Below, in pieces: positions 1 through 64,000 of a stretch of DNA of 64,000 nucleotides. Position numbers and translations under genes: made by a program. Origin of the DNA: a virus; the IMG/VR virus record IMGVR_UViG_3300010157_000062, positions 1-64,000 of that record; one strand, 5' to 3'. The notes below the pieces were generated by a model. That model searched no databases. It was not told where the DNA came from and worked only from the letters and a program-made list of their open reading frames with translations. How positions within the stretch are numbered: position 1 is the first letter of the stretch; each line of letters opens with the position of its first letter.

Positions 1-2505
1 CGGAACGCCGCCGCCATTGTCGTACTTGTGTAACTTATGCGCCCAAGTATTGCTGTTGTAGTTACCGCGTAGGATTAAACCAAGATTACTACCGTTTGCT
101 CCACCCGGGGCTTCTTGTCCGACATTAACGCTTGTGTAGTAAAGACGAGTTTCTGAATTTGGGTCTACATAATAAGCTGTGTCGTTGGAGTCATAGAAGA
201 TTGGTGCCCGCATTGAGGCATTGGCTTGCCAAATACCATTGTTTAAAATCCATCCTGATGTAACAGCCGCAGTAAAATCTGTACCCCCAGTACCTCTACG
301 AAATACCCAACCACGACCATCAGTATCCATTGTCAGGTATGTGTTGTAGCCGTCACCGTTTCCTGTTGGGTTTGTAAAATACCCGCCATTGGATTTAAAC
401 CCAATTGCTGATGTTGTAGTACCAGAACCCCAAAGAAAAAGTTGATTAGTTGTAGACGTTGGGCCATATTCACCGCGAATGACGAGACCATATAAAGATG
501 AAATACTGTTCCCATCTATAAAGTATGCTGTGTCGTCGGAATCATAGAAGATTGGTGAACGCGCAGACCCATTAATCTGTGTAAACCCACTAGTGCCGCC
601 AGTTAAAGTTAAAGCCGCCGCGGTGTCGTTACCTATACCGCCACGCGCTTTAATGTTGGCTTCCATGTACACCGTACTGCCACTAAAGTACGCACCGCCA
701 GACATAGTAATATAACTGGACGCTGTAATAGATGGGTTGGAAGCTCCAAAAACTATGTTACCAGCAATACTTAATGCAGTACCAGTATTGTTTAGGTCTG
801 CGTAATAAGCTGTGTTGTTGCTATCGTAGAAAATTGGCGCACGCATATCACCCGCCGCAAATATGGTGCTAGCCGACCATATATACCCAGTATAATTAGA
901 CAACATCCATTGAGCAATTGCTGATGTGTCGCCTACAAAATTTGTAGTTGGAACACCATTACCACTAGCATTAGCCGCAGACATACCCACCAATTCAGCA
1001 CCGATTGTTGTATATCCACCAAATGTGTGGTTTCCGGATGGATTATTTTTCCAGTACACTCCCCAGTTCACGGCATTTTCCATAAACAGCCAAGCATCAA
1101 CTTCAGAAACAAGGTGTCTCATTAGTATAGTACCGCCGGCCGCGGTTGTTACCATCCCACCATTCATATAAAATGATGTTGTTGAAGATGCGGGGTCTAT
1201 GTAATAAGCAGTGTCATTGCTGTCGTAAAAGATTGGAGCACGAAGGGAACCTGCGGCTTGAAGGTAATTTCGTGTGGTTAGAACTACACCAGCATGGTCA
1301 ATAGACATTGACGTTTTAGAACCTGTTGCAAACGAATCTGTCGTTGCAAAATACATTTTGGTTCCATAAGAACCAGATGACTGAACATATATACCCGCTT
1401 GTGATCCAGAAGTGGACCATGCCCAAGTAATACCTTGTGCGTAGTCTGCGGTACCACCACCAGAAAAGTTTATTCCATAAGTTCCTGTTGCAGGTGTTGT
1501 GGTATTGATGGCCGCTGAATAACTCGACTGTATGCCAGTTGATTCACTGGCATTAACTGAAGTGGCGGCAAAAGATGCAGGACCAATAGGGCCAATAGGT
1601 CCGATTGGTCCTTGTGGTCCAGTATTACCGATTGGTCCGATAGGTCCAATCGGGCCTATTGGACCCTGAGGTCCTGTTGGACCAATAGGTCCCTGTGGCC
1701 CGATGGGTCCAATAGGCCCAATTGGTCCGATTGGTCCCTGTGGTCCAATTGGTCCGATAGGCCCGATAGGTCCGATTGGACCTTGAGGTCCTGTAGCACC
1801 TCTGGCACCAGCGTCAACAATAGTCCAAGAAGATGCTAGTGTTGAACCAATACTAAAGTCCGTTGCAATTGAGAAGTTTGTACCACTTGAAATCGTTACT
1901 ATTCCCTCAAATAAATTTGAAGTAGTATTAATAGCACGAACTCTGGAGCCTGTAGCAAAAGCACCCTGCTTATTCGTGGTGAGAACAATAGTTCCACCAG
2001 TTGAAGGTGTGGCTGATGTTGTTGATGTGACGCCATCATAACCAACACCAATTGGTCCGATAGGTCCAATGGGTCCGATTGGACCCTGTGGTCCTGTTAC
2101 ACCTTGAATGCCGATTGGTCCGATTGGACCAATTGGTCCTTGAGGTCCTGTTGGCCCGATTGGTCCAATGGGTCCAATTGGTCCGATAGGTCCTTGTGGT
2201 CCTGTTGCACCGATTGGTCCGATTGGACCAATAGGTCCCTGTGGCCCGATGGGTCCAATAGGTCCGATTGGACCAATGGGTCCTTGTGGTCCTGTTATAC
2301 CAATAGGTCCAATTGGTCCAATGGGTCCTTGTGGTCCGATGGGTCCAATAGGTCCGATTGGACCTTGAGGTCCGGTTGCGCCTGTTGGACCCTGAGGTCC
2401 GATCAATCCAGAATTAGGTCCGGTCCATTGACCTGAAGAATTTATTACGTCTGTAGAACCAACTGTTAAGCCGTTCTTTACTACAAACTTTGATGACGTT
2501 GCCAA
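1..2505 (-). CDS. Tail fibre protein with collagen-like repeats (C-terminus beyond window)
   Basis: Open reading frame from a TTG start (codon 2505-2503) preceded by GAGGGG; it stays open to base 1, so at least 835 residues are visible and the C-terminus is missing. The N-terminus reads [18 protein letters not shown], a common start of marine phage structural proteins. Residues about 34-150 and 235-310 are Gly-Pro-Ile/Gly-Pro-Gln triplets (collagen-like shaft). After that the motif [15 protein letters not shown] recurs near residues 423, 557, 651 and 768, a repeat typical of phage receptor-binding fibres. All four copies fall in the same frame, which supports a single uninterrupted gene. It probably forms a trimeric adhesin. 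It is the last fibre in the left-going virion operon; a TATAAATA motif lies about 40 bp upstream. Confidence 0.85.
1576..1800 (-). repeat. Collagen-like (Gly-Pro-X)n coding repeat, second block
   Basis: Nine-base-scale repeats of GGNCCN encode Gly-Pro-Ile/Gly-Pro-Gln triplets in the fibre gene ending at the window edge. A short non-collagen stretch separates it from the block at 2050-2400. Confidence 0.85.
2050..2400 (-). repeat. Collagen-like (Gly-Pro-X)n coding repeat, first block
   Basis: Long run of GGNCCN hexamers encoding Gly-Pro-X triplets close to the N-terminus of the first fibre gene. Such near-identical DNA is prone to slippage and recombination with the matching blocks at 1576-1800 and 8038-8560. 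Confidence 0.85.
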
Positions 2506-2538
2506 GGTTCACTTCCCCTCAGTTATTATTTTTGTTAA

Positions 2539-5500
2539 TTAGATATTTATAACATCACGTATCATCTTAACCGTTGTGATTGCGTTAGCTGCCGTTACGA
2601 ATAAACTGAGTGTTGAACCTGTGATCGTTGAATCAAATGTTCCTAGAGATGCCGTTGAAAATATTTCACCGTATTGTGAGAGATATACTGTTGTACCATC
2701 GTGTATAAGAATCAATTCAATCATATGATATGAAGAACCGGAAGTCATCTGTACCTGATATTTTGCAGAACGATATACAGTTCTATCAAAAGAATCAATA
2801 GCAACTTGTGCAGTCGATGCTGTTGTAAATGTTGTAGATGTTCTTGCACCGTGTGTATGTGTTACTGTGTTTGCACCAAGGTTTGTGATGCCAGTAAAAC
2901 TACCAGATATTGTGTCACCTGTTTTGTTTATTGGAGTGTATCCAAGTGCAGTAGTAACATCAGAAGATGTGAGTGTTACTGCACCTGTTCTTGTGTTGAA
3001 CGATAGAATACCGTTGTTGGTAATTGTGTATGTTCCAGAAGAAACTGATGTTGCAATCGAATTTGTTCCGTTGACAGCTAATGTTCCACCACCTGATACT
3101 GTACCAGAGCCAGTGTTTGCAACAAGATTGATTGTAGTTGAAATTGAGTTGTTTGATGCAGAAGTAACTCTGCCGTAAGTATCAACTGTGATTGTTGGAA
3201 TTAATGTTGCAGAACCGTAAGTGCCAGCAGATACACCGGATGTTGCAAGGTCAAATGTGACAGCACCAGAGGTTAAAGACTGTGTAATTCTAGAAGAAGA
3301 ATTTGCAGTTATCGATGTAACTGGTGTCTGTGACGATATTGTTGTTGTTCTACCATACGCATCAACTTGAATTGATGGATATGTATATGTTCCTGGAGTA
3401 ATTGTACCAATCGTAGCAAGGTCAAACGTGACTACACCTGTTGTTGCAGACTGTGTAATTCTTGTGTTTGAGTTTGCTGTGAGTGATGTTACAGCCGATG
3501 TTAGTCCCGTGTTTGCTCTATTAAATGCGGCTTGTGTGAACGTATTTTGTGTAGCAATATTGGAAGAAATCTCTCCACGTAGAGTGGCCACGTTAGCAGA
3601 GATATTCGTATTGATAACAGAATTAGCAGACGTAGCATTAGCCGAGATTTCTCCTCGGAGAGTTGCCACATTAGCTGAAATGTTAGTATTAATAACAGAA
3701 TTGGCTGATGTTGCATTAGCCGTAATTTCACCACGGAGAGTTGCAACGTTAGCGGAGATGTTGGTGTTAATTACCGAGTTAGCGGATATAGCATTGGCAG
3801 TAATTTCACCTCTCAACGTAGCAACGTTAGCGGAGATGTTGGTGTTAATTACCGAGTTAGCTGATGCCGCATTGGCTGTAATCTCAGAACGAACTGTGGA
3901 TATGTTTGATGTTATTGAACCGTTTAATGTCGCAACGTTTGAACTAATTTCACCTCTGAGTGTGGCTACGTTAGACGATATGTTGGTGTTTATTATCGAG
4001 TTAGCTGAAAGAGCATTAGCCGAAATCTCGGAACGAAGTGTTGCTACGTTAGCAGTAATGTTAGTATTAATTACCGAATTGGCTGATACAGCATTAGCAG
4101 TAATTTCGGAACGAAGTATTGCTACATTGGAACTAATTGAACCGTTTATCGTGGCAACATTAGAAGATATACTACTATTGATTACCGCATTTGCGGAAAT
4201 GGCATTCGCTGTTATTTCAGAACGCAGAGTGGCTACGTTAGAGGCAATTGAACCGTTTATCGTGGCAACATTAGCAGTAATTTCTCCACGTAGAGTTGCT
4301 ACATTAGATGCAATGTATGAATTCGTATTTGTTATCGAAGAATTAACAGTTGAATATGCAGATGTTGAATACACTAATATGTCTGTACCATTTACATTTG
4401 CATATGGTGTATCGATACCACCAACTTTGATCTTATCGTAAATTGTATTAGCATCAAAGTTTACTGTCGTAGTTGGTTCATTAACTACGTTAGAGAAAAA
4501 CTTCCATGTACCATCATTATGGTCACGTACAACACCAGTGTGTTGATAACGTGTTGTAATAAAATGTCCAACAACACCAATATCAAGAACATTACTTGAA
4601 TTGTTATTTGCCAAATAAATTAATGAATCATTAATCTCTAAGTTATTTGCAGAGATTGATGTTGTGTTACCACTTATTGTTAAGTTTCCGGAAACATTCA
4701 AGTCTTGAGTGATGTATACTGTTCCGGTGATTGTACCACCAGAAGATGAGAACTTTGTATTTGCTACTGAGTATGCAGAGTTTGCATGTGCATAAGCCGC
4801 ATTAGCCTGGTCATATACAGCGGCAGAACTACCTCCACCACCGCCAGTATTGGCTGTATTGTAAGCGGCATTAGCGTGAGCATAAGCCGCATTTGCTTGA
4901 GCAAACACGGAAGAAATGTTTGATGAAATTCTACTATTAATAACTGAATTAGCCGAAGCCGCATTAGCGGTAATAGAACCATTTAATGTAGAAACATTAG
5001 ATGTAATCTCAGAACGTATCGTTGCTACGTTGGCTGATATGTTGGTGTTAATTACCGAGTTAGCCGAAAGAGCATTAGCAGTAATTTCACCACGTAGAGT
5101 GGCCACATTAGCCGATATATTGGTGTTGATTACTGAGTTGGCTGAAACGGCGTTTGCAGAGATTTCAGAACGTAGAGTGGCAACATTAGCAGATATGTTG
5201 GTGTTAATAACAGAATTCGCTGATACTGCATTGGCTGTAATCTCGGAGCGTAAAGTAACAACGTTGGACGAGATTTCACCACGTAAGGTGGCAACATTGG
5301 ATGATATCTCTCCACGTAGAGTGGCAACATTAGCAGATATGTTGGTATTGATTACCGAATTAGCCGAAACGGCATTAGCAGTAATAGAACCATTTATTGT
5401 TGCAACGTTGGTGGAAATTTCAGAACGTAGTATTGCTACGTTAGCAGTAATGTTAGTATTAATTACCGAATTAGCTGAAACGGCATTAGCAGTAATAGAA

Positions 5501-7251
5501 CCATTTATTGTTGCAACGTTGGTGGAAATTTTACCATCAACATATAACTTTAGATTTGTGTTTGCTGTATCTGTGTATGAGTTTGCGCCCGATGCGGTTG
5601 CATTTGCCTTATTAAAAGCACCTTGTGCAACATCGACAATTCGAATACCCAAATCATAAATTGAATCACCACGAATAGCTCCGTTTGCACCGATACCACC
5701 TTTGACAACAAGCGCGCCAGTTGAGTTTGACGTTGATGCAGTACCACCTTTTAATACAAGGCCTTGTTTACGGACAAAACGTGCCGCTTCTGCATAGTCT
5801 GTACCTTGAATGAAAGTAATATCACCAACAGAACTTGAAGTGCCACCTGAACCTGTGGTACCGTAGAATACGTTACCACCAAAACTTTGCGAATCATTAC
5901 CAACAATTAAGAAGTAACCATCATTTGGATTTACAAACGGGAACGCATTGAAGGTTGTATTGTTGTACGTGTTACCAGCCATACCTATATCGGCATAGTT
6001 GACTGTATCTGAACCGTTGTTTGTGGTGATAACAAAGTCACCAGTACCATTTGGATTTAGGTTTTGTTGGTTGACTTGTGAATATAATGCAGAGTTACCA
6101 GTAAACTGTGAAATTAAGTTTGGTAATATTGTATACGAACCCGTACCAACTGATAATCTTTCACGCACATTTGCTTCACCGGATAAATCCAAATGACCAT
6201 CTGGACGGAGAGCAATCGTAGTAATGTTATTATTCGAAACAGTTAGTGCATCAAGATTAGATGCTACATTGATGACAAGGGTGCCTGTCATCGTATCACC
6301 AGCTTTGCTTACTTTATTATTTGAACTAACAAACGAAGCATTAGCCGTAGCATACGCCGAATTGCCTGTTGTATAAGATGCATTCGCAGTAGCATAAGCG
6401 CCATTCCCTGTAGCATATGCCGCATTGGCGGTTAAGTAACCTGCATTTGCAATCGAATATGCGGCATTCCCTGTAGCGTATGATGCATTAGAGGTTGCAT
6501 AACCAGAATTTGCCGTAGAGTAAGAAGCATTAGCAGTAGCATAGGCCGCATTCGCTTGGTTAAATGATGGCTGAATCTGTGGTGTTACATTGTTGGCTGC
6601 CGTATAAGCCGCATTAGCTGTTGCATATGCCGCATTAGCCGTGGAATAACCAGCATTTGCTGTGGCATACGAAGCATTACCAGTAAAGAATGCTATGTTT
6701 GCTCTTGAGTATGCTGAGTTGGCAAAAATGAATGTTGAGTTTGTGTATGCATATGCCGCATTTCCTGTGTCATACGATGTATTCGCAGTAGCATATGCGG
6801 CATTAGCTACATTATATACAGCATTACTGGAAACAAAGGCCGCATTAGCCCTATTGTATGAAGCGTTCGCATGTGCATATGAGGCATTTGCAAAAATATA
6901 AATTGTGTTTGATAGTGCAAAAGCGGCATTTCCCGTGGTGAATGCCAAATTGGCCATCGCATATGCTGAATTGCCTGTGGTGTATGATGCATTTCCTGTT
7001 GCATATGCGGCATTGCCTGTTATGTAAGCAACGTTTGCTTGTGCATATCCGGCAACAGCTATATCATAAGCAATATTGGCTTTCTCAAATGCATTATTGG
7101 CAGCCGATGCACCAGCACCAGCAGAGTATTGTATAGATTGTACTCTCTGTGCATTTAGTTGAGTCGTACCAACTTTTACAGAACCTGTGGCTGTATTCGT
7201 TGAAGGTAATACGTTTGCTTTTACCTTTACTTTGCCAATTTCTTGTGTCAT
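2539..7251 (-). CDS. Long repetitive tail fibre/virion protein (1570 aa)
   Basis: Residues about 60-330 are dozens of near-copies of NAAYATAN-type heptads, and two later stretches are built from about 30-residue repeats of the form SVINTNISANVATLRGEI; both patterns suggest long trimeric coiled-coil or beta-structured shafts. Around residue 390 there is a globular module (QFTGNSA...YSQVN...NPNG) also present in the 529-aa protein at 19122-20711. The C-terminal 110 residues look globular (HTHGARTSTTF...VKMIRDVINI), a tip domain I have seen in marine phage structural proteins. The start codon shares one base with the stop of the preceding gene (TAATG), so translation is coupled. Function as a fibre is inferred from composition, length and neighbourhood. 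Confidence 0.8.
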   Translation of the reverse strand: MTQEIGKVKVKANVLPSTNTATGSVKVGTTQLNAQRVQSIQYSAGAGASAANNAFEKANIAYDIAVAGYAQANVAYITGNAAYATGNASYTTGNSAYAMANLAFTTGNAAFALSNTIYIFANASYAHANASYNRANAAFVSSNAVYNVANAAYATANTSYDTGNAAYAYTNSTFIFANSAYSRANIAFFTGNASYATANAGYSTANAAYATANAAYTAANNVTPQIQPSFNQANAAYATANASYSTANSGYATSNASYATGNAAYSIANAGYLTANAAYATGNGAYATANASYTTGNSAYATANASFVSSNNKVSKAGDTMTGTLVINVASNLDALTVSNNNITTIALRPDGHLDLSGEANVRERLSVGTGSYTILPNLISQFTGNSALYSQVNQQNLNPNGTGDFVITTNNGSDTVNYADIGMAGNTYNNTTFNAFPFVNPNDGYFLIVGNDSQSFGGNVFYGTTGSGGTSSSVGDITFIQGTDYAEAARFVRKQGLVLKGGTASTSNSTGALVVKGGIGANGAIRGDSIYDLGIRIVDVAQGAFNKANATASGANSYTDTANTNLKLYVDGKISTNVATINGSITANAVSANSVINTNITANVAILRSEISTNVATINGSITANAVSANSVINTNISANVATLRGEISSNVATLRGEISSNVVTLRSEITANAVSANSVINTNISANVATLRSEISANAVSANSVINTNISANVATLRGEITANALSANSVINTNISANVATIRSEITSNVSTLNGSITANAASANSVINSRISSNISSVFAQANAAYAHANAAYNTANTGGGGGSSAAVYDQANAAYAHANSAYSVANTKFSSSGGTITGTVYITQDLNVSGNLTISGNTTSISANNLEINDSLIYLANNNSSNVLDIGVVGHFITTRYQHTGVVRDHNDGTWKFFSNVVNEPTTTVNFDANTIYDKIKVGGIDTPYANVNGTDILVYSTSAYSTVNSSITNTNSYIASNVATLRGEITANVATINGSIASNVATLRSEITANAISANAVINSSISSNVATINGSISSNVAILRSEITANAVSANSVINTNITANVATLRSEISANALSANSIINTNISSNVATLRGEISSNVATLNGSITSNISTVRSEITANAASANSVINTNISANVATLRGEITANAISANSVINTNISANVATLRGEITANATSANSVINTNISANVATLRGEISANATSANSVINTNISANVATLRGEISSNIATQNTFTQAAFNRANTGLTSAVTSLTANSNTRITQSATTGVVTFDLATIGTITPGTYTYPSIQVDAYGRTTTISSQTPVTSITANSSSRITQSLTSGAVTFDLATSGVSAGTYGSATLIPTITVDTYGRVTSASNNSISTTINLVANTGSGTVSGGGTLAVNGTNSIATSVSSGTYTITNNGILSFNTRTGAVTLTSSDVTTALGYTPINKTGDTISGSFTGITNLGANTVTHTHGARTSTTFTTASTAQVAIDSFDRTVYRSAKYQVQMTSGSSYHMIELILIHDGTTVYLSQYGEIFSTASLGTFDSTITGSTLSLFVTAANAITTVKMIRDVINI
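2544..2551 (-). promoter_or_regulatory. T4-type late promoter motif TATAAATA
   Basis: Exact TATAAATA on the minus strand, inside the last codons of the upstream fibre gene, about 38 bp before the TTG start of the partial fibre gene. T4-like phages read such a box with the gp55/gp33/gp45 system. The 8-mer is expected a few times by chance in DNA this AT-rich, so the position is the main support. Confidence 0.5.
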
Positions 7252-7601
7252 TATAACATTCCAAGCGTCTTAGTTACTTGAGGTGTAACGTTTACAATTC
7301 CCTCTAATACACGCGCTCTTGTTGAACCGGATGTTACAACCACATCATACAAGTATCTACCTGGATAAATGTTTGCTGTCGTTGCGGCCTCTAATGATAG
7401 AGTTACAATACCTTCAGAAGGTGTGCCGGTTGTAACCACAAAAGTGGCAGCCGCATTAGATGAGTAATATGATTTTCTCATCTGCGCGGTTCCCGCATAA
7501 CCCGTTAAATTAAAAGGTGAGCCAGAAACATCATCAATCGTCAATGAAACGTTGAATGATGTTCCTTGTTCTAGGAATAGTTCTGTGTAACCTGCTGCCA
7601 T
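7251..7601 (-). CDS. Small virion protein, beta-sandwich-like (116 aa)
   Basis: The sequence MAAGYTELFLEQGTSFNVSL then IDDVSGSPFNLTGYAGTAQMRKSYYS, followed by alternating hydrophobic strands, resembles small Ig-like or BppU-N-like baseplate/fibre accessory proteins found beside fibres in marine T4-like phages. No cysteine or catalytic motif is seen. It lies between two fibre genes, overlaps the next gene by one base, and has its own late-type motif upstream. It probably links a fibre to the baseplate or to another fibre; this is inference. Confidence 0.7.
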   Translation of the reverse strand: MAAGYTELFLEQGTSFNVSLTIDDVSGSPFNLTGYAGTAQMRKSYYSSNAAATFVVTTGTPSEGIVTLSLEAATTANIYPGRYLYDVVVTSGSTRARVLEGIVNVTPQVTKTLGML

Positions 7602-7629
7602 TTTATCTCTCTAAATTAAGGTATTCAGG

Positions 7630-7637
7630 TATTTATT
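7630..7637 (-). promoter_or_regulatory. Possible late promoter (AATAAATA)
   Basis: AATAAATA on the minus strand, 29 bp before the ATG of the 116-aa gene and overlapping the stop of the preceding fibre gene. It fits the relaxed nATAAATA late box of marine T4-like phages. Weak evidence on its own. Confidence 0.35.
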
Positions 7638-10600
7638 TGCTTTTTAATTCGGCAACTTCAGCTTTCAATTCCTTTACAGCTTGAATTAAGAACGCAACCA
7701 TTTTTTCATACTTAACGGCTTTGTATCCGTTGTCACGTGTTTGCACCAATACTGGAAGAACTTCTTCAATCTCTTGGGCAATAACACCAATATCACGTTC
7801 AGTTCTATCTGGATACATTCTCTGAGCAGTTTCATTCCAGTCGAAGTAAACACCACGGATTCCATCTAACATTTCTAATGCATTTGGAATTGTTTCGATG
7901 TTAGTCTTCAGATTTTTGTCAGAAGAATAAAACGCAGTAATGTCATTGTATGCTACGATAGTACCTGATGTTGAACCAGGGTTGGCAATACCGACACCAA
8001 GATAACCTAGTTGTATGTTAGCATTTGTTGCATAGTTTGGTCCGATTGGACCAATAGGTCCGATAGGTCCCTGAGGTCCAATAGGTCCAAGAGGTCCGAT
8101 AGGTCCAATAGGTCCTTGTGGCCCAATAGGCCCAATAGGTCCAAGAGGTCCTTGTGGCCCAATAGGCCCGATAGGTCCAAGAGGTCCTTGTGGCCCAATA
8201 GGCCCGATAGGTCCAAGAGGTCCAATTGGTCCAATAGGTCCCTGAGGTCCGATAGGTCCGATTGGCCCAATAGGTCCTTGTGGTCCAATGGGTCCAATAG
8301 GTCCTTGTGGTCCAATGGGTCCAATAGGTCCGATTGGTCCGATAGGTCCTTGTGGTCCAATGGGTCCAATGGGTCCGATGGGTCCTTGTGGTCCTGTTGG
8401 TCCAGATGGACCCTGTGGTCCTGTTGGTCCAGATGGACCCTGTGGTCCTGTTGGTCCTGTTGGTCCAATAGGTCCAATAGGTCCAATAGGTCCAATAGGT
8501 CCGATTGGTCCCTGTGGTCCTGTTGGTCCGATAGGTCCGATAGGTCCTTGTGGTCCAATATTACCTGCTCTTGTGAATTGCACTAGAACTAAATCGGTGT
8601 TTGTGAATGAACCTATAGATGTAATGTTTGTGAGACCAACAGTTCTATAACCTGTAGAATCTGTTACAGAAGAAACCGAGAATACTGCATATTTTGTTGT
8701 TGATGCACCAAAAACAGAGAGTCTGATGTAACCTTTAATTGCCGCATTTGATTGTCCCCACTCGGTCAACAATGCAGAAATGTCATTACCATATGTGTCT
8801 AGATTATCAAAATAACCAGCAGTTGCAGAACCAACTGTAAGGTTATTCAATCTGAATATGCCATTACCTGGATCGGCTGCTGTAACTGTTGTCGAATATA
8901 CTTGTGCAAAGACAACTGCGGCACCAGAATTCAATACGTTCGATGTAACTCTACCATCTGTATACAATTTCAAGTTTGTATTAGCAGTATCTGTGTATGA
9001 CTTTACTGCATTAGGTGTCGATGCTCTTGTTGCATTTGTATCGATAGAATCTTGTAGCTGGACAAGACCAGCGTTGGTTGTGTTAGCTGTATATTTTTCA
9101 GTAACAATAATAAATGCTGAGTTAGGATCAGCACCACCAATATCACGGAGTGCCCATGTTCTTGTTCCATTATTAAACTGAATTTGTGCATTTGGTGTGA
9201 ATGTTGCTAATCCTGCTTGTCTATTAACACCAAAAACTGCCGTTGCAGAACCTGTAATAGGTGAAGCACCTTTTAAGTTTAATGTATCAGAATCATAAAT
9301 TGTTGTACCATTGATAATGAAGTTACCCTTAACTGTCAAGTCATGGTTAACCATCGCATCATGTGTTTCGATTGAAGAATTTGCAAAAATTGATGTTGCA
9401 TTCACCATTGTAGACGCATAAACTATTGGTGTCGTAACATAGGAGTTGGATGATACTGAACCGACATTTAATGTTGTCGCAATTCTACCATAAGATGCTA
9501 CATTTAAGTTACCACCATTTAATGCAGTGTTAGCAGTAATCGTACCACCAACAACTGTTGTTACAGCAGATAAAGTTCCAACGTTACCTGTATTGGCTTG
9601 CATTAAACCAACAATGTTTGCTGATGATGCATTAATAGCATTAATAATGTTAGCAGAACCTGCGGATAATATTGTGTTGGCAGTGATTGTACCACCTAAC
9701 AGAGAAGTGTTAGCCACAATGGTGCCAATTCTAGCTGAGCCAGCATCAATACCATTAACGACATTGGCTGAACCAACATTGAGTTGTGTATTGGCAGTGA
9801 TTGTACCACCAACAACTGTTGTTACAGCGGATAGAGTTCCAACATTACCAGTATTAGCCTGCATTAGACCAATAATGTTTGCTGATGATGCATTAATTGC
9901 ATTGATAATATTTGCGGAACCACCAGAGAGTATAGTGTTAGCAGTGATTGTGCCACCGACCAATGATGTGTTGGCGATAATTGTGGCAATTCTAGCAGAG
10001 CCAGCATCCAATAATCCCACAACGTTAGCGGTGTTTGTATTCAGTTGTGTATTGGCAGTGATTGTACCACTAATAATAGATGTGTTGGCAACTAGAACTG
10101 CTGTAACTACACCAGTGTTGGCAACTAAACCTGCTGTTACGATTGTGTTGTTAGCAACAAGGCCGGCAGTTACGATAGTATTATTGGCAACTAAGCCTGC
10201 TGTAACTACACCAGTGTTAGCAACCAATGCCGCAGTTGTAATACCTGTGTTGGCAACCATGTTACCAACTTGTAAACGAGTAGAAAAAGATTCTGTAGTT
10301 GTTACATAACTATTAGAATTCAGTGACATTACATAAGCATTACTTGATGTATATAATGTGGCAGTATTTACAAATACGTTTGCAGAAATTGATCTAGCAT
10401 TAACTGCACCAGCAACGTTTGCCCAACCAGTATTAATTTCTAAGTTTGCAGTTAAATTTTGTGTGTAACTTGTAGAAGCATAAAGTGTTGGTGTCTGCAC
10501 CCATGTATTAGATACTAAATTGGCAACTCTTGTATTACCACCAACAATTAAACCATCAGCAATCCTTACGTTCGCACCAATGGTTGCGGAGTTTGAAACT

Positions 10601-10980
10601 ACGAGAGCAAGCCCTTTGGCATCAACACCTGTACCAGTAACAAACAAGTTTGCAATGTTGGCGGCACCATCAACTCTAAGACCTAGGGAACCAGATGCAT
10701 TGAAAGTTGTGTTGGCGGCACGAAGTACCCCAGTTGAAACTGTCAAATCATTTTGTACAACTGCTGAAGAACCAGTACCAGTTACTTGTAATTGTCCTTG
10801 TATGATTACATTATTTGCAACCTGTAGACCAGTTCCTGATGAATTGACAATGAATGTTCCTGTATTTTTAGTATAGTTATTTGCACCTATGTCATTGGTT
10901 TCCGCCAATACCTGGTTCGTTGTAACTACCCAATCGCCAAACGTGTTGGCATAACTTAGGGGTGTGATTTGATTAGCCAT
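7633..10980 (-). CDS. Tail fibre with collagen-like shaft and S74 chaperone domain (1115 aa)
   Basis: Three parts are visible. Residues 1-750 are beta-rich repeats (units such as [11 protein letters not shown] and [11 protein letters not shown]). Residues about 807-980 are Gly-Pro-Ile/Gln collagen-like triplets. Residues about 1019-1115 match the intramolecular chaperone (peptidase S74) domain: [11 protein letters not shown], then [12 protein letters not shown], then [19 protein letters not shown]. In the S74 family the domain trimerises the fibre and cuts itself off at the Ser-Asp of the SD(K/R)NLK motif. The start overlaps the end of the small coiled-coil gene upstream by 8 bp. Strong candidate for a host-recognition fibre. 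Confidence 0.92.
8038..8560 (-). repeat. Collagen-like (Gly-Pro-X)n coding repeat
   Basis: About 520 bp of GGNCCN hexamers encoding roughly 58 Gly-Pro-X triplets. Because GGNCC is palindromic, the opposite strand also reads Gly-Pro-X in one frame, producing spurious plus-strand ORFs here. Confidence 0.9.
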
Positions 10981-11200
10981 TTCCGCCTTTACTTATTAAT
11001 TGCGTCAATAAATTTTTGATATCTTGCATGTCGGTTTTCAATGAATTTAATTCCAACTTCATACTATTTATTTGACTTTTTTGAGCATTCATCATCTTAA
11101 CTTTGGAATAATATTCTTCTCTGGCGGAATAATCATTGTTGATTAGCGCCATTGAAGAAGTATCACGTGCAAATTTTGAATCTTGTACATCAACCAGCAT
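10973..11200 (-). CDS. Small coiled-coil virion protein (75 aa)
   Basis: The first half is charged; the second half ([19 protein letters not shown] then DIKNLLTQL) has clear heptads, so a coiled coil is likely. It sits between the DUF4815-type protein (ending 2 bp away) and the S74 fibre (8-bp overlap). A small linker or trimerisation factor for fibre attachment is a reasonable guess; no specific function is recognised. Confidence 0.7.
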
Positions 11201-11201
11201 A

Positions 11202-14200
11202 TCAATAACCAGAACCAGATGGTAAAGCTAGAACACGAAGATCATTCAGAACAGGTGCTTTTGTTGTATCTGATGTTGACAGAACAATCTTAATTGCAAA
11301 TTGACTGAATGATGTAAATGTTGTACCACTTGAACTTGTATAAGTGATTTGATTGGTGGCCGCATTGTCAACACCAGGAGCCGCCACATATTCCCTAACA
11401 TCAGAACGACTCAATGAGTATGAATTTGGTTGTTCACCAATGTCGGTCATTAGCACCCAATTTTGGTCATTAAATTCACTTGTGTCATTTCTACTCAAGA
11501 CTTTGTAATACACATTAACTCTTGAACCATATGGTTTGTAAGCAGTATAGTACACTCTCAAATCCGAGGAGTCTGTTGCAGGAGTCAACACAACTTTCTT
11601 AGTTATATATCTAGCCAATCCGTTACCACCTTTGGCAGAAGTTTCACCCGCAATAGTTGCTGTTGCTGAAACGGAACCATTAGATGCAATTGCAATCGTT
11701 GGTGTTTGAATGTAACCTGAACCAGCAGAAGTCACGTTGATCTTATCAACGTAATAACCTGATGTGGCTGGATTATATACCAAGTTTGCGGTAGCATATG
11801 CTTGTGTGCCGCCGATTGCTGTTGGTGCAGAAATTGTTACAGCCGGTGGTGTTGATGAGTAGTTTGCTGTTACACCAACTGTGTTACCACTTGTTACGGT
11901 GATGTTGTTGTTAGCCAGACCCATATCATTGATGTTGAAACGAATTGCATAGATCGATGTGCCGTCATCAGAAAGAACTGGTGAAACATATTGATCTGTT
12001 GAAGTCATCGTTCCTGTCATTGTGAAAGATGTGGCTGAGTTTGAATCTAAAACTCTTGAACCAGCGCCATCATCAAAGTAAATGTTTTCCGACATAGTTG
12101 TACCATATTTTCCTGGTATAACATTCTTCGTTGAGCCTGCAACATATGAGGACTGTAATGTTGGTGTGTATGAATAAGATATATTGGTGGATGTTGGTGT
12201 GAAATCTGTTGTTGACAAATTCACGGCATCCAGACGCATATCTTTACCATAGTATACACCAGAAACGTTAGGTACTGTGTTGGCGTTTTTGTAGAAGTCA
12301 ATATCCGATACAATATCTTTTCTTAGTGGTAACTTCTTAGGCACAACAAACTGTACGGCAGGAGAAGCCGCTACATCGAACACGCAGTTGTCGATAACAA
12401 ACATCATGTTCTTAGTTTGATCGGCGGTCCAAGTAATACCGTTTTGTGATTCAAACAATGCACCAACGTATGGAGAACCACCAATCTTTGTGATTGTTGT
12501 TGGTGTTGCGTCTGACGGAAGATTCTTAACAGTTGATGGTATAGCAATTGCATTTTGTGCGCCAACCCAAATTGTATAATCTGGTGTGGTTGTTTGCAAT
12601 ACAAATGCATACAGGTTGTTAGGACGAATATACACAGGTGCTGGGAAAACAAACTCTGTATATGTTGTTGCATCCAAATATTGTGGATTATCGGAAACAT
12701 TAACTTCTTGTGCTGTCTTAACAACAACAGTATTATCAAGTGCTACACCAGTTGGATATCCGTTTGTAGTATCTGTCATAAACATTTTAACCGGAACTGA
12801 AGAAGTTCCTGTTGGTTTTGATCTGAAATATACTTTAATAGAACGGATGAATGCACCGTTTGGATAAGTTGTTCCGTCAATAATGAAGGACTGTGCAACA
12901 GGGTCAATCGTATATGAGTACCGATTAATTAACACTTTATCTTTTTGTGATTGTTGTGCAAACACAGTAGACTTAGCTGCCGCTTGAATTGTGGCACCAA
13001 AATTCAGAGACTGACTTCTTGTTGCAAGTGATGATGCTGTGAACACACCTTGTGCGAATGTTGTAGCCGAATCTGGATCATTAACTGTTGACCTATTATC
13101 AACTCTAAACACTCGGTCACCTGTTCTAAACAAGTTAGACGGTACATCAAAAATGGCAGAAAAATTACCATGTTCATCAGTTGAAAGTGTTGGTACTTTT
13201 GCTGATGTTGTTGCCTGTGCAATAAGAAATGATGTGCCAGTCAATGTGTATGATGATGTTAAATCACCGAGTGCTGATGATTGTCCAGAAGATACGTTGA
13301 CAGTTATACTCAATGTAGCAACTTTTGTTGTTCCATTGTATGCTGTGATAGTAGCAGTGTATTTTTCTTGTTTGTTACTATAAGAAACTTGTTCTGTAAC
13401 AACATCAGAGAACCATCCACCAAAATCATCACCACCAAAACCATTCCATTGTTGGCCAACTACAGAAGTAATAATTTTGGCTCTATTGAATGTAGTAATA
13501 GTAATTGTTGAACCAACATAAAAACCATCTGTTGTGGATGCTGTGGAACCTAGTGTAATAGATGTAGCGCCGCTTCTGTATGTAATACCTGTGTCGATTG
13601 TTGATGTTGTACCACCCGAACTTCCTGCAACTTTACCGGATAGTGATACTTGTTTTGTTGATGCGGAAGAATATGTTCCCGATGCTGTTGTACCAACATA
13701 AGAACCAGATTCATTGAATTGTCCGTTTTGCATTGTTGAACTTGTTGCATAAATTGAGGAGTTTGCATCAGAAGACACATACAATCTAACAGAGGTTGAA
13801 CTTAGTTTTGTTGCAGAAACAACCCGTGCTGTTGGTGTGAATGTACTACCAACATAGTAACCAATAATATCACCTTCATTAAATGTACCAGATACTGAAT
13901 CAAGTTGAATTATGTTTGGTTGTACAATATATTGATTTACGTTTATGCCGTCAAAGAATGCAGAAACCGGTGTGTTAACCTTCATACCTTTGGCACGAAT
14001 GATTAACTTTTGCGAACGGATATATGGTTGAACTGAAATGTCTGTGATGTACGTACCGTTCAACGAGTTAACTTTATCATAGTAACCACTCAATGTTTGT
14101 TGTGATTGACTTGCATAGTTAGAGACTGTTACTGTTCGAGAAGATTGGGTTTTTTCCGTGAAAGATGTTCCAGGAATTGTTTGCCAATCTGTTGCCGACA

Positions 14201-17200
14201 ACTGATTAAGAGTTGTGCCTTGTTGGTAAATCGTCATGTTTGGATCAGTGATAAGAATATCTGGATCCTTACTTGTTGATACCCACATATCCATTGGTGG
14301 ATTTATATCGAGGATACCTTCATCACTTGTTACGGCAAATGGATTCAAACTAACAGTATTACTTGCAATCCTCTGTATAACCAAGTTTGCAGAAGTATAT
14401 GGGAGTGTAATTAGGCTTGATGCGCCACCTGAGTTTGAGTGATATTTAAAGTTGAGCGCAGTTTGTCTAGCAGGAGAAAGATTACCAAGAGATGCCAAGA
14501 TATCTTTGGATTGTAATGGCAAATTGAACACAGTTTCTGTAGCAGAAAGAGTTGTGTCACGCTTGTTAATCTTAGTAAAGAAGTCTAGATTACCGGAATC
14601 TGCGGCAGAAAAACTGGAGAAGTTGTCAACAAGAATACCATTTTTGAATCTATTCAAACCATTGTTATCTGGTACTTGGAGGTCTGCCGCTTGTTTTTCA
14701 AGCAGGCTTAATGAAGTATAGTATTCAATGTTATTGATACGTGTTTGTAAGTCAGAGATATCTGACATCGTAAAACGTTTGTGTTGAACTTTTTCTAATG
14801 ACATGTTTGGAAATACACGTGTCGTTTCACCTGGTAGATATGCTGTATATGGATCCAATTTTATATTGGCCATCAACAAAGCACCTTCAGGTGTAGTTGG
14901 ATACACAGGTGAATTTGATGCTTTACCGGTGATAAGTTGGAAGCTACTGTCTTTGCTCAGAACAAGAATATCTTTTCTACCAAGATAGTGTGTGTAGTCT
15001 GTTGTAAAACTTGACAAGTCGATTGGTAAATATGCGCCAGCATTGTTTGTTGTTGTTGGTGTTGTGGAGTATCTGAACTGGAATGTAGCTTGAGCATTCA
15101 CTGTTGACAATCTAAAATCAATAGCATCTCTTAGATTATATGCTGTTCCATTCTTACTTGTGTAAGATGGAATTTGTGAATATGTTTCGGGTCTTGTAGA
15201 AATACCACCATCACCAGCACCAAGGTATGAGTTAACGGAGAAGTATCCGTCACCACCAGTGTGATCGTAGTAGTCAAGCAATACTAACAATGCACCAGCT
15301 GGTTGAGGTGCACCATTTTTCAACTTGATTGAAGCTGGACCATAATATGTGTCGGTTTGACCTTTATCGAAGGTGAAATTTCCAGTAACATCATATGCAG
15401 TATTTTTCAACATTGCATCTGTTGGTACAGTTGTTGGTGTTCCTGTGTCAATAATTTTAATAATCTGTTTAACGTCTGACACATACAATGATTGTTTCGA
15501 GCCAGGTGTTACGATGTTTGCATAAGGAATATAAACTTGTCCTTGTGTTAAATCAACACGAACACCAGAAACGTTTGTACCAGTCAAGTTAACGTTTGTC
15601 GTATTTGCTGTGTAAAGATTTTTACGCTTGAGTGTCAATGCTGTTGTACCCGCATTTGAAATTGCAACTTTAGCAAGAACCGTTGCTGTAAATGTTGTTG
15701 CACCTGCTGTAAGTGTGGCAATTTTCTTTGTTGGATCTAATGCAATTGTATTTGTGCTTGCAAAGTTAATGATTTGGCCATTAGTAAATGCACTTGAGCC
15801 TTTGTCGGTTACAACAACTTGCCAATAATTCTTAGCAGTGTCTGCCGATTGTGTAGCACTTGCTGTACCGAAGAATGTGGCATCAAGACCAGAAAGACTG
15901 ACTGAACCCACACCAGAACCAAATACGATTCCACGGAACGCTTTGAATGTTGAATATGATGTGTCAGAAAGGTTACCAACATATGGATAACCAAGGTCAA
16001 ACACCAATTCAGGTGAAGTTGCATTGTAAAGTGTTGTATCACCGATGCTAGATCCACCAACTTTACCTTTTGGTTCAATACCGGCAGAAGCTGCCGCACC
16101 TGTACCAGATGGTACAACCATTAAATCAATATCTTTAGTGTCAAATCTCAAACTAAAGTTTGATGAAGATGTGATTGGTGTTGTAAATGGTAAATCAACT
16201 GTGGCAGTTTTTGTTGTACCGTTGTATGAAACAATACGTCTGATATCACCAGCAGATGAACCGGAATCGATAGTAACTGTAGCATTATAATATGCATTAG
16301 CCGCCGATGAAAACTTACCTGTTGTATCTGTGAACACTACGTTTGAAGTTGTACCAGAAGCCGCCGTACCAGACAATACATAGTTTTGCATGTCTGATAG
16401 ATATGCTTTGTATACATATGTTTGTGTGTTTGCATCCGATGAATTTGTATCATACGATACTGCACGAAGATAACCAGTTGCAACTCTTGTTGCGTTATAT
16501 GTTGTTGTATTTGTGCTTACGATAGAACTGTTTGCATTGATACAGTGGAAGTCTACGGCAGTCACGTTTGTTGTATCAAATACACCATTAGCATTGTTAA
16601 CGTAGATATAAGAACCGTAGTCAACTGTCGTGATGTTGTTGTTTACTGATTCAGTTGTTCTTGCACGTGTTGTTTCAAGTGTTTTATCTAGAGCATTCTC
16701 TACACGATAGCCGCGGATGTATGCAACACCAGTACCAATTTGAAGTTGATACGTGTCGGTAGTTTCTGTATTTGCTTTTGGAACAATCTTGAAATCATTG
16801 ACAACAAAATCACCGTTTGTGTCATATGTCCTCTTGGCAAAATAATCATCGATAACACCATAAACTGTGCCATCAACCAAACGTTGAATGCTACCATTTG
16901 TTACACGAACAAGTTCAATAAAACCTGAGTCTGAACCGAGTGCAATGTTTTTGGTATCTAATGTCAATGTAATTGTGTAACGATCTGCGCCAGGTGCCTG
17001 ATAGTTTGTTGCACCTACAGCAGGATCTAAAAGTCCTGGATCAGTTACATAGTCGGAAATGTATTCAGAGATAGTAAGACCAACACGTTTTGTTGGTGTA
17101 TTACCATATTTTTGTACAATGATTGTCTGGGGTTGAACGGAAACAAAGTTACCAATTGAGTAACGCGAATATGTTCCATCATTATTTTGTACATCAGAAT

Positions 17201-17723
17201 AAGAATAGCCATTAACAATATAGAAAACACCCTCGGAAACGGAAGCTACTGATGAGTAACCTGTGTAATCAGTAGCTGAAACGATTTGTGCAGTTGTTGT
17301 TGAGTTTGTTGAGTAAATTAAATCACTGGCAGAAAATTCTCTACCTGAGAAGTATGTAACAACAAGAGTCGGGAAATCACCAGAAACGGCTTCTTCTGTT
17401 GCAATAACTTTAGCAAATACAATACCAGTTGAATCTGTAATAATTTGATTCAAAAAGTCTGATGCTGTAATGTCGTTATCATTATATGTTGTTGCTAATT
17501 TTAGATAACGTGCTTTGTTATTAACAGTAACTTGACCACCTTTGACGGGTGTGTTCTGTTTAAAGATGTGATCCGCAAATTTAGTGATTTGATCTTGTAA
17601 GATAGTTTGTGATTGTGTCAATTCCCTAGCCTGCACAGCACGACCTGGACGAAATAAAATTCTATGGTAATGATTGTTTGGATCGAAATCATCGTAGTAT
17701 GGATCCACATTGAAGTTTAGCAT
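11202..17723 (-). CDS. Very large baseplate/virion protein, DUF4815-type (2173 aa)
   Basis: The N-terminus (MLNFNVDPYYDDFDPNNHYH...FRPGRAVQARELTQSQTILQ...KFADHIFKQ) matches the DUF4815 signature seen in large structural proteins of marine T4-like phages. The rest is long, beta-rich and Ser/Thr/Asn-rich with no cysteine-rich or enzymatic motif. It follows gp8 in the operon, where T4 has gp9-gp12, so it probably occupies the gp10-like role linking the wedge to fibres. It starts 9 bp after gp8 with an AGGAC ribosome site. The role is inferred from position. Confidence 0.8.
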   Translation of the reverse strand: MLNFNVDPYYDDFDPNNHYHRILFRPGRAVQARELTQSQTILQDQITKFADHIFKQNTPVKGGQVTVNNKARYLKLATTYNDNDITASDFLNQIITDSTGIVFAKVIATEEAVSGDFPTLVVTYFSGREFSASDLIYSTNSTTTAQIVSATDYTGYSSVASVSEGVFYIVNGYSYSDVQNNDGTYSRYSIGNFVSVQPQTIIVQKYGNTPTKRVGLTISEYISDYVTDPGLLDPAVGATNYQAPGADRYTITLTLDTKNIALGSDSGFIELVRVTNGSIQRLVDGTVYGVIDDYFAKRTYDTNGDFVVNDFKIVPKANTETTDTYQLQIGTGVAYIRGYRVENALDKTLETTRARTTESVNNNITTVDYGSYIYVNNANGVFDTTNVTAVDFHCINANSSIVSTNTTTYNATRVATGYLRAVSYDTNSSDANTQTYVYKAYLSDMQNYVLSGTAASGTTSNVVFTDTTGKFSSAANAYYNATVTIDSGSSAGDIRRIVSYNGTTKTATVDLPFTTPITSSSNFSLRFDTKDIDLMVVPSGTGAAASAGIEPKGKVGGSSIGDTTLYNATSPELVFDLGYPYVGNLSDTSYSTFKAFRGIVFGSGVGSVSLSGLDATFFGTASATQSADTAKNYWQVVVTDKGSSAFTNGQIINFASTNTIALDPTKKIATLTAGATTFTATVLAKVAISNAGTTALTLKRKNLYTANTTNVNLTGTNVSGVRVDLTQGQVYIPYANIVTPGSKQSLYVSDVKQIIKIIDTGTPTTVPTDAMLKNTAYDVTGNFTFDKGQTDTYYGPASIKLKNGAPQPAGALLVLLDYYDHTGGDGYFSVNSYLGAGDGGISTRPETYSQIPSYTSKNGTAYNLRDAIDFRLSTVNAQATFQFRYSTTPTTTNNAGAYLPIDLSSFTTDYTHYLGRKDILVLSKDSSFQLITGKASNSPVYPTTPEGALLMANIKLDPYTAYLPGETTRVFPNMSLEKVQHKRFTMSDISDLQTRINNIEYYTSLSLLEKQAADLQVPDNNGLNRFKNGILVDNFSSFSAADSGNLDFFTKINKRDTTLSATETVFNLPLQSKDILASLGNLSPARQTALNFKYHSNSGGASSLITLPYTSANLVIQRIASNTVSLNPFAVTSDEGILDINPPMDMWVSTSKDPDILITDPNMTIYQQGTTLNQLSATDWQTIPGTSFTEKTQSSRTVTVSNYASQSQQTLSGYYDKVNSLNGTYITDISVQPYIRSQKLIIRAKGMKVNTPVSAFFDGINVNQYIVQPNIIQLDSVSGTFNEGDIIGYYVGSTFTPTARVVSATKLSSTSVRLYVSSDANSSIYATSSTMQNGQFNESGSYVGTTASGTYSSASTKQVSLSGKVAGSSGGTTSTIDTGITYRSGATSITLGSTASTTDGFYVGSTITITTFNRAKIITSVVGQQWNGFGGDDFGGWFSDVVTEQVSYSNKQEKYTATITAYNGTTKVATLSITVNVSSGQSSALGDLTSSYTLTGTSFLIAQATTSAKVPTLSTDEHGNFSAIFDVPSNLFRTGDRVFRVDNRSTVNDPDSATTFAQGVFTASSLATRSQSLNFGATIQAAAKSTVFAQQSQKDKVLINRYSYTIDPVAQSFIIDGTTYPNGAFIRSIKVYFRSKPTGTSSVPVKMFMTDTTNGYPTGVALDNTVVVKTAQEVNVSDNPQYLDATTYTEFVFPAPVYIRPNNLYAFVLQTTTPDYTIWVGAQNAIAIPSTVKNLPSDATPTTITKIGGSPYVGALFESQNGITWTADQTKNMMFVIDNCVFDVAASPAVQFVVPKKLPLRKDIVSDIDFYKNANTVPNVSGVYYGKDMRLDAVNLSTTDFTPTSTNISYSYTPTLQSSYVAGSTKNVIPGKYGTTMSENIYFDDGAGSRVLDSNSATSFTMTGTMTSTDQYVSPVLSDDGTSIYAIRFNINDMGLANNNITVTSGNTVGVTANYSSTPPAVTISAPTAIGGTQAYATANLVYNPATSGYYVDKINVTSAGSGYIQTPTIAIASNGSVSATATIAGETSAKGGNGLARYITKKVVLTPATDSSDLRVYYTAYKPYGSRVNVYYKVLSRNDTSEFNDQNWVLMTDIGEQPNSYSLSRSDVREYVAAPGVDNAATNQITYTSSSGTTFTSFSQFAIKIVLSTSDTTKAPVLNDLRVLALPSGSGY

Positions 17724-17732
17724 TGCCGTCCT

Positions 17733-19109
17733 TTAAAAACCTAAAACTAATTTAAATTGTTCTGAACCATCCGCATTTCTTTGCACAGGTTCTCTATTTT
17801 CCAGATATGTTAAGTAACCAGAAAATGGTATGAATGTTGGAGTTTCCTGCAATAGTACCGCTCTAGCCGTACCTGTTGTTTTTCCATATAGTATTGTACT
17901 ATTTACTGGTGTTCCAAATGTATTTATTAACTTTACCTTGTTGTATATGGTATCAAAACTCAAAACAGTTGCTTCAAATGTTGCGTCTGCATATAGGCCC
18001 GTTGCTGATTGGAATACAATTTCATCTGGTGTATAGCCACCGAAACCAGTTGAGACAGTAAAATCTGTTGTCACTTTGTAAATCGAAGCATTAGCCAAAG
18101 AAATCGATGTGCCAAAATATGCATATGGATTTACAAGAATGCCGAGTTGTCTGAAGTCAATGTTTGTTGGTAAATTACCCGACTCATCTTTCTCGAACTT
18201 GGCTGTCAACATAATGTGACGAACACCGAGTTCGGATGCTGGATCGAATCCGTGGCCACCAACTGGTGAAGTTGGTGCAATCGCAATAGCACCAGAACCG
18301 GATGCTGAGATGATTGTTGCGTTTGCATATGTGTAGTTCATGCCAGTATTTGCAACAGAGATATCGGTAATTACTCCTGCATTCACAACTGCATTGGCGG
18401 ATGCAAATTTACCATCACCTGTGATCGAAATTGTAATGATTGAGTTTGCTGGATCGTAACCGCTTCCGCCATTTGTCACATTAATAACATCAATAGAACC
18501 GTAACCCTCATTTGTTTGCGTTGGTGTTGGAATATTATTGCCCGTTGGCACCGGCATCCATGCATCATCCATAAATTTTAATTTTGATCCAGATGAAATG
18601 GTATACATGTACTTCCATTTGTAATCATCTGCACCTTGAAAGATTTGGTTTGCATTGAATGTTCCTGGTTCAAAGTATGGCTCATATGTTGATATACCAC
18701 CTTTGTTGTTCCAGAGACATTTAAATACTTGGTCAAATTTATTCTTAACATAAAAATGTTTTAATATAGACCCGTTATTATCCAAAGAATACATGTCAAC
18801 GGAATCATTATAATAATCATAAACTTCACCTGAAGTCCAATCAATTCTTTCAATTATTAAAGACATGTCATTTGTAGTAATTTTTTTAGCAACAAACATA
18901 TTCTTGAATGTTTGTTTCAAATACTTTTGGTCTTGTGTTGGTGCTGGTGGATTTGTTTCTGTTGTCCAAGATTGAACACGTGACAAGAAACAATAGAACG
19001 TACCAACTGGTCTTCCTGTTGAGGAAATAGTTGCAGTCGGTGAATAATACACAGACGATGTTTGGTAGTAACCGTTATTGTATGTTAAAATACCTGTATT
19101 TGCTGACAT
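17733..19109 (-). CDS. gp8: Baseplate wedge protein gp8-like (458 aa)
   Basis: The segment YYNDSVDMYSLDNNG...FYVKNKFDQVFKCLWNN...EPYFEPG...IFQGADDYKWKYMYTI is the conserved core of gp8-type baseplate wedge proteins of T4-like marine phages. In T4, gp8 forms a dimer bridging gp7, gp10 and gp6 in the wedge. The C-terminus ends in PVQRNADGSEQFKLVLGF, typical of the family. It lies in the expected order after gp6 and a gp7-position protein. Confidence 0.85.
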   Translation of the reverse strand: MSANTGILTYNNGYYQTSSVYYSPTATISSTGRPVGTFYCFLSRVQSWTTETNPPAPTQDQKYLKQTFKNMFVAKKITTNDMSLIIERIDWTSGEVYDYYNDSVDMYSLDNNGSILKHFYVKNKFDQVFKCLWNNKGGISTYEPYFEPGTFNANQIFQGADDYKWKYMYTISSGSKLKFMDDAWMPVPTGNNIPTPTQTNEGYGSIDVINVTNGGSGYDPANSIITISITGDGKFASANAVVNAGVITDISVANTGMNYTYANATIISASGSGAIAIAPTSPVGGHGFDPASELGVRHIMLTAKFEKDESGNLPTNIDFRQLGILVNPYAYFGTSISLANASIYKVTTDFTVSTGFGGYTPDEIVFQSATGLYADATFEATVLSFDTIYNKVKLINTFGTPVNSTILYGKTTGTARAVLLQETPTFIPFSGYLTYLENREPVQRNADGSEQFKLVLGF

Positions 19110-19121
19110 TATATAATCCTA

Positions 19122-20711
19122 TTAAGCGTGTACAATTGAAACTAATGTGTTTGCTAAATCTGTTCCAAAAGAAATATACCTCGCAACAATTGTTGATGTT
19201 CCTGGAATTGTATACGTAGTAGCATTCACAGTTGAGTTTACTGCTGTACATCCGTGTGTAAATGTTTGGTTTGTTCCTGATGTATTTGTAATCCACGTTT
19301 CTACAACTTTACCTGTTGTAAAATTTGTAAATGACATCGTGACACCAGCAGAAGTGTTTGCTCTCAATACTGAATTATTTGCAAAATCGAGTGTGATTGC
19401 AGTTTGCGCTCCATTAAATGTTCTTGGTGTGTAAATAAAACCTTTTTGTGGTTCAACTGTACCCAAAAATATAGACGAATCGCCGTTAAATGATGCAATT
19501 TTTTGGATTGTATTTGAACCTATCGGTGCATTCCAGAATTCAATACGTGTTCCTCTTGCAGCATCTGTGAAATTTTCAGAAGCAACAAAATCAATTTTGC
19601 CTGTACCCAATGGTGAAAATTGTGTTGTTCCATAACCATTTCCAGAAAGCCTTAAAATAACATCGTTATTTTGTGTTGCAGACGGCGCACCCGCAGTTCC
19701 TCTACCGTTTCTGCCTGCAATAACAGAATAGTTATTTGATGTGCCAAATGTATCCAGCACAATTCTTGTAGGAAGTCCAACTTTATTTGTAACATGCATC
19801 ATATATCCATCTTGTGATGGAGTTTGTTGCACACCACCTAATGAACCTACGATTTCTAATACTGCATTTGTTGCTGGTGTTGTAGAAGAAATAAAAGATA
19901 CAATATTGGATGTTGCAATGGAGTATGCGGAAACATTACCTAAAATGTTTAAATTTCCGTTAAATGTACCTGAAGTATTTGCAAGTGCAGAGTTTGCTTT
20001 ATTGTAAGCGGCTTGTGTAAACGTATTTTGTGTGGAGATGTTTGATGTAATTGAACCATTCAGAGTTGTAACGTTACCAGAAATTTCTGAACGGAGAGTT
20101 ACGACATTAGCTGAAATTCTAGTGTTAATAATAGAGTTAGCCGATGCGGCATTAGCCGAGACAACAGAGTTAATTGCACCAGAATAGATACCAGTTGAGT
20201 CTATGTAACCAACAATGTTTTGTGTTTGTAAACCGCCAACCACAAAGTTGACTTTACCTGTTGCGTTTGTTGTACCAATTGCAAGATTACCTTTGTTTGT
20301 TCCAGACGAATTAACATAGAGATATCCATCATGTGCTTTCGTTGCTGAATATGTTGATGTTGGATCTGAAAATGTTGATCCATTCAAACCCATATCCAAG
20401 TAAAAGTCTGTGTCTGTACCATCATCAGCAGTAATAACATAATCGGCAGAACCATTTGGATTAATGTTCTCGGTATTAACTTGACTATAACTTGCAGAAT
20501 TTCCAGTAAACTGTGCAACAACATTAGGTAAAATGGTGTGATTATTACCAACAACCAAGTTATTGTTTGAATACAAACCTGCGGCAAGTGTTGTAAGTGT
20601 AATTTTACCAGTCACGTTTGTTGGAATATCAACACCAACCAGCACCGTGTTAGCTGTGTTGGCATTGATTGTATTGATTGCTGGTAAGTCCGTTATTTTT
20701 ACTGTTGACAT
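19122..20711 (-). CDS. Virion structural/fibre-like protein (529 aa)
   Basis: The N-terminus MSTVKITDLPAINTI followed by the QFTGNSA...YSQVN...NPNG...DDGTDT module is shared with the 1570-aa fibre at 2539-7251, and the middle repeats its coiled-coil unit (STQNTFTQAAYNKANSA). The C-terminal part (FNGAQTAITLDFANNSVLRANTSAGVTMSF) resembles a beta-rich module common in marine phage structural proteins. It is inserted between the gp7-position protein and gp8, where T4 has no gene. It probably decorates the baseplate or forms a short fibre; inference. Confidence 0.75.
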   Translation of the reverse strand: MSTVKITDLPAINTINANTANTVLVGVDIPTNVTGKITLTTLAAGLYSNNNLVVGNNHTILPNVVAQFTGNSASYSQVNTENINPNGSADYVITADDGTDTDFYLDMGLNGSTFSDPTSTYSATKAHDGYLYVNSSGTNKGNLAIGTTNATGKVNFVVGGLQTQNIVGYIDSTGIYSGAINSVVSANAASANSIINTRISANVVTLRSEISGNVTTLNGSITSNISTQNTFTQAAYNKANSALANTSGTFNGNLNILGNVSAYSIATSNIVSFISSTTPATNAVLEIVGSLGGVQQTPSQDGYMMHVTNKVGLPTRIVLDTFGTSNNYSVIAGRNGRGTAGAPSATQNNDVILRLSGNGYGTTQFSPLGTGKIDFVASENFTDAARGTRIEFWNAPIGSNTIQKIASFNGDSSIFLGTVEPQKGFIYTPRTFNGAQTAITLDFANNSVLRANTSAGVTMSFTNFTTGKVVETWITNTSGTNQTFTHGCTAVNSTVNATTYTIPGTSTIVARYISFGTDLANTLVSIVHA

Positions 20712-20714
20712 TTT

Positions 20715-23672
20715 TTATCCTAGAAGTAATGTTCTACCGTCTTGTGTTGTTAATGATCTATTGTCCTGAGTTAACAATTCAGGATAGAATACTGTTCCGA
20801 GTGTGTTAAATATGTTGACACTTGCCGATGAGAGTGTTCTTCCAATCGAAACGTTTGCCGAAGTTGATGTGAATCCGAGCGTTGTGTTTGCAAAAATAAC
20901 ATTGTTTGAATAACTAACATAAGTTACCGTACCATGGAATGTGCTTGAACCATTTACAACTCGAATTCTATCTCCAACAAATACGATATCTCGCATCTTG
21001 TTTGCTGTGTTGCTATATTCACCGTTGTTGATAACATCATATTCACCTGTCAGTGACAATATATTTATTCGATTATTGGAGGTGAGTACGTTTGCTGTTG
21101 CAACATTTGCGAAAGAAAGGAAAACATTATCTCTTATGACCGCAGTATTACTGATTTGATTAACAGAAATAATATCGGAAAATACATTCGGACCATAGTC
21201 ATGTGTTACTGAAATTTTTGAACCGACATTAATAATTGCCGCAAGGTTTGCGCCGGACAAGTTAGCAAACTTAATAATGTTATTACTTGATTTTTCAAAA
21301 GTTGAATACATCGATGCTGTTGACGATGTAGTTCCTGTATAGTATGATAGCGGCTCCGAATTTGATTCAAAAGATTCCCTATCCACTCTCACTGTTGTTT
21401 GTGATTTTAATGCATTGATCGGTGTTACTTTTGTTCCGGCTGGATGTAGAAGTTTGAACAGTACATCTTTATAAGCATCAAAAGACTTCTGTACAATCAA
21501 TTGATATGTAAAGTTATTGTAGTCTTCGTTTTCTAAAACTTGATTTGAACTTAAAAATCCATCATCATTGATGTATTGACCTGCACCAATAATCAAACCA
21601 TTTAAGAACTTGGCTGTGGCCACGGCGGCACCGTTACCGTATGTACGAATACCTTGGTTGTAAATGTATTCACCAGTTTCTGTGTTGATAATTGTGTAGC
21701 TTGTATCTAAGTCCAAATAAATGTTTGCACCATCAATACGGTCTGTAAGTTTCAATTGTAAGTTTGTTTTGGTATTTGAAGTATAGTTGTATGTTCTAAG
21801 TACATATTTTGATACTGCCGTGTTTGCACCTGGTTGCAAAAGTCTAATAGAATCAACAAATGCTTTTGACACAGCGGTGTTGACATTCGAACCCTGATAA
21901 ACAAGGTCTCCTGCTCTCACCATGTTTGAAAGTGAAACATTTGTCACAATAAGGTCACGAACACGGAGAGAAACACTTGGCGCAGAGATGTAATCTTCAC
22001 CGAAATTTTCAATTACAAATGATGTGATGGCACCAATACCACGTTCGTCAGCAACTGGTGTAAATTTTGCACCAGCACCTAGAACAGTATTAACTTTTAA
22101 AACGGCACCTGAACCGCCAGAAGTTGCCACATTAAGTGTCGGTAATGCATCATATCTGTACCCTAAACCACCTTTAGGGTATCTTATTTGATTGGTTGTG
22201 TTTGCAAAGTTATAAGTGGCAGAAATAATTGAGCCCGTAGCATTCACTTTGACATTAGCATTTGCACCAGCACCGCCGGCACCAGCCGTAAAGGTAATAA
22301 TATCTCCGTTGGCATAACCTGTGCCTTGTGTAACAATTTGAATTGGTCCCAAAATACCTATTGAAGCCAATTGACCTTTTATCTTGAGGCTTTCTATTGG
22401 TTCAAAATCGGAAGTGTCATACAAACTTTGTGCAGTAACTGTTGGTAGTGATCTGTATCCACCCCCACCATTATTCAGAACAACCGATGCTATTGGATAT
22501 GTTGAGAACGATGTGAATGTAAATGCATTTGCCAGTGTGCAAACTGAATTTGATGAAGTGTTCGCCGCAAAGAATGCATAATTATTAGCACCGATCCTAG
22601 TATTACGAACCGCGGTACTCAAATAATCTTTTGGAATAAATGCTACATTAATTAATCCAGCTGGATCAACTGAAGATACGTTAGCAATAGCACCGGAGCC
22701 CCCGCCACCTCTAATTTGAATGTATGTGTTTGGATCTTCTCTGTAACCATATGAACCATCAATCAATGTGATATCACGGAGAGAACCAAGAGTTGTCTCT
22801 AAAACAAATGCCTCAGCACCAATTGGTTTTGCCGTGTCTTCTCTAAGACCACCATAGAAAACAACTGGATCACCAGAATATGTTGGCGAACGACCTGTAT
22901 ATAATTGACCACGTTTCCTACTGTCAACGTTAACAGAAGAAATTGAACCTAAAATTTTAGAAACAAGTGTTGTTGATCCAACAATTGATGGATCCACAAT
23001 CAAGCTATCTTTGAAGTATAAAGGTTGATTGTTATTGTCAACTACTATAATATTTTCACCAGATTCAAACAGTCGTCCAATATTGGTGATGTAAACTTCA
23101 ATTCTACCATTAACGGAGGTTGATCTTTCAACTGTTGCAATTGATTTTGATGTTAATCCAAAAACTCTTAGATTGTCAATCGACAACCATTGTTCATCGT
23201 TCGTGTCAAGTCTTAGGCTCTTTGAAACATACCATTTACCATCGGAGGCTTTCAGTACAACATCACGAGTAAGAAAAATATCAGCATCCGAATTATACAA
23301 TGCGCGGAACAAGAATTGATAAGAAGCTGGTGTACCCTTTGTTTGATACAGCCTTCTTGCAATCTTGACCATTTTTGTTTTGTCGGTCAGTGCATCTTTA
23401 GGGAAATTCGGAAGGAAATCATTTATGTAATAATCAATAAATTTATTGAATGTTTCTCCAGACTCCACAAAGTCTACATCTTGGTAGTTTAAAAGATTTT
23501 GTGTACCATAAATGACACCTTCTTTTCCGGAACCAATATTTTGTTGCTCCAGCCACTCATAATATGCTTGAATGAATGCAACAAACGTTTCATAATTGGT
23601 GTCAGACCTGATAAATTCAGGTAACTGAAACGCAACTTTCGATGAAGTTTTATTAGCGAAATTAGTAGTCAT
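20715..23672 (-). CDS. Baseplate wedge protein in gp7 position (985 aa)
   Basis: The N-terminus (KVAFQLPEFIRSDTNYETFVAF...YYEWLEQQ, then FIDYYINDFLPNFPKDALTDK...RRLYQTKGTPASYQFLFRAL) is a conserved start of large wedge proteins in marine T4-like phages. The rest consists of beta-rich repeats with Gly-rich loops (YIQIRGGGGSGAIANV). It follows gp6 directly and precedes gp8, matching the T4 order 6-7-8, and its 985 residues are close to T4 gp7 (1032). The gp7 assignment rests on order and size rather than on sequence motifs. Confidence 0.7.
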   Translation of the reverse strand: MTTNFANKTSSKVAFQLPEFIRSDTNYETFVAFIQAYYEWLEQQNIGSGKEGVIYGTQNLLNYQDVDFVESGETFNKFIDYYINDFLPNFPKDALTDKTKMVKIARRLYQTKGTPASYQFLFRALYNSDADIFLTRDVVLKASDGKWYVSKSLRLDTNDEQWLSIDNLRVFGLTSKSIATVERSTSVNGRIEVYITNIGRLFESGENIIVVDNNNQPLYFKDSLIVDPSIVGSTTLVSKILGSISSVNVDSRKRGQLYTGRSPTYSGDPVVFYGGLREDTAKPIGAEAFVLETTLGSLRDITLIDGSYGYREDPNTYIQIRGGGGSGAIANVSSVDPAGLINVAFIPKDYLSTAVRNTRIGANNYAFFAANTSSNSVCTLANAFTFTSFSTYPIASVVLNNGGGGYRSLPTVTAQSLYDTSDFEPIESLKIKGQLASIGILGPIQIVTQGTGYANGDIITFTAGAGGAGANANVKVNATGSIISATYNFANTTNQIRYPKGGLGYRYDALPTLNVATSGGSGAVLKVNTVLGAGAKFTPVADERGIGAITSFVIENFGEDYISAPSVSLRVRDLIVTNVSLSNMVRAGDLVYQGSNVNTAVSKAFVDSIRLLQPGANTAVSKYVLRTYNYTSNTKTNLQLKLTDRIDGANIYLDLDTSYTIINTETGEYIYNQGIRTYGNGAAVATAKFLNGLIIGAGQYINDDGFLSSNQVLENEDYNNFTYQLIVQKSFDAYKDVLFKLLHPAGTKVTPINALKSQTTVRVDRESFESNSEPLSYYTGTTSSTASMYSTFEKSSNNIIKFANLSGANLAAIINVGSKISVTHDYGPNVFSDIISVNQISNTAVIRDNVFLSFANVATANVLTSNNRINILSLTGEYDVINNGEYSNTANKMRDIVFVGDRIRVVNGSSTFHGTVTYVSYSNNVIFANTTLGFTSTSANVSIGRTLSSASVNIFNTLGTVFYPELLTQDNRSLTTQDGRTLLLG

Positions 23673-23674
23673 TA

Positions 23675-25744
23675 TTATAATGCAGAAACGGTTACGCTGG
23701 TTGCTTCTGGATCATATTGATCTAGAGCAATTATTTTATTATATGTGGACGAGACAATAGTTGAATCTGGAACAACAGAAATTGTAAATTGACCCAATTC
23801 ATTATTAATATTTAACGGTGAAAAATCTGTCAATGTTACCTTGCCGGTTGCATAGTCGATAGTTCCTGCACTTGAATTTAAAATAGTCTTTGTATTATTG
23901 AAATAATAATAAGTTCTAAGTGTTCCAATTGAACCTTGTAATACAGCATCAGCATAACCTAATGCACCTGAAGTGTCACCATCGGCTGGAGTTATCTGAA
24001 CAATTGCTTGTGTGTAATTGAAACCTGGGTTTGTTACTACCAAACTTACGATTCTACCTGCGGCTAATACAGCATAAGCTGTAGCGCCTGTACCATCACC
24101 CACTATTGTTACTTTTGGTGCTTTTATATAACCAAAACCTTGATTGGAAATGTTAATTGATGCAACACCACCAACAGTGGTTGGTACTTCTTCAAAATAA
24201 ACACCCGAACGTATAAAATTAGGTGATGTAATATCTGTGACACTAAAATCTGGAGTGCTTGTTAAACCTGCATTGAAATAGTTTCGTTTTAATTTAACAC
24301 CAAAATCTAAGAAGTATGTTGACTTTGCATTTAGTTTAGGATAGATTTTTTTCTGTAGTCTTATAGTGGATTCATTAGTAACAATAGATGGGTCTGTAGC
24401 TTGAATTTGAGTAATCAATGCAGGTGATTTGAATGTTGAATTGAATGTATTAAGATTTGTATTTGCAAAAGAATTGATTGAGTTGATAACTAACTGCTTG
24501 ATTTGGCCACCAGTATATGTTGTTTTCTTAGGATCATATAAAACTTTTGTTGTAATATTTACAAATGTGTAATCTGGATCAACGATGGTCGGTACGACTG
24601 TAAGTACAGAGATTGGTTTAATAACTTCGGTGACCAATTTATCTTTTTGTGATGGTGTGAGTGTCAAACCACCTGAAGGTTTAACAGCACAGAAAATTTG
24701 TCCATAAACGGGTGGTATATTTTCTTCTCCACCCCATACTGAAACAGATTCAATAGGTAAATTTGTAGAATTATTTTGAATCAAGTAAATGTAATCTTCT
24801 TTTGTCACGGCACGACCTTGTGCCGCATAGGCCTTAGGTGCTGTGTATTTAATTGAAGCAATAGATTCTTTATCCGCGCCGGCAAAAGCTGATGTGATAG
24901 GAGATATAACGGTGTTTGAATAGCCACCAACGGAAGACATAAGTGTAAAGGAATTTGCTCCAAATGCCGATGTTCCGCCAGTTGAAATATAAGAGATATT
25001 AACAACATTGCCATCGATTAGTGTAGAACCAAGAATGCCATCACCAAAATATATTTCATAGAAACCATTCATACCTTCTTGGAGGAAATAAACTTTTGAT
25101 GTTGGCTCTAAAGCAATATAATCTGTTGCGCGTATGTATGTGTTATATACCAAACTTGATGATGAATCTTGTACCGAAACAATTAGTGTTGAAATGTCAA
25201 TATTTGCATCAGAGATTGTAAAGATTAATTTTGGATTTGACGCAGTATTAACTATGAAAGCAGAAGAAGCGGCCACACCTTCCGCAATTTCAATGTTATT
25301 AAATGTTGCAGTATTTGCCGATACATTTACTGTTGTGGAATCTTTAGTTAAAAATGTATAGTTCACACCATTAATTGCCTCTGAAAGAAATGGTGTGAAT
25401 TTTGGTAAAGTTAATGTTGACGTTGATACTTGATTAACTTGTAATTTGATAGACGCTTTTGATGATACTGCTGATCTTGGAATATAATTCAACATTTTTG
25501 CATGTGAAACAACTGAATTTCTTTGAACTGAAGAATCCAAGAACATTTCATTTGCTACCATGTTGAGATAGTATGCATTGTATTGTGTATTGTATGCAAG
25601 TAAATCAACAAGAACAGAGAGTGCAGAACCATCAAAGTTGTAGTCCTTTAATGTGTCTTGTTGACCAAGAAAGGTCTTTAAACTTGACTTGATTGATCCA
25701 AAGTCAAGATTTGTAATTTGTAAACCTGAATTAGCTGTTGCCAT
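23675..25744 (-). CDS. gp6: Baseplate wedge protein gp6 (689 aa)
   Basis: The N-terminal segment (LDFGSIKSSLKTFLGQQDTLKDY, LLAYNTQYNAYYLNMVANEMFLDSS, HAKMLNYIPRSAVSS) is the classic gp6/baseplate J signature. A middle stretch (VTKEDYIYLIQ...IESVSVWGGEENIPPVYG) is also typical of the family. In T4, gp6 forms the dimeric ring joining wedges around the hub. Its length is close to T4 gp6 (660). The start overlaps the gp25 stop by one base (TAATG). Confidence 0.93.
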   Translation of the reverse strand: MATANSGLQITNLDFGSIKSSLKTFLGQQDTLKDYNFDGSALSVLVDLLAYNTQYNAYYLNMVANEMFLDSSVQRNSVVSHAKMLNYIPRSAVSSKASIKLQVNQVSTSTLTLPKFTPFLSEAINGVNYTFLTKDSTTVNVSANTATFNNIEIAEGVAASSAFIVNTASNPKLIFTISDANIDISTLIVSVQDSSSSLVYNTYIRATDYIALEPTSKVYFLQEGMNGFYEIYFGDGILGSTLIDGNVVNISYISTGGTSAFGANSFTLMSSVGGYSNTVISPITSAFAGADKESIASIKYTAPKAYAAQGRAVTKEDYIYLIQNNSTNLPIESVSVWGGEENIPPVYGQIFCAVKPSGGLTLTPSQKDKLVTEVIKPISVLTVVPTIVDPDYTFVNITTKVLYDPKKTTYTGGQIKQLVINSINSFANTNLNTFNSTFKSPALITQIQATDPSIVTNESTIRLQKKIYPKLNAKSTYFLDFGVKLKRNYFNAGLTSTPDFSVTDITSPNFIRSGVYFEEVPTTVGGVASINISNQGFGYIKAPKVTIVGDGTGATAYAVLAAGRIVSLVVTNPGFNYTQAIVQITPADGDTSGALGYADAVLQGSIGTLRTYYYFNNTKTILNSSAGTIDYATGKVTLTDFSPLNINNELGQFTISVVPDSTIVSSTYNKIIALDQYDPEATSVTVSAL

Positions 25745-26139
25745 TATCGTGTTCTCTCAAGGATTAAATTGATTGCTGTTGGTTCCACATTATTACCAAT
25801 ATAAAATTGTATCGTCACACTATACGCATTATCATCTGGTTTTTCGTAAATTGTAACTTGAACTAAACTAACTCTAGGTTCAAATTTATATAAAACATTT
25901 TCAATCTCTGACTTAAGAGATTGTGCTGTCAGTGCATCGACTGGTTCAAACAAAAGGGCTTCGATTCTTGAACCTATATTAGACTGAAATGGTCTCTCAA
26001 AATTCTTTGTCAACAACAAGTAACGAACGGAACGAATGACTGCCATCTCATCATAACTCAAGGCGATATCATTTCTACCAGGTGTTCTAGTAAAAGAAAA
26101 ATCTAAATCAGAGTATAGTTTTTTAAGTGTCTGTGCCAT
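25744..26139 (-). CDS. gp25: Baseplate wedge protein gp25 (131 aa)
   Basis: GPW/gp25 family: LYSDLDFSF then NDIALSYDEMAVIRSVRYLLLT, FERPFQSNIGSRIEALLFEP and a C-terminal beta-rich tail. The protein is the wedge component at which sheath assembly starts. Length equals T4 gp25 (132). No Shine-Dalgarno is seen upstream; an AATAAATA motif ends 6 bp before the ATG, so if it is the late promoter the transcript would be almost leaderless. Confidence 0.93.
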   Translation of the reverse strand: MAQTLKKLYSDLDFSFTRTPGRNDIALSYDEMAVIRSVRYLLLTKNFERPFQSNIGSRIEALLFEPVDALTAQSLKSEIENVLYKFEPRVSLVQVTIYEKPDDNAYSVTIQFYIGNNVEPTAINLILERTR

Positions 26140-26144
26140 TTTGG

Positions 26145-26152
26145 TATTTATT
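26145..26152 (-). promoter_or_regulatory. Possible late promoter before gp25 (AATAAATA)
   Basis: AATAAATA on the minus strand in the only sizeable gap (92 bp) of this operon. The predicted start of transcription would fall at or beside the gp25 ATG at 26139. The rest of the gap (26153-26231) shows nothing else recognisable. Confidence 0.35.
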
Positions 26153-26231
26153 GCAGGAGTAAAACGACTTTTTCAAAATCGAGGACCAGTCGAAAAAAAT
26201 TCTAGGGCCGGAACGAAAATTTCGAATTTCC

Positions 26232-27050
26232 TCATTGATTAGCTAAATTGTTTTTCAAACGGTCTGTACCTATCAAATTATTCACTAGATAAGTCTGAGT
26301 ATTACCCATACTATCAAATTTACTGACTTTATTATAATCATCTAGAATTTGAATTGATCGTGTGTAAAACGCCCAATCCGAGGTTCTCCTAAGAGCAATG
26401 TAATTATTCATAGTTTGCACATTGGAAATAATAAGATTTATTGCCGAATTCGAGATATTACTAATGCCACCAGACACAGAATTGTTTAATGTTATCATGT
26501 TGGAATTCATTGTCGTTGTATAACTAATGATATCATTTGCGATAAACAAACTGGTCATGTTTCCCAACAATGGCACAGTATTTGCGACACCATCGGTTGT
26601 ACTCAAAACCCTAAGCAATTGATTGCCAATAGAAGTAGCGTGGTCTAATGAAGGAATCGTATCCGTATTTGAAGTCATTGTATATACACCAGAAACATTA
26701 TCTGTGTGTAATTTAAATGCATTAATTTCAATAACCAAATTATTTAGGTTTGCTATAAGATTATTTGCACCAACCGAGGCATATAAAAATAAATTTGCTG
26801 TGTCTGTAAATGGTGTGAAAGCAAGCATTGTACTTGCATTTGAACTCAAATTTGCACATGCATTTGCAGTTGGGTTCTTGTAATAATTTGTCATAACGAT
26901 ATTGCCATTGGCCATATCGTTTTTTTGCCAATCTGGAATAACCAGTGGTGCGGCATTCAAATATGCCTCAGCCTGAGGACTCAAATAAAGTGCGCTTCCA
27001 AACTTGGAAGTGTCAAAATTAAAATTTAGGGTTGAATATACACTGCTCAT
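26232..27050 (-). CDS. Virion-associated protein of unknown function (272 aa)
   Basis: It begins MSSVYSTLNFNFDTSKFGSA and is Asn/Ser/Thr-rich with long predicted helices (NNLIANLNNLVIEINAFK; NNYIALRRTSDWAFYTRS). No motif is recognised. It lies between the gp5 beta-helix protein and gp25, in an operon of baseplate genes, so it is probably a baseplate or hub component. It ends 92 bp before gp25 starts. Confidence 0.7.
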   Translation of the reverse strand: MSSVYSTLNFNFDTSKFGSALYLSPQAEAYLNAAPLVIPDWQKNDMANGNIVMTNYYKNPTANACANLSSNASTMLAFTPFTDTANLFLYASVGANNLIANLNNLVIEINAFKLHTDNVSGVYTMTSNTDTIPSLDHATSIGNQLLRVLSTTDGVANTVPLLGNMTSLFIANDIISYTTTMNSNMITLNNSVSGGISNISNSAINLIISNVQTMNNYIALRRTSDWAFYTRSIQILDDYNKVSKFDSMGNTQTYLVNNLIGTDRLKNNLANQ

Positions 27051-27054
27051 AATA

Positions 27055-27780
27055 TTACATTAAAGTGAAAGGAATACCAGTTGGACCTCTGGACGTTGGA
27101 TGTTTATGAAAGTCATATACTAAACGCATACCCATCATTGAACCACCAATATCAGATACCATTGGCGCAAATACAGAAATTGCTGAAGTGATTGGTCCTA
27201 GTGTATCGACACCAAGAAGTGAACCGAGTTTCATACCAGCAGATACGTTTTCGACTGCTGAAATTGATTGTCTTGAATTGAGTGAACCGCTTACGTTTAC
27301 ATCACTATGTATGTTGACCGCTTCGGTAGCTGTCAAATTAATTACACTTGATGAACCACCGGCAAAGAGATCAATGTCTCCGTCTGTGGAAATTTCAAGA
27401 GTGTCTTTTGACTTTATGGAAGTTTTTTTGGCCACTCTTTGATAAGAATTACCATCAATTTGTGCATATGCATCACCTTTAACATGCATAACAGAATCAC
27501 CTTCAATAGTGATGTTACAAACACCAGAAATTAAAACATTATTGTTTGCTACAATAATTTCATATTTGTCACCAAGAACTTTAACAATTTGTTGGCCATT
27601 AGCTTGTATTTCGGTAAAAGTACCAGTTCTATGTTGAAGGCGAATCCTTTCGGCACCTGGAGTGTCATCCATCTCCATGAAGTGGCCAGATTCAGTTTGT
27701 TTTACGTTATTAAAAGGCGGTATTGCATTCCAGTCTGATGCTGGTTCCGTCCACGAATAGTCTTTAGGTTTAGTTGCCAT
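27055..27780 (-). CDS. gp5 C-terminal-like beta-helix spike protein (241 aa)
   Basis: Residues about 60-170 form regularly spaced short strands (QQIVKVLGDKYEIIVANNNV, CNITIEGDSVMHVKGDAYAQ, SIKSKDTLEISTDGDIDL), the pattern of the triple-stranded beta-helix of T4 gp5 and VgrG needles. The C-terminus (VYDFHKHPTSRGPTGIPF) is the conserved HxH-type end of such spike proteins, which may bind a metal at the tip. It follows the gp5 OB-fold gene by 2 bp, so the T4 gp5 architecture is split between two genes here. Confidence 0.8.
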   Translation of the reverse strand: MATKPKDYSWTEPASDWNAIPPFNNVKQTESGHFMEMDDTPGAERIRLQHRTGTFTEIQANGQQIVKVLGDKYEIIVANNNVLISGVCNITIEGDSVMHVKGDAYAQIDGNSYQRVAKKTSIKSKDTLEISTDGDIDLFAGGSSSVINLTATEAVNIHSDVNVSGSLNSRQSISAVENVSAGMKLGSLLGVDTLGPITSAISVFAPMVSDIGGSMMGMRLVYDFHKHPTSRGPTGIPFTLM

Positions 27781-27782
27781 AA

Positions 27783-28778
27783 TTATGCTTTACCATATGA
27801 TTTTGGATTCAATAACGAGATTGTTGCTGTTGCATTTACGGCTGTTGCGGCCGTAGATGAAGATAGTTTTGCTAGATCGCCGATTAGTCCTTGCACTTCA
27901 CCAAGCAAACCACCTGAAAAAGACACATTTAATGCACCTGTTAAAGCGGCTTGAAGTTCCAATAAACATTGTTGCAACATTGCCGCCAGTTGTGCAGGAA
28001 GACTTACTATGTATGCAATCATTGCTTGTATATATTTTACAAATGATGCAATTTCTAATATCACATTATTTACAAAATCGACACCCTTTTGTATCATTTT
28101 AACATAACCACGGAGTGTTTTGATTGCCAGTGTGATTTGTGATGTGATAGGTGAACCTGCAACACCGGAAGTTAATGTTTCAATTGCATTACGTAAAGCG
28201 GTGAATATACCATATGCTTCAAGTTTTTCTATAGCAATTTGATAACGTATAATGTTTGCTATGTCACACACGTGTGCCCTATTATTGTTTGAACGTTCTA
28301 CGCCAGTGCCGACAATTGTTCTCATCAAAACTGGTGTAGTTGGTTCACCTTCTCTAACAATAGCCATTGCAGGAGTTCCAGTTGATACTACAGGTTTGGC
28401 CGTGTCATTTTCCGTGAGTATCGAGTTTGTTAACTTTGCATTTGCAGAAAAACCAACACCTTTTGGTTCATCAACAGACTGTGGAATACCAGGAAACACA
28501 CCAAGCATTGCTGGCGCTTGTGATGACTCGCCATCCAAGAAGAAACCAAAAACGTAATCCCCTTCCATTGGTGTGGAAAATGATCTTGAATCATTTACTG
28601 GATATAGTGGTGTAGCCCAAGGAAGTGAACTTGTTGGAATTAATTGCAATTCCGAAGTATGGGCTCCGAAAATGCGAACACGGCAACGACCTAGGTTGAG
28701 TGGATCGAAACGATCTTCAACAACACCAATCCACCAAATAAAATTATCATGCCCTAATTTGTTTTGAAAATCACTCAT
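27783..28778 (-). CDS. gp5: Baseplate hub protein, gp5 OB-fold type without lysozyme domain (331 aa)
   Basis: The N-terminus (NFIWWIGVVEDRFDPLNLGRC...VRIFGAHTSE...LPWATPLYPV...PMEGDYVFGFFLDGE..QAPAMLGVFPG) is the gp5/VgrG OB-fold that sits on the gp27 hub. In T4 this is followed by a lysozyme domain and a beta-helix. Here residues about 185-300 are instead hydrophobic helices (MIAYIVSLPAQLAAMLQQCL), with no lysozyme motif, and the needle is a separate gene. Start overlaps the stop of the hub gene by 4 bp (ATGA). Confidence 0.88.
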   Translation of the reverse strand: MSDFQNKLGHDNFIWWIGVVEDRFDPLNLGRCRVRIFGAHTSELQLIPTSSLPWATPLYPVNDSRSFSTPMEGDYVFGFFLDGESSQAPAMLGVFPGIPQSVDEPKGVGFSANAKLTNSILTENDTAKPVVSTGTPAMAIVREGEPTTPVLMRTIVGTGVERSNNNRAHVCDIANIIRYQIAIEKLEAYGIFTALRNAIETLTSGVAGSPITSQITLAIKTLRGYVKMIQKGVDFVNNVILEIASFVKYIQAMIAYIVSLPAQLAAMLQQCLLELQAALTGALNVSFSGGLLGEVQGLIGDLAKLSSSTAATAVNATATISLLNPKSYGKA

Positions 28779-30223
28779 CTTTGCCCTTTGACCGCATCGG
28801 CTAATTTTTTAGTATCTTTAAAATTGCTCAGTGAATTATCATAACTATCTCTAACAACTTCAAGTACAGTTTCATATTTCATTTGTGAACTAATAATATG
28901 ACGAACGGAAGTAATAAGATATTTACCGGAATATTGTTGATCTGTTAGTCCTTCATTTAAACCCGAACCGTCTTTATTACTGGCGCTTGATGGTAATTCA
29001 ACGTTTATGGTAGTTCCAACAGTTAAATTTGGATCACCAGAAATGGTTAATTTAATTCTCACATAATGTGAAAGTGCAATTTGTGCCGTTCTATAAGGAA
29101 CATATTTTTCTGCTCTAATATCATTTGCAACAGAATATTCAGTATTCGCTATACCTTTTGCTGTTTTTTGGTCTTTGTTTGACACCATAACCTTGAGTAC
29201 AGAATCATAATTTTGATTTGCAGTTTTGCCTAGACGATTTTGTGCATTATTGATTAGTGAATTTTTCTTAGTATTATTTAATTTATTTTGATAATCATTA
29301 ATATAATCAAATTTCGTATCATAATATCTTCTTGTCAACGGATCAATTGTTATCAATCTATTAGAAAACGCACCAGAAACTGTACCATAAAGGGTATCAA
29401 ATGTATCTAAAAAAGTATACGATTTGATTGTTTTTAAATCTCTGCCAAGATAATTATTAATTTTTCCATTAATTTGTGCATCGCCGACATTTTTCTGACT
29501 ATAGATGTAACTATTGTATACTACACGGCTGAAAAGTGATTGTAAAGAACGGAAGTTAAAACCATCTGTATTTTCAAAAAATACAAAATCGGCACCTTTA
29601 ACAGTTTTGTTTACTGTTGGTATTGCATAATTTGACAACCAATTAATAGCATCAAATGGTTTCTTGTAAGGAATTACAAAATCATAAAGACCTTCCGTTT
29701 CATCAGTTATCAAATATTTCTCATTAATTTGCATATGATTTTTCAAAATATCCATGACAATTTCTTCAATTGTTTTTCCACCATATGCTTTACTGACTTT
29801 TGTTTGTTCTGAAAGAAATAGTTCTTCTGAACAAAAATGTAATGCATAGCTTTCTGTTTCAGAGTTATTCAGTATTCTTTCACCAACACGATAAATTCTA
29901 AAATATTTACTTATTCCTTGTACATCAATGGATTTGGACTTTTTAAATTTCAGTTCCAAGTAATCATTGCCACTTAGTCCAAGCCTATCAATCATACTGA
30001 TAGAGTCACTTATTAATACATGACCGGAAACTGTTCCTCTAAAAATGTCTTCATAATAGGATAGTTCCACAAAAACACTTTTGATATTAACTATATTTTT
30101 TGGGGTGATTATGTTAATTTTTTCAAGATAAAAATCATCCGCAGTTAAAAGTCCAGTTGTAACTGGAACCTTATTTTGTTTTCCTGTAACCGTTACTGTA
30201 TCAATTGCAATTGCTTCAGCCAT
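28775..30223 (-). CDS. gp27: Baseplate hub protein, gp27-like (482 aa)
   Basis: Positioned directly before the gp5-type gene, as a hub protein should be. Sequence features (LEKINIITPKNIVNIKSVFVELSYYEDIF, GTVSGHVLISDSISMIDRL, FDAINWLSNYAIP) fit gp27/hub proteins of marine T4-like phages, in which the trimer forms the torus that carries gp5. At 482 residues it is longer than T4 gp27 (391). The assignment combines order and partial sequence recognition. Confidence 0.78.
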   Translation of the reverse strand: MAEAIAIDTVTVTGKQNKVPVTTGLLTADDFYLEKINIITPKNIVNIKSVFVELSYYEDIFRGTVSGHVLISDSISMIDRLGLSGNDYLELKFKKSKSIDVQGISKYFRIYRVGERILNNSETESYALHFCSEELFLSEQTKVSKAYGGKTIEEIVMDILKNHMQINEKYLITDETEGLYDFVIPYKKPFDAINWLSNYAIPTVNKTVKGADFVFFENTDGFNFRSLQSLFSRVVYNSYIYSQKNVGDAQINGKINNYLGRDLKTIKSYTFLDTFDTLYGTVSGAFSNRLITIDPLTRRYYDTKFDYINDYQNKLNNTKKNSLINNAQNRLGKTANQNYDSVLKVMVSNKDQKTAKGIANTEYSVANDIRAEKYVPYRTAQIALSHYVRIKLTISGDPNLTVGTTINVELPSSASNKDGSGLNEGLTDQQYSGKYLITSVRHIISSQMKYETVLEVVRDSYDNSLSNFKDTKKLADAVKGQR

Positions 30224-30855
30224 TATGAACCCATTACCGTTTTAAGTTGTTCTTCCATTTGATTCACATAATTTCTATCCATAACTTTTATTTCTCTTTT
30301 AGACTCATTAAGATTATATTCATAATCATATAACGTGACACTTCTTTTTGTGGCTCGCACAGAACAAGTCAAACCACTCGGTAATGTATATGTGTTATTT
30401 GTTTCCATAAATGAATTATATGCACCAACATCAAGTGGAATTATTTTTTCGGTTGATATTCCAGAATAACTGTCTGTTGTAATAATCACCTCTTGATATG
30501 CATAAACAGTTGTATTTGTATATTCATATGGTGTTTTTCCTGCATTCGCCGCTTCAGTTGCATACTTATTGTTAATATAAGTTAAAAATTGTTCATAATT
30601 TAATGGCCAACTCCAGATTGGATCCATAATTTGATTAGAGTACAATACAATCCAATATTTGTATGGATCATCATAATACTTTTCTGCAATAATTTCTGGT
30701 GTATCACCATCTTGTATATTGTATGTGTAAAACAACATTGGATTATTTTGCAATTCATCAATTAATTTTGCACGAGTTAGTATATTAGTCATTAAAATAT
30801 AATTGCCGTTTTGATCCGGTGTCAATACTTTTGGTAGTGTGTTGAAATATAACAT
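30223..30855 (-). CDS. gp53: Baseplate wedge protein gp53 (210 aa)
   Basis: The stretch TYNIQDGDTPEIIAEKYYDDPYKYWIVLYSNQIMDPIWSWPL is the gp53/LysM-like core of T4-type wedge proteins; gp53 links neighbouring wedges in the inner baseplate. I prefer the ATG at 30855, which overlaps the gp48 stop (TGATG); a TTG one codon upstream also reads in frame. Confidence 0.9.
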   Translation of the reverse strand: MLYFNTLPKVLTPDQNGNYILMTNILTRAKLIDELQNNPMLFYTYNIQDGDTPEIIAEKYYDDPYKYWIVLYSNQIMDPIWSWPLNYEQFLTYINNKYATEAANAGKTPYEYTNTTVYAYQEVIITTDSYSGISTEKIIPLDVGAYNSFMETNNTYTLPSGLTCSVRATKRSVTLYDYEYNLNESKREIKVMDRNYVNQMEEQLKTVMGS

Positions 30856-31952
30856 CAATAACCTTCTTTGATTTTGTTCTTATCGATGATGACAGTTTCA
30901 ATAAACTGTAATGTAAGTTTAATTTGAACTGGACTTCCATCATTGTGTGTTGCCCATGTGCCTGCACCAGCATAGTCAACATTTACGTTTGTAAGTACAG
31001 ATTCTCCGATTTTATGTACATTTGTGTTTTCGGCACCTTTGTAAAGGAATTGAATATCAAAAACGTCCGGTATTTTCATAAACAAACCTTGACTGAATAC
31101 ACCATTAGGTGATATTTCTGGTGCTGAGGCATATTTGAATTTTTCAATAATGTCTTTAATTGTATTTGCTTCTTCTTGTGAGTATGGTGTTAAAACAAAA
31201 TCAAACTGAAATTGTCTAAAGCCGATACCCCTGAACAACACTTGAAGTTGTGGGTTCATTGCATAACCACCTTGATTAAGAGCAACATCTTTTATATTTG
31301 TGCCAGCAACTTTATCAATTAAACTTGCGACAGCGGTACGAACAAACGGATCATTACCTGCTTTATTGATTGTATTGATTGCACTTTCTGAACCGGCATT
31401 TTTAAAAGTGTTAAATAGTGATACTGCACCTTGTGCTAAGAAATATGGTTTACCCAGTGCGTCTGTTAATGAAAACGTATCATCGTATTGTGCGCTATAA
31501 CTTACATTGACCGTGTCTGGCACATAAAGTGCAATAGAATCACCTATTTTACGGCTCAGTTTAGTGTTTGTTAGCGTACTTGTTGCCGATGCAAAAGTTT
31601 CCGCATTCTTACTACTACCAATGGCTTGACCTGCTTCTATGATCGTTTTTTGTGCGCCTTCAACATTACCTGTAGCTACTTGGGGTGCCGCAGTGCCTAA
31701 TGCGGTACCGCCTTCTGTAACAATTTTTGTACCTGATGTTGCTAAATCGGATAAAACTCCACCTAAATTACCTGGTTCGGGTGTTTTAATCGTAAACAGA
31801 ATTACATGCTGTCGTGTTGGATTTGAACCAACATCCCGCGGAAATCTATAGTTCGTCTTATCATACTTATTACCATACAGCAGGTTCAAAGGACCATTCA
31901 CAGCACCTGGAATGGAAATACCTGCAACTGAGGTCGGGATAGATATTGGCAT
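30855..31952 (-). CDS. gp48: Tail tube cap protein gp48-like (365 aa)
   Basis: The central segment (MNPQLQVLFRGIGFRQFQFDFVLTPYSQEEANTIKDIIEKFKY) is the tail-tube-like fold shared by gp48 and gp54, which cap the baseplate and start the tube. Because a separate gp54-like gene is present at 34803-35462, this longer one is best called gp48. The N-terminus (MPISIPTSVAGISIPGAVNG) is unusual and lacks a strong Shine-Dalgarno. It is the first gene of the left-going virion operon and has TATAAATA 32 bp upstream. Confidence 0.82.
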   Translation of the reverse strand: MPISIPTSVAGISIPGAVNGPLNLLYGNKYDKTNYRFPRDVGSNPTRQHVILFTIKTPEPGNLGGVLSDLATSGTKIVTEGGTALGTAAPQVATGNVEGAQKTIIEAGQAIGSSKNAETFASATSTLTNTKLSRKIGDSIALYVPDTVNVSYSAQYDDTFSLTDALGKPYFLAQGAVSLFNTFKNAGSESAINTINKAGNDPFVRTAVASLIDKVAGTNIKDVALNQGGYAMNPQLQVLFRGIGFRQFQFDFVLTPYSQEEANTIKDIIEKFKYASAPEISPNGVFSQGLFMKIPDVFDIQFLYKGAENTNVHKIGESVLTNVNVDYAGAGTWATHNDGSPVQIKLTLQFIETVIIDKNKIKEGY

Positions 31953-31983
31953 GTGTTTTTGTTATTAGAGAAGGTAATATAAC

Positions 31984-31991
31984 TATTTATA
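31984..31991 (-). promoter_or_regulatory. T4-type late promoter TATAAATA for the left-going virion operon
   Basis: Exact TATAAATA on the minus strand, 32 bp before the gp48 ATG, giving a leader of about 25 nt. Its last base overlaps the ATG of gp4 on the plus strand, so the two divergent operons abut here. It is the only late box between them. Confidence 0.6.
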
Positions 31992-32428
31992 TGGCATATT
32001 CAGGTAGATTTTCACCTAGAAACCCACAAAAATATCGTGGAGATTTCTCAAATATTGTGTACCGTTCCACTTGGGAATGTAGGGTTATGACTTGGCTCGA
32101 CAATAATGATTCAATTATCGAATGGGGTTCAGAAGAACTGGTGATACCGTACAGGTCTCCGGTAGACAACCGTGTTCACCGTTATTTTCCTGATTTTTAC
32201 GTGAAAGTTAAGCAAAAAGATGATACAATGAGGGTGATGATCTTAGAGGTAAAGCCTGCACGACAGACAAAACCACCGGAGAAAAAGAAGAAGGTCACCA
32301 AGCAATACATTCAAGAGGTGGTGACTTGGGGTATAAATGAAGCAAAATGGAAAGCCGCAACGGAATTCTGTCTCGACCGTGGCTGGACTTTTAAAGTATT
32401 AACTGAACATGATTTAGGATTGAAATGA
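31991..32428 (+). CDS. gp4: Head completion protein gp4 (145 aa)
   Basis: The start MAYSGRFSPRNPQKYRGD...YRSTWECRVMTWLDNN aligns with T4 gp4 (MAYSGKW...YRGD...YRSNWE...WLDKN), followed by IEWGSEELVIPY, RRYFPDFYVK-like and ILEVKPxxxTxPP segments and TWGINEAKWKAA. The ATG at 31991 is chosen because family members begin MAYSG; an upstream ATG at 31946 would add 15 unrelated residues. gp4 (with gp50/65 in T4) completes the filled head before tail joining and has a nuclease-like fold (E...D...EVK). Confidence 0.93.
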   Translation: MAYSGRFSPRNPQKYRGDFSNIVYRSTWECRVMTWLDNNDSIIEWGSEELVIPYRSPVDNRVHRYFPDFYVKVKQKDDTMRVMILEVKPARQTKPPEKKKKVTKQYIQEVVTWGINEAKWKAATEFCLDRGWTFKVLTEHDLGLK

Positions 32429-34188
32429 TTAGACTCCATGTATTGGCGGTGCCACATACAGCATCGACCAAAGAGTACACTGTTTGTGCGTTTACTCAAA
32501 AAGTAATTAACTTTTGTAAAATGTATAAAGAAATGGGAATGCATGTCATTCACTATGGTCATGAAGAATCTGACGTAATTTGTGATGAACATGTTACAGT
32601 AACAGATCGTGCTTTGCTTGAACGTGTTTACGGAATATATGATTGGAAGAATCAAGGCTTGAAATATAATCAGACTGATGAGGTCTTTCAAACGTTCAAT
32701 ACAAATTGTATCAAAGAGATTGAGAAGCGAAAGCAACCACATGATATCATACTCTGTTTCTTTGGGCTTGCTCAGAAACCAGTTTGTGATGCACATTCAG
32801 ACCTGCTATGTGTAGAACCATCAATTGGTTACCCCTCATCATTTGCACCTTACAAAGTATATGAATCGTATGCTGTGATGCATGGGCTTCAAGGTCCAGA
32901 TAAAGTATCAACTGCCGAATATAAATTCTATGACGCCGCTATACCCTCAGGTTTTGATTTAGATGAGTTTGAATTTAGAGAAAAAAAAGAAGATTACTTT
33001 ATGATGTGCGGCCGTTTAATGTGGTCTAAAGGTGTTGATATTGCATCTCAAGTCTGTGAAAAACTTGGTGTCAAGTTGATTCTAGCTGGTACAAGTTATG
33101 GTCCAAGTGACTGTAATCTCGGCACAGAATGGCCATCACATGTTGAATATGTTGGCTATGCTGACGTAGAGAAACGCAAGAAACTTATGGCTGGTGCAAA
33201 AGGTTTGTTCTGTCCAACAATCTATAATGAACCATTTGGATACGTTGCTATTGAAGCAATGCTGTCAGGAACACCCGTCATCACTGTTGATTGGGGTGCA
33301 TTCACCGAGACTGTGCAACACGGAGTTACTGGATTCCGTTGCCGTACATTTGAACAATTCTTATGGGCGGCTAAGAACATCGATACGATTTCACCACATG
33401 CTTGCCGGGAATGGGCAGAAGAAAACTACAATTTTAAGAAGATTGGTGGTATGTACAAAGAATACTTTGAATCTATTATCAATGTATCTAAAGGCACTGG
33501 CTGGTACACCGAGAACACTGAACGTAAAGAACTTGAATGGCTTACTAAGACACAACCGACACAACCAAAAACATTTAAAGAGATTTTAAATCAGTACAAC
33601 AGAATTAAAAATGATAAGATACACTTTCTACAGATTGGTGCCATGGATGGTGTAAAACATGATGATTTGTATCCTTATGTGATGAGTTATGATTGGACTG
33701 GTGTTCTAGTTGAACCACTACCAGATATGTTTGAAAAGTTGGTTGAAAATTACTTTCTTAAAAATGGTCTAAAGTTTGAAAATTCGGCTATTGCTAACAC
33801 AGAAGATGTTACAATTTATCGTGTTCCACAAGACAAAATTGGTGTTGATGGTGTTCCAGATTGGGCAGAAGGTTGTTCAACATTACTACCAAATAATCAC
33901 ATCGATGAAATCGTACCGCACATGGTTACCGAAAAGGTTAAAGGTGTTACTATTCAAAAACTATATGAAAAATATGGTAGAGAGTACGACTTCATTCAAA
34001 TTGACACAGAGGGTTATGATTATAACATCTTCCTCCAACTCTTGGAACAAGGCCTAACGGCTGACCTATACAAGATTGAGATTGCACACATCACCTACAC
34101 TAAAACCGTGTGGATGCGTTGGAAACTTGAACAACTTGGTTATAAGACTTTTATTGATAACTACGATTTAATTGCTTACCGATTCTAG
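32425..34188 (+). CDS. Bifunctional glycosyltransferase (GT4-type) / FkbM-family methyltransferase (587 aa)
   Basis: Residues 1-360 look like a GT-B glycosyltransferase: FMMCGRLMWSKGVDI near the nucleotide-sugar domain and YNEPFGYVAIEAMLSGTPVI at about residue 267, the E-x7-E motif of GT4 enzymes. Residues about 395-587 match FkbM-type SAM methyltransferases: HFLQIGAMDGVKHDD (glycine-rich SAM loop), GVLVEPLPDMF, then FIQIDTEGYDYNI at about 525. The start overlaps the gp4 stop by 4 bp (ATGA), and the next gene follows by 12 bp, so it is co-expressed with virion genes. Probable roles are modification of virion or host surface glycans, or of DNA; the substrate is not known. Confidence 0.88.
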   Translation: MIRLHVLAVPHTASTKEYTVCAFTQKVINFCKMYKEMGMHVIHYGHEESDVICDEHVTVTDRALLERVYGIYDWKNQGLKYNQTDEVFQTFNTNCIKEIEKRKQPHDIILCFFGLAQKPVCDAHSDLLCVEPSIGYPSSFAPYKVYESYAVMHGLQGPDKVSTAEYKFYDAAIPSGFDLDEFEFREKKEDYFMMCGRLMWSKGVDIASQVCEKLGVKLILAGTSYGPSDCNLGTEWPSHVEYVGYADVEKRKKLMAGAKGLFCPTIYNEPFGYVAIEAMLSGTPVITVDWGAFTETVQHGVTGFRCRTFEQFLWAAKNIDTISPHACREWAEENYNFKKIGGMYKEYFESIINVSKGTGWYTENTERKELEWLTKTQPTQPKTFKEILNQYNRIKNDKIHFLQIGAMDGVKHDDLYPYVMSYDWTGVLVEPLPDMFEKLVENYFLKNGLKFENSAIANTEDVTIYRVPQDKIGVDGVPDWAEGCSTLLPNNHIDEIVPHMVTEKVKGVTIQKLYEKYGREYDFIQIDTEGYDYNIFLQLLEQGLTADLYKIEIAHITYTKTVWMRWKLEQLGYKTFIDNYDLIAYRF

Positions 34189-34200
34189 ACTAAATAGAGG

Positions 34201-34803
34201 ATGGCTTCAACACTAACACAAATTGCTCAACAAAAGACTGCTCTGGAACAAACTTTTTTGTCCAGAAAGTCAGTCACATGGTTACAAGATAGAATGAAGA
34301 AATTGAAGTCTCCCATGGTTTTAGCCAAAGAGATAGCAAAAGAAAAATCAAGACAAGGTGGTATGTTTCAGATGGGTGGTTTGTACCACTTCTTCTATGA
34401 TCCACTTACTAAAAGAGACCTTCCTTATTATGATATTTTTCCGTTGGTAATTCCACTGAAAAAGAAAGACGATGGTTTTCTCGGTTTGAATTTACATTAT
34501 CTTCCACCAAAATACAGAGCCGCATTTCTCGATAAATTAATGGGTCTTGCTGTAATGACAGTAGATAATGAACCGCAACGATTACAAATAACGTATGAAA
34601 TTTTAGCGTCCACACAAAGATATAAAGAATTTAGACCTTGCCTGAAACACTACTTGAACCAGCAAATTAAGTCTAAAATTCTGACAGTGCAACCAGAAGA
34701 ATGGGAAACAGCACTATTTTTACCGACTGCGAACTTTATGAAAGCACCAATTTCACAAGTTCACAAAGAATCAATAGAAAAAGCAAACAGTAAGGTGTAC
34801 TAA
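34201..34803 (+). CDS. Conserved T4-like phage protein, possible DNA end protector (gp2-like) (200 aa)
   Basis: A central block (GGMFQMGGLYHFFYDPLTKRDLPYYDIFPLVIPL...DGFLGLNLHYLPPKYRAAFLDKLM) is strongly conserved in marine T4-like phages as I remember them; such proteins are sometimes labelled DNA end protector (gp2). No catalytic motif is visible. It lies between the glycosyltransferase-methyltransferase fusion and gp54 in a head/tail assembly operon, and overlaps the next start by 1 bp (TAATG). The gp2 name is uncertain. Confidence 0.6.
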   Translation: MASTLTQIAQQKTALEQTFLSRKSVTWLQDRMKKLKSPMVLAKEIAKEKSRQGGMFQMGGLYHFFYDPLTKRDLPYYDIFPLVIPLKKKDDGFLGLNLHYLPPKYRAAFLDKLMGLAVMTVDNEPQRLQITYEILASTQRYKEFRPCLKHYLNQQIKSKILTVQPEEWETALFLPTANFMKAPISQVHKESIEKANSKVY

Positions 34804-35462
34804 TGGCCGGCTCAATAGCAGAATTCAAATCCAGTTTTTCAAAAGAACTTGCGAGACCAAGTAAGTTCGATGTTAACATTCCAGTACCACTTGGGCTGGT
34901 CCCTTATCGTGGAACATCAAGAATGCTTACAATGCGTTGTGAGAACGCAGAGTTACCTGGTCGCACGATTGCCACAACATCAATGAAGATTTATGGTGTT
35001 GAGGAGAAATTCCCATATATGTCATCATACAATGATATGTCACTCACTTTTATTGTGTCTGATGATATGAAAGAAAAGAAGTTCTTTGATGCATGGCTCA
35101 ACTGGATTAATCCAAATTCAAGTTACAATTTGAAATACAAACAAGATTATTCTGTTGCACTTAGAATCAATCAGTATGACGTTGAAAATCAAGTTTCATA
35201 TTCGGTTGATTTGATTGATGCATTCCCTATTGCCGTAAATGGTATGGATTTAAATTGGTCTTCTGATGGTTATCACAAACTCACCGTGACTTTTGCATAC
35301 ACAAGCTGGCGCGATAACTCATTAGAAACTCTTGCAATGGATTATTTGGAGAACGTGATTGCAGATTCGATGTTTACACCTCGACCATTAACTGGTTTCG
35401 ATGTAAATTCAACCTTTGTACAAGCACCCGGTGAAGCAGGCAGACCTGGTTTTCTTGGATAA
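34803..35462 (+). CDS. gp54: Baseplate tail-tube initiator, gp54-like (219 aa)
   Basis: A tail-tube (gp19/gp54) fold is suggested by RPSKFDVNIPVPLGLVPYRG, RCENAELPGRTIATTSMKIYG, FIVSDDMKEKKFFDAWLNWINP and a C-terminal LTVTFAYTSWRDN. In T4, gp54 with gp48 caps the baseplate and templates the tube. It could alternatively be a tube-like protein, but the major tube gene would normally lie near the sheath gene, which is not in this window. Confidence 0.75.
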   Translation: MAGSIAEFKSSFSKELARPSKFDVNIPVPLGLVPYRGTSRMLTMRCENAELPGRTIATTSMKIYGVEEKFPYMSSYNDMSLTFIVSDDMKEKKFFDAWLNWINPNSSYNLKYKQDYSVALRINQYDVENQVSYSVDLIDAFPIAVNGMDLNWSSDGYHKLTVTFAYTSWRDNSLETLAMDYLENVIADSMFTPRPLTGFDVNSTFVQAPGEAGRPGFLG

Positions 35463-35492
35463 TTGACAATTTTTAAAATGGAGAAATAAATT

Positions 35493-36218
35493 ATGGCTTT
35501 ACCAAAAATCGATACACCGGTTTATGAATTGGATTTACCACTATCAAAGAAGCATGTTCGCTTTAGACCTTTCCTTGTGAAAGAACAAAAGAACTTGTTG
35601 ATGGCAATGGAATCAGGTGATTCTAAATCGATTGAACAAAACGTTAAACAAGTTTTAAACAACTGTACAATAACAGAGGACATTGACATTGAAAAACTAC
35701 CGGTTCTTGATGTTGAATACTATTTCCTAAATCTACGTGCTAGGTCTGTTGGTGAAATTGTCGAGAACAAATACCGTTGTGACAATCAAGTTGAGGGTTC
35801 CGCCTGTGGTAATATCATGGAAACATCACTCAATCTTCTTGATATCAAAATTGAGGATGTAAAAGAGAACAATGATGTTATTCAACTCACTGATACAATT
35901 TCAATAAAACTGAAGTATCCAGAATTCTCCGTGATTAACAAGTTATCGAAACTCACTAACGTTTCGGACATTGCATTTGAAATGATTGCGGATTCTGTTG
36001 AATACATTTATGATGGTGAACAATTCTATTATGCAAAAGAAACAACAACAGAAGAATTAGTAGAATTTATTGAGAATCTTAATCAACAGCAATTTGCTAA
36101 GATTGAAGACTTCTTTGCAAATCTTCCTAAACTTGAAAAGAAAATTGAAATGAAATGTTCGCGCTGTGGCTTTGAACATAAACTTGATGTTGAAGGGCTC
36201 GAAAGTTTTTTCGGCTAA
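35493..36218 (+). CDS. gp26: Baseplate hub assembly protein gp26-like, unshifted product (241 aa)
   Basis: Matches the T4_baseplate (gp26) family: LPLSKKHVRFRPFLVKEQKNLLMAMES near the N-terminus and DIEKLPVLDVEYYFLNLRARSVGEIV. Two cysteine pairs (YRCDN...SACGN around residue 94-107 and MKCSRCGF near 226) suggest a zinc-ribbon-like element. Ribosome site GGAGA precedes the ATG. Position just upstream of long tape-measure-type genes is that of a tail assembly chaperone. A T TTT TTC heptamer two codons before the stop sets up a -1 frameshift (next entry). Confidence 0.85.
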   Translation: MALPKIDTPVYELDLPLSKKHVRFRPFLVKEQKNLLMAMESGDSKSIEQNVKQVLNNCTITEDIDIEKLPVLDVEYYFLNLRARSVGEIVENKYRCDNQVEGSACGNIMETSLNLLDIKIEDVKENNDVIQLTDTISIKLKYPEFSVINKLSKLTNVSDIAFEMIADSVEYIYDGEQFYYAKETTTEELVEFIENLNQQQFAKIEDFFANLPKLEKKIEMKCSRCGFEHKLDVEGLESFFG

Positions 36219-36412
36219 TATTTGGTCATGATAACCTGAGAAATTACTATAAAACTAATTTCTCTTTGATTCAACATCATAAGTATTCCCTAACGGAACT
36301 TGAGAATATGATACCGTGGGAACGTGATGTATACGTTAGTATGCTTATACAATATATTGAGGATGAAAATCAGAAACTAAAACAGAAACAGAACGAGAGA
36401 AAAATTAGATGA
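35493..36412 (+). CDS. gp26 -1 frameshift fusion product (306 aa)
   Basis: At 36206-36212 the in-phase heptamer T TTT TTC precedes the gp26 stop by one codon. In the -1 frame the reading continues without a stop for 66 codons (RLIFGHDNLRNYYKTNF...HHKYSLTELENMIPWERDVYVSMLIQYIEDENQ) to a TGA at 36410-36412 that overlaps the next ATG (ATGA). The extension is protein-like but its first half has no start codon, so frameshifting is the simplest way to make it. This copies the layout of gpG/gpGT-type tail assembly chaperones upstream of tape-measure genes. Expression is inferred. Confidence 0.75.
36206..36212 (+). promoter_or_regulatory. Programmed -1 frameshift slippery heptamer
   Basis: T TTT TTC in phase with the gp26 codons AGT TTT TTC. 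Both tRNAs can re-pair one base back on TTT TTT. The zero-frame stop is the codon after next (TAA, 36216-36218). Confidence 0.75.
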
Positions 36413-38103
36413 ATTACTACGAGGCAGCCAAAATAAGAAAAAAAGGCTTCGCAGATTTAATGACAGACAAACTGACTTCTGGTCAAGGTGTCTTTTCTTC
36501 CGCACGTTCTGCTTTGTCTGATAGATCGAAAGCCCGTTCAGTTGGCTTAAAAGAAAAATTCGATCCACTCAATATCGCAAAAGTTCTAACTGGTGGAAGC
36601 AATCTCGCACCAGCAATGCTCGGTAGACTTCTTGGTAGGAAGTCTTCTGACATAAATTACTTTGCGGGTAAAAAAGAATATACACCTAGACGAGAATCCA
36701 GTTACTTCAATAACTACACTGCTCCCAGTATGTCATCCGGTGGTTCACAAAAAGCAACAAGGGTTTTACAGAAAATGTTATCTTTTATGGAAAAATCCAG
36801 AAGTGATGATATGCAAGAACAAGACACACTAGATTCATTTAAAGAAATGAATGAGAAAATGCGTGATGATAGACACAAAGAGGTGGTGGATGTGTTTATC
36901 GAGGCTACCAAAACCAGACGAAAAGCCTTGAAAAATATGGTTAAAGAAACCAAGAAGCGTGAACGCGAAGCTAAGAAGGCTGAAAAGGAAACCAAGAAAG
37001 AAGAAAAACCGGCACCACCAGGTCCAAAAAATCAACCTGCACCGGCAAAACCAGCCGAAGCACCAGCGCCGGCAAAACCAGCACCGGCAAAACCAGCCGA
37101 AGCACCAGCACCGGCAAAACCAGCACCGGCAAAACCAGCCGAAGCACCAGCACCGCAGGCACCCAAACCACCAACTGCAAAACCCGTTGAAACTGCACCA
37201 CCAGCACCTACAGCGGCACCTGCACCACCTACTGTCACACCACAACCACCGATTGTAAAACCAGCTATCGTTGAAGCCGCTAAATCTGCGGCTAAAGTTG
37301 GTGTAGCCGGTGCCGCAGGAATTTCTGCTTCGGCCGCACTTTCTATTGAGAGAGAAACTGGAAAACCAGCAAAAGATGCAATAAAAAATGTTGGTCAAAT
37401 TGTACCAAATGATCCGAAACCTGGCGTTTCTTCATATGGCATTTTTGGTATAAATTCTGGTGGCTCAGTGCAATCTTTTGTTAAAGATAATCCTCAATTT
37501 GAATTAAATTCGAAACCAGCGTCAAAAGAATTCGATGAAAAATGGTCTAAAATTTCAAAAGAACGACCAAAGGAAATGTTGGATGCACAATTGAAATGGT
37601 ACGAAAAAAATATAACAAACCCATTAAAAAACGATTTGGTTAAACTTGTACCTAAAGAATTCGCAACCGATCCTAGAGTTTTAACATACATGTCTGATAG
37701 AAGGGTACAGTATGGTAAAACAATGGAAGCACAAGCATTAAAACAGGCCTCTACTGCAAAAAGTGTTGAAGAATTTTTGAGTTTAATGTCACAATATGAT
37801 ATAGCTAATTTAAAAGATGCCTTCAAAACATATCTTTCAAATCATCCTGATGCAATAAAAGGCTTAGAGAAAAGAATACGTGAACGTGAAAAATCATCAC
37901 TAAAGGCCATAGAAAGCAATTCAAATTTAGGTGAAAAACTTAATTCTGATTCTACACAAAATGCCGACATGAAAAAAGATATGTCAGAGAGTTCAGCCGG
38001 TGGTTCTCCAGTGATTATTCAAAACAACAATACAACAAAATCAAAAACAAATATACATAGAGCCGCACCACAAGAACAACTTAACCCAACAATGAGACAT
38101 TAA
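36409..38103 (+). CDS. Tape-measure/hub-type protein with lysozyme-like domain (564 aa)
   Basis: Residues 1-90 (MNYYEAAKIRKKGFADLMTD...LKEKFDPLNIAKVLTGGSNLAPAMLGRLLGRKSSDINYFAG) are closely related to the N-terminus of the next gene. Residues about 120-205 are charged coiled coil. Residues 211-250 are Pro-Ala-Lys repeats, a flexible linker. Residues about 310-500 look like a tail-associated lysozyme/chitosanase-type hydrolase: E314/E316 in SIERETG, G339-VSSYGIFGIN, EMLDAQLKWYEKNI and DPRVLTYMSDRRVQYG. It would supply the peptidoglycan-cutting function missing from gp5. The ATG overlaps the stop of the frameshift ORF (ATGA). The enzymatic role is inferred. Confidence 0.7.
   Translation: MNYYEAAKIRKKGFADLMTDKLTSGQGVFSSARSALSDRSKARSVGLKEKFDPLNIAKVLTGGSNLAPAMLGRLLGRKSSDINYFAGKKEYTPRRESSYFNNYTAPSMSSGGSQKATRVLQKMLSFMEKSRSDDMQEQDTLDSFKEMNEKMRDDRHKEVVDVFIEATKTRRKALKNMVKETKKREREAKKAEKETKKEEKPAPPGPKNQPAPAKPAEAPAPAKPAPAKPAEAPAPAKPAPAKPAEAPAPQAPKPPTAKPVETAPPAPTAAPAPPTVTPQPPIVKPAIVEAAKSAAKVGVAGAAGISASAALSIERETGKPAKDAIKNVGQIVPNDPKPGVSSYGIFGINSGGSVQSFVKDNPQFELNSKPASKEFDEKWSKISKERPKEMLDAQLKWYEKNITNPLKNDLVKLVPKEFATDPRVLTYMSDRRVQYGKTMEAQALKQASTAKSVEEFLSLMSQYDIANLKDAFKTYLSNHPDAIKGLEKRIREREKSSLKAIESNSNLGEKLNSDSTQNADMKKDMSESSAGGSPVIIQNNNTTKSKTNIHRAAPQEQLNPTMRH
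37039..37155 (+). repeat. Pro-Ala-Lys tandem repeat within tape-measure-type gene
   Basis: About two and a half near-exact copies of a 42-bp unit encoding PAPAKPAPAKPAEA. A proline-rich linker between the coiled-coil part and the lysozyme-like domain; copy number probably varies between relatives. Confidence 0.85.
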
Positions 38104-38104
38104 A

Positions 38105-39490
38105 ATGGACTACAGAGTAGCAAGTAATATCAGAGGTAAATCTCTTTCGTCATTGATAACAGATAAAATTACATCAGGTGGTTCTGTTGGTTCATCCATT
38201 AGGGGTGCAATCTCAGATAAACTCAAAGCAAAAGGCACCGGTATCAAAGAGAAGTTTGATCCAATGAATATTGCACGTGCAATGACAGGTGGTGGTAAAC
38301 TTGCGCCTGCTATTCTTGGCAAAATTACTGGTCGTTCACAATCAGATATTAATTATTTTGCTGGTAATAAAAACAAGGCTTCATCTTATACAAAAATGCC
38401 ATCTGTTGGTCAAGTACCATCATCAGAAGGTTTTGGTGGTTCCGCAATTGAAGTTCTCAATAAGATGCTCTCATTCATGCAAAAGAATCGTGAAGACGAT
38501 CTTAAAAGAAAACAAATCAGCATGTCATTTGAAGAAGAACGCCAGTCAGAAGAACAACGCAGACATGAAAAGTTTTTGAAAGTATTAAAAGATTTTACTT
38601 CTGTTGGTGCAACAACAACAATGGTAAAAAAAGAATCTGAAAAAGATAAAAGTTTATTTGATGAAGTTGCAGATTTGTTTTCGAAGGGTGCATTTTTAGC
38701 AAGAATACTACCATTTTTAACTAATCCACTCACTCTTACTATAGGTGCAATTCTAGTTGCAACTTATGGCTTGAAAAAATTAGCCGAAGCAATGCCCAAT
38801 CTTAATATTCCCACACCACAAGAAGCACAAAATGTGTTGCTTAATGGAACTCAAGGTGATATTGAAAAAGAAGGTGGATATGATAAACTTGCTGACATTA
38901 TCAAGAATAGACCAGGAATAGCAAAACAAGCATTAGAAGATTACGGAACAGGTAAAATAACTGAAATAGAACTTAATAAACTTGGTGGAAAAGATAGACT
39001 TGAACAGACTGTTAAAGAAGCCGGTCTTGCTGTACCTGAAAAGAAAGTGATGTTAGAAAAAGTTGTTCCGAGACCACAGAAAAGAGGATATCAACAAATT
39101 CAATGGGACACTTTGTATGGCAAAGATTATAATATTGATGGAACAAAAAAGTCAACACAAGTACCAAATGTGGCCACACCGCCTGTGCCTGCGGCTACAC
39201 CTGTATCGAATAATGACTCATCACCTGTTCCTGCCGCCACTCCTGTTCCTTCAACAACCACGCCTGTACTTTCCACACCACCCTCATCTACTGTCGTTGG
39301 TAAGATACAAGAGAATAATGATTTAAACTTACAGGATACTGTTACTTCTGATACTTCTTCATCATCTTCTTTATCAGTGAATAATTCATCAACTTCTGCA
39401 CCAGACCAAACTGTTACATCTACCGCAACAACACGTGATGATACAGCAATTCTCGATTTTGTTTTAAATAGATCAAAGGCGCGGATATAA
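38105..39490 (+). CDS. Tape-measure/hub-type protein with hydrophobic segment (461 aa)
   Basis: Residues 1-90 (YRVASNIRGKSLSSLITDKITSG...IKEKFDPMNIARAMTGGGKLAPAILGKITGRSQSDINYFAGN) are paralogous to the preceding gene. A charged helix follows (MQKNREDDLKRKQISMSFEEERQSEEQRR), then a hydrophobic segment at about residues 195-225 (ARILPFLTNPLTLTIGAILVATYGL) that could insert into the membrane as in gp29-type tape measures. The C-terminal 100 residues are Pro/Thr/Ser-rich and disordered-looking. It ends directly at a terminator and starts 1 bp after the previous stop. Confidence 0.7.
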   Translation: MDYRVASNIRGKSLSSLITDKITSGGSVGSSIRGAISDKLKAKGTGIKEKFDPMNIARAMTGGGKLAPAILGKITGRSQSDINYFAGNKNKASSYTKMPSVGQVPSSEGFGGSAIEVLNKMLSFMQKNREDDLKRKQISMSFEEERQSEEQRRHEKFLKVLKDFTSVGATTTMVKKESEKDKSLFDEVADLFSKGAFLARILPFLTNPLTLTIGAILVATYGLKKLAEAMPNLNIPTPQEAQNVLLNGTQGDIEKEGGYDKLADIIKNRPGIAKQALEDYGTGKITEIELNKLGGKDRLEQTVKEAGLAVPEKKVMLEKVVPRPQKRGYQQIQWDTLYGKDYNIDGTKKSTQVPNVATPPVPAATPVSNNDSSPVPAATPVPSTTTPVLSTPPSSTVVGKIQENNDLNLQDTVTSDTSSSSSLSVNNSSTSAPDQTVTSTATTRDDTAILDFVLNRSKARI

Positions 39491-39514
39491 AAAAAGGACC
39501 TTTCGGTCCTTTTT
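39491..39514. terminator. Bidirectional rho-independent terminator
   Basis: Perfect hairpin: AAAAAGGACC, loop TTTC, GGTCCTTTTT. It lies between the converging ends of the tape-measure operon (plus, ends 39490) and gp32 (minus, ends 39516), and has a U-run on both strands. Confidence 0.93.
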
Positions 39515-39515
39515 A

Positions 39516-40391
39516 TCAGTCTTCGGCTAGTTTGCTGAAGTATGCAAGGTCATCATCATCAGCCATACCAGCATCTTCTGCTACTGGAGCAGGTTTACGT
39601 GGCATTGCTTTAGCTTGTTCAACCGTGGTCTTTGCAACCACTGGTGAACCATCAAGCCCAAGAACCTTATCAAGGCGGGCCTTCAATTCATCATAAGACT
39701 TGAAGTTTTCTGGCGCAAGGAACTCTTTAAGAGAGTATTCTTTCTTCCAGATTGCTTCTAGTTCCTCATCATCACTCAATAGAGGTGATGGAGATTCAAA
39801 TTCAGATTTGTCATAATTCTGATAACCTTCAACTTTACGAATCTTCAACTTGAAGTTAGCACCTACCCACAGGTCAAATGGATTAACTGCTTTTTCATCT
39901 TCGAAAGCGGGATTCATTGCTTCGGTGATTTTATCAAAGATTTTCTTACCGAACTTGTAAAGGAAGACTTTACCTTCGTTTTGGGTATTCTTAGGATCTT
40001 CAACAACATAAATGTTGGCGATATAAGAAAGACGGCGCTTTTGTTTACGTGCTACTTCTTTGTTTGCTTCGATGCCAGAGTTCCACAACTGAGAGTTGTA
40101 TTCAGAAACTGGATCTTTTTGGCCAAGAGTAGTGAGTGAGTTTTCAATGTACCAGCCACCAGGTCCCTGGAAGCCATGATTAAAAACTTTTGCCCAAGGT
40201 AGTGCATCATCACCATCAACCGAGGGTTGTGGAAGAAAACGAATAACTGCATAACCGTTACCAGCCTTATCGACTTCGGGTTTCCAGAAATTATCTTCTT
40301 TGGTGGGAGATTCGGCTGTATTGAGTTTTTCAATAGCCTTTGAGAGTTTGTCTAGGTTGCTAGAGCGTCTTAGATTTTCGAATGCTGACAT
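39516..40391 (-). CDS. gp32: Single-stranded DNA-binding protein gp32 (291 aa)
   Basis: N-terminal LAST-like region (MSAFENLRRSSNLDKLSKAI), the core segment VFNHGFQGPGGWYIENSLTTLGQKDPVSEYN, then RLSYIANIYVVEDPKNTQNEGKVFLYKFGKKIFDKI, closely matching T4 gp32 (ANILVVKDP..NEGKVFKYRFGKKIWDKI), and an acidic C-tail (MADDDDLAYFSKLAED) for partner binding. Length is near T4 gp32 (301). Remarkably it has no cysteine at all, so the zinc site of T4 gp32 is lost (PVSE in place of CxxC). Ribosome site AAGGAA precedes the ATG. Confidence 0.95.
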   Translation of the reverse strand: MSAFENLRRSSNLDKLSKAIEKLNTAESPTKEDNFWKPEVDKAGNGYAVIRFLPQPSVDGDDALPWAKVFNHGFQGPGGWYIENSLTTLGQKDPVSEYNSQLWNSGIEANKEVARKQKRRLSYIANIYVVEDPKNTQNEGKVFLYKFGKKIFDKITEAMNPAFEDEKAVNPFDLWVGANFKLKIRKVEGYQNYDKSEFESPSPLLSDDEELEAIWKKEYSLKEFLAPENFKSYDELKARLDKVLGLDGSPVVAKTTVEQAKAMPRKPAPVAEDAGMADDDDLAYFSKLAED

Positions 40392-40430
40392 GGTATTTTC
40401 CTTGTATAAACGTTGTATTAAATGTGTTGC

Positions 40431-40448
40431 GAATTATCCACATAATTC
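40431..40448. promoter_or_regulatory. Inverted repeat with DnaA-box 9-mer upstream of gp32
   Basis: GAATTAT-CCAC-ATAATTC is a perfect inverted repeat and contains TTATCCACA (40434-40442), the E. coli DnaA-box consensus. It lies 40 bp before the gp32 ATG. It could be an operator for gp32 control or a DnaA/replication site. Confidence 0.45.
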
Positions 40449-40473
40449 ATAATGTATGAAGTATATAGGTGAT

Positions 40474-40956
40474 TCAAATAAACATTTTCAGAGTTGCGAT
40501 AGTTGATTCGGCATCTGTATGAAGAATACCAATACCACCGGCTTTGTTCCAATCATCGATAACAGATTTGGTGTCATCAATGATTATGGAATTTGGTGTA
40601 GCATACTTGTATTTCAGGGATTTACCTGGAACAAAGTTTGCTTTATAGAGAATGTTGTGTTTGATTAGCCACATTTGTTTTTGTGGTGCAATCATTCCAT
40701 GATTTTCTGGTCGTGCAGTTGACGATAGAATTTCTTTAGGTACATCCAACTCTTGTAAAAAGTGCAACAGTTCTTTTGCATCGTGCATGAGGTCAAGTGT
40801 ACTGAATTCTCCACCATCAATAAACTTTGCAAAGTAACCATTAAATTCTTTATTGTTCCGTGTTTCTTCGGGTGTCACACGGAACTTTTCTTTGTAACGT
40901 TTTGAGAAATCGGCAATCACCCCGTCCATATCAACATAAATCATGCTAATTGGCAT
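40474..40956 (-). CDS. HAD-family nucleotidase-like phosphatase (160 aa)
   Basis: The motif MIYVDMDGVIADF carries the DxDG nucleophile of HAD phosphatases, followed by EILSSTARPE (motif II region) and NSIIIDDTKSVIDDWNKAGG (motif IV). The layout resembles 5'(3')-deoxyribonucleotidases used in nucleotide salvage. Start at 40956 has AAGGAT upstream; an ATGA overlap with gp59 offers an alternative start four codons in. Its place between gp32 and gp59 fits a replication/nucleotide role. Confidence 0.8.
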   Translation of the reverse strand: MPISMIYVDMDGVIADFSKRYKEKFRVTPEETRNNKEFNGYFAKFIDGGEFSTLDLMHDAKELLHFLQELDVPKEILSSTARPENHGMIAPQKQMWLIKHNILYKANFVPGKSLKYKYATPNSIIIDDTKSVIDDWNKAGGIGILHTDAESTIATLKMFI

Positions 40957-41546
40957 ATTTTATCCTTCAGAATCTTTTTCATTTTTTGTTCATCATATAA
41001 AAAGAATGGCTTGTACTTTTCACAACTTTTGGTGAAGTCAGGAAACAATATATCATCTTCAACTTTCTTTTTCCACATAGGCATAAAATTCATAAAGTCA
41101 TTGAGAATGAGTATTGTTTCCTTTTTCACTTTATCATGTAAGTATAGATTATATAACATCGGATACTGCCTGTCAACCACCTTTAGCAATTCTTCTGGAT
41201 TGTCTACCGAATCTAATGCGGTAGATAAGTCCTGCTCAAAAATGTATGAGAGGGATTGTTGAGTTTTGAGCCAAACTTTGTACTCCGATTCGGCATCTTC
41301 CAACAGTAAATCACCAGCCCAACATTTTGGATTGTGTAGTAGATTGGCAATATAGAAACCGAACAATTCATCTTTCTTGTATTTACGAGAAAGTTTATAG
41401 AAATGAAACTTATCTTTCCGTAGCATGAATGAGTCTTTACCAATGGAGATTTTACCATTGTATTTCACATAATCATAATTTGTTGTAAAATGGAGTTTTA
41501 ATCCATGAAACAACGCAAAGGCATCATAACCACCGGCTTCGGTCAT
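40941..41546 (-). CDS. gp59: Helicase loader gp59 (201 aa)
   Basis: The segments YDYVKYNGKISIGKDSFMLRKDKFHFYKLSRKYKKDELFGFYIANLL and CWAGDLLLEDAE align with T4 gp59 (YDVIKYNW...RRDKYFFQKLSEKYKLKELALIFISNL...AWIGDI). gp59 loads the gp41 helicase onto gp32-coated DNA. Length is close to T4 (217). It lies two genes upstream of gp32 in the same operon and its start overlaps the gp33 stop (ATGA). Confidence 0.9.
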   Translation of the reverse strand: MTEAGGYDAFALFHGLKLHFTTNYDYVKYNGKISIGKDSFMLRKDKFHFYKLSRKYKKDELFGFYIANLLHNPKCWAGDLLLEDAESEYKVWLKTQQSLSYIFEQDLSTALDSVDNPEELLKVVDRQYPMLYNLYLHDKVKKETILILNDFMNFMPMWKKKVEDDILFPDFTKSCEKYKPFFLYDEQKMKKILKDKICQLA

Positions 41547-41764
41547 ATTGGTAACTTATTCACTTTCTTAATCATATTACCAGCCTGTGCTTCATCATTA
41601 ATCTTAGACTTGATTGGTGTTGTAAGGAGAGTTGCCGCAAGTTCAACTTCAAAACCAGTATCTTCACAATGAAGAAGTACGGCATCCATATAACCAATTC
41701 TTTTGGTCTTTACAATTTCTTCAATAATAGCAGAGAACTTTCTTTGTTCATCTTTCGTAGCCAT
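41543..41764 (-). CDS. gp33: Late transcription coactivator gp33-like (73 aa)
   Basis: Short protein: FSAIIEEIVKTKRIGYMDAVLLHCEDTGFEVELAATLLTTPIKSKINDEA, the conserved core of gp33 in marine T4-like phages. gp33 bridges RNA polymerase and the gp45 sliding clamp at TATAAATA late promoters, which matches the late boxes seen elsewhere in the window. The order gp33-gp59 is that of T4. Confidence 0.85.
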   Translation of the reverse strand: MATKDEQRKFSAIIEEIVKTKRIGYMDAVLLHCEDTGFEVELAATLLTTPIKSKINDEAQAGNMIKKVNKLPI

Positions 41765-41979
41765 TACTTTTTACCCATCGAATATGCAATACAAACAGCA
41801 TTAGCGTTAGTTTCATATGCACACTTGACCGAGATTGGATCGATACCTTTTTGAATAGCCGATTCAATATTCTTAGACATGTTGTTACGGTCATTAATAT
41901 TATAAATTGTAAAAGCGGCGATAGTTGCACACATTGTAAGTGTGATACAAATGATAACCGTAATAGTTTCTTTATTCAT
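41764..41979 (-). CDS. Small single-span membrane protein (71 aa)
   Basis: MNKETITVIICITLTMCATIAAFTIY is a clear transmembrane helix at residues 5-27, followed by a short hydrophilic domain with two cysteines (KCAYETNANAVCIAY). The ATG at 41979 is preferred over one at 42045 because it has AAAGGAA upstream. It overlaps gp33 by one base (TAATG). It sits next to a cell-wall hydrolase, so a holin/spanin-like role is possible, but nothing proves it. Confidence 0.7.
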   Translation of the reverse strand: MNKETITVIICITLTMCATIAAFTIYNINDRNNMSKNIESAIQKGIDPISVKCAYETNANAVCIAYSMGKK

Positions 41980-41980
41980 T

Positions 41981-42535
41981 TTAGATGATTCCTTTGTTTC
42001 GATTGATTTCGTCTTTGTTGCTTCTGTAAAAGATGTGTCTTCCAATTTGGTCTACCTTTTTTAAATTCCATTGAGGATTAACATAGTCTGCATGGTAATA
42101 GGTTGCTCCACCTGTAACATCTTTTTGTTGTTCAAAGTTGATAACCATATTGATTGCTAACTGTCGAATTTCATTATACAACGAAGTGTCACGTATTGTC
42201 AACTGTTTATCGGTAATCTTTTTGTCACAAAACCATGAGAATTGACATGTGTTACCAGTTTTTTGATACACTACTCCGCAAATATCTTTTGCATAATTTC
42301 CAGTTTGAAGTCGATTAATTGTAACGAAAGCAACAGCTTTCTTGCCATCAAGTGGCTCATGCGCGGCTTCAAAATAAATATTATCTGCTAGGCATGTTAC
42401 TTGTCTTTGTGTCTCTTTATCTAGAGAATCGTAACTAGCCTTGAATGGTAAATTATATAAGTTTATATTTACCATCGACAGTGCTAAAATAATTGCGGAA
42501 AATAGTATGCTTAAAAGTATTGGTTTACTTTGCAT
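41981..42535 (-). CDS. SleB-type cell wall hydrolase with N-terminal membrane anchor (184 aa)
   Basis: After a hydrophobic segment (ILLSILFSAIILALSMVNINL, residues 5-26) comes the Hydrolase_2/SleB domain: CLADNIYFEAAHEPLDGKKAVAFVTINRL, then GVVYQKTGNTCQFSWFCD, then GATYYHADYVNPQW...IGRHIFYR. SleB enzymes cut peptidoglycan; the catalytic glutamate is E in YFEAA. The start at 42535 has AGGAAAT; an upstream in-frame ATG at 42577 lacks a site. This is the best endolysin candidate, and the N-terminal anchor may make it secreted or SAR-like. Confidence 0.85.
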   Translation of the reverse strand: MQSKPILLSILFSAIILALSMVNINLYNLPFKASYDSLDKETQRQVTCLADNIYFEAAHEPLDGKKAVAFVTINRLQTGNYAKDICGVVYQKTGNTCQFSWFCDKKITDKQLTIRDTSLYNEIRQLAINMVINFEQQKDVTGGATYYHADYVNPQWNLKKVDQIGRHIFYRSNKDEINRNKGII

Positions 42536-42553
42536 TTTTATTTCCTGTGATTG

Positions 42554-42576
42554 TGGTGGTTTTTGAAGAACCACCA
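42554..42576. other. Intergenic hairpin (8-bp stem)
   Basis: TGGTGGTT, seven-base loop, AACCACCA, flanked by an A/T run on the far side only. It lies between the beta-barrel-like gene and the SleB-like gene. It is not a standard terminator for the minus strand because no U-run follows; an RNA-stability or attenuation role is possible. Confidence 0.4.
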
Positions 42577-42592
42577 AAAAACTTTTAGTTTA

Positions 42593-43015
42593 TCAGAACT
42601 TTACTTTAAGTCCGATAGCACCAGTATTTCCGTTGAATTTGGAAATACGTTCTTGACCAGCACTGCGTTCTACGCTTGCTACAACGTCAATAGTTTTGGT
42701 GACAGGCATAGTAGCCGTTGCACCAACGGTTAAGCCATAACCACCAGCACCATTAAATGTGTCTTGGAATGAAACTGATCCACCAGCAGACAATGCAACA
42801 GGTCCTACTTTAGTTAAAGCAAAATCTTTACCGACTGCATAACGATTATAACCTTCGTCAATGTGAGTTGCACTTAACGTGATTCCCTTTAAGGTTGTAC
42901 CAACCCGAAAACCATTGTGTTCTACGTTATAATCACGTACAGCAGAAACGGTTACGTCACCGGCAAAAGCGGCGGTGCCGATGGTTAGTAGGGATGCAAT
43001 AATTGCTTTCTTCAT
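42593..43015 (-). CDS. Secreted outer-membrane beta-barrel-like protein (140 aa)
   Basis: Residues 1-18 are a textbook Sec signal peptide (MKKAIIASLLTIGTAAFA, cleavage before GD). The mature part alternates hydrophobic and polar residues in short strands (FRVGTTLKGITLSATHID, VALSAGGSVSF, KTIDVVASVER) and ends GAIGLKVKF, with a C-terminal aromatic as in outer-membrane barrels. Ribosome site TAGGAG is present. A phage copy may alter the host surface (superinfection exclusion or receptor masking) or help lysis; function unknown. The 40-bp repeat lies just upstream. Confidence 0.75.
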   Translation of the reverse strand: MKKAIIASLLTIGTAAFAGDVTVSAVRDYNVEHNGFRVGTTLKGITLSATHIDEGYNRYAVGKDFALTKVGPVALSAGGSVSFQDTFNGAGGYGLTVGATATMPVTKTIDVVASVERSAGQERISKFNGNTGAIGLKVKF

Positions 43016-43040
43016 TTAAACTCCTATTTGTTGAACATAG

Positions 43041-43080
43041 TGGTAGGTTATTCTGTTACGAGGAAACCTACCGAAACCCT
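43041..43080. repeat. 40-bp direct repeat, copy 1 (hairpin-forming)
   Basis: Identical over 40 bases to 43349-43388. It contains the inverted repeat GGTAGGTT...AACCTACC with a 15-base loop. This copy lies between the 73-aa gene and the beta-barrel-like gene, in the leader of the latter. Confidence 0.95.
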
Positions 43081-43088
43081 TTTAATGA

Positions 43089-43310
43089 TTATTCGTTAGA
43101 AACGAAAGCATTAAGTAATTTTGCTTTGGCAATAATTTCTTTTTCAGTAGGATACGCTACCAATACTGGTACGGGAAGCGATTTATCAACTTCAGAACTA
43201 CGATGCCATTGTTCCATTAGCATTTCTTTTTTAATGTGAAAGTCTTGTGTTACCAAGTCCTTTGCCATGTCTAAAAGACTTAAACGGATTTCAAAAGGTG
43301 TTTTACTCAT
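43089..43310 (-). CDS. Conserved phage protein of unknown function (73 aa)
   Basis: Begins MSKTPFEIRLSLLDMAKDLV, a start I recognise from small proteins of marine T4-like phages, and is mainly helical with a hydrophilic C-terminus (PTEKEIIAKAKLLNAFVSNE). Ribosome site AAGGAG. It is bracketed by two identical 40-bp repeats, the upstream one being the 3' part of the tmRNA, so the gene may have been inserted or duplicated together with that segment. Confidence 0.7.
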   Translation of the reverse strand: MSKTPFEIRLSLLDMAKDLVTQDFHIKKEMLMEQWHRSSEVDKSLPVPVLVAYPTEKEIIAKAKLLNAFVSNE

Positions 43311-43344
43311 AAGATTTCTCCTTGTGTGTGAGTGTGTGTTTACT

Positions 43345-43646
43345 AAAATGGTAGGTTATTCTGTTACGAGGAAACCTACCGAAACCCTAGTCAGCGTTTA
43401 GGCTGCCAATGCGAACTGTGAGTCGTTTGCGTTTACTTGGTTTTAGTTTTTACATCTTCTCTGATGAGTTGTCCACTTCTGTACTTGTTGCTCTGTCGAA
43501 TACTGAGTACACCCCCATCAAAGTAACACTAACCATAGTATCGGCATCTGCTTTCTGGGTCTACTACAGAAAATATTACTTTGGTGGAGGTGGGGGGATT
43601 TGCACCCCCGTCCAGAACACTTTTCTAGTTGCTTCATACAACCATA
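43345..43646 (-). ncRNA. ssrA: Circularly permuted (two-piece) tmRNA, tag ANDSQFALAA
   Basis: Transcribed leftwards. First comes the acceptor piece (about 43646-43582), ending GGACGGGGG-TGCAAAT-CCCCCC-ACCTCCACCA: T-arm, acceptor strand and encoded CCA. A 65-nt intervening segment follows (43581-43517). The coding piece starts at 43516 with GGGGGTG, which pairs over 7 bp (one G-U) with CACCTCC of the acceptor piece; CAGAGCA in the coding piece pairs with TGTTCTG just before the T-arm (helix P2). The tag reading frame at 43430-43398 is GCA AAC GAC TCA CAG TTC GCA TTG GCA GCC TAA. The coding piece ends in a hairpin that is one copy of the 40-bp repeat. Permuted ssrA is known from alphaproteobacteria, some betaproteobacteria and cyanobacteria. 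The T-loop has G where U55 is usual. Role: ribosome rescue and tagging. Confidence 0.92.
43349..43388. repeat. 40-bp direct repeat, copy 2 (3' part of tmRNA coding piece)
   Basis: Identical to 43041-43080, 308 bp away, and hairpin-forming. It begins 9 bases after the tag stop codon and probably forms the 3' structural end of the tmRNA coding piece. Confidence 0.95.
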
Positions 43647-43652
43647 ACTACT

Positions 43653-43681
43653 ATTATAGCAGGTTTTTATTCAGTTGTCAA
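43653..43681 (-). promoter_or_regulatory. Consensus sigma-70 promoter of the tmRNA
   Basis: TTGACA (43681-43676), 17-bp spacer, TATAAT (43658-43653): perfect match to the bacterial consensus, placing the transcription start near 43646, the 5' end of the acceptor piece. It differs from the TTGCCA promoters of the early genes. Confidence 0.92.
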
Positions 43682-43698
43682 GTGATATTTTGGTAATA

Positions 43699-44316
43699 TT
43701 AGAAATTGCTGTCGACCATCTCTATCATTACTCCTGTGCGAGTAGACAATATAGTTGCTCCTCCGGAATCGGATGATATCTCTATTGTATAAGTTGCGCT
43801 GAAAACGTTTTGTCCGGGGGTTCTGGAGATATATATTTCCCTAGCGGTACTCAACAGCATCCATCCAGTAGATGCGGTGGAACTGGCTGCCGCGGTAGGT
43901 GTGTAAAAGCTGTTTGTGGCTGTTCTGGTAAACCGAATCCAATAGTTTGAACCTATACCAGACGTAGTTGGACTTCCCCAAGTTTCACCCGAGGCGTTGT
44001 AACCAGATGAATAAAAGAAAAAACTTATTGTTGCATCGGCGTTCCAACGTATACCCACAGAGGCAGGCTCGCCAAAATAGTACAGGTAATCCAAAATATA
44101 AGAATTTGTAAAACCAGCAGAATAAGCCACAGTAAAGTTAGCCTTGCCAAAAAAGTTGGAAATACTAATAGCACCAGAAGCAACACCAGCAAGAGTTCTT
44201 AGTGCAGTTTCATTTAAACTACTTGTTGCACCAGCGGCTCGACCCAATTCAAGGTTAATTGAACGTGTGGATGTTGATCCACCGATACTCATTTCTCCAG
44301 AAGCGGCTAATGTCAT
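43699..44316 (-). CDS. Virion fibre-like structural protein (205 aa)
   Basis: The N-terminus (MTLAASGEMSIGGSTSTRSI, then NLELGRAAGATSSLNETALRTLAG, GAISISNFFGKA) is a conserved N-terminal module of small tail-fibre or adhesin proteins in many phages. The rest is beta-rich with many aromatics. Ribosome site GGATAA. It forms a pair with the next gene, away from the main virion operon but behind a T4-type late motif. Confidence 0.8.
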   Translation of the reverse strand: MTLAASGEMSIGGSTSTRSINLELGRAAGATSSLNETALRTLAGVASGAISISNFFGKANFTVAYSAGFTNSYILDYLYYFGEPASVGIRWNADATISFFFYSSGYNASGETWGSPTTSGIGSNYWIRFTRTATNSFYTPTAAASSTASTGWMLLSTAREIYISRTPGQNVFSATYTIEISSDSGGATILSTRTGVMIEMVDSNF

Positions 44317-44319
44317 TTT

Positions 44320-44691
44320 TTATCCTTGTACCCAAGGAAGTGGAGTATCTTTTGGAACTACTGTTGGTGGATTAATCATCCTATCAATATATGCTTGTAC
44401 TTTTGCTTTTGCACTATTGACACCCGAGACACCTAATGTGTTTTGTAACCAACCAATAAGTGTTTCTTCTGTCAATTCAGCATAAGGAATAAATGTTGAT
44501 TCGGTGAATACAAGTGTGGTTCTATCACCCACAGTTGCCATATAATTTTCACCAATACCGATGGCATCAGCGAGAACTGGAGTAGTGTCATCAACACCCA
44601 TTAATGTCCAGCAGACTTCGGCCACATAATTTGGTTGTGGTTCTTGAAATGTGCTTATACGGTCAATTGACCAGGTAAATGTCGTAGCCAT
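44320..44691 (-). CDS. Small virion/tail-associated protein (123 aa)
   Basis: MATTFTWSIDRISTFQ... with a conserved ending (AYIDRMINPPTVVPKDTPLPWVQG) is a recurring small protein beside fibre genes in marine phages, usually of unknown function. No catalytic motif. Ribosome site GAGGATAA. It is 3 bp from the fibre-like gene it precedes. Confidence 0.7.
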   Translation of the reverse strand: MATTFTWSIDRISTFQEPQPNYVAEVCWTLMGVDDTTPVLADAIGIGENYMATVGDRTTLVFTESTFIPYAELTEETLIGWLQNTLGVSGVNSAKAKVQAYIDRMINPPTVVPKDTPLPWVQG

Positions 44692-44702
44692 TTAATTTAT
44701 CC

Positions 44703-45362
44703 TCATTTTTTATTTAAATAGAACTCTATGTGTTCCAACAAGGTATTTATATGATCTCCAGTTTTCTCTATGAAAATCAGAGGTTCTTCATTCTCAACTG
44801 CCATAACAATCACAATTTGGTCAACCGGTACAGAAACATGTTCTTCGTACATACCAGCATATGCTGTGCATTGTGCAAAATAGTCTTGAATGTCTTCCTT
44901 TTTCTTAATCTTCTTCGATGTTTTAAAGTCGATTACAGATAAAACACCATCCCACTCAGCAATGAGGTCAACACGACCAGCTAAACCGATTCGTTCAGAC
45001 CAAAGTGCCTGTTCAATATAATGTATATTATTTATTCTATGGAGGTGTGGAATCAATGTACGGAACATTTCTACCGAATCGGGCATTTCCCGCACCCATA
45101 CAATCTCCTCATTCTTCAGATATCGTTCTGCAAGGTCATGCACACGATTACCACGGCCCGTTGCAAGTTTGGAGATTCGGTTGGCTTCAACTTCGCCAAC
45201 ACGATTTCTCCATTCCATAATTGCTTGTTTCTTCATTGCACCAACAACAGTTGTCACAGAAGGCAAACGTTTACCGCTTGGTGATGTGTAGTAACGTTTA
45301 CCGTCAGTATGTGTTTCCGATTTTAGGTCCGGAAGAACCATTGGTGAGCAATGTGTAAACAT
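44703..45362 (-). CDS. PD-(D/E)XK nuclease, RecB/Cas4-like (219 aa)
   Basis: The motif GRVDLIAEWDGVLSVIDFKTSKKIKK gives the D...D-x-K active site of RecB-type nucleases, and QCTAYAGMYEEH matches the conserved QxxxY helix. N-terminal LPSVTTVVGAM...WRNRVGEVEANRIS and GRGNRVHDLAERYL (GxxxH motif) are typical of phage exonucleases of this class. Probable role in DNA degradation or recombination. Confidence 0.9.
   Translation of the reverse strand: MFTHCSPMVLPDLKSETHTDGKRYYTSPSGKRLPSVTTVVGAMKKQAIMEWRNRVGEVEANRISKLATGRGNRVHDLAERYLKNEEIVWVREMPDSVEMFRTLIPHLHRINNIHYIEQALWSERIGLAGRVDLIAEWDGVLSVIDFKTSKKIKKKEDIQDYFAQCTAYAGMYEEHVSVPVDQIVIVMAVENEEPLIFIEKTGDHINTLLEHIEFYLNKK
44744..44751 (-). promoter_or_regulatory. 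T4-type late promoter TATAAATA for the structural pair
   Basis: Exact TATAAATA on the minus strand, inside the 3' end of the nuclease gene and about 53 bp before the 123-aa structural gene. It would allow the two virion genes to be expressed late although surrounded by early genes. Confidence 0.55.
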
Positions 45363-45363
45363 A

Positions 45364-45612
45364 TTATTCTAATTCAATCTCAATTTGTTTGAAACGTTTC
45401 TCTTGAATTGTTTCTTCTTTCCATATTTTTCGTGGATTACCACACATGATACAACCAGGTCGACCGCAATCCAGTACGTGATGTTTGGCCAACTTGTGTG
45501 GTTCTTTTATTTCAATGCCGTGAGATTTTGCAATCTTCATTTGTTTCTTGATAGCAGTTTCATCGGCATGAATACGTCTGCTGTGTTTTAGCTTGTCATA
45601 TTCTGTACTCAT
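45364..45612 (-). CDS. Conserved small protein with cysteine motif (82 aa)
   Basis: Highly charged protein with HHVLDCGRPGCIMCGNPRK, three cysteines that could bind zinc; the C-terminal part is helical and basic/acidic. The same motif occurs in many phages next to phoH. Start overlaps the PhoH stop (ATGA). Function unknown; nucleic-acid binding is plausible. Confidence 0.7.
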   Translation of the reverse strand: MSTEYDKLKHSRRIHADETAIKKQMKIAKSHGIEIKEPHKLAKHHVLDCGRPGCIMCGNPRKIWKEETIQEKRFKQIEIELE

Positions 45613-46373
45613 TCCGCGTCCTCATATTTTAGTTTGGCTATGATATAGTCTTTAACAAGCGAACTACGCACAATGTCATCAACAGTAAATTCAATCTTCG
45701 TAAATGCATTCATGTGATATGCAACATCAAAGAATTTAAGAATACCCGACACATCATTCTTTTTCTTGTTGAGGTCTGTTTGACGGTAATCACCACACCA
45801 GATAATCTTTGAACGATAACCAACACGTGTCATTACAGTATCAATTTCCTCGAATGTCATATTTTGCATTTCATCCACAATAATGATTGCATCATCAAAT
45901 GACATACCACGAATAAATGATGTGGAAATAAATTCTACAAAACCTTGCTCAGCCAACCTTTGATATGCATCTTTTCTTCCAAAAAGTGTGTCTGCAATTT
46001 GAACGTATGGTTGTTGATAAATCTCCATTTTCTCCGTAACATCACCGGGTAAATGTCCAATTTCCCTGGATTGTACCGCAGAGCGAACAATAATAATTTT
46101 CTTAAATGGATTGTTTTTATCTAGAACTTCTTCGAGTGCTTTATACAATGCACAAAAAGTTTTACCTGTACCTGCTACACCGTGGAGTGTTAAGAAATAG
46201 TCTCCTCTTTTGTATGCATCAAAGAATAATCTTTGATTATCTGTTAATGGCTCAAACGTTTTTAGATGGTCTAGTTTGATTTTTAGTGCGTTTGTCGTTG
46301 CGGGCTGATGTGTATATTCATCTGCACCGATAACTTCATTTCTTCTTTGAACTGGAGATTTTCTACTAGCCAT
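45609..46373 (-). CDS. phoH: PhoH-like P-loop ATPase (254 aa)
   Basis: Walker A GVAGTGKT near residue 65, Walker B IIIVDEMQNMTFEEI near 165, and the PhoH-specific segments RSAVQSREIGHLPGD and KIIWCGDYRQTDL. PhoH is a common auxiliary gene in aquatic phages; the family includes RNA helicase/ribonuclease-linked ATPases, and the precise phage role is unsettled. Ribosome site AAAGGGG. Confidence 0.93.
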   Translation of the reverse strand: MASRKSPVQRRNEVIGADEYTHQPATTNALKIKLDHLKTFEPLTDNQRLFFDAYKRGDYFLTLHGVAGTGKTFCALYKALEEVLDKNNPFKKIIIVRSAVQSREIGHLPGDVTEKMEIYQQPYVQIADTLFGRKDAYQRLAEQGFVEFISTSFIRGMSFDDAIIIVDEMQNMTFEEIDTVMTRVGYRSKIIWCGDYRQTDLNKKKNDVSGILKFFDVAYHMNAFTKIEFTVDDIVRSSLVKDYIIAKLKYEDAE

Positions 46374-46396
46374 TAATACCCCTTTGTTTTACGTGG

Positions 46397-46678
46397 TTAC
46401 CATTCCCTCGGCATCTTTGTTTTATGTGATTTTCCCAAAGTATTTCCGGGGACACTTTCCTTAATCCTATTGATGACATATTTCTCGAATGTAGAGTCTG
46501 CTTTACCTGTTCCAGGGGTACTCAGTCGAACACCATCGGACATGATTGGCAGATTTTCAGGAGAATGATATCTCTCTAGGTGAGGATTCTGTTCCTTGAA
46601 TTCATCATACACAGACAGTCTGAGTACATGTTCTTCAAGTTCTTGTGTTTCTTTGTTTATGAATACGTATGTTGGCAT
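46397..46678 (-). CDS. Conserved T4-like marine phage protein (93 aa)
   Basis: Starts MPTYVFINKETQELEEHVLRLSVYDEFKEQNPHLERYHSPENLP, a FmdB-like beginning (PTYxFxxxxTxExxE) followed by a basic C-terminus. Unlike FmdB proteins it has no CxxC. The ATG at 46678 is 1 bp after the preceding stop; an in-frame earlier start is less likely. Function unknown. Confidence 0.7.
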   Translation of the reverse strand: MPTYVFINKETQELEEHVLRLSVYDEFKEQNPHLERYHSPENLPIMSDGVRLSTPGTGKADSTFEKYVINRIKESVPGNTLGKSHKTKMPREW

Positions 46679-46679
46679 T

Positions 46680-47264
46680 TTATAAATTAAATACAATAGA
46701 GATTCGTGGATCGGTTGATTGATTAGGCATAACTTCGTGATAGAGCCATGCTGGCCACATCAATAGAAGACCCGGACAAGGTTCATATTCATATTGTGAC
46801 ATTGCATACCAATTTGTTGGATCTTTTACATGAAAGAAATAATCATAAAAATCTCTAAATGGTTGGTTTGGTGTGAACTTAATCTTTGATGAACCTGGTG
46901 GTGTTTGTAGGTAGAAAATACCTGAGATGGTACACTGTGAATGTACATGCCTTGGATGGCTACTTCCCTCTTTAAAAGAATTTAAAAAGAAATAAGGATT
47001 AAACTTAACAGAGTGTGGTTCGAAACCCTGTTTTTCAAGAAACTCATGTCCTTTATTGATAATGAAATCACCAAAACCCAAATATTTTGGATCATTTCTT
47101 ATATCGATTCCCGTTCCATGTGTAGTTCGACCATTGTGATAAAATGAATCGTTTGTGTTCGTAGCATTCTCAAAATAATCTTTAACAACAGGTAATAGTG
47201 CATCGGACCAATTTTTATGTTGTTCGACACCAACAACAGAAGGAAATAATGAGTCCAATCTCAT
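46680..47264 (-). CDS. 2OG-Fe(II) oxygenase family protein (194 aa)
   Basis: Fits the phage TIGR02466-type oxygenases: FNPYFFLNSFKEGSSHPRHVHSQCTISGIFYLQTPPGSSKI supplies the first iron ligands, and PGLLLMWPAWLYHEVMPNQSTDPRISIVFNL the distal histidine and the arginine that binds 2-oxoglutarate. Such genes are frequent in cyanophages and pelagiphages; the substrate (protein, nucleotide or lipid) is unknown. Confidence 0.85.
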   Translation of the reverse strand: MRLDSLFPSVVGVEQHKNWSDALLPVVKDYFENATNTNDSFYHNGRTTHGTGIDIRNDPKYLGFGDFIINKGHEFLEKQGFEPHSVKFNPYFFLNSFKEGSSHPRHVHSQCTISGIFYLQTPPGSSKIKFTPNQPFRDFYDYFFHVKDPTNWYAMSQYEYEPCPGLLLMWPAWLYHEVMPNQSTDPRISIVFNL

Positions 47265-47267
47265 AGT

Positions 47268-47540
47268 TTAACTTTCATATGGTAAAAATATTTCTAATTT
47301 TTTCAATTTGGCTTCAACAGCCTTTTCTAAATCATTCTCAGTAATATTTATATCAGTTTCTTTCATTAAAACCTTGATAATTGCTAACACATCACCAATC
47401 TCTGTAACAAGTGCCTGTTTATTTGTGACGCCTTGCCATTCACCATGCATTCCAAAACGATTTATTTTGGATACCGCTTGAATCACTTCCGCACATTCTT
47501 CTTGGAGTACGGCCATTACTGTTTGCGTATTACGCTTCAT
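47268..47540 (-). CDS. MazG-like nucleotide pyrophosphohydrolase (90 aa)
   Basis: All-alpha NTP pyrophosphatase pattern: LQEECAEVIQAVSKINRFG (EExxE metal site) and LVTEIGDVLAIIKVL (ExxD). MazG-like phage enzymes hydrolyse (d)NTPs and have been proposed to modulate host nucleotide signals. Short but complete for a single-domain member. Start overlaps the preceding stop (ATGA). Confidence 0.85.
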   Translation of the reverse strand: MKRNTQTVMAVLQEECAEVIQAVSKINRFGMHGEWQGVTNKQALVTEIGDVLAIIKVLMKETDINITENDLEKAVEAKLKKLEIFLPYES

Positions 47541-48001
47541 TCAACTCTCTCTTTATATTCTTTGGTTGGTATGTATGGAAAAGTTATTGGAACACAACTA
47601 TCTCTACCTGTAAAGTACGATTTACTTTTATTACCATCTTCATCAGTGTACCAATCATAGAAGATGATACCATCAATGTCATATGCTTGGCCATCAAATC
47701 TATCGGCTTGTTTGAATACATGTGAGCAACGTTTGTTTTGAAATATACCATCACCTACTTCCACCCATTCCCAATCTTCACCAGTTAACGGTGCAACAGG
47801 TTCAAACATGGCTAGTTTCTTGAACAGGTCGACGGCGTATGGTGCGGATGAGCCTGAGTGTTCTTCGGCTGAAAAGACCTCAAGCAACTTTAATACATGA
47901 GTGCAAATAGCTTCCTGCATATCATCAATATAATTACCATTGTCATCAAGCCATTTGGCGGCTTTAAATTCCATCAAAGCGTGTTTATGTAAATTGCTCA
48001 T
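47537..48001 (-). CDS. Conserved phage protein (154 aa)
   Basis: LEVFSAEEHSGSSAPYAVDLFKKLAMFEPVAPLTGEDWEWVEV followed by QNKRCSHVFKQADRFDGQAYDIDGI is a widespread phage family of unknown function. No catalytic site is obvious. Both ends overlap neighbours by 4 bp, indicating an operon. Confidence 0.75.
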   Translation of the reverse strand: MSNLHKHALMEFKAAKWLDDNGNYIDDMQEAICTHVLKLLEVFSAEEHSGSSAPYAVDLFKKLAMFEPVAPLTGEDWEWVEVGDGIFQNKRCSHVFKQADRFDGQAYDIDGIIFYDWYTDEDGNKSKSYFTGRDSCVPITFPYIPTKEYKERVE

Positions 48002-48186
48002 TTTTTATTTGCTATCCAAAGTTTAATTGCTTCTTTCAATTCATCCATTTGGCTTAGACGGATATCATCCATGATACCCATGCCAAGAAATTCAGAATTC
48101 ATATTTCGTTTTGTCATTTGCCATAGTTTATCATGGTGTTTCTGTAACACATCAATCACCACATCATATTCAGGTTCATCATTCAT
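47998..48186 (-). CDS. Small hypothetical protein (62 aa)
   Basis: MNDEPEYDVVIDVLQKHHDKLWQMTKRNMN..., mainly helical and charged. I place the start at 48186, where ATG overlaps the preceding stop (ATGA); a start at 48234 would run back into the previous gene. No function recognised. Confidence 0.6.
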   Translation of the reverse strand: MNDEPEYDVVIDVLQKHHDKLWQMTKRNMNSEFLGMGIMDDIRLSQMDELKEAIKLWIANKK

Positions 48187-48758
48187 ATTGTATACCAAGA
48201 AGGAGTTGAACGTGAGTTGATTTTGCCTTGCCATGATGCAAAGCTACGTTTGTTTTTGTTGTAGTAATTGTGGTAAGATGCAAGTTCATTACCGGGAACT
48301 TTCACATCATCAGGCATCGCTGGTGTTGGTGCAGTAAAAGGTTTTTGTGTGATATTTTTTGGTGCAACTTTTAGAGGTTCCAACAATTTAGAACATGCAT
48401 GAATTTTACCATAACGATATGTGTATTCTTCAAGCAGGTGAACCCACATTTTGTACAGCCATACATAGTTTGCTTCAGATGCACGGCACCAAATAGCAGA
48501 CGGATGGTTCATGTGTGTTGCTTTGTATAGCGTAGCATCACGTGCATCAGTTAGACGCCACACTTTTGTGTTACGATAACGTGCAGGCAAGGAACCGTGT
48601 ACATAACGCTTTTCAATTTCTTCATAGCCATCAATAACACGGTGTGCAGTTGACATGAGTTGTGCATACTCAATAATCATTTTGACAACGTGTTTAGAAA
48701 TATGCATTTCAGCACAAATTTTTGGATCTTTGTCGAGATAAAATATATTCATTTTCAA
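48183..48758 (-). CDS. Conserved phage protein, possibly DNA glycosylase-like (191 aa)
   Basis: MNIFYLDKDPKICAEMHISKHVVKMIIEYAQLMSTAHRVIDG and THMNHPSAIWCRASEANYVWLYKMWVHLLEEYTYRYGKIHACSK are hallmarks of a common phage family whose members are sometimes labelled pyrimidine-dimer glycosylase. The conserved His, Trp and Tyr residues are suggestive, but I cannot confirm a DNA-repair role. Confidence 0.65.
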   Translation of the reverse strand: MKMNIFYLDKDPKICAEMHISKHVVKMIIEYAQLMSTAHRVIDGYEEIEKRYVHGSLPARYRNTKVWRLTDARDATLYKATHMNHPSAIWCRASEANYVWLYKMWVHLLEEYTYRYGKIHACSKLLEPLKVAPKNITQKPFTAPTPAMPDDVKVPGNELASYHNYYNKNKRSFASWQGKINSRSTPSWYTI

Positions 48759-48764
48759 GTTCTT

Positions 48765-49565
48765 TCACGGTACGACATAACCTTTTTCTTTAAGGTTTTC
48801 AATGTCCATTTCAAAATAGGGATATAGTATTGTAGCAGAAACAATAGGTGTTGTCAATACCATTTCTTGAATATTTTCAGGCCATCTGCCCTCCATTTCG
48901 GTAAATTTCCATTTGTATAGGAAATTAGCCCACGAAAGTTCTCTGTATTTGTGTGAACGGGATTGTTCCTCATACCGTTCAGAATGTGGTTCTGGACGTT
49001 TAGCGAGATGTTGTGTTGGTTTCCATACACGACCATGTGCAAAATCATTGATTGAAGATTTTTCTGGTAAATATTTGATTGCTCGAAGGAAATAATCACC
49101 TTCACCAAATCCATAGTGAAAGCGTTCATCCCACATGCCAATCTTCTTTACTGCGTTTGGTGTATATGCACACACCATATCACCAGCATCATCAGCATAG
49201 AAGTCAAAGTCTTTCATCACTTTGAGTAGTTGTGGAATCCAATCATAATTCCATACTGTATCATCTTGGACAGTGACAACAATATCTGCATCAGGCTCAT
49301 TTAGATTTTTGAAACCGTGAATGATTGCCATGTTCCACATACGTGCAAGCATTGCGGTTGCAAAGTCTGGAGTTCCACGATTGTGTATCACATTTACATG
49401 TGGTGCAAACCGTGGATCGATTGTGAAATTTGTATGATTGTTGATGACGTTAACGTGAATGTCAACACCTTCTGGTATAGGATTAAAACCTTCAAATAAC
49501 GTATGAAGGTTTACTTCCAGTGCTACTGGATCCTGCCACGTTACAATGAAGATTTTAATTCTCAT
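48765..49565 (-). CDS. GT-A (GT2-like) glycosyltransferase (266 aa)
   Basis: N-terminal MRIKIFIVTWQDPVALEVNLHTLFEG is the nucleotide-sugar-binding beta-alpha start of GT2-type enzymes; the acidic motif TVQDDTVW near residue 100 takes the place of DxD; MWDERFHYGFGEGDYFLRAI resembles the acceptor-site ED/GEGD region. No membrane segment. It may act with the fused glycosyltransferase at 32425 or modify phage/host components on its own. Confidence 0.8.
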   Translation of the reverse strand: MRIKIFIVTWQDPVALEVNLHTLFEGFNPIPEGVDIHVNVINNHTNFTIDPRFAPHVNVIHNRGTPDFATAMLARMWNMAIIHGFKNLNEPDADIVVTVQDDTVWNYDWIPQLLKVMKDFDFYADDAGDMVCAYTPNAVKKIGMWDERFHYGFGEGDYFLRAIKYLPEKSSINDFAHGRVWKPTQHLAKRPEPHSERYEEQSRSHKYRELSWANFLYKWKFTEMEGRWPENIQEMVLTTPIVSATILYPYFEMDIENLKEKGYVVP

Positions 49566-49849
49566 AATACCATTCTAATCAAACCAACCGAATCAATTGT
49601 CACCAAGAGCAGGTAGTTAGCCAGCATCCCAAAAGATTTCCGAGTATAACTAGCCCAAGCATACAAGGAGCAACCAATAATCCAGATAGGATACAACGCC
49701 AATAGAGGTGGATTGGGGACTGTAACAGCCATGGTGATTGCACAACCAATACTAATCCCCCAAGCAAGCAACTCAACAAAAAAACGAAAACGATTAGAAC
49801 GATAATCATTTTTAATCCAACCAAAAATGTTTTCTAGTGTATGATACAT
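49562..49849 (-). CDS. Conserved phage membrane protein (95 aa)
   Basis: Begins MYHTLENIFGWIKNDYRSNRFRFF, then three hydrophobic stretches (LLAWGISIGCAITMAVTV, LLALYPIWIIGCSLYAWA, MLANYLLLVTIDSVGLI), so two or three transmembrane helices. I recognise the pattern from cyanophage membrane proteins of unknown function. Start lacks an obvious Shine-Dalgarno. Confidence 0.75.
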   Translation of the reverse strand: MYHTLENIFGWIKNDYRSNRFRFFVELLAWGISIGCAITMAVTVPNPPLLALYPIWIIGCSLYAWASYTRKSFGMLANYLLLVTIDSVGLIRMVL

Positions 49850-49852
49850 GAA

Positions 49853-50149
49853 TTAATTAAATTCAACACCTTTACCGTCTTCTTGTGCCTTGATTGTTGG
49901 CATATCTTTCTTGACTTTTGGAAAGCGTTTTGCAATATCATCAGCCGAAACTGTTTGCATTGCGAATTGCATGAATGCAGTATAGCTATCTGATACTGTC
50001 ATGGTGCGTGGACCGCCGGCTTCTTGTGCGGCAAAATAGAGAACACAGCCACCCGAAACCAATGGTGCAATCTCAATTACATTGTCTAGATTGACAATGA
50101 GTTTGCAGTTTTTAGGTGCAACGGAATTAACTTCAACGAATGTAGTCAT
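49853..50149 (-). CDS. Conserved hypothetical protein (98 aa)
   Basis: Beta-rich N-terminus (MTTFVEVNSVAPKNCKLIVNLDNVIEIAPL...CVLYFA) then a helical, lysine-rich C-terminus. Ribosome site AGAGGT. The first half resembles small proteins seen in T4-like phages; no function known. Confidence 0.6.
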   Translation of the reverse strand: MTTFVEVNSVAPKNCKLIVNLDNVIEIAPLVSGGCVLYFAAQEAGGPRTMTVSDSYTAFMQFAMQTVSADDIAKRFPKVKKDMPTIKAQEDGKGVEFN

Positions 50150-50158
50150 AATAACCTC

Positions 50159-50296
50159 TTAATAAAAAAAATAAAACCCAACCAACATCATAAAACAAAA
50201 AACACCAAAAGTCAAGGCATAAATCCTTCTCTTTCGGTGTTTTTCGATTTCTTGATATATCTTTACCTGATCTAGGAATAACTCAAAATTGTCCAT
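50159..50296 (-). CDS. Small membrane peptide (45 aa)
   Basis: Reading frame MDNFELFLDQVKIYQEIEKHRKRR then YALTFGVFCFMMLVGFYFFY: a charged amphipathic helix followed by one transmembrane span with basic residues at the border, ending just before the ribosome site of the next gene. Weak Shine-Dalgarno. The protein-like layout and tight packing support it. Confidence 0.55.
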   Translation of the reverse strand: MDNFELFLDQVKIYQEIEKHRKRRIYALTFGVFCFMMLVGFYFFY

Positions 50297-50336
50297 AATA
50301 AAAAACCAAAATTTTCTAAGATATATTATTTAGCAA

Positions 50337-50480
50337 TTAGTTCCACTGTTTGGATTTTCTACTGTATTCGATAGTCAATCGTTCAATGTCACCAATGTTT
50401 TTTGGATGTCTAGATAAAATAAATTGTTCTAATTCGGAACTATATGTACTCACAAATAGTTTTTTGAACACCTTCATCAT
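50337..50480 (-). CDS. Small conserved peptide (47 aa)
   Basis: MMKVFKKLFVSTYSSELEQFILSRHPKNIGDIERLTIEYSRKSKQWN; the ATG is one base after the stop of the phasin-like gene (TAA-T-ATG). A similar short sequence is familiar from cyanophages. Basic, helical; function unknown. Confidence 0.6.
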   Translation of the reverse strand: MMKVFKKLFVSTYSSELEQFILSRHPKNIGDIERLTIEYSRKSKQWN

Positions 50481-50481
50481 A

Positions 50482-50700
50482 TTAAACTACCTTGGCCGCT
50501 TTTTGCACAGCGTTTGTTGCTTCCTCTGTAACGCGAGTCGAAATATCAGTGAAGGATTTTACGATCTGTTTCGTGAATGCAGTTTGTGCATCAACAAATG
50601 CGTTAAGTGGTTTGCGAATGTTTTCATCCGTAATAAATGTGGACACGAAATACTTTTTGGAACCTTGAACGGTATCGATGAATTTGTCTGTTGCGAACAT
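50482..50700 (-). CDS. Phasin-like small protein (72 aa)
   Basis: MFATDKFIDTVQGSKKYFVSTF then KPLNAFVDAQTAFTKQIVKSFTDISTRVTEEATNAVQKA, a long amphipathic helix resembling the phasin_2 domain that coats polyhydroxyalkanoate granules. Ribosome site AGGAG and a promoter 57 bp upstream of the ATG. A phage phasin-like protein could bind granules or membranes; the resemblance is on helix pattern and may be convergent. Confidence 0.65.
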   Translation of the reverse strand: MFATDKFIDTVQGSKKYFVSTFITDENIRKPLNAFVDAQTAFTKQIVKSFTDISTRVTEEATNAVQKAAKVV

Positions 50701-50763
50701 TTTTTTCTCCTAAATTTAGCGAGGGTTAATAAAAGCAGTAATCATATTAGCATTACTACTTAG

Positions 50764-50794
50764 ATTATATAGGATATTTTGTTGCGGTGCAACA
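50764..50794 (-). promoter_or_regulatory. Early promoter with inverted repeat over the -35
   Basis: TTGCAC (50792-50787), 17-bp spacer, TATAAT (50769-50764). The -35 lies inside the inverted repeat TGTTGC-GGT-GCAACA (50780-50794). Drives the phasin-like gene; 57-nt leader. Confidence 0.75.
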
Positions 50795-50816
50795 TGGATT
50801 CCATAGAATACCAAGT

Positions 50817-51074
50817 CTAAAGTTTTTCAATGTAATTGTACTGTAGATGACGTTTAGCCTCATTCACTGAATGAGTTTTGTGGCCATTGATGTAAATAAC
50901 TTTTGGTGAATACACCAAAATCTCACCATCAATCATTTTCAGTCGATAGAAGGTTTTACCCTTAGAATCAACTTCTTTGGTTCGAATATCACGGAAATTC
51001 TCAGCGAGACCGGACCACATAAGTGTTTCACGAATCTCATCCGAGATTAACATACGAAAATAGTTTGCATTCAT
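50817..51074 (-). CDS. Hypothetical early protein (85 aa)
   Basis: MNANYFRMLISDEIRETLMWSGL... with a beta-hairpin-like centre (GKTFYRLKMIDGEILVYSPKVIYINGHKTHSV). No family recognised. The -10 box ends only 5 bp before the ATG and there is no Shine-Dalgarno, so the message is probably leaderless. Confidence 0.6.
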   Translation of the reverse strand: MNANYFRMLISDEIRETLMWSGLAENFRDIRTKEVDSKGKTFYRLKMIDGEILVYSPKVIYINGHKTHSVNEAKRHLQYNYIEKL

Positions 51075-51079
51075 AATAT

Positions 51080-51108
51080 ATTATAACACAACCACAGTAA
51101 AATGGCAA
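51080..51108 (-). promoter_or_regulatory. Early promoter TTGCCA-17-TATAAT
   Basis: TTGCCA (51108-51103), 17-bp spacer, TATAAT (51085-51080). The predicted start of transcription coincides with the ATG at 51074. A hairpin-type inverted repeat follows 15 bp further upstream. Confidence 0.85.
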
Positions 51109-51123
51109 GCATTATTTCACGTT

Positions 51124-51141
51124 TGTTGCAAAAAAACAACA
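51124..51141. repeat. TGTTG-N8-CAACA inverted repeat upstream of early promoter
   Basis: Five-base arms, A-rich centre, 15 bp upstream of the -35 of the promoter at 51080-51108. Same element recurs at five other early promoters. Confidence 0.7.
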
Positions 51142-51168
51142 GTCTGGAACGCTCTAGGAGCGCCTAGG

Positions 51169-51369
51169 TCACTTGGTGCTGGTTACGGCTTCGACCAGTC
51201 GCTTCCATTCATCTTGATTGAGGAAAAACTCAACCCTAGACTGTATGGCATCAGGAAACTTAGCGCCTTGGTATTTGGTCATGATTTTCACATGTTTGAG
51301 TTCACGTATATCATTCACTTCTAAAAAGTATTGATATTGTTGATAGTGGTCAGAAATTTCATATATCAT
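51169..51369 (-). CDS. Small hypothetical protein (66 aa)
   Basis: MIYEISDHYQQYQYFLEVNDIRELKHVKIMTKYQGAKFPDAIQSRVEFFLNQ; mixed alpha/beta composition, no motif recognised. Its ATG overlaps the stop of the AAA+ ATPase (ATGA), so it is translated with it and may be a partner. Confidence 0.6.
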   Translation of the reverse strand: MIYEISDHYQQYQYFLEVNDIRELKHVKIMTKYQGAKFPDAIQSRVEFFLNQDEWKRLVEAVTSTK

Positions 51370-52565
51370 ACAAACCCCATTTTGTTTTGAATTGGTTTTT
51401 TCATATTTGTATTCTGTTCAAAGAACACATCGGCGATTGACCATGAAGTACGTTCAAGGTTCAATTTTGTTCCAACTTTTGATGCCAACTTTTGAGCCTG
51501 TTCTTGGTTTAATTCATCAAAGTGTAGAATGTCATAGCAACGACCAGGACGGATAAGTGCAGAATCAATATCACGAATGGATGGGAGGTTTGTGGAGAAG
51601 ATTAGCTTCTTGTTACGTGTAGTCACAAGACCATCACCAACGTTTAGAAATTTGTGCATCATTGTGTTACCTTCAGAACGTGCTTTTAGGAACATATCAG
51701 CATCTTCTAGAACCAAGACATTCTTTTCACCTTCAATGAAGTTGGCAAAAACATAATCTTTCTCCAGAACATTTGAATCATAAGATACAATCGCGGATGC
51801 TTCAGAGTGTTGTAGTAGCCCACGAATGAATGTGGTCTTTCCTGTTCCAGGTGGACCAATCAACAACAGAATAGATGCAGATGAGTGCATGAAGCCGTTA
51901 TAAAATTCGGCGAGTGTTTGACCTTCAAGAAACGGATACATTTCTTCAACGGGCATACGGTCATGACGGAGTGGAATTTCAATAGAAGAACCATCAGCGG
52001 AATAAATCCATTCAATTTGGTTTGTTACGAACTCAAAATCTTTTTCGAATCGTGTTTCATAGTCTCTGACGAATTCATCATCACCAACCAATTCAACAGA
52101 TACGTGTGTTGAGTGAATGTTGAAATACAGGTATGACAGTGATTCATCATCAAAGAAATAGCCATTGCCATTTTCAAATTGAAAACGGCGGATGTCTTGA
52201 ATGGTGTCAATATAATCCATCCATTCTTTCTTTGACGCATACATGCTCAAACGCTTTTGAAAGGTTTCAAGACCACGTTCAAAACGTTCCTGCAAAATCT
52301 TTGTCAAAAACAGGTCTGCAATATCGTTTGCACCTAGGAAAATATCATTCGCTTTTTCTTCATTCATTTGTATGCCTTCGTTTCTCCACCATTGTAGACG
52401 TTTTTTCTTAGTCATTTGACCTGCCCATATAATTTCATTTTTTTGGTTTTGTTTTCTTGATTTTCCACCAGATTTACCGACACTTCTTGAAAGCGAGGCA
52501 AGCCAGCTATCGATTCTTTTCGAAACAGAAGACTTTCTTTTAAGAGTTCTAAACTTCCGACTCAT
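51366..52565 (-). CDS. AAA+ ATPase, Bcs1-like (399 aa)
   Basis: Walker A LLIGPPGTGKTTF near residue 240, Walker B NVLVLEDADMFLKAR, sensor 1 KLIFSTNLPSI and arginine region DSALIRPGRCYDILHF. The C-terminal AAA module resembles Bcs1-type ATPases; the N-terminal 230 residues are specific to phages and start with a basic stretch. A remodelling or DNA-related role is possible. It overlaps the 41-aa ORF upstream by 17 bp. Confidence 0.85.
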   Translation of the reverse strand: MSRKFRTLKRKSSVSKRIDSWLASLSRSVGKSGGKSRKQNQKNEIIWAGQMTKKKRLQWWRNEGIQMNEEKANDIFLGANDIADLFLTKILQERFERGLETFQKRLSMYASKKEWMDYIDTIQDIRRFQFENGNGYFFDDESLSYLYFNIHSTHVSVELVGDDEFVRDYETRFEKDFEFVTNQIEWIYSADGSSIEIPLRHDRMPVEEMYPFLEGQTLAEFYNGFMHSSASILLLIGPPGTGKTTFIRGLLQHSEASAIVSYDSNVLEKDYVFANFIEGEKNVLVLEDADMFLKARSEGNTMMHKFLNVGDGLVTTRNKKLIFSTNLPSIRDIDSALIRPGRCYDILHFDELNQEQAQKLASKVGTKLNLERTSWSIADVFFEQNTNMKKPIQNKMGFV

Positions 52566-52674
52566 TGAATTCTACTGCCCATGTTGCCCAATCTTGACGT
52601 TTAATATTGCTCGAATCAATATGATTGTCTTTGCAAAATTTCCATGCATCAAGATAAAAGTGAAAGAGTTCCAT
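52549..52674 (-). CDS. Small hypothetical protein (41 aa)
   Basis: MELFHFYLDAWKFCKDNHIDSSNIKRQDWATWAVEFNESEV. The ATG is one base after the stop of the preceding gene, and the C-terminus overlaps the AAA+ ATPase start. Helical, Trp-rich; function unknown. Confidence 0.55.
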   Translation of the reverse strand: MELFHFYLDAWKFCKDNHIDSSNIKRQDWATWAVEFNESEV

Positions 52675-52675
52675 G

Positions 52676-52867
52676 TTAAATTGTCCTCGCTTTGTATTCA
52701 AAATTCCAGTATTGTCGACCATCTGGAGTATACTCTATGTTACCGCGTCTGTCAACAGTTTCCAGCCATCGACAATCATTGTTTGCCACAGTGACAGGAA
52801 ACCATGCGAACCAATTGTGCCATTGCATTTTACCTGAATAGTCCTTTGGTCCACATTTAAGTTTCAT
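52676..52867 (-). CDS. Conserved small phage protein (63 aa)
   Basis: MKLKCGPKDYSGKMQWHNWFAWFPVTVANNDCRWLETVDRRGNIEY; aromatic-rich and conserved in phages, function unknown. I choose the ATG at 52867, which overlaps the preceding stop (ATGA) and has GGAG upstream, over one five codons earlier. Confidence 0.65.
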   Translation of the reverse strand: MKLKCGPKDYSGKMQWHNWFAWFPVTVANNDCRWLETVDRRGNIEYTPDGRQYWNFEYKARTI

Positions 52868-53430
52868 TTGGGAAAACTCCATCCTCTGGCTGTGTATTTT
52901 TCAACACGTTTTTTTGATAGTGCATACGCATTTGGATGCTCATTCTTAATCAAATGTTTGTTAAGAATTGCATTGTATTGTTTTTGAGATATATGTAATT
53001 TGTTGTCTGATATTCCATACCAAGGCATACAATGTACAAAATCAAATGTGCTACGTGAATCAGCATTAGCAAGTGTAATCACTTGTATTGAATTTTTAAA
53101 TGTGGTGGCATTTGCAGTCACCAATTTGCCTTCAATCTGCACATCAACATATTTTTCATCAGCATCTTGAATCAAATTTTTATCCAAATCCGAATTTACA
53201 TATCGTCTGAAAAAAGCTATGTCGTGTGAATGCCGTAAATACAAATCATAGTCTTTAGGTGTTTCATCATGCATGAGTGAAGGAATGGCACCACCACTAA
53301 GAATGGCATTATTCTTCAAGAAATCTCTAAGAGTTTCTGGAAGTCCATTCAGCAAAAAGTTAATGTTTTCAAACAAAACCTTCTTTACTTGCAGTACATG
53401 TTCTTTATCAATTTCTTTAAGTACCAGCAT
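52864..53430 (-). CDS. Nucleotidyltransferase-like protein (188 aa)
   Basis: ILSGGAIPSLMHDETPKDYDLYLR resembles the GG/S...DxD site of the polymerase-beta/poly(A)-polymerase head fold; the rest (STFDFVHCMPWYGISDNKLHISQ and ALSKKRVEKYTARGWSFPK) is a conserved phage arrangement. It may add nucleotides to RNA or another acceptor, or act as an antitoxin-type transferase; the substrate is unknown. Confidence 0.75.
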   Translation of the reverse strand: MLVLKEIDKEHVLQVKKVLFENINFLLNGLPETLRDFLKNNAILSGGAIPSLMHDETPKDYDLYLRHSHDIAFFRRYVNSDLDKNLIQDADEKYVDVQIEGKLVTANATTFKNSIQVITLANADSRSTFDFVHCMPWYGISDNKLHISQKQYNAILNKHLIKNEHPNAYALSKKRVEKYTARGWSFPK

Positions 53431-53770
53431 AATGCATCCTCAATATTTTAACTTGATCGCTTGGTGCAAGGTAACAACGGGACCTCACAAGGATATCACG
53501 AGTTATATTATCTCGCAGTTGTGTAAATTCAACAAGACCATTTGAAATCATGTATTCAGCCATTTGATGTGCCATCGATGTTTTCAAAAATTGTCGAAAT
53601 TCTTCTTCCGTTCCATATGAGAGCACCTTATGTTCAGCCACACGGATCGTACCTTGCACCATTTTACCACCGATTACAACATCTTTATATGTGAAGTTGA
53701 AATCGTCAAAAGGCGAGGCTCCATCATGTGGAGCCTGCCTAAAATGTGATGGTGGTTTCACCAATGCCAT
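53417..53770 (-). CDS. Hypothetical protein (117 aa)
   Basis: FNFTYKDVVIGGKMVQGTIRVAEHKVLSYGTEEEFRQFLKTSMAHQMAEYMISNGLV; short strands then helices, no known family recognised. One-base overlap with the preceding gene (TAATG) and 14-bp overlap with the next. Confidence 0.6.
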   Translation of the reverse strand: MALVKPPSHFRQAPHDGASPFDDFNFTYKDVVIGGKMVQGTIRVAEHKVLSYGTEEEFRQFLKTSMAHQMAEYMISNGLVEFTQLRDNITRDILVRSRCYLAPSDQVKILRMHYAGT

Positions 53771-54129
53771 TAAACTGTTTCAGTTGATGCAATATCGTTG
53801 GTTTCAGTAGCTTTTTGCTTCTGACGTTTAACTGGTACAACAGGTGCAACAGGTTGCACGGGTTGTACACGACCAATATAGCGACCTTCGGGAGAAAACT
53901 CTTGAAAGTTAACCAATTGATATCCAGTCACTTTACGACCATCTTTGTAAACACGGACAATTCCACCATCTTTGCGGATGTTGTAAATGTTGGTCGACAA
54001 ACGATAGAGAACACCTTCTTGGTCACTGCCTTTGAAACAGGACTCAATCTCTGCGGGGGAGACAGGCTTGCCAGAGAGCATAACGCAAGCAATTTTTTCG
54101 TGACGATTAATTTTAGTAGTAGTACGCAT
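53770..54129 (-). CDS. Hypothetical early protein, possibly DNA-binding (119 aa)
   Basis: MRTTTKINRHEKIACVMLSGKPVSPAEIESCF...LYRLSTNIYNIRKDGGIVRVYKDGRKVTGYQLVN looks like a winged-helix pattern: helix-turn-helix then two strands with a basic wing. The C-terminal third is Pro/Val/Gln-rich and lysine-rich. First gene after a TTGCCA promoter; good Shine-Dalgarno (AAAGGAAAT). A regulator is conceivable. Confidence 0.6.
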   Translation of the reverse strand: MRTTTKINRHEKIACVMLSGKPVSPAEIESCFKGSDQEGVLYRLSTNIYNIRKDGGIVRVYKDGRKVTGYQLVNFQEFSPEGRYIGRVQPVQPVAPVVPVKRQKQKATETNDIASTETV

Positions 54130-54165
54130 AATATATTTCCTTTAAAAAGAGTTTTACCAGATTCA

Positions 54166-54204
54166 AGTGTAACAGAGTGGCAGTCTGGTGGCAACCACTC
54201 TGTT
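54166..54204 (-). promoter_or_regulatory. Early promoter TTGCCA-17-TACACT inside a 10-bp inverted repeat
   Basis: TTGCCA (54194-54189), 17-bp spacer, TACACT (54171-54166). The -35 lies in the loop of AACAGAGTGG (54171-54180) / CCACTCTGTT (54195-54204), which overlaps the -10 edge. That placement is what an operator would show. Confidence 0.65.
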
Positions 54205-54220
54205 GTTAAAATACCACAGT

Positions 54221-55381
54221 TTAGAATGGTACTTCATCATTAGGTGAATATGTTGGTACAGGTCCGGCATTTGCCTCTGCAACTTTAACATCAACCTTTG
54301 AATACAGGTCAAGGAAAGAATCCTTGGTTTCTTGGTCAAAACGATTCACACAGAGTTGAATTGCCTTTTGACGATCTTTAAAGATTGCATAGGTCTTTGA
54401 AATGTGTACCAAACGGCGAGTAGAGATAATTTCATCAACACCACCTTCGGCAAATGTTTTACGGATAACATCAGCCCACTTTACAAGATTCTCCGCAAAC
54501 TCATCATCATTCAATAATGGTTTCAGAATCTTGAGTTCGACTTTGGCTTCAGGATATTCCTGTTCTACGGTAATATTGAAACGTTCAAGGAACGCATCAT
54601 CAAGAATTTGTGAGAGGTAGCGACCTTCTTCGGAGCCACGGCCCTTGGTGTTTGCGGTGGCAACAACGTTGAAGCCACGTTTTGGATAAATGTACTCGCC
54701 AGACTTTTTGTTGAAGTAAGGTTTGCCCTCCAGAATACCTTGGAGACACATCAGTTTGTTGGAGCCACGGTCAACTTCGTCAATCAATAGGATTGCACCA
54801 CGTTTCATGGCAGTCATAACAGGACCATCACGGTACACCACGTTACCATCGACCAGTGTTGGACCACCAATCAGGTCAGATTCATCAGTCTCAACGGAGA
54901 TATTCACACGGATGCATTCACGTTTGAGTGTAGCACACACTTGTTCAACCATCAGTGTCTTACCGTTTCCTGACATACCAGTAATAAACACAGGGAAGAA
55001 TTCCTGTGATAGCACGATTGAAGTCAGGTCTTTGTAGAAACCAAAAGGAACATAGCCTTGGTATTTTTCGGGAATAGAAGTGTCTGCATGGTCTTCAAGT
55101 TTCTTTTGACGGAGAACATGAACGGTTGCAGTTTGTGCCATATCAACAGTTGAGGCTTCTTCAACAACAGTTGTGGTTGCAACAGGACGCACGGTATCAG
55201 GTGCATCAGGCAAACGATATTGGCCACGATTCGAACGGAATTCTTGACGGGTAACAAACCAGAAGGGATAAGGAACAGAACGTTCATCAACAACGTGTTG
55301 AATTTGGTCACGGCTCAAAATTGCATTCTCGCCAAAAATCTCAGTAGCGGCTTGGACGAATGCTTTTGCATTACGATTCAT
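54221..55381 (-). CDS. AAA+ ATPase, MoxR/CobS-like (386 aa)
   Basis: Walker A ITGMSGNGKTLM near residue 135, Walker B AILLIDEVDRGSNKLMCLQG near 195, sensor 1 NVVATANTKGRGSEEGRY, sensor 2/arginine LDDAFLERFNITVEQEYP. AAA_5 (CobS/MoxR) type, chaperone-like remodelling ATPase. The ATG at 55381 is preferred because GGAG lies 7 bp upstream and the predicted transcript starts at about 55401. Confidence 0.9.
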   Translation of the reverse strand: MNRNAKAFVQAATEIFGENAILSRDQIQHVVDERSVPYPFWFVTRQEFRSNRGQYRLPDAPDTVRPVATTTVVEEASTVDMAQTATVHVLRQKKLEDHADTSIPEKYQGYVPFGFYKDLTSIVLSQEFFPVFITGMSGNGKTLMVEQVCATLKRECIRVNISVETDESDLIGGPTLVDGNVVYRDGPVMTAMKRGAILLIDEVDRGSNKLMCLQGILEGKPYFNKKSGEYIYPKRGFNVVATANTKGRGSEEGRYLSQILDDAFLERFNITVEQEYPEAKVELKILKPLLNDDEFAENLVKWADVIRKTFAEGGVDEIISTRRLVHISKTYAIFKDRQKAIQLCVNRFDQETKDSFLDLYSKVDVKVAEANAGPVPTYSPNDEVPF

Positions 55382-55407
55382 AAAGTTCTCCATAATAAGA
55401 TGTTTCT

Positions 55408-55436
55408 ATTGTATCACATTTTTTGCCACATGGCAA
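55408..55436 (-). promoter_or_regulatory. Early promoter TTGCCA-17-TACAAT
   Basis: TTGCCA (55436-55431), 17-bp spacer, TACAAT (55413-55408), about 20-nt leader to the MoxR-like gene. A TGTTG-N8-CAACA repeat sits 18 bp upstream. Confidence 0.85.
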
Positions 55437-55453
55437 CCATTTTTTGGTAGATA

Positions 55454-55471
55454 TGTTGCATAGAAACAACA
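55454..55471. repeat. TGTTG-N8-CAACA inverted repeat upstream of early promoter
   Basis: Five-base arms with an eight-base centre, 18 bp above the -35 at 55431-55436. A 39-codon open frame (55406-55525) covers this region but overlaps promoter and repeat, so I do not call it a gene. Confidence 0.7.
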
Positions 55472-55544
55472 ATCATGTACCAGTTTATATCCATATTCAC
55501 CTCTTTCCATTCTTGTTTGTTGCATAAGTAGGTATGTCCATCCT

Positions 55545-55796
55545 TCAGAGAAGGTTAACCTGGATATCCACCTTAGTAGCCACCATCTTATCATCATAGT
55601 AAGTGTATGTGGTACCAAAACCACTAACATCTTCCCTTGCACAGGTTGCCAATGCATTCCATACAGCAACCCTTTGTGTAGTAAACACAAACTTATCTTC
55701 AAGGTCTTTCACTTTCATAATGAAGCCAACACCGTTCACAATAGCACGGAATTTCTGAGTATTGTTCAGACCCCAAATCAGTTGTTTTGTACGCAT
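55545..55796 (-). CDS. Hypothetical early protein (83 aa)
   Basis: MRTKQLIWGLNNTQKFRAIVNGVGFIMKVKDLEDKFVFTTQRVAVWNALATCA, beta-rich with a conserved-looking WNALA segment. ATG at 55796 has AAAGGAAC and lies about 24 nt from the predicted transcript start; upstream in-frame ATGs precede the promoter and are ruled out. Function unknown. Confidence 0.65.
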   Translation of the reverse strand: MRTKQLIWGLNNTQKFRAIVNGVGFIMKVKDLEDKFVFTTQRVAVWNALATCAREDVSGFGTTYTYYDDKMVATKVDIQVNLL

Positions 55797-55826
55797 TTTA
55801 GTTCCTTTGTTGCTGTGTATGGTTCT

Positions 55827-55854
55827 ATTATACCAGAAACCAAAAAAAAGGCAA
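55827..55854 (-). promoter_or_regulatory. Early promoter TTGCCT-16-TATAAT
   Basis: TTGCCT (55854-55849), 16-bp spacer, TATAAT (55832-55827), serving the 83-aa gene. The preceding gene stops at 55892 and a hairpin lies between. Confidence 0.85.
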
Positions 55855-55870
55855 CCATAAAGATTGCCCT

Positions 55871-55890
55871 TTGTTGTTTTTTTACAACAA
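55871..55890. repeat. TTGTTGT-N6-ACAACAA inverted repeat upstream of early promoter
   Basis: Seven-base arms with a T6/A6 loop, 17 bp above the -35, directly after the stop of the preceding gene. No U-run follows on the minus strand, so it is not a canonical terminator. Confidence 0.8.
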
Positions 55891-55891
55891 C

Positions 55892-56125
55892 TCACCAGTA
55901 CCCATCGGAAGAACCAAGAACGTATTGGTAAACATGTTTCCGTCCGTCCTCACCAGTTTGATACACCTCATCAGGTGTTTTTCCATCAAATGCTTTGTTC
56001 TCGGAATTCCACCATGCATCAACCAATTCAATACGACCTAACATAGGTTGCAACAGTTGATTGATGTCAGATTTTATAATTACATTTTCAATTTGACGCT
56101 TACGCCAGCCTTGAGCCGCCATCAT
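55892..56125 (-). CDS. Small protein with MbcA/ParS/Xre antitoxin-like C-domain (77 aa)
   Basis: The segment VDAWWNSENKAFDGKTPDEVYQTGEDGRKHVYQYVLG follows the pattern W-n-S-p-n-x-a-F/L-G-x-T-P of the DUF2384/MbcA-ParS-Xre antitoxin domain. No helix-turn-helix part and no RES-type toxin gene lie beside it. It could counter a host toxin or simply share the fold. Start overlaps the preceding stop (ATGA). Confidence 0.65.
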   Translation of the reverse strand: MMAAQGWRKRQIENVIIKSDINQLLQPMLGRIELVDAWWNSENKAFDGKTPDEVYQTGEDGRKHVYQYVLGSSDGYW

Positions 56126-56364
56126 TTAACTCCGAAAAGTGATTTAATTAGAATTGCACCAAAACCTGGATCATATGGAAAAGGTTCATCTTTCCATTTA
56201 ATTAGTTCATTGGCACATTCCCGTACAACCAATTCACCAAACTTTTTGAATTCTTCTTCATAATTGGAAGACCAATCAATCACTTGACCTTCTGGTCGCC
56301 AAGACTCATCTTCCCAAAAACAAAAGCCGGCTTCTTCGGCTAATCTTTTAAAATTTTCATTCAT
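56122..56364 (-). CDS. MNERIKELA-family small protein, copy 1 (80 aa)
   Basis: MNENFKRLAEEAGFCFWEDESWRPEGQVIDWSSNYEEEFKKFGELVVRECANELIKW...LIKSLFGVK. Diverged paralogue of four genes further right, sharing MNE(R/N)xKxLA, F(A/G)ELxVxEC and the ending FGVx. The family is common in phages and of unknown function. ATG at 56364 overlaps the previous gene by 8 bp. Confidence 0.75.
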   Translation of the reverse strand: MNENFKRLAEEAGFCFWEDESWRPEGQVIDWSSNYEEEFKKFGELVVRECANELIKWKDEPFPYDPGFGAILIKSLFGVK

Positions 56365-56782
56365 CTTCGTTAACCTCAGTATTATCAATCAAATCTTGTT
56401 CTTTGGCGTGTGTATCACATGCAGTGTAAATCCATCCATGACCACGGCGTTTACCTGGAGCACCACATGTTTCACACATGATAGTTGACATAGATTCGGC
56501 AAACCAAATAAAATCGTTGATTCGGTTATCACCACCATCACCATAGAATCGTAGAGAACCATACTTTTCTTTTACTTGGGATGCAACGAATTGTGGAGTT
56601 CCTTCCTTTGCATTTCTATTGAGGTGATGTTGAATCTCACTGCAAAGTCTATTGATAAGTGGGTACCAACCATCACCACAATCGAAACCCCAACACATGG
56701 CAGTTTCTTTCATGTCACCAAAACGATTAGCAAAAATCTTTGGATAATCTTTACACAGTTTTTTATCTAGTTCTTGTCTCAT
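56357..56782 (-). CDS. Conserved phage protein with zinc-ribbon-like motif (141 aa)
   Basis: LDKKLCKDYPKIFANRFGDMKETAMCWGFDCGDGWYPLINRLCSEIQHH, then QVKEKYGSLRFYGDGGD and MCETCGAPGKRRGHGWIYTACDTH (CxxC...C-x2-H). A very widespread phage family of unknown function; the cysteine/histidine cluster suggests zinc binding. One-base junction with the next upstream gene. Confidence 0.75.
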   Translation of the reverse strand: MRQELDKKLCKDYPKIFANRFGDMKETAMCWGFDCGDGWYPLINRLCSEIQHHLNRNAKEGTPQFVASQVKEKYGSLRFYGDGGDNRINDFIWFAESMSTIMCETCGAPGKRRGHGWIYTACDTHAKEQDLIDNTEVNEDE

Positions 56783-56985
56783 TACCAGTCCTTCACATCA
56801 GTGATATCAATAGTTGTGTCTTTGTTGTCGAATAGGTCAAACTTCACACGAACAGATGTACCAATACCGGATGAATGGTCAGTTTCAACTTCAAATTGTT
56901 TAATGTCTTTGAAGTGTTGTGCAATCTCATACAGTTTTTCAATCTGTTCGTGATTTAAAATAATGTTCTTAGACTTAGCCATCAT
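56782..56985 (-). CDS. Small conserved phage protein (67 aa)
   Basis: MAKSKNIILNHEQIEKLYEIAQHFKDIKQFEVETDHSSGIGTSVRVKFDLF; helix followed by two strands, a pattern shared with small phage proteins of unknown role. The start overlaps the preceding stop by one base (TAATG), with a second ATG adjacent. Confidence 0.6.
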   Translation of the reverse strand: MMAKSKNIILNHEQIEKLYEIAQHFKDIKQFEVETDHSSGIGTSVRVKFDLFDNKDTTIDITDVKDW

Positions 56986-57179
56986 TAACCTCCGTAATAT
57001 TTAATAACTCTATTAAGTGCCTCAATCAGTAACGTGTTGTCACACACATCTTCGGGGTGCAAATATGCACCTTTTTTAAAGTCTTTCAATTCTTTTTTGA
57101 GGTATGCTTGGTGGTCTTTGAGTCTAAGCAAAGTGATACGCTCAGCCGTTTCATAATCAATTTCAAGTTTTTTTGACAT
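56985..57179 (-). CDS. Small hypothetical protein (64 aa)
   Basis: MSKKLEIDYETAERITLLRLKDHQAYLKKELKDFKKGAYLHPEDVCDNTLLIEALNRVIKYYGG; helical, and a recognisable widespread phage family. ATG at 57179 overlaps the kinase stop (TAATG) and has GGAAGG upstream. Confidence 0.7.
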   Translation of the reverse strand: MSKKLEIDYETAERITLLRLKDHQAYLKKELKDFKKGAYLHPEDVCDNTLLIEALNRVIKYYGG

Positions 57180-57655
57180 TATGGTACCTTCCAAATTTCT
57201 TTAAAGCCTTCATCTTCGGTTGGTTCTTGCCAACCATCAATCATCGATTGAAGTACATCCGATGGTATCACTTTTCCTGGTCTGTTGGCAAGTCTTTTTT
57301 GAAGTTCTTCAGGCCCCGGGATCCGAAAAACCACTGCAATTGCATAATATTCCGGGAGCATTCGGAATTTCTTCGCCCTTGTGGAGATTGTAGTAGATGT
57401 TTGGTCCCAGATAATGTTCTTTCCTTCATCACGTGCGACATTTACTGCATCTGCCATTTTTGCAACGGCAATTGGCATATATTCTTCAAACACTTCGGTA
57501 TAAGTTTTACCAACACTCTCCGCATATTCCTCAACATATTTGTCGGTAGAAATGTATACACAATCGGACATCCAAAACTCTTGGTTTTTTATCCATGTGG
57601 ACTTACCAGAACCTGGTACACCAATCATCATGTACAGATTAGGTTTTTTGTTCAT
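57179..57655 (-). CDS. P-loop kinase, polynucleotide-kinase-like (158 aa)
   Basis: Walker A MIGVPGSGKSTW at residue 11, then YISTDKYVEEYA, IIWDQTSTTISTRAKKFRML (lid/acceptor region) and VFRIPGPEELQKRLANRPGKVIP. AAA_33/PNK type; such enzymes phosphorylate RNA or DNA 5' ends or small molecules. No phosphatase or ligase domain is attached. Four-base overlap with the gene upstream. Confidence 0.85.
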   Translation of the reverse strand: MNKKPNLYMMIGVPGSGKSTWIKNQEFWMSDCVYISTDKYVEEYAESVGKTYTEVFEEYMPIAVAKMADAVNVARDEGKNIIWDQTSTTISTRAKKFRMLPEYYAIAVVFRIPGPEELQKRLANRPGKVIPSDVLQSMIDGWQEPTEDEGFKEIWKVP

Positions 57656-57993
57656 CTTGATATACTCAGTTCAGCATCAGGATTATCCCAACATGCATTA
57701 CGATACTTGTATACGAATTTCTCCAGTCCCTCATATGAACCCCATCCATTATCTGGATTGAATGTCATAAAGTGTTTTGGGTCTGATAGCAGAATATTCC
57801 ATCCTTCATCCAGAAGTTCGGATATATCTTTCGCAAACTTCAAGGAGTGCTCATCCGGTCTCCACAGCACATCATACAGGGTCAGGCCATTTGAGAGTTT
57901 AACTTCTCCGGCCATTTTACCTAGATTATGTGTAATATTGTCGGAGTAAACGGAAGTGGGTTGCACTATCATCAAATCAACATCGAGGCTCAT
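57652..57993 (-). CDS. Conserved phage protein (113 aa)
   Basis: MSLDVDLMIVQPTSVYSDNITHNLGKMAGEV...YDVLWRPDEHSLKFAKDISELLDEG...FNPDNGWGSYEGLEKFVYKY is a widespread phage family, function unknown. Four-base overlaps on both sides. Confidence 0.75.
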   Translation of the reverse strand: MSLDVDLMIVQPTSVYSDNITHNLGKMAGEVKLSNGLTLYDVLWRPDEHSLKFAKDISELLDEGWNILLSDPKHFMTFNPDNGWGSYEGLEKFVYKYRNACWDNPDAELSISR

Positions 57994-58424
57994 TTATTTT
58001 CTCTTTTCATATAGAAATCACGAATCGCTCTAGCATCAAAAAGTGCATTATGTGGCACCAATGATTCGTATTCAATACCAAAGTCGAGTTCAAATTTAAT
58101 ATTGAACATTAGACTCAACATCATACCTGGACCTGTAATGAGTGAATCACAAAAATATCGAATGTCATCAGGCCAGTCTGCAATAATGATTGTTTCTTCT
58201 TTATTATTCCACAAATAGTTAGCAAGGCTTTGCTGGAATTCATGGTGTGTGCATGGAGGCTGAAAAAGGTGAGGCACCACATTATCACGCACCCATGGTT
58301 CTAACTGGTCATTCATCTCCAGTTCTTTATAGAATTCGGGAAACGTATCATTCTCTGGCACCAAAGCCATCGATATAAGTTTACCACCAAATCCATTGAA
58401 TTCAGTATCAAGAAAAAATCTCAT
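57990..58424 (-). CDS. DEDD-family 3'-5' exonuclease (144 aa)
   Basis: MRFFLDTEFNGFGGKLISMALV gives Exo I (D6, E8), IIADWPDDIRYF Exo II, and SLVPHNALFDARAIRDFYM Exo III with H and D. It resembles small Rv2179c-type RNase T/DnaQ-like nucleases. Role probably in RNA or DNA turnover. Four-base overlaps with neighbours. Confidence 0.88.
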   Translation of the reverse strand: MRFFLDTEFNGFGGKLISMALVPENDTFPEFYKELEMNDQLEPWVRDNVVPHLFQPPCTHHEFQQSLANYLWNNKEETIIIADWPDDIRYFCDSLITGPGMMLSLMFNIKFELDFGIEYESLVPHNALFDARAIRDFYMKRENK

Positions 58425-58639
58425 TCTTCAATTCCATATTCTTTATGGAGTTCATCCAATGCCTTGCGAATCTTATTAGCCACGGGCATATACTTGACAG
58501 GATGAATTGGATTATAAGTCCAATCCTGGCCGGCCCATATACGGCTGCCATTCAATAGTTTATCGACCTCTGCTAGAATTTCAAATCTAGGATCATTCCA
58601 CATCTTGAATACATGGTCAGGTATGACGGGCATGTTCAT
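58421..58639 (-). CDS. Small hypothetical protein (72 aa)
   Basis: MNMPVIPDHVFKMWNDPRFEILAEVDKLLNGSRIWAGQDWTYNPIHPVKYMPVANKIRKALDEL. Helical, two Trp; no family recognised. Starts within the stop of the preceding MNERIKEL-family gene (ATGA). Confidence 0.6.
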   Translation of the reverse strand: MNMPVIPDHVFKMWNDPRFEILAEVDKLLNGSRIWAGQDWTYNPIHPVKYMPVANKIRKALDELHKEYGIEE

Positions 58640-58905
58640 TCTTCAACTCCGAAATGTTTCTTAATCTGTTTAGACAAATTCTCACCACACGATTTAGTGG
58701 CAAGATCCTGTAAAGTAAATTTGCCAGACTCACGAATAACATCCAAATCAAGATTAGATACATTCTGTTCAATACAAATTTTAGCACATTCCCTAACAAT
58801 CAACTCGGCGAACTTAAGTCTATCAAAATTTTCATAACTGGCACCCCAACCATGTTCTTCAATAGTTGTAGCCTTGTTCATCAATTCTTTAATTCGTTCG
58901 TTCAT
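58636..58905 (-). CDS. MNERIKELA-family small protein, copy 2 (89 aa)
   Basis: MNERIKELMNKATTIEEHGWGASYENFDRLKFAELIVRECAKICIEQN...KKHFGVEE. Same start, FAELIVREC core and HFGVEE end as its neighbours; the middle is unrelated. Consecutive copies overlap by 4 bp. Confidence 0.8.
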   Translation of the reverse strand: MNERIKELMNKATTIEEHGWGASYENFDRLKFAELIVRECAKICIEQNVSNLDLDVIRESGKFTLQDLATKSCGENLSKQIKKHFGVEE

Positions 58906-59111
58906 TCCTCAATTCCAAAATGTGCTAAAATCTGATTATAAACTTCGTAGTTGCCGTCGGCATATCGTTCACCAATGTTAGCACATTCCCTAACAATCAA
59001 CTCGGCGAACTTTTTGTTATAGAGATAAAACCAATCCTCATCATATGGAAATTCTTTCTCTGTCGCCAAGTAGTTTGCATGTTCAGCAAGTTCTTTAATT
59101 CGTTCGTTCAT
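58902..59111 (-). CDS. MNERIKELA-family small protein, copy 3 (69 aa)
   Basis: MNERIKELAEHANYLATEKEFPYDEDWFYLYNKKFAELIVRECANIGERY...ILAHFGIEE. Tandem with copies 2 and 4; shortest member, with the same conserved ends. Confidence 0.8.
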   Translation of the reverse strand: MNERIKELAEHANYLATEKEFPYDEDWFYLYNKKFAELIVRECANIGERYADGNYEVYNQILAHFGIEE

Positions 59112-59353
59112 CGTTCAACTCCAAATTGTCGTGAAATTTGATATGCCACATTGCCTACTGCATTTGATTCTTCGAGGAAGCCGGCACTTTCAAACTCGTC
59201 TTCTCTGTTTTTAGCAATTTTCAAACATTCTGCCACAATCAACTCGGCGAACTTTTGTAATTCGGTCTCACAGCCAGTCATATCCGCTTGTGCTCTACCT
59301 TCCCACAAATCCCATCCAGCCTGTAGAGCAAGTTGTTTAATTCGTTCGTTCAC
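59108..59353 (-). CDS. MNERIKELA-family small protein, copy 4 (81 aa, GTG start)
   Basis: Starts at GTG (59353), overlapping the stop of the small membrane peptide upstream (GTGA). MNERIKQLALQAGWDLWEGRAQADMTGCETELQKFAELIVAECLKIAKN...SRQFGVER. Its N-terminal AGWDLWEG resembles copy 1 (AGFCFWED). Confidence 0.8.
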   Translation of the reverse strand: MNERIKQLALQAGWDLWEGRAQADMTGCETELQKFAELIVAECLKIAKNREDEFESAGFLEESNAVGNVAYQISRQFGVER

Positions 59354-59517
59354 TTTTTAGCTTCCATCTGCACACATGCAATTTTAGTTGAATAAGGCAA
59401 ATTTTGTGTTTTCAATTCAATCACAGCCTTGTTACAATCAGATTCTTTTTCAAAATGTCCAACATATGCAATAACTGATGTTGTCATTGTGGAAATTACT
59501 AGAATAGCCCAATACAT
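59350..59517 (-). CDS. Small secreted or membrane-anchored protein (55 aa)
   Basis: MYWAILVISTMTTSVIAYVG is a hydrophobic N-terminus (signal anchor or signal peptide), followed by a short polar domain with two cysteines (SDCNKAVIELK...KIACVQMEAKK). ATG overlaps the preceding stop (TAATG) and its own stop overlaps the next GTG. Too short for most gene callers, but the packing supports it. Confidence 0.65.
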   Translation of the reverse strand: MYWAILVISTMTTSVIAYVGHFEKESDCNKAVIELKTQNLPYSTKIACVQMEAKK

Positions 59518-59747
59518 TATTCGTATCCTTTTCCAAAAACTTTATATGAGATACCATTATTACCTTCAGTATCTTCACGGTCTGCAATCATATTCATTTC
59601 AAATTCGGATGGGTAGTGACGGAGTAATGACCTTGCATCTTTCCGAACAGAGAGTGGTACACGTGGAGTTTTCTTTGGATCAAGTAGGTCATATAGGAAC
59701 TTTTGAGTCCTAGTCACCGCATTTGTTCGTTCTATAGGGAGTGTCAT
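59517..59747 (-). CDS. Small hypothetical protein (76 aa)
   Basis: MTLPIERTNAVTRTQKFLYDLLDPKKTPRVPLSVRKDARSLLRHYPSEFEMNMIADRED. Basic, helical; resembles a conserved small phage protein with the ALLRHYP-type motif. Function unknown. Four-base overlap with the previous gene. Confidence 0.65.
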   Translation of the reverse strand: MTLPIERTNAVTRTQKFLYDLLDPKKTPRVPLSVRKDARSLLRHYPSEFEMNMIADREDTEGNNGISYKVFGKGYE

Positions 59748-60166
59748 AGTTTTTCAACAATAATTTTATTTCCAAAATCTTCACCAAATGACATATTATC
59801 ATAGTAAACCTTCACTATACCTTTCCGCTTGAGTCCTTCAATAGCAAGGAAACCACAGAATGTATTCATTCGGAGTGTAATTTCATCGGCATTTTTTGAT
59901 TGTTCAAGGCCTTCACCGGTAGCCAACATTTCAGCAATCAGTAGAATTTCTTCAAGGCGTGGGTTTTCGTCATTGTCAGCAATCGTAAGGAGAGCCGATA
60001 CATCACCATCAGTGAGTGACTTTAGAAAATCACCTGGTCGCATATAACCAGTCTCCGACAGGTCCATAGCAAGTGTGCGGGTAAGCGGTAGAAAATCTTT
60101 CTGCTTTATTACATTGGCATACTTAATTGTAAAAGTGCCATCTTCAAATTCATCATCTTCAATCAT
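59744..60166 (-). CDS. Conserved hypothetical protein (140 aa)
   Basis: Acidic N-terminus, then helical core (LTRTLAMDLSETGYMRPGDFLKSLTDGDVSALLTIAD...LEEILLIAEMLATGEG) and a C-terminal part MNTFCGFLAIEGLKRKGIVKVYYDNMSFG. The family is familiar from phages; no motif gives a function. Confidence 0.65.
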   Translation of the reverse strand: MIEDDEFEDGTFTIKYANVIKQKDFLPLTRTLAMDLSETGYMRPGDFLKSLTDGDVSALLTIADNDENPRLEEILLIAEMLATGEGLEQSKNADEITLRMNTFCGFLAIEGLKRKGIVKVYYDNMSFGEDFGNKIIVEKL

Positions 60167-60393
60167 TCTTTAACTCCGAAATATTGTTTAATCTTATCGT
60201 GAATTAACCAAGAATATTCACATTCTTCTGTGTCAGGCGTATGCCGCCATGCAATATCCATACATTCCCGAATAATCAAGTCAGCAAATCCGTCAGCAAA
60301 CTTTTCCAAGTCTTGCATATCCATTCTTGACCATGTGCCAGAGAATTTCTCATCTAGGGTTAGACCCATCAATTTTTTAAGTCGTTCGTTCAT
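60163..60393 (-). CDS. MNERIKELA-family small protein, copy 5 (76 aa)
   Basis: MNERLKKLMGLTLDEKFSGTWSRMDMQDLEKFADGFADLIIRECMDIAWRH...KIKQYFGVKE; same conserved start, F-A-(D/E)LIIREC core and YFGVKE end. Separated from copies 2-4 by three unrelated genes. Confidence 0.78.
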   Translation of the reverse strand: MNERLKKLMGLTLDEKFSGTWSRMDMQDLEKFADGFADLIIRECMDIAWRHTPDTEECEYSWLIHDKIKQYFGVKE

Positions 60394-60620
60394 ACAATTT
60401 TACCCAGAATTCCGTAAATCAATTGGTCCAGTTCGGATTGATAATCCTTACCAATCCTACGTTTTTCATAGAGAGTTTGGAGAACCATACGCATTTCATC
60501 ACCATCGACAAACTGTGTATTGTAATCTTTTCCACGGCGTTTCAATTCATCGATAAGTTCATCATCAGAGAGTTCATCAAGAACATCATCAACTTCAATA
60601 TAGGTGTTTACGTACGGCAT
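60390..60620 (-). CDS. Small acidic protein (76 aa)
   Basis: MPYVNTYIEVDDVLDELSDDELIDELKRRGKDYN, a motif (V-D/E-V-x2-D-x-L-D-E-L-S-D-D-E-L-x-E-E/D) common to small phage proteins; possibly interacts with nucleic-acid machinery. Its ATG overlaps the distal stop of the UGA-interrupted gene (TAATG). Confidence 0.65.
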   Translation of the reverse strand: MPYVNTYIEVDDVLDELSDDELIDELKRRGKDYNTQFVDGDEMRMVLQTLYEKRRIGKDYQSELDQLIYGILGKIV

Positions 60621-61030
60621 TATGCATTCTCCTTTTCAGTACAAAATTCAGTAAAAGCGGACCATGGACCAGTGAACAGGTGTTCTTTATCGTAGCCATA
60701 AACGGTGATACGGTCAGAGTAAACATGGTATTCATAATCTTGACCTCAATCTTTGGAGGTCACAGGGTAGATGTAAAAGCCACCGACAGACTGTTTAAAA
60801 TGTGCAATGAGTTGGGCAGCCAAGCATCCCATTCCGTTTGCCAGTTTCCGTGTATCACCAAAGGGAATGCCATTGGTAATGGCTTCAAACGAATTTAAGA
60901 ATTCGGAGAGTTCAAGCCCATGACCAGAGGGGTAGCCATCAAACTGACGGTACATATTGACGATTGGTTCAGGACCAGTCTCAGAGCCATAGTGGTCGGT
61001 GTAAACAAAAGTGAGTGAACGAGTGCCCAT
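60620..61030 (-). CDS. Conserved MGTRSLT-family protein interrupted by in-frame UGA at codon 95
   Basis: MGTRSLTFVYTDHYGSETGPEPIVNMYRQFDGYPSGHGLELSEFLNSF...ANGMGCLAAQLIAHFKQSVGGFYIYPVTSKD is followed by TGA (60748-60746), after which the same frame continues for 41 codons (GQDYEYHVYSDRITVYGYDKEHL...FTEFCTEKENA) to a TAA at 60622-60620 that overlaps the next ATG. The family normally extends past this point. TGA is one base from TGG, TGT or TGC. Either a nonsense mutation, programmed readthrough, or a sequencing error. ATG at 61030 has AAAGGAAAT and a promoter 32 bp upstream. Function of the family unknown. Confidence 0.75.
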
Positions 61031-61061
61031 AATATTTCCTTTAAAGTTTGTTTGTGTGTGT

Positions 61062-61090
61062 ATTATACCAGATTTCTTGGTGCTTGGCAA
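61062..61090 (-). promoter_or_regulatory. Early promoter TTGCCA-17-TATAAT
   Basis: TTGCCA (61090-61085), 17-bp spacer, TATAAT (61067-61062), about 25-nt leader to the UGA-interrupted gene. No TGTTG/CAACA repeat is seen at this one. Confidence 0.88.
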
Positions 61091-61105
61091 GTGGACTGGA
61101 AGTAT

Positions 61106-61267
61106 TCATTTCTCGAATGATTTGATCCATGCCAGCAGGATTTCCTTAGCTTCTTGGTATGTAACACCGAATTCCCGTTGGATGTACGGAGCCGCACCCC
61201 ACATATTGGTTTCACCGGAATCCCGTAGTGCAACGAGATAATCAAAATATTCTTTATAATCTTTCAT
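61106..61267 (-). CDS. Small conserved phage protein (53 aa)
   Basis: MKDYKEYFDYLVALRDSGETNMWGAAPYIQREFGVTYQEAKEILLAWIKSFEK. The MWGAAPYIQREFG...A+xIL-W motif is widespread in phages. Good ribosome site AAGGAAT. Overlaps the preceding gene by 14 bp and ends before the promoter at 61062-61090. Confidence 0.72.
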   Translation of the reverse strand: MKDYKEYFDYLVALRDSGETNMWGAAPYIQREFGVTYQEAKEILLAWIKSFEK

Positions 61268-61415
61268 TTGATAATTCCTTAATTTTTTCTAATATTTCAG
61301 AATAGCCCAAATTATGGAGAGCCATTTCATAAGAGCCATCTTGGCAGCTTTTCCAATGTGCTTGGGATTCTAAAATAGACTTTGCACGTGCCTGAAGTGT
61401 TTCGAGTTCGTTCAT
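61254..61415 (-). CDS. Small hypothetical protein (53 aa)
   Basis: MNELETLQARAKSILESQAHWKSCQDGSYEMALHNLGYSEILEKIKELSNERL; all helical. ATG at 61415 chosen as the start; the earlier in-frame ATG would overlap the upstream gene. No function recognised. Confidence 0.6.
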   Translation of the reverse strand: MNELETLQARAKSILESQAHWKSCQDGSYEMALHNLGYSEILEKIKELSNERL

Positions 61416-61429
61416 TTTATATACTTCCA

Positions 61430-61651
61430 TCAATAGGTATAAGCGGAGAAAGTTTTTGCGTCCTTCATCAGACAATATGATGCACGATTATTTGGAAATT
61501 CATTTTTCCGATGTGCCCTAGGTCCACGATACCGAACCTTGTATTTCCCTGGATATACGGAGCGAAACTCATTTAATAAATGAATAGGTATGTTAGTGAA
61601 TACTGCGGAAGTATTCGACCGAGAATAAAAACGAAAGATATTGAAAAACAT
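61430..61651 (-). CDS. Small basic conserved protein (73 aa)
   Basis: Basic protein with VYPGKYKVRYRGPRAHRKNEFPNNRASYCLMKDAKTFSAY; the KVRYRGPR...C-L-K-D-A motif recurs in phage proteins of unknown function. One-base overlap with the preceding gene. Confidence 0.65.
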   Translation of the reverse strand: MFFNIFRFYSRSNTSAVFTNIPIHLLNEFRSVYPGKYKVRYRGPRAHRKNEFPNNRASYCLMKDAKTFSAYTY

Positions 61652-61836
61652 TATTCTTCCTCCACCGTAGCAAAGAGTTTAGCACCTTCGTTCATAAAAA
61701 CATGGAATGCAACCATAGTCTTTTCAGAATAAACCATTTTCCCATGTTTCTGGATGTCCTGTAGGACTTCAAGAAAACCGAGACCAAGAAAGTTCCGTTC
61801 TTTTTCGAGAATGGAGATAGCAGTAGTAATTTTCAT
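61651..61836 (-). CDS. Small hypothetical early protein (61 aa)
   Basis: MKITTAISILEKERNFLGLGFLEVLQDIQKHGKMVYSEKTMVAFHVFMNEGAKLFATVEEE. ATG at 61836 has AAGGAACT and lies just downstream of a TTGCCA promoter; seven-codon upstream extension would begin before good ribosome signals. Function unknown. Confidence 0.65.
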   Translation of the reverse strand: MKITTAISILEKERNFLGLGFLEVLQDIQKHGKMVYSEKTMVAFHVFMNEGAKLFATVEEE

Positions 61837-61865
61837 AGAGAGTTCCTTATCAATCAATAGAGTCT

Positions 61866-61894
61866 ATTATACAGGTTCCAGAGAAGAATGGCAA
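61866..61894 (-). promoter_or_regulatory. Early promoter TTGCCA-17-TATAAT
   Basis: TTGCCA (61894-61889), 17-bp spacer, TATAAT (61871-61866); about 23-nt leader to the ATG at 61836. Confidence 0.88.
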
Positions 61895-61935
61895 GTAAGA
61901 GAAAAGTAATCCATTTCTCCGGTCAAGTATTCACC

Positions 61936-62142
61936 TTACCGCTTATAGTGAACCGGACGTTCATAACGACCTCCAGAATCACGATAAACAGAGACATAAT
62001 GACCATGCTTTGAACCATCATCAAAAGTGTAAGAGTACGTGGAATCATAAGAAAGTGGAGGGAAATTAAGTGCCCAAGATTCCAGCAGTCCCTCAGATTC
62101 GAGAGCAGAATTGAGAGTAGGGAAGAAGTTTTGTTTCATCAT
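61936..62142 (-). CDS. Small hypothetical early protein, probably leaderless (68 aa)
   Basis: MMKQNFFPTLNSALESEGLLESWALNFPPLSYDSTYSYTFDDGSKHGHYVSVYRDSGGRYERPVHYKR; polar, aromatic-rich. The -10 box ends 7 bp before the first ATG, so transcription should start at or next to it; there is no Shine-Dalgarno and no later in-frame ATG before the conserved-looking part. Function unknown. Confidence 0.6.
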   Translation of the reverse strand: MMKQNFFPTLNSALESEGLLESWALNFPPLSYDSTYSYTFDDGSKHGHYVSVYRDSGGRYERPVHYKR

Positions 62143-62149
62143 GTAGAGT

Positions 62150-62177
62150 ATTATAGCGGTACTGGTAGGAATGGCAA
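62150..62177 (-). promoter_or_regulatory. Early promoter TTGCCA-16-TATAAT
   Basis: TTGCCA (62177-62172), 16-bp spacer, TATAAT (62155-62150). Predicted start at about 62143, next to the ATG at 62142. Confidence 0.88.
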
Positions 62178-62190
62178 TGGAATATTTGCG

Positions 62191-62212
62191 TTTGTTGTGA
62201 AAAAACAACAAA
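62191..62212. repeat. TTTGTTGT-N6-ACAACAAA inverted repeat upstream of early promoter
   Basis: Eight-base arms, 14 bp upstream of the -35 at 62172-62177 and just beside the DnaA-box cluster. Strongest copy of the recurring element. Confidence 0.8.
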
Positions 62213-62218
62213 AAAATC

Positions 62219-62250
62219 TGTGGATAAAGCTGTGGATAAGTTGTGGATAT
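62219..62250. repeat. Cluster of three DnaA-box-like 9-mers
   Basis: TGTGGATAA at 62219-62227 and 62231-62239 (exact complement of the TTATCCACA consensus) and TGTGGATAT at 62242-62250, spaced 12 and 11 bp, so on roughly the same face of the helix. Confidence 0.8.
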
Positions 62251-62278
62251 CTTTTTGGAATGTGTTTGGGAAACCAGT

Positions 62279-62330
62279 ATGCATTATAGCGCATATGTAA
62301 CGGATGCGACATGCATTATACTGCATATGT
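62279..62330. repeat. Two 20-bp direct repeats (18/20 identical)
   Basis: Copies at 62279-62298 and 62311-62330 differ only in the two central bases of ATGCATTATA(GC/CT)GCATATGT. The second copy is flanked by GCGACAT/ATGTCGC arms, so it can form a hairpin. Iteron-like arrangement. Confidence 0.85.
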
Positions 62331-62420
62331 CGCTGGCTGTGTCGCGGTGTGTCGTTGGTGTGTAAGTACCAGTGGGACTTAGTGTCTGGCTGCCAAGCCC
62401 TGAAATATTCTCAGCGAGCC

Positions 62421-62597
62421 TCAGAGTACCACAGTGGTACCACAGCACGACCACAGCACGTTCCAGCGTGTCCGGTGATGGTCTGGTAGAGTACCATTCA
62501 GAGCACCGCAGTGGTATACTGGAATATGCACTGGATTAGACTGGATTAATCCATCAGGCAGCCGCCACGTCCATCCCCAGTGTGCTGTTCGAACCAT
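62421..62597 (-). CDS. Doubtful small ORF behind an early promoter (58 aa)
   Basis: MVRTAHWGWTWRLPDGLIQS... with five tryptophans. The only support is that its ATG lies exactly at the predicted transcription start of the promoter at 62604-62632, like two other leaderless early genes. It runs through the tandem and inverted repeats and its composition is unlike its neighbours, so a non-coding RNA or control region is at least as likely. Confidence 0.3.
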   Translation of the reverse strand: MVRTAHWGWTWRLPDGLIQSNPVHIPVYHCGALNGTLPDHHRTRWNVLWSCCGTTVVL

Positions 62598-62603
62598 GCA
62601 TCT

Positions 62604-62632
62604 ATTATAACTCAAAAAAAGCCACCTGGCAA
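62604..62632 (-). promoter_or_regulatory. Early promoter TTGCCA-17-TATAAT
   Basis: TTGCCA (62632-62627), 17-bp spacer, TATAAT (62609-62604), reading into the repeat-rich region. It could drive the doubtful ORF, a non-coding RNA, or transcription that activates the DnaA-box region. Confidence 0.88.
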
Positions 62633-62648
62633 CCACCTGGTGACTCAC

Positions 62649-62666
62649 TGTTGTTTCTTTACAACA
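62649..62666. repeat. TGTTGT-N6-ACAACA inverted repeat upstream of early promoter
   Basis: Six-base arms, 16 bp upstream of the -35 at 62627-62632, overlapping the stop of the 73-aa gene region. Same layout as the other copies. Confidence 0.75.
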
Positions 62667-62880
62667 TCAATTCATTTTCATTCGGAATAGGTTCTCCTGT
62701 TATCCAATAGTCCTGTTCTTCCTCAGTGCATAGTTGACCCTCCACCTGGAACACCAGGTCGGTGGCTGTCTTTTCATCACAACCAGTGGTGTGTCTCACG
62801 AATGCAATAATGTCCTCGAATGCATCGCCATTGGTAATGCAGGATTCAACATCGATTATCAGGTTTTTAAATTTACTCAT
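62659..62880 (-). CDS. Small acidic hypothetical protein (73 aa)
   Basis: MSKFKNLIIDVESCITNGDAFEDIIAFVRHTTGCDEKTATDLVFQVEGQLCTEEEQDYW; helical and acidic with three cysteines. Ribosome site AAGGGA. Overlaps the preceding gene by 8 bp. No function recognised. Confidence 0.62.
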   Translation of the reverse strand: MSKFKNLIIDVESCITNGDAFEDIIAFVRHTTGCDEKTATDLVFQVEGQLCTEEEQDYWITGEPIPNENELML

Positions 62881-63055
62881 TGTCTTCCCTTAGGTCATAA
62901 TAAACGTCAGCAAGGATGTCCAGCGCCTGTTGGATGGCTGCCAGCAGGTTTTCATTGTGTGGATTGTTTTGTTTTTCCAGCCGGTGTTGCACCTCGAGGA
63001 TGCAATCCTCAGAGTGGGAAATGGTCGATGCCATCTCATTGGATTTTGTTCTCAT
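62873..63055 (-). CDS. Small hypothetical protein (60 aa)
   Basis: MRTKSNEMASTISHSEDCILEVQHRLEKQNNPHNENLLAAIQQALDILADVYYDLREDNE; helical. Start shares a base with the stop of the preceding 35-aa gene (TAATG). Function unknown. Confidence 0.62.
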   Translation of the reverse strand: MRTKSNEMASTISHSEDCILEVQHRLEKQNNPHNENLLAAIQQALDILADVYYDLREDNE

Positions 63056-63162
63056 TATTTCACCTTTATTTTGTATATGTGAGTGCGTTTAACTGGAATG
63101 ACCGGCAGAACGTGGGTGCGGTCCTTTAACCAATTAATCATATAAGTCCAACGAATGTCCAT
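63055..63162 (-). CDS. Small basic peptide (35 aa)
   Basis: MDIRWTYMINWLKDRTHVLPVIPVKRTHIYKIKVK, with a good ribosome site (AGGAG, 6 bp from the ATG) and a TAATG junction to the next gene, so it is probably translated. Too short to classify. Confidence 0.6.
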   Translation of the reverse strand: MDIRWTYMINWLKDRTHVLPVIPVKRTHIYKIKVK

Positions 63163-63174
63163 AATTTTCTCCTA

Positions 63175-64000
63175 TTAACCGCAGATGGTATATTCTGCAA
63201 GGTCTTTCCACTTTGCACCGGCAGACTTACGAATCTTGGTAGTCTGGATCAGTGTACGGAGAGAAAGTTCTTTCACCTCATCTTGGAGGTTGTCAATCAG
63301 GTCCAGAGCCTCGGACTTTTCTGTCTTTGAATAATCAGGCATAAACTCTGGGAGGGACACCAGGTGGCGCATACGCTCGACCTTTTGCTCGGTTGTCATT
63401 GTCAGGTCAACCGCCATCGAACGGGTGATGATGGCTTGGTCCATCGAATCAGAGGAGATATTGGAGATAAACACCACGCGACCCTTGAATTCAAAGGATT
63501 GTGGTAGTTCCTCATCACGCATATCCGCACGCCATGAGATAACACGGCGAGAGTAGGAATCGAGAGCACCTTTAAGCAGGTTCAGGGAGACCGGATCTTT
63601 TAGCACCGAGTCGCAATCATCGAACACAACCACGCCGTCCTTGTTTTCATACAGTGTACGGTACAGGCCCTTAGGTGTAGAATAACCCTTGATAACGCGG
63701 TAGGATTTTGAGGTGTTGATTTTACCACCTACCTCGAATTCATCGAGGAGAGTAACATCACGCATGCCGGCATCATTCAGTGCCTTGGTGACGGTGTGGG
63801 ACTTGCCGAGGCCACCAGGACCAGACACTACCACCGAGGACTGGTCACCTTTCACCAACATGGAAACCATGTCCGAGACAAAACCGAACCGCTGGTTGAT
63901 GGTGAAACGGGACTCCTTGAGAGCCAACGGTGCCAGCGAGGATGCACCACCGGTGGCTTTACGGATCACATAGTCCATGTGGGATTTATTGGCACGCTTC
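63175..64000 (-). CDS. AAA+ ATPase (5' end beyond window)
   Basis: Walker A VVSGPGGLGKSHTV near residue 51 (counted from the ATG at 63978), Walker B GVVVFDDCDSVLKD near 114, sensor 1 RVVFISNISSDSMDQAI. The frame stays open to base 64000 and the ATG at 63978 has no ribosome site, so the true start is probably further right. C-terminal helical lid present. A phage ATPase of unclear partner; ends 12 bp before the 35-aa gene. Confidence 0.85.
   Translation of the reverse strand, partial: KRANKSHMDYVIRKATGGASSLAPLALKESRFTINQRFGFVSDMVSMLVKGDQSSVVVSGPGGLGKSHTVTKALNDAGMRDVTLLDEFEVGGKINTSKSYRVIKGYSTPKGLYRTLYENKDGVVVFDDCDSVLKDPVSLNLLKGALDSYSRRVISWRADMRDEELPQSFEFKGRVVFISNISSDSMDQAIITRSMAVDLTMTTEQKVERMRHLVSLPEFMPDYSKTEKSEALDLIDNLQDEVKELSLRTLIQTTKIRKSAGAKWKDLAEYTICG

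Follow-up and report, generated by a model that had tools for sequence, protein, structure and literature searches.

A predicted GT4-FkbM fusion enzyme encoded amid virion assembly genes in a lineage of aquatic T4-like phages

The fusion gene and its predicted domains

The 64,000-nucleotide stretch of viral DNA analysed here (hereafter the window) encodes, amid genes for the head, tail and baseplate, a protein in which a putative glycosyltransferase (GT) is followed by a putative methyltransferase. The locus has the following layout.

30855-31952, minus strand: gp54 baseplate tail tube cap, divergent from gp4 (by synteny with annotated cyanophages)
31991-32428, plus strand: gp4 head completion/closure protein (ORF listed from 31946), whose stop overlaps the ATG of the fusion
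32425-34188, plus strand: GT4-FkbM fusion protein of 587 aa (ORF, Pfam, PHROG and NCBIfam)
32425-33510, plus strand: predicted GT4 domain of the fusion, aa 1-362 (R197, K202, E269-x7-E277; GT-B fold)
33511-33609, plus strand: linker, aa 363-395, the first part of which (as far as about aa 378) resembles the end of the GT-only alleles, their C-terminal tail
33610-34185, plus strand: predicted FkbM methyltransferase domain, aa 396-587 (GAMDG motif, VEP, Q-x-D-x-EG-x-D)
34201-34803, plus strand: gp2 DNA end protector, directly 3' of the fusion
34803-35462, plus strand: tail tube protein

A baseplate hub gene comes after the tail tube gene, also on the plus strand, and gp53 lies with gp54 upstream of gp4 on the opposite strand, as in the annotated cyanophages S-WAM1 and S-SZBM1, in which the gene after gp4 encodes only about 155 aa (the S-SZBM1 copy is annotated as DNA end protector). 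This arrangement bears out the head/tail assembly operon recognised in an earlier note on this DNA, which had also proposed that the fusion is translated with gp4, as would be expected from the 4-nt overlap between its ATG start codon and the gp4 stop (gp4 ends at 32428). A late-promoter-like motif, (T)ATAAATA/ACTAAATA, precedes gp2 throughout the lineage; in the window, exact TATAAATA occurs at a frequency not above chance.

That a GT4-type domain and a SAM methyltransferase domain are joined in the product of ORF 32425-34188, as had been read from the letters, is agreed upon by Pfam, NCBIfam and PHROG. Glycos_transf_1 matches residues 184-308 (E 3.8e-18, above the curated cut-off) and the glycosyltransferase family PHROG 3408 spans residues 2-364 (E 2e-124), while Methyltransf_21/FkbM (PF05050) covers residues 403-573 (E 3.5e-11, 44 bits for a cut-off of 22.7) and TIGR01444 fkbM_fam scores 45.1 bits for a cut-off of 37.7. 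The fusion is genuine, and not the result of chance or of faulty assembly, since full-length homologues with no internal stops are found in the same gp4-fusion-gp2 order in more than 40 metagenome viral contigs, the methyltransferase halves being 54-100% identical and the GT halves 75-100%.

The earlier note was to be abandoned if both domains lacked catalytic residues; the motifs are intact in both. R197 and K202 (donor-binding) and E269-x7-E277 are invariant across nine diverse GT relatives, and the same four residues (R197, K202, E269, E277) also align to the solved GT4 structure 7fg9. The FkbM half retains, down to 32% identity, GAMDG (SAM motif I), VEP (which supplies the acidic ribose-binding residue) and QxDxEGxD (the IDxEG motif), that is, the features by which the FkbM family is recognised in sequence. 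The full-length model is of moderate quality (pLDDT 71.3, with low-confidence stretches in the GT half), and the fold search made with it was filled by GT matches, the GT half being closest to the GT4 enzyme tll1591 (VIA Z 23.9, 311 aligned residues, rmsd 3.6; Foldseek E 2e-15). In the fold check that had been proposed for both halves, the GT half thus folds like a solved GT4, and the FkbM half, for which a sequence search of solved structures gave no meaningful match, owes its assignment to HMMs. We regard the N-terminal domain as a predicted retaining GT4 glycosyltransferase of GT-B fold and the C-terminal domain as a predicted FkbM family methyltransferase.

The next-nearest solved structures after tll1591 are cyanobacterial tetrahydrobiopterin glucosyltransferases (Z 22-23), and the phage glycosyltransferase HY126 is also among the structure matches of the GT half (Z 19.8), which would suit an enzyme that adds sugars to the bases of phage DNA or to some small molecule (e.g. 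a pteridine), the FkbM half methylating the product. Such a role is very unlikely in our opinion, in view of (i) the late structural placement of the gene, (ii) the repeated methyltransferase fusions and fibre-gene linkage described below and (iii) eight lineage records (possibly fragments, one of them 166 kb) in which no hydroxymethyl-base route was seen, with no member of the thymidylate synthase/dCMP hydroxymethylase family (PF00303).

One lineage and its optional methyltransferase half

The phages that carry this gene form a lineage of aquatic T4-like phages, in which the GT half is always kept and the methyltransferase half varies between close relatives. Among gp4 relatives that are at least 73% identical, the GT lies between gp4 and gp2 in 19 of 19 loci, 12 with a methyltransferase and seven counted as GT-only (although three of these seven sit on contigs that end inside the GT). 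None of the 46 loci with gp4 relatives less than 73% identical shows it: in 45, gp2 comes after gp4 and the 3 kb that were read contain no GT, and the remaining one, a short contig end, also shows gp2. In this gp4 sample, a GT gene between gp4 and gp2 is therefore exclusive to the lineage of the window, and the simplest reading is a single insertion at that site, retained since.

The METHYLTRANSFERASE (methyltransferase) half is optional, the GT stopping at 381 aa in L027-L032, L040, L091 and L093-L096, where gp2 begins a few nt after its end. These solo alleles have a common tail (NDSRTEL-x-WLTKIHP) that differs from the linker of the fusions. In the GT tree, they occupy three positions within the fusion clade, and L108 is basal; L091 is sister of L006_fusion (support 97/98), and supports are 96/70 for L028-L030 and 100/96 for L032/L096. 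L091 is a mosaic, with a tail identical to that of L028 up to the stop and a gp2 that matches the gp2 of the fusion phage L006 at 98% identity. Since solo alleles branch within the fusions and include a mosaic, the methyl cap is apparently exchanged by recombination: swapping of alleles with and without the methyltransferase fits best, although mosaic alleles, which derive from metagenome assemblies, might conceivably be assembly chimaeras. L036 and L037, in which the GT is partly missing, were set aside as probable assembly deletions; both deletions end at about the same point, before VITVDWGAFTE, the gp2 of L036 is also gapped, and their artefact status is not proven.

A methyltransferase half that is missing from several alleles, and less conserved than its partner, might be an inessential passenger under weak constraint, attached to a functional GT. 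We find this quite improbable, for its SAM motifs are kept throughout and its dN/dS is 0.02-0.11 (0.02-0.055 in the GT half), values that place both halves under strong purifying selection. As for its origin, searches with the FkbM half gave one weak match only in isolated phages and, in one genome per bacterial species, pattern matches with no confirmed relative.

Relatives of the glycosyltransferase and fibres of the window

The same GT is found in other phages, where it is fused to a different, unrelated methyltransferase, Methyltransf_23, in L130, L141 and L144 (assigned in L144 by sequence likeness to L081), and L081 has GT, Methyltransf_23 and FkbM in one 765-aa chain. The fusions to Methyltransf_23 are independent of the GT4-FkbM fusion. 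In the cyanophages S-CAM7, ACG-2014f and S-CBWM1, a PHROG 3408 GT of the same family (30-52% identical to that of the fusion) lies beside collagen-like fibre genes but, unlike the fusion, it is stand-alone, lacks a methyltransferase and lies outside the gp4-gp2 interval. In five lineages (S-CAM7, ACG-2014f, L117, L135 and L145), the GT has a 2OG-Fe(II) oxygenase gene next to it or nearby.

Outside the lineage of the window, GT4 is within 6 kb of a collagen-like run in eight of the eight records tested (one per lineage, only records with a collagen run being admitted); the product of the covered genome fractions for these eight is 3.8e-7, for a distance of 6 kb that was chosen after viewing the data. 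In three lineages (L139/L143, L142 and L144), no collagen run comes as close as 6 kb to GT4. In L139, L140 and L143, GT4 stands in a block with sugar epimerase-like and sugar C-methyltransferase-like (Methyltransf_13/14) genes, which together might supply nucleotide sugars. In the unrelated siphovirus contig L086 (7589-9159, plus strand), FkbM and GT genes lie between two genes placed by position only, one directly before them where the major capsid gene usually is and the other where the connector gene usually is.

The window has fibres and a second GT of its own, as well as a possible oxygenase.

7633-10980, minus strand: fibre protein with 59 collagen-like G-X-Y triplets in a run (8035-8565), Thr-poor, a candidate acceptor
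46680-47264, minus strand: TIGR02466 family protein, with a weak 2OG-Fe(II) oxygenase match
48765-49565, minus strand: second glycosyltransferase, of predicted GT-A fold (fold match), conserved in the lineage

Neither the window nor the 166-kb relative has a collagen-like run near the fusion gene, the closest being 24-25 kb away. GPI/GPQ triplets predominate among the G-X-Y repeats of the window, where Thr takes up about 11% of Y positions, compared with 32-83% Thr where GT4 adjoins a fibre elsewhere. Because these repeats are Thr-poor, the collagen-fibre target may not carry over to the lineage of the window, for which Thr-rich collagen as acceptor is unsupported. The fibre proteins at 1576-2409 and 7633-10980 (both on the minus strand) have long GPI/GPQ/GPT runs in which 92% of X positions are proline, in contrast to the Thr-rich GAT-type repeats of other aquatic phages.

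The second GT, about 15 kb from the fusion gene, has only a sub-threshold Pfam match (E 0.11), and 37 viral contigs encode a relative of it. The confident model obtained for it (pLDDT 86.5) resembles the GT-A enzymes K4CP and SpsA (VIA Z 15.0 and 13.9, respectively), a predicted fold that upholds the GT-A type given to it in the earlier note.

Elsewhere in the window, a permuted (two-piece) tmRNA gene (43307-43695, minus strand; tag ANDSQFALAA) matches Rfam beta_tmRNA over its full length (122.8 bits), as well as tmRNA_permuted. A beta-type tmRNA hints at a betaproteobacterial host, though the virion genes are nearest to those of cyanophages; there is a precedent for such disagreement between tmRNA type and host in the methylophage Melnitz (PMC9004378). 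Searching for the host with the tag peptide returned one short contig with tRNAs and a ClpP-like ORF, which is possibly phage-derived. The window also has a CobS-like porphyrin biosynthesis gene (54221-55393, minus strand; PHROG 249, E 1e-109) and no tRNAs.

Methyl-capped virion glycans as a proposed function

To our knowledge, few tailed phages have been shown to glycosylate their particles, and what this does for them is poorly understood. With moderate confidence, we propose that the fusion is a bifunctional cytosolic enzyme that builds a methyl-capped glycan, likeliest on a virion protein. Produced alongside late virion proteins, it would (i) move a sugar from a nucleotide-sugar donor onto an acceptor through its N-terminal GT4 domain and (ii) O-methylate a hydroxyl of the added sugar, or of its neighbour, through its FkbM domain, which would cap the glycan. 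The target would be a late structural protein, such as one of the tail fibre, that receives the glycan in the course of assembly or beforehand, and the existence of relatives with and without the methyl cap would make the cap a swappable 'glyco-type' trait. In this model we infer the sugar, the position of methylation, the acceptor and the benefit.

Methyl-capped glycans on virion proteins or on the host surface were the products that had been envisaged for this gene. The cap remains the natural reading, because both domains have intact catalytic motifs, fusion of the GT to methyltransferases has recurred and there is a precedent in the chlorovirus protein A064R (see below). Of the two acceptors, a virion protein is favoured by context, that is, by the position of the gene, by the lack of membrane segments and by the linkage of homologues to fibre genes. 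A hydropathy scan found no membrane segment in the fusion (the highest 19-residue value, 1.19, is inside the GT core), which is thus not the membrane-embedded glycosyltransferase of phage O-antigen (Gtr) conversion systems; nor did gtrA/gtrB partner genes appear among its neighbours.

This absence also speaks against a host surface role, in which the enzyme would add a sugar and an O-methyl group to a surface polysaccharide and so block adsorption of competing phages, as does the location of the gene, which overlaps gp4 and is flanked by late virion genes instead of early or host-takeover ones. Enzymes of the GT4 and FkbM kinds are, however, common in polysaccharide synthesis, GT-only and fusion alleles could track host strains, and in L139/L143 the GT4 keeps company with the epimerase-like and C-methyltransferase-like genes mentioned above. 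Surface modification has moreover been proposed for glycosyltransferases of pelagimyophages, which are related aquatic myophages (PMC7029224). With GT homologues clustering with fibre genes, and the GT kept in every sampled member of the lineage, we see a host surface target as possible but rather unlikely.

The closest functional precedent for an enzyme of the proposed kind is A064R of chlorovirus PBCV-1, a GT-GT-methyltransferase chain biochemically proven to make the methylated end of the virion glycan; a variant truncated in its third (methyltransferase) domain defines antigenic class F (PMC9614988). Both proteins combine viral GT and SAM methyltransferase in one chain, and the class F truncation resembles the GT-only alleles described here. 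The likeness is one of layout and proposed function: A064R, from a eukaryotic virus, has two small GT domains, one GT-A and the other of a new family, and a class I methyltransferase, whereas the fusion would join a GT4 (GT-B) to an FkbM domain in a tailed phage. Mimivirus L230, which hydroxylates and glucosylates a collagen-like protein (PMC9614988), shares the logic of the hydroxylase-GT4-collagen neighbourhoods of related phages; it differs in its GT family, in being a lysyl hydroxylase and in having no methyltransferase, and the fusion gene of the window is not linked to the collagen-like fibre encoded there. Viral use of prolyl 4-hydroxylase has been termed cryptic (PMC9301287). The report, as cited in PMC11256854, that the major capsid protein of mycobacteriophage Che8 is glycosylated by phage-coded GTs concerns different phages and different genes, and is the point of likeness. 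In the open-licence papers searched, we found no GT4-FkbM fusion at a virion-assembly locus that also has natural alleles without the cap.

A wider proposal, which we advance tentatively and consider unlikely as it stands, is that tailed phages have a modular fibre pathway leading from a hydroxylase to GT4 to an interchangeable methyltransferase, in which gain or loss of the methyltransferase by recombination would switch the virion glycan 'serotype' in natural populations.

In conclusion, this locus suggests that the phages of this lineage decorate their own particles and vary the decoration. Near-identical aquatic phages with and without the predicted methyl cap, at one locus and with allele exchange, offer a natural comparison, and the sister families have cultured members (S-CAM7, ACG-2014f), which makes the virion-glycan idea directly testable. 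If true, the modular pathway would be a prokaryotic counterpart of chlorovirus antigenic classes and of viral collagen glycosylation.
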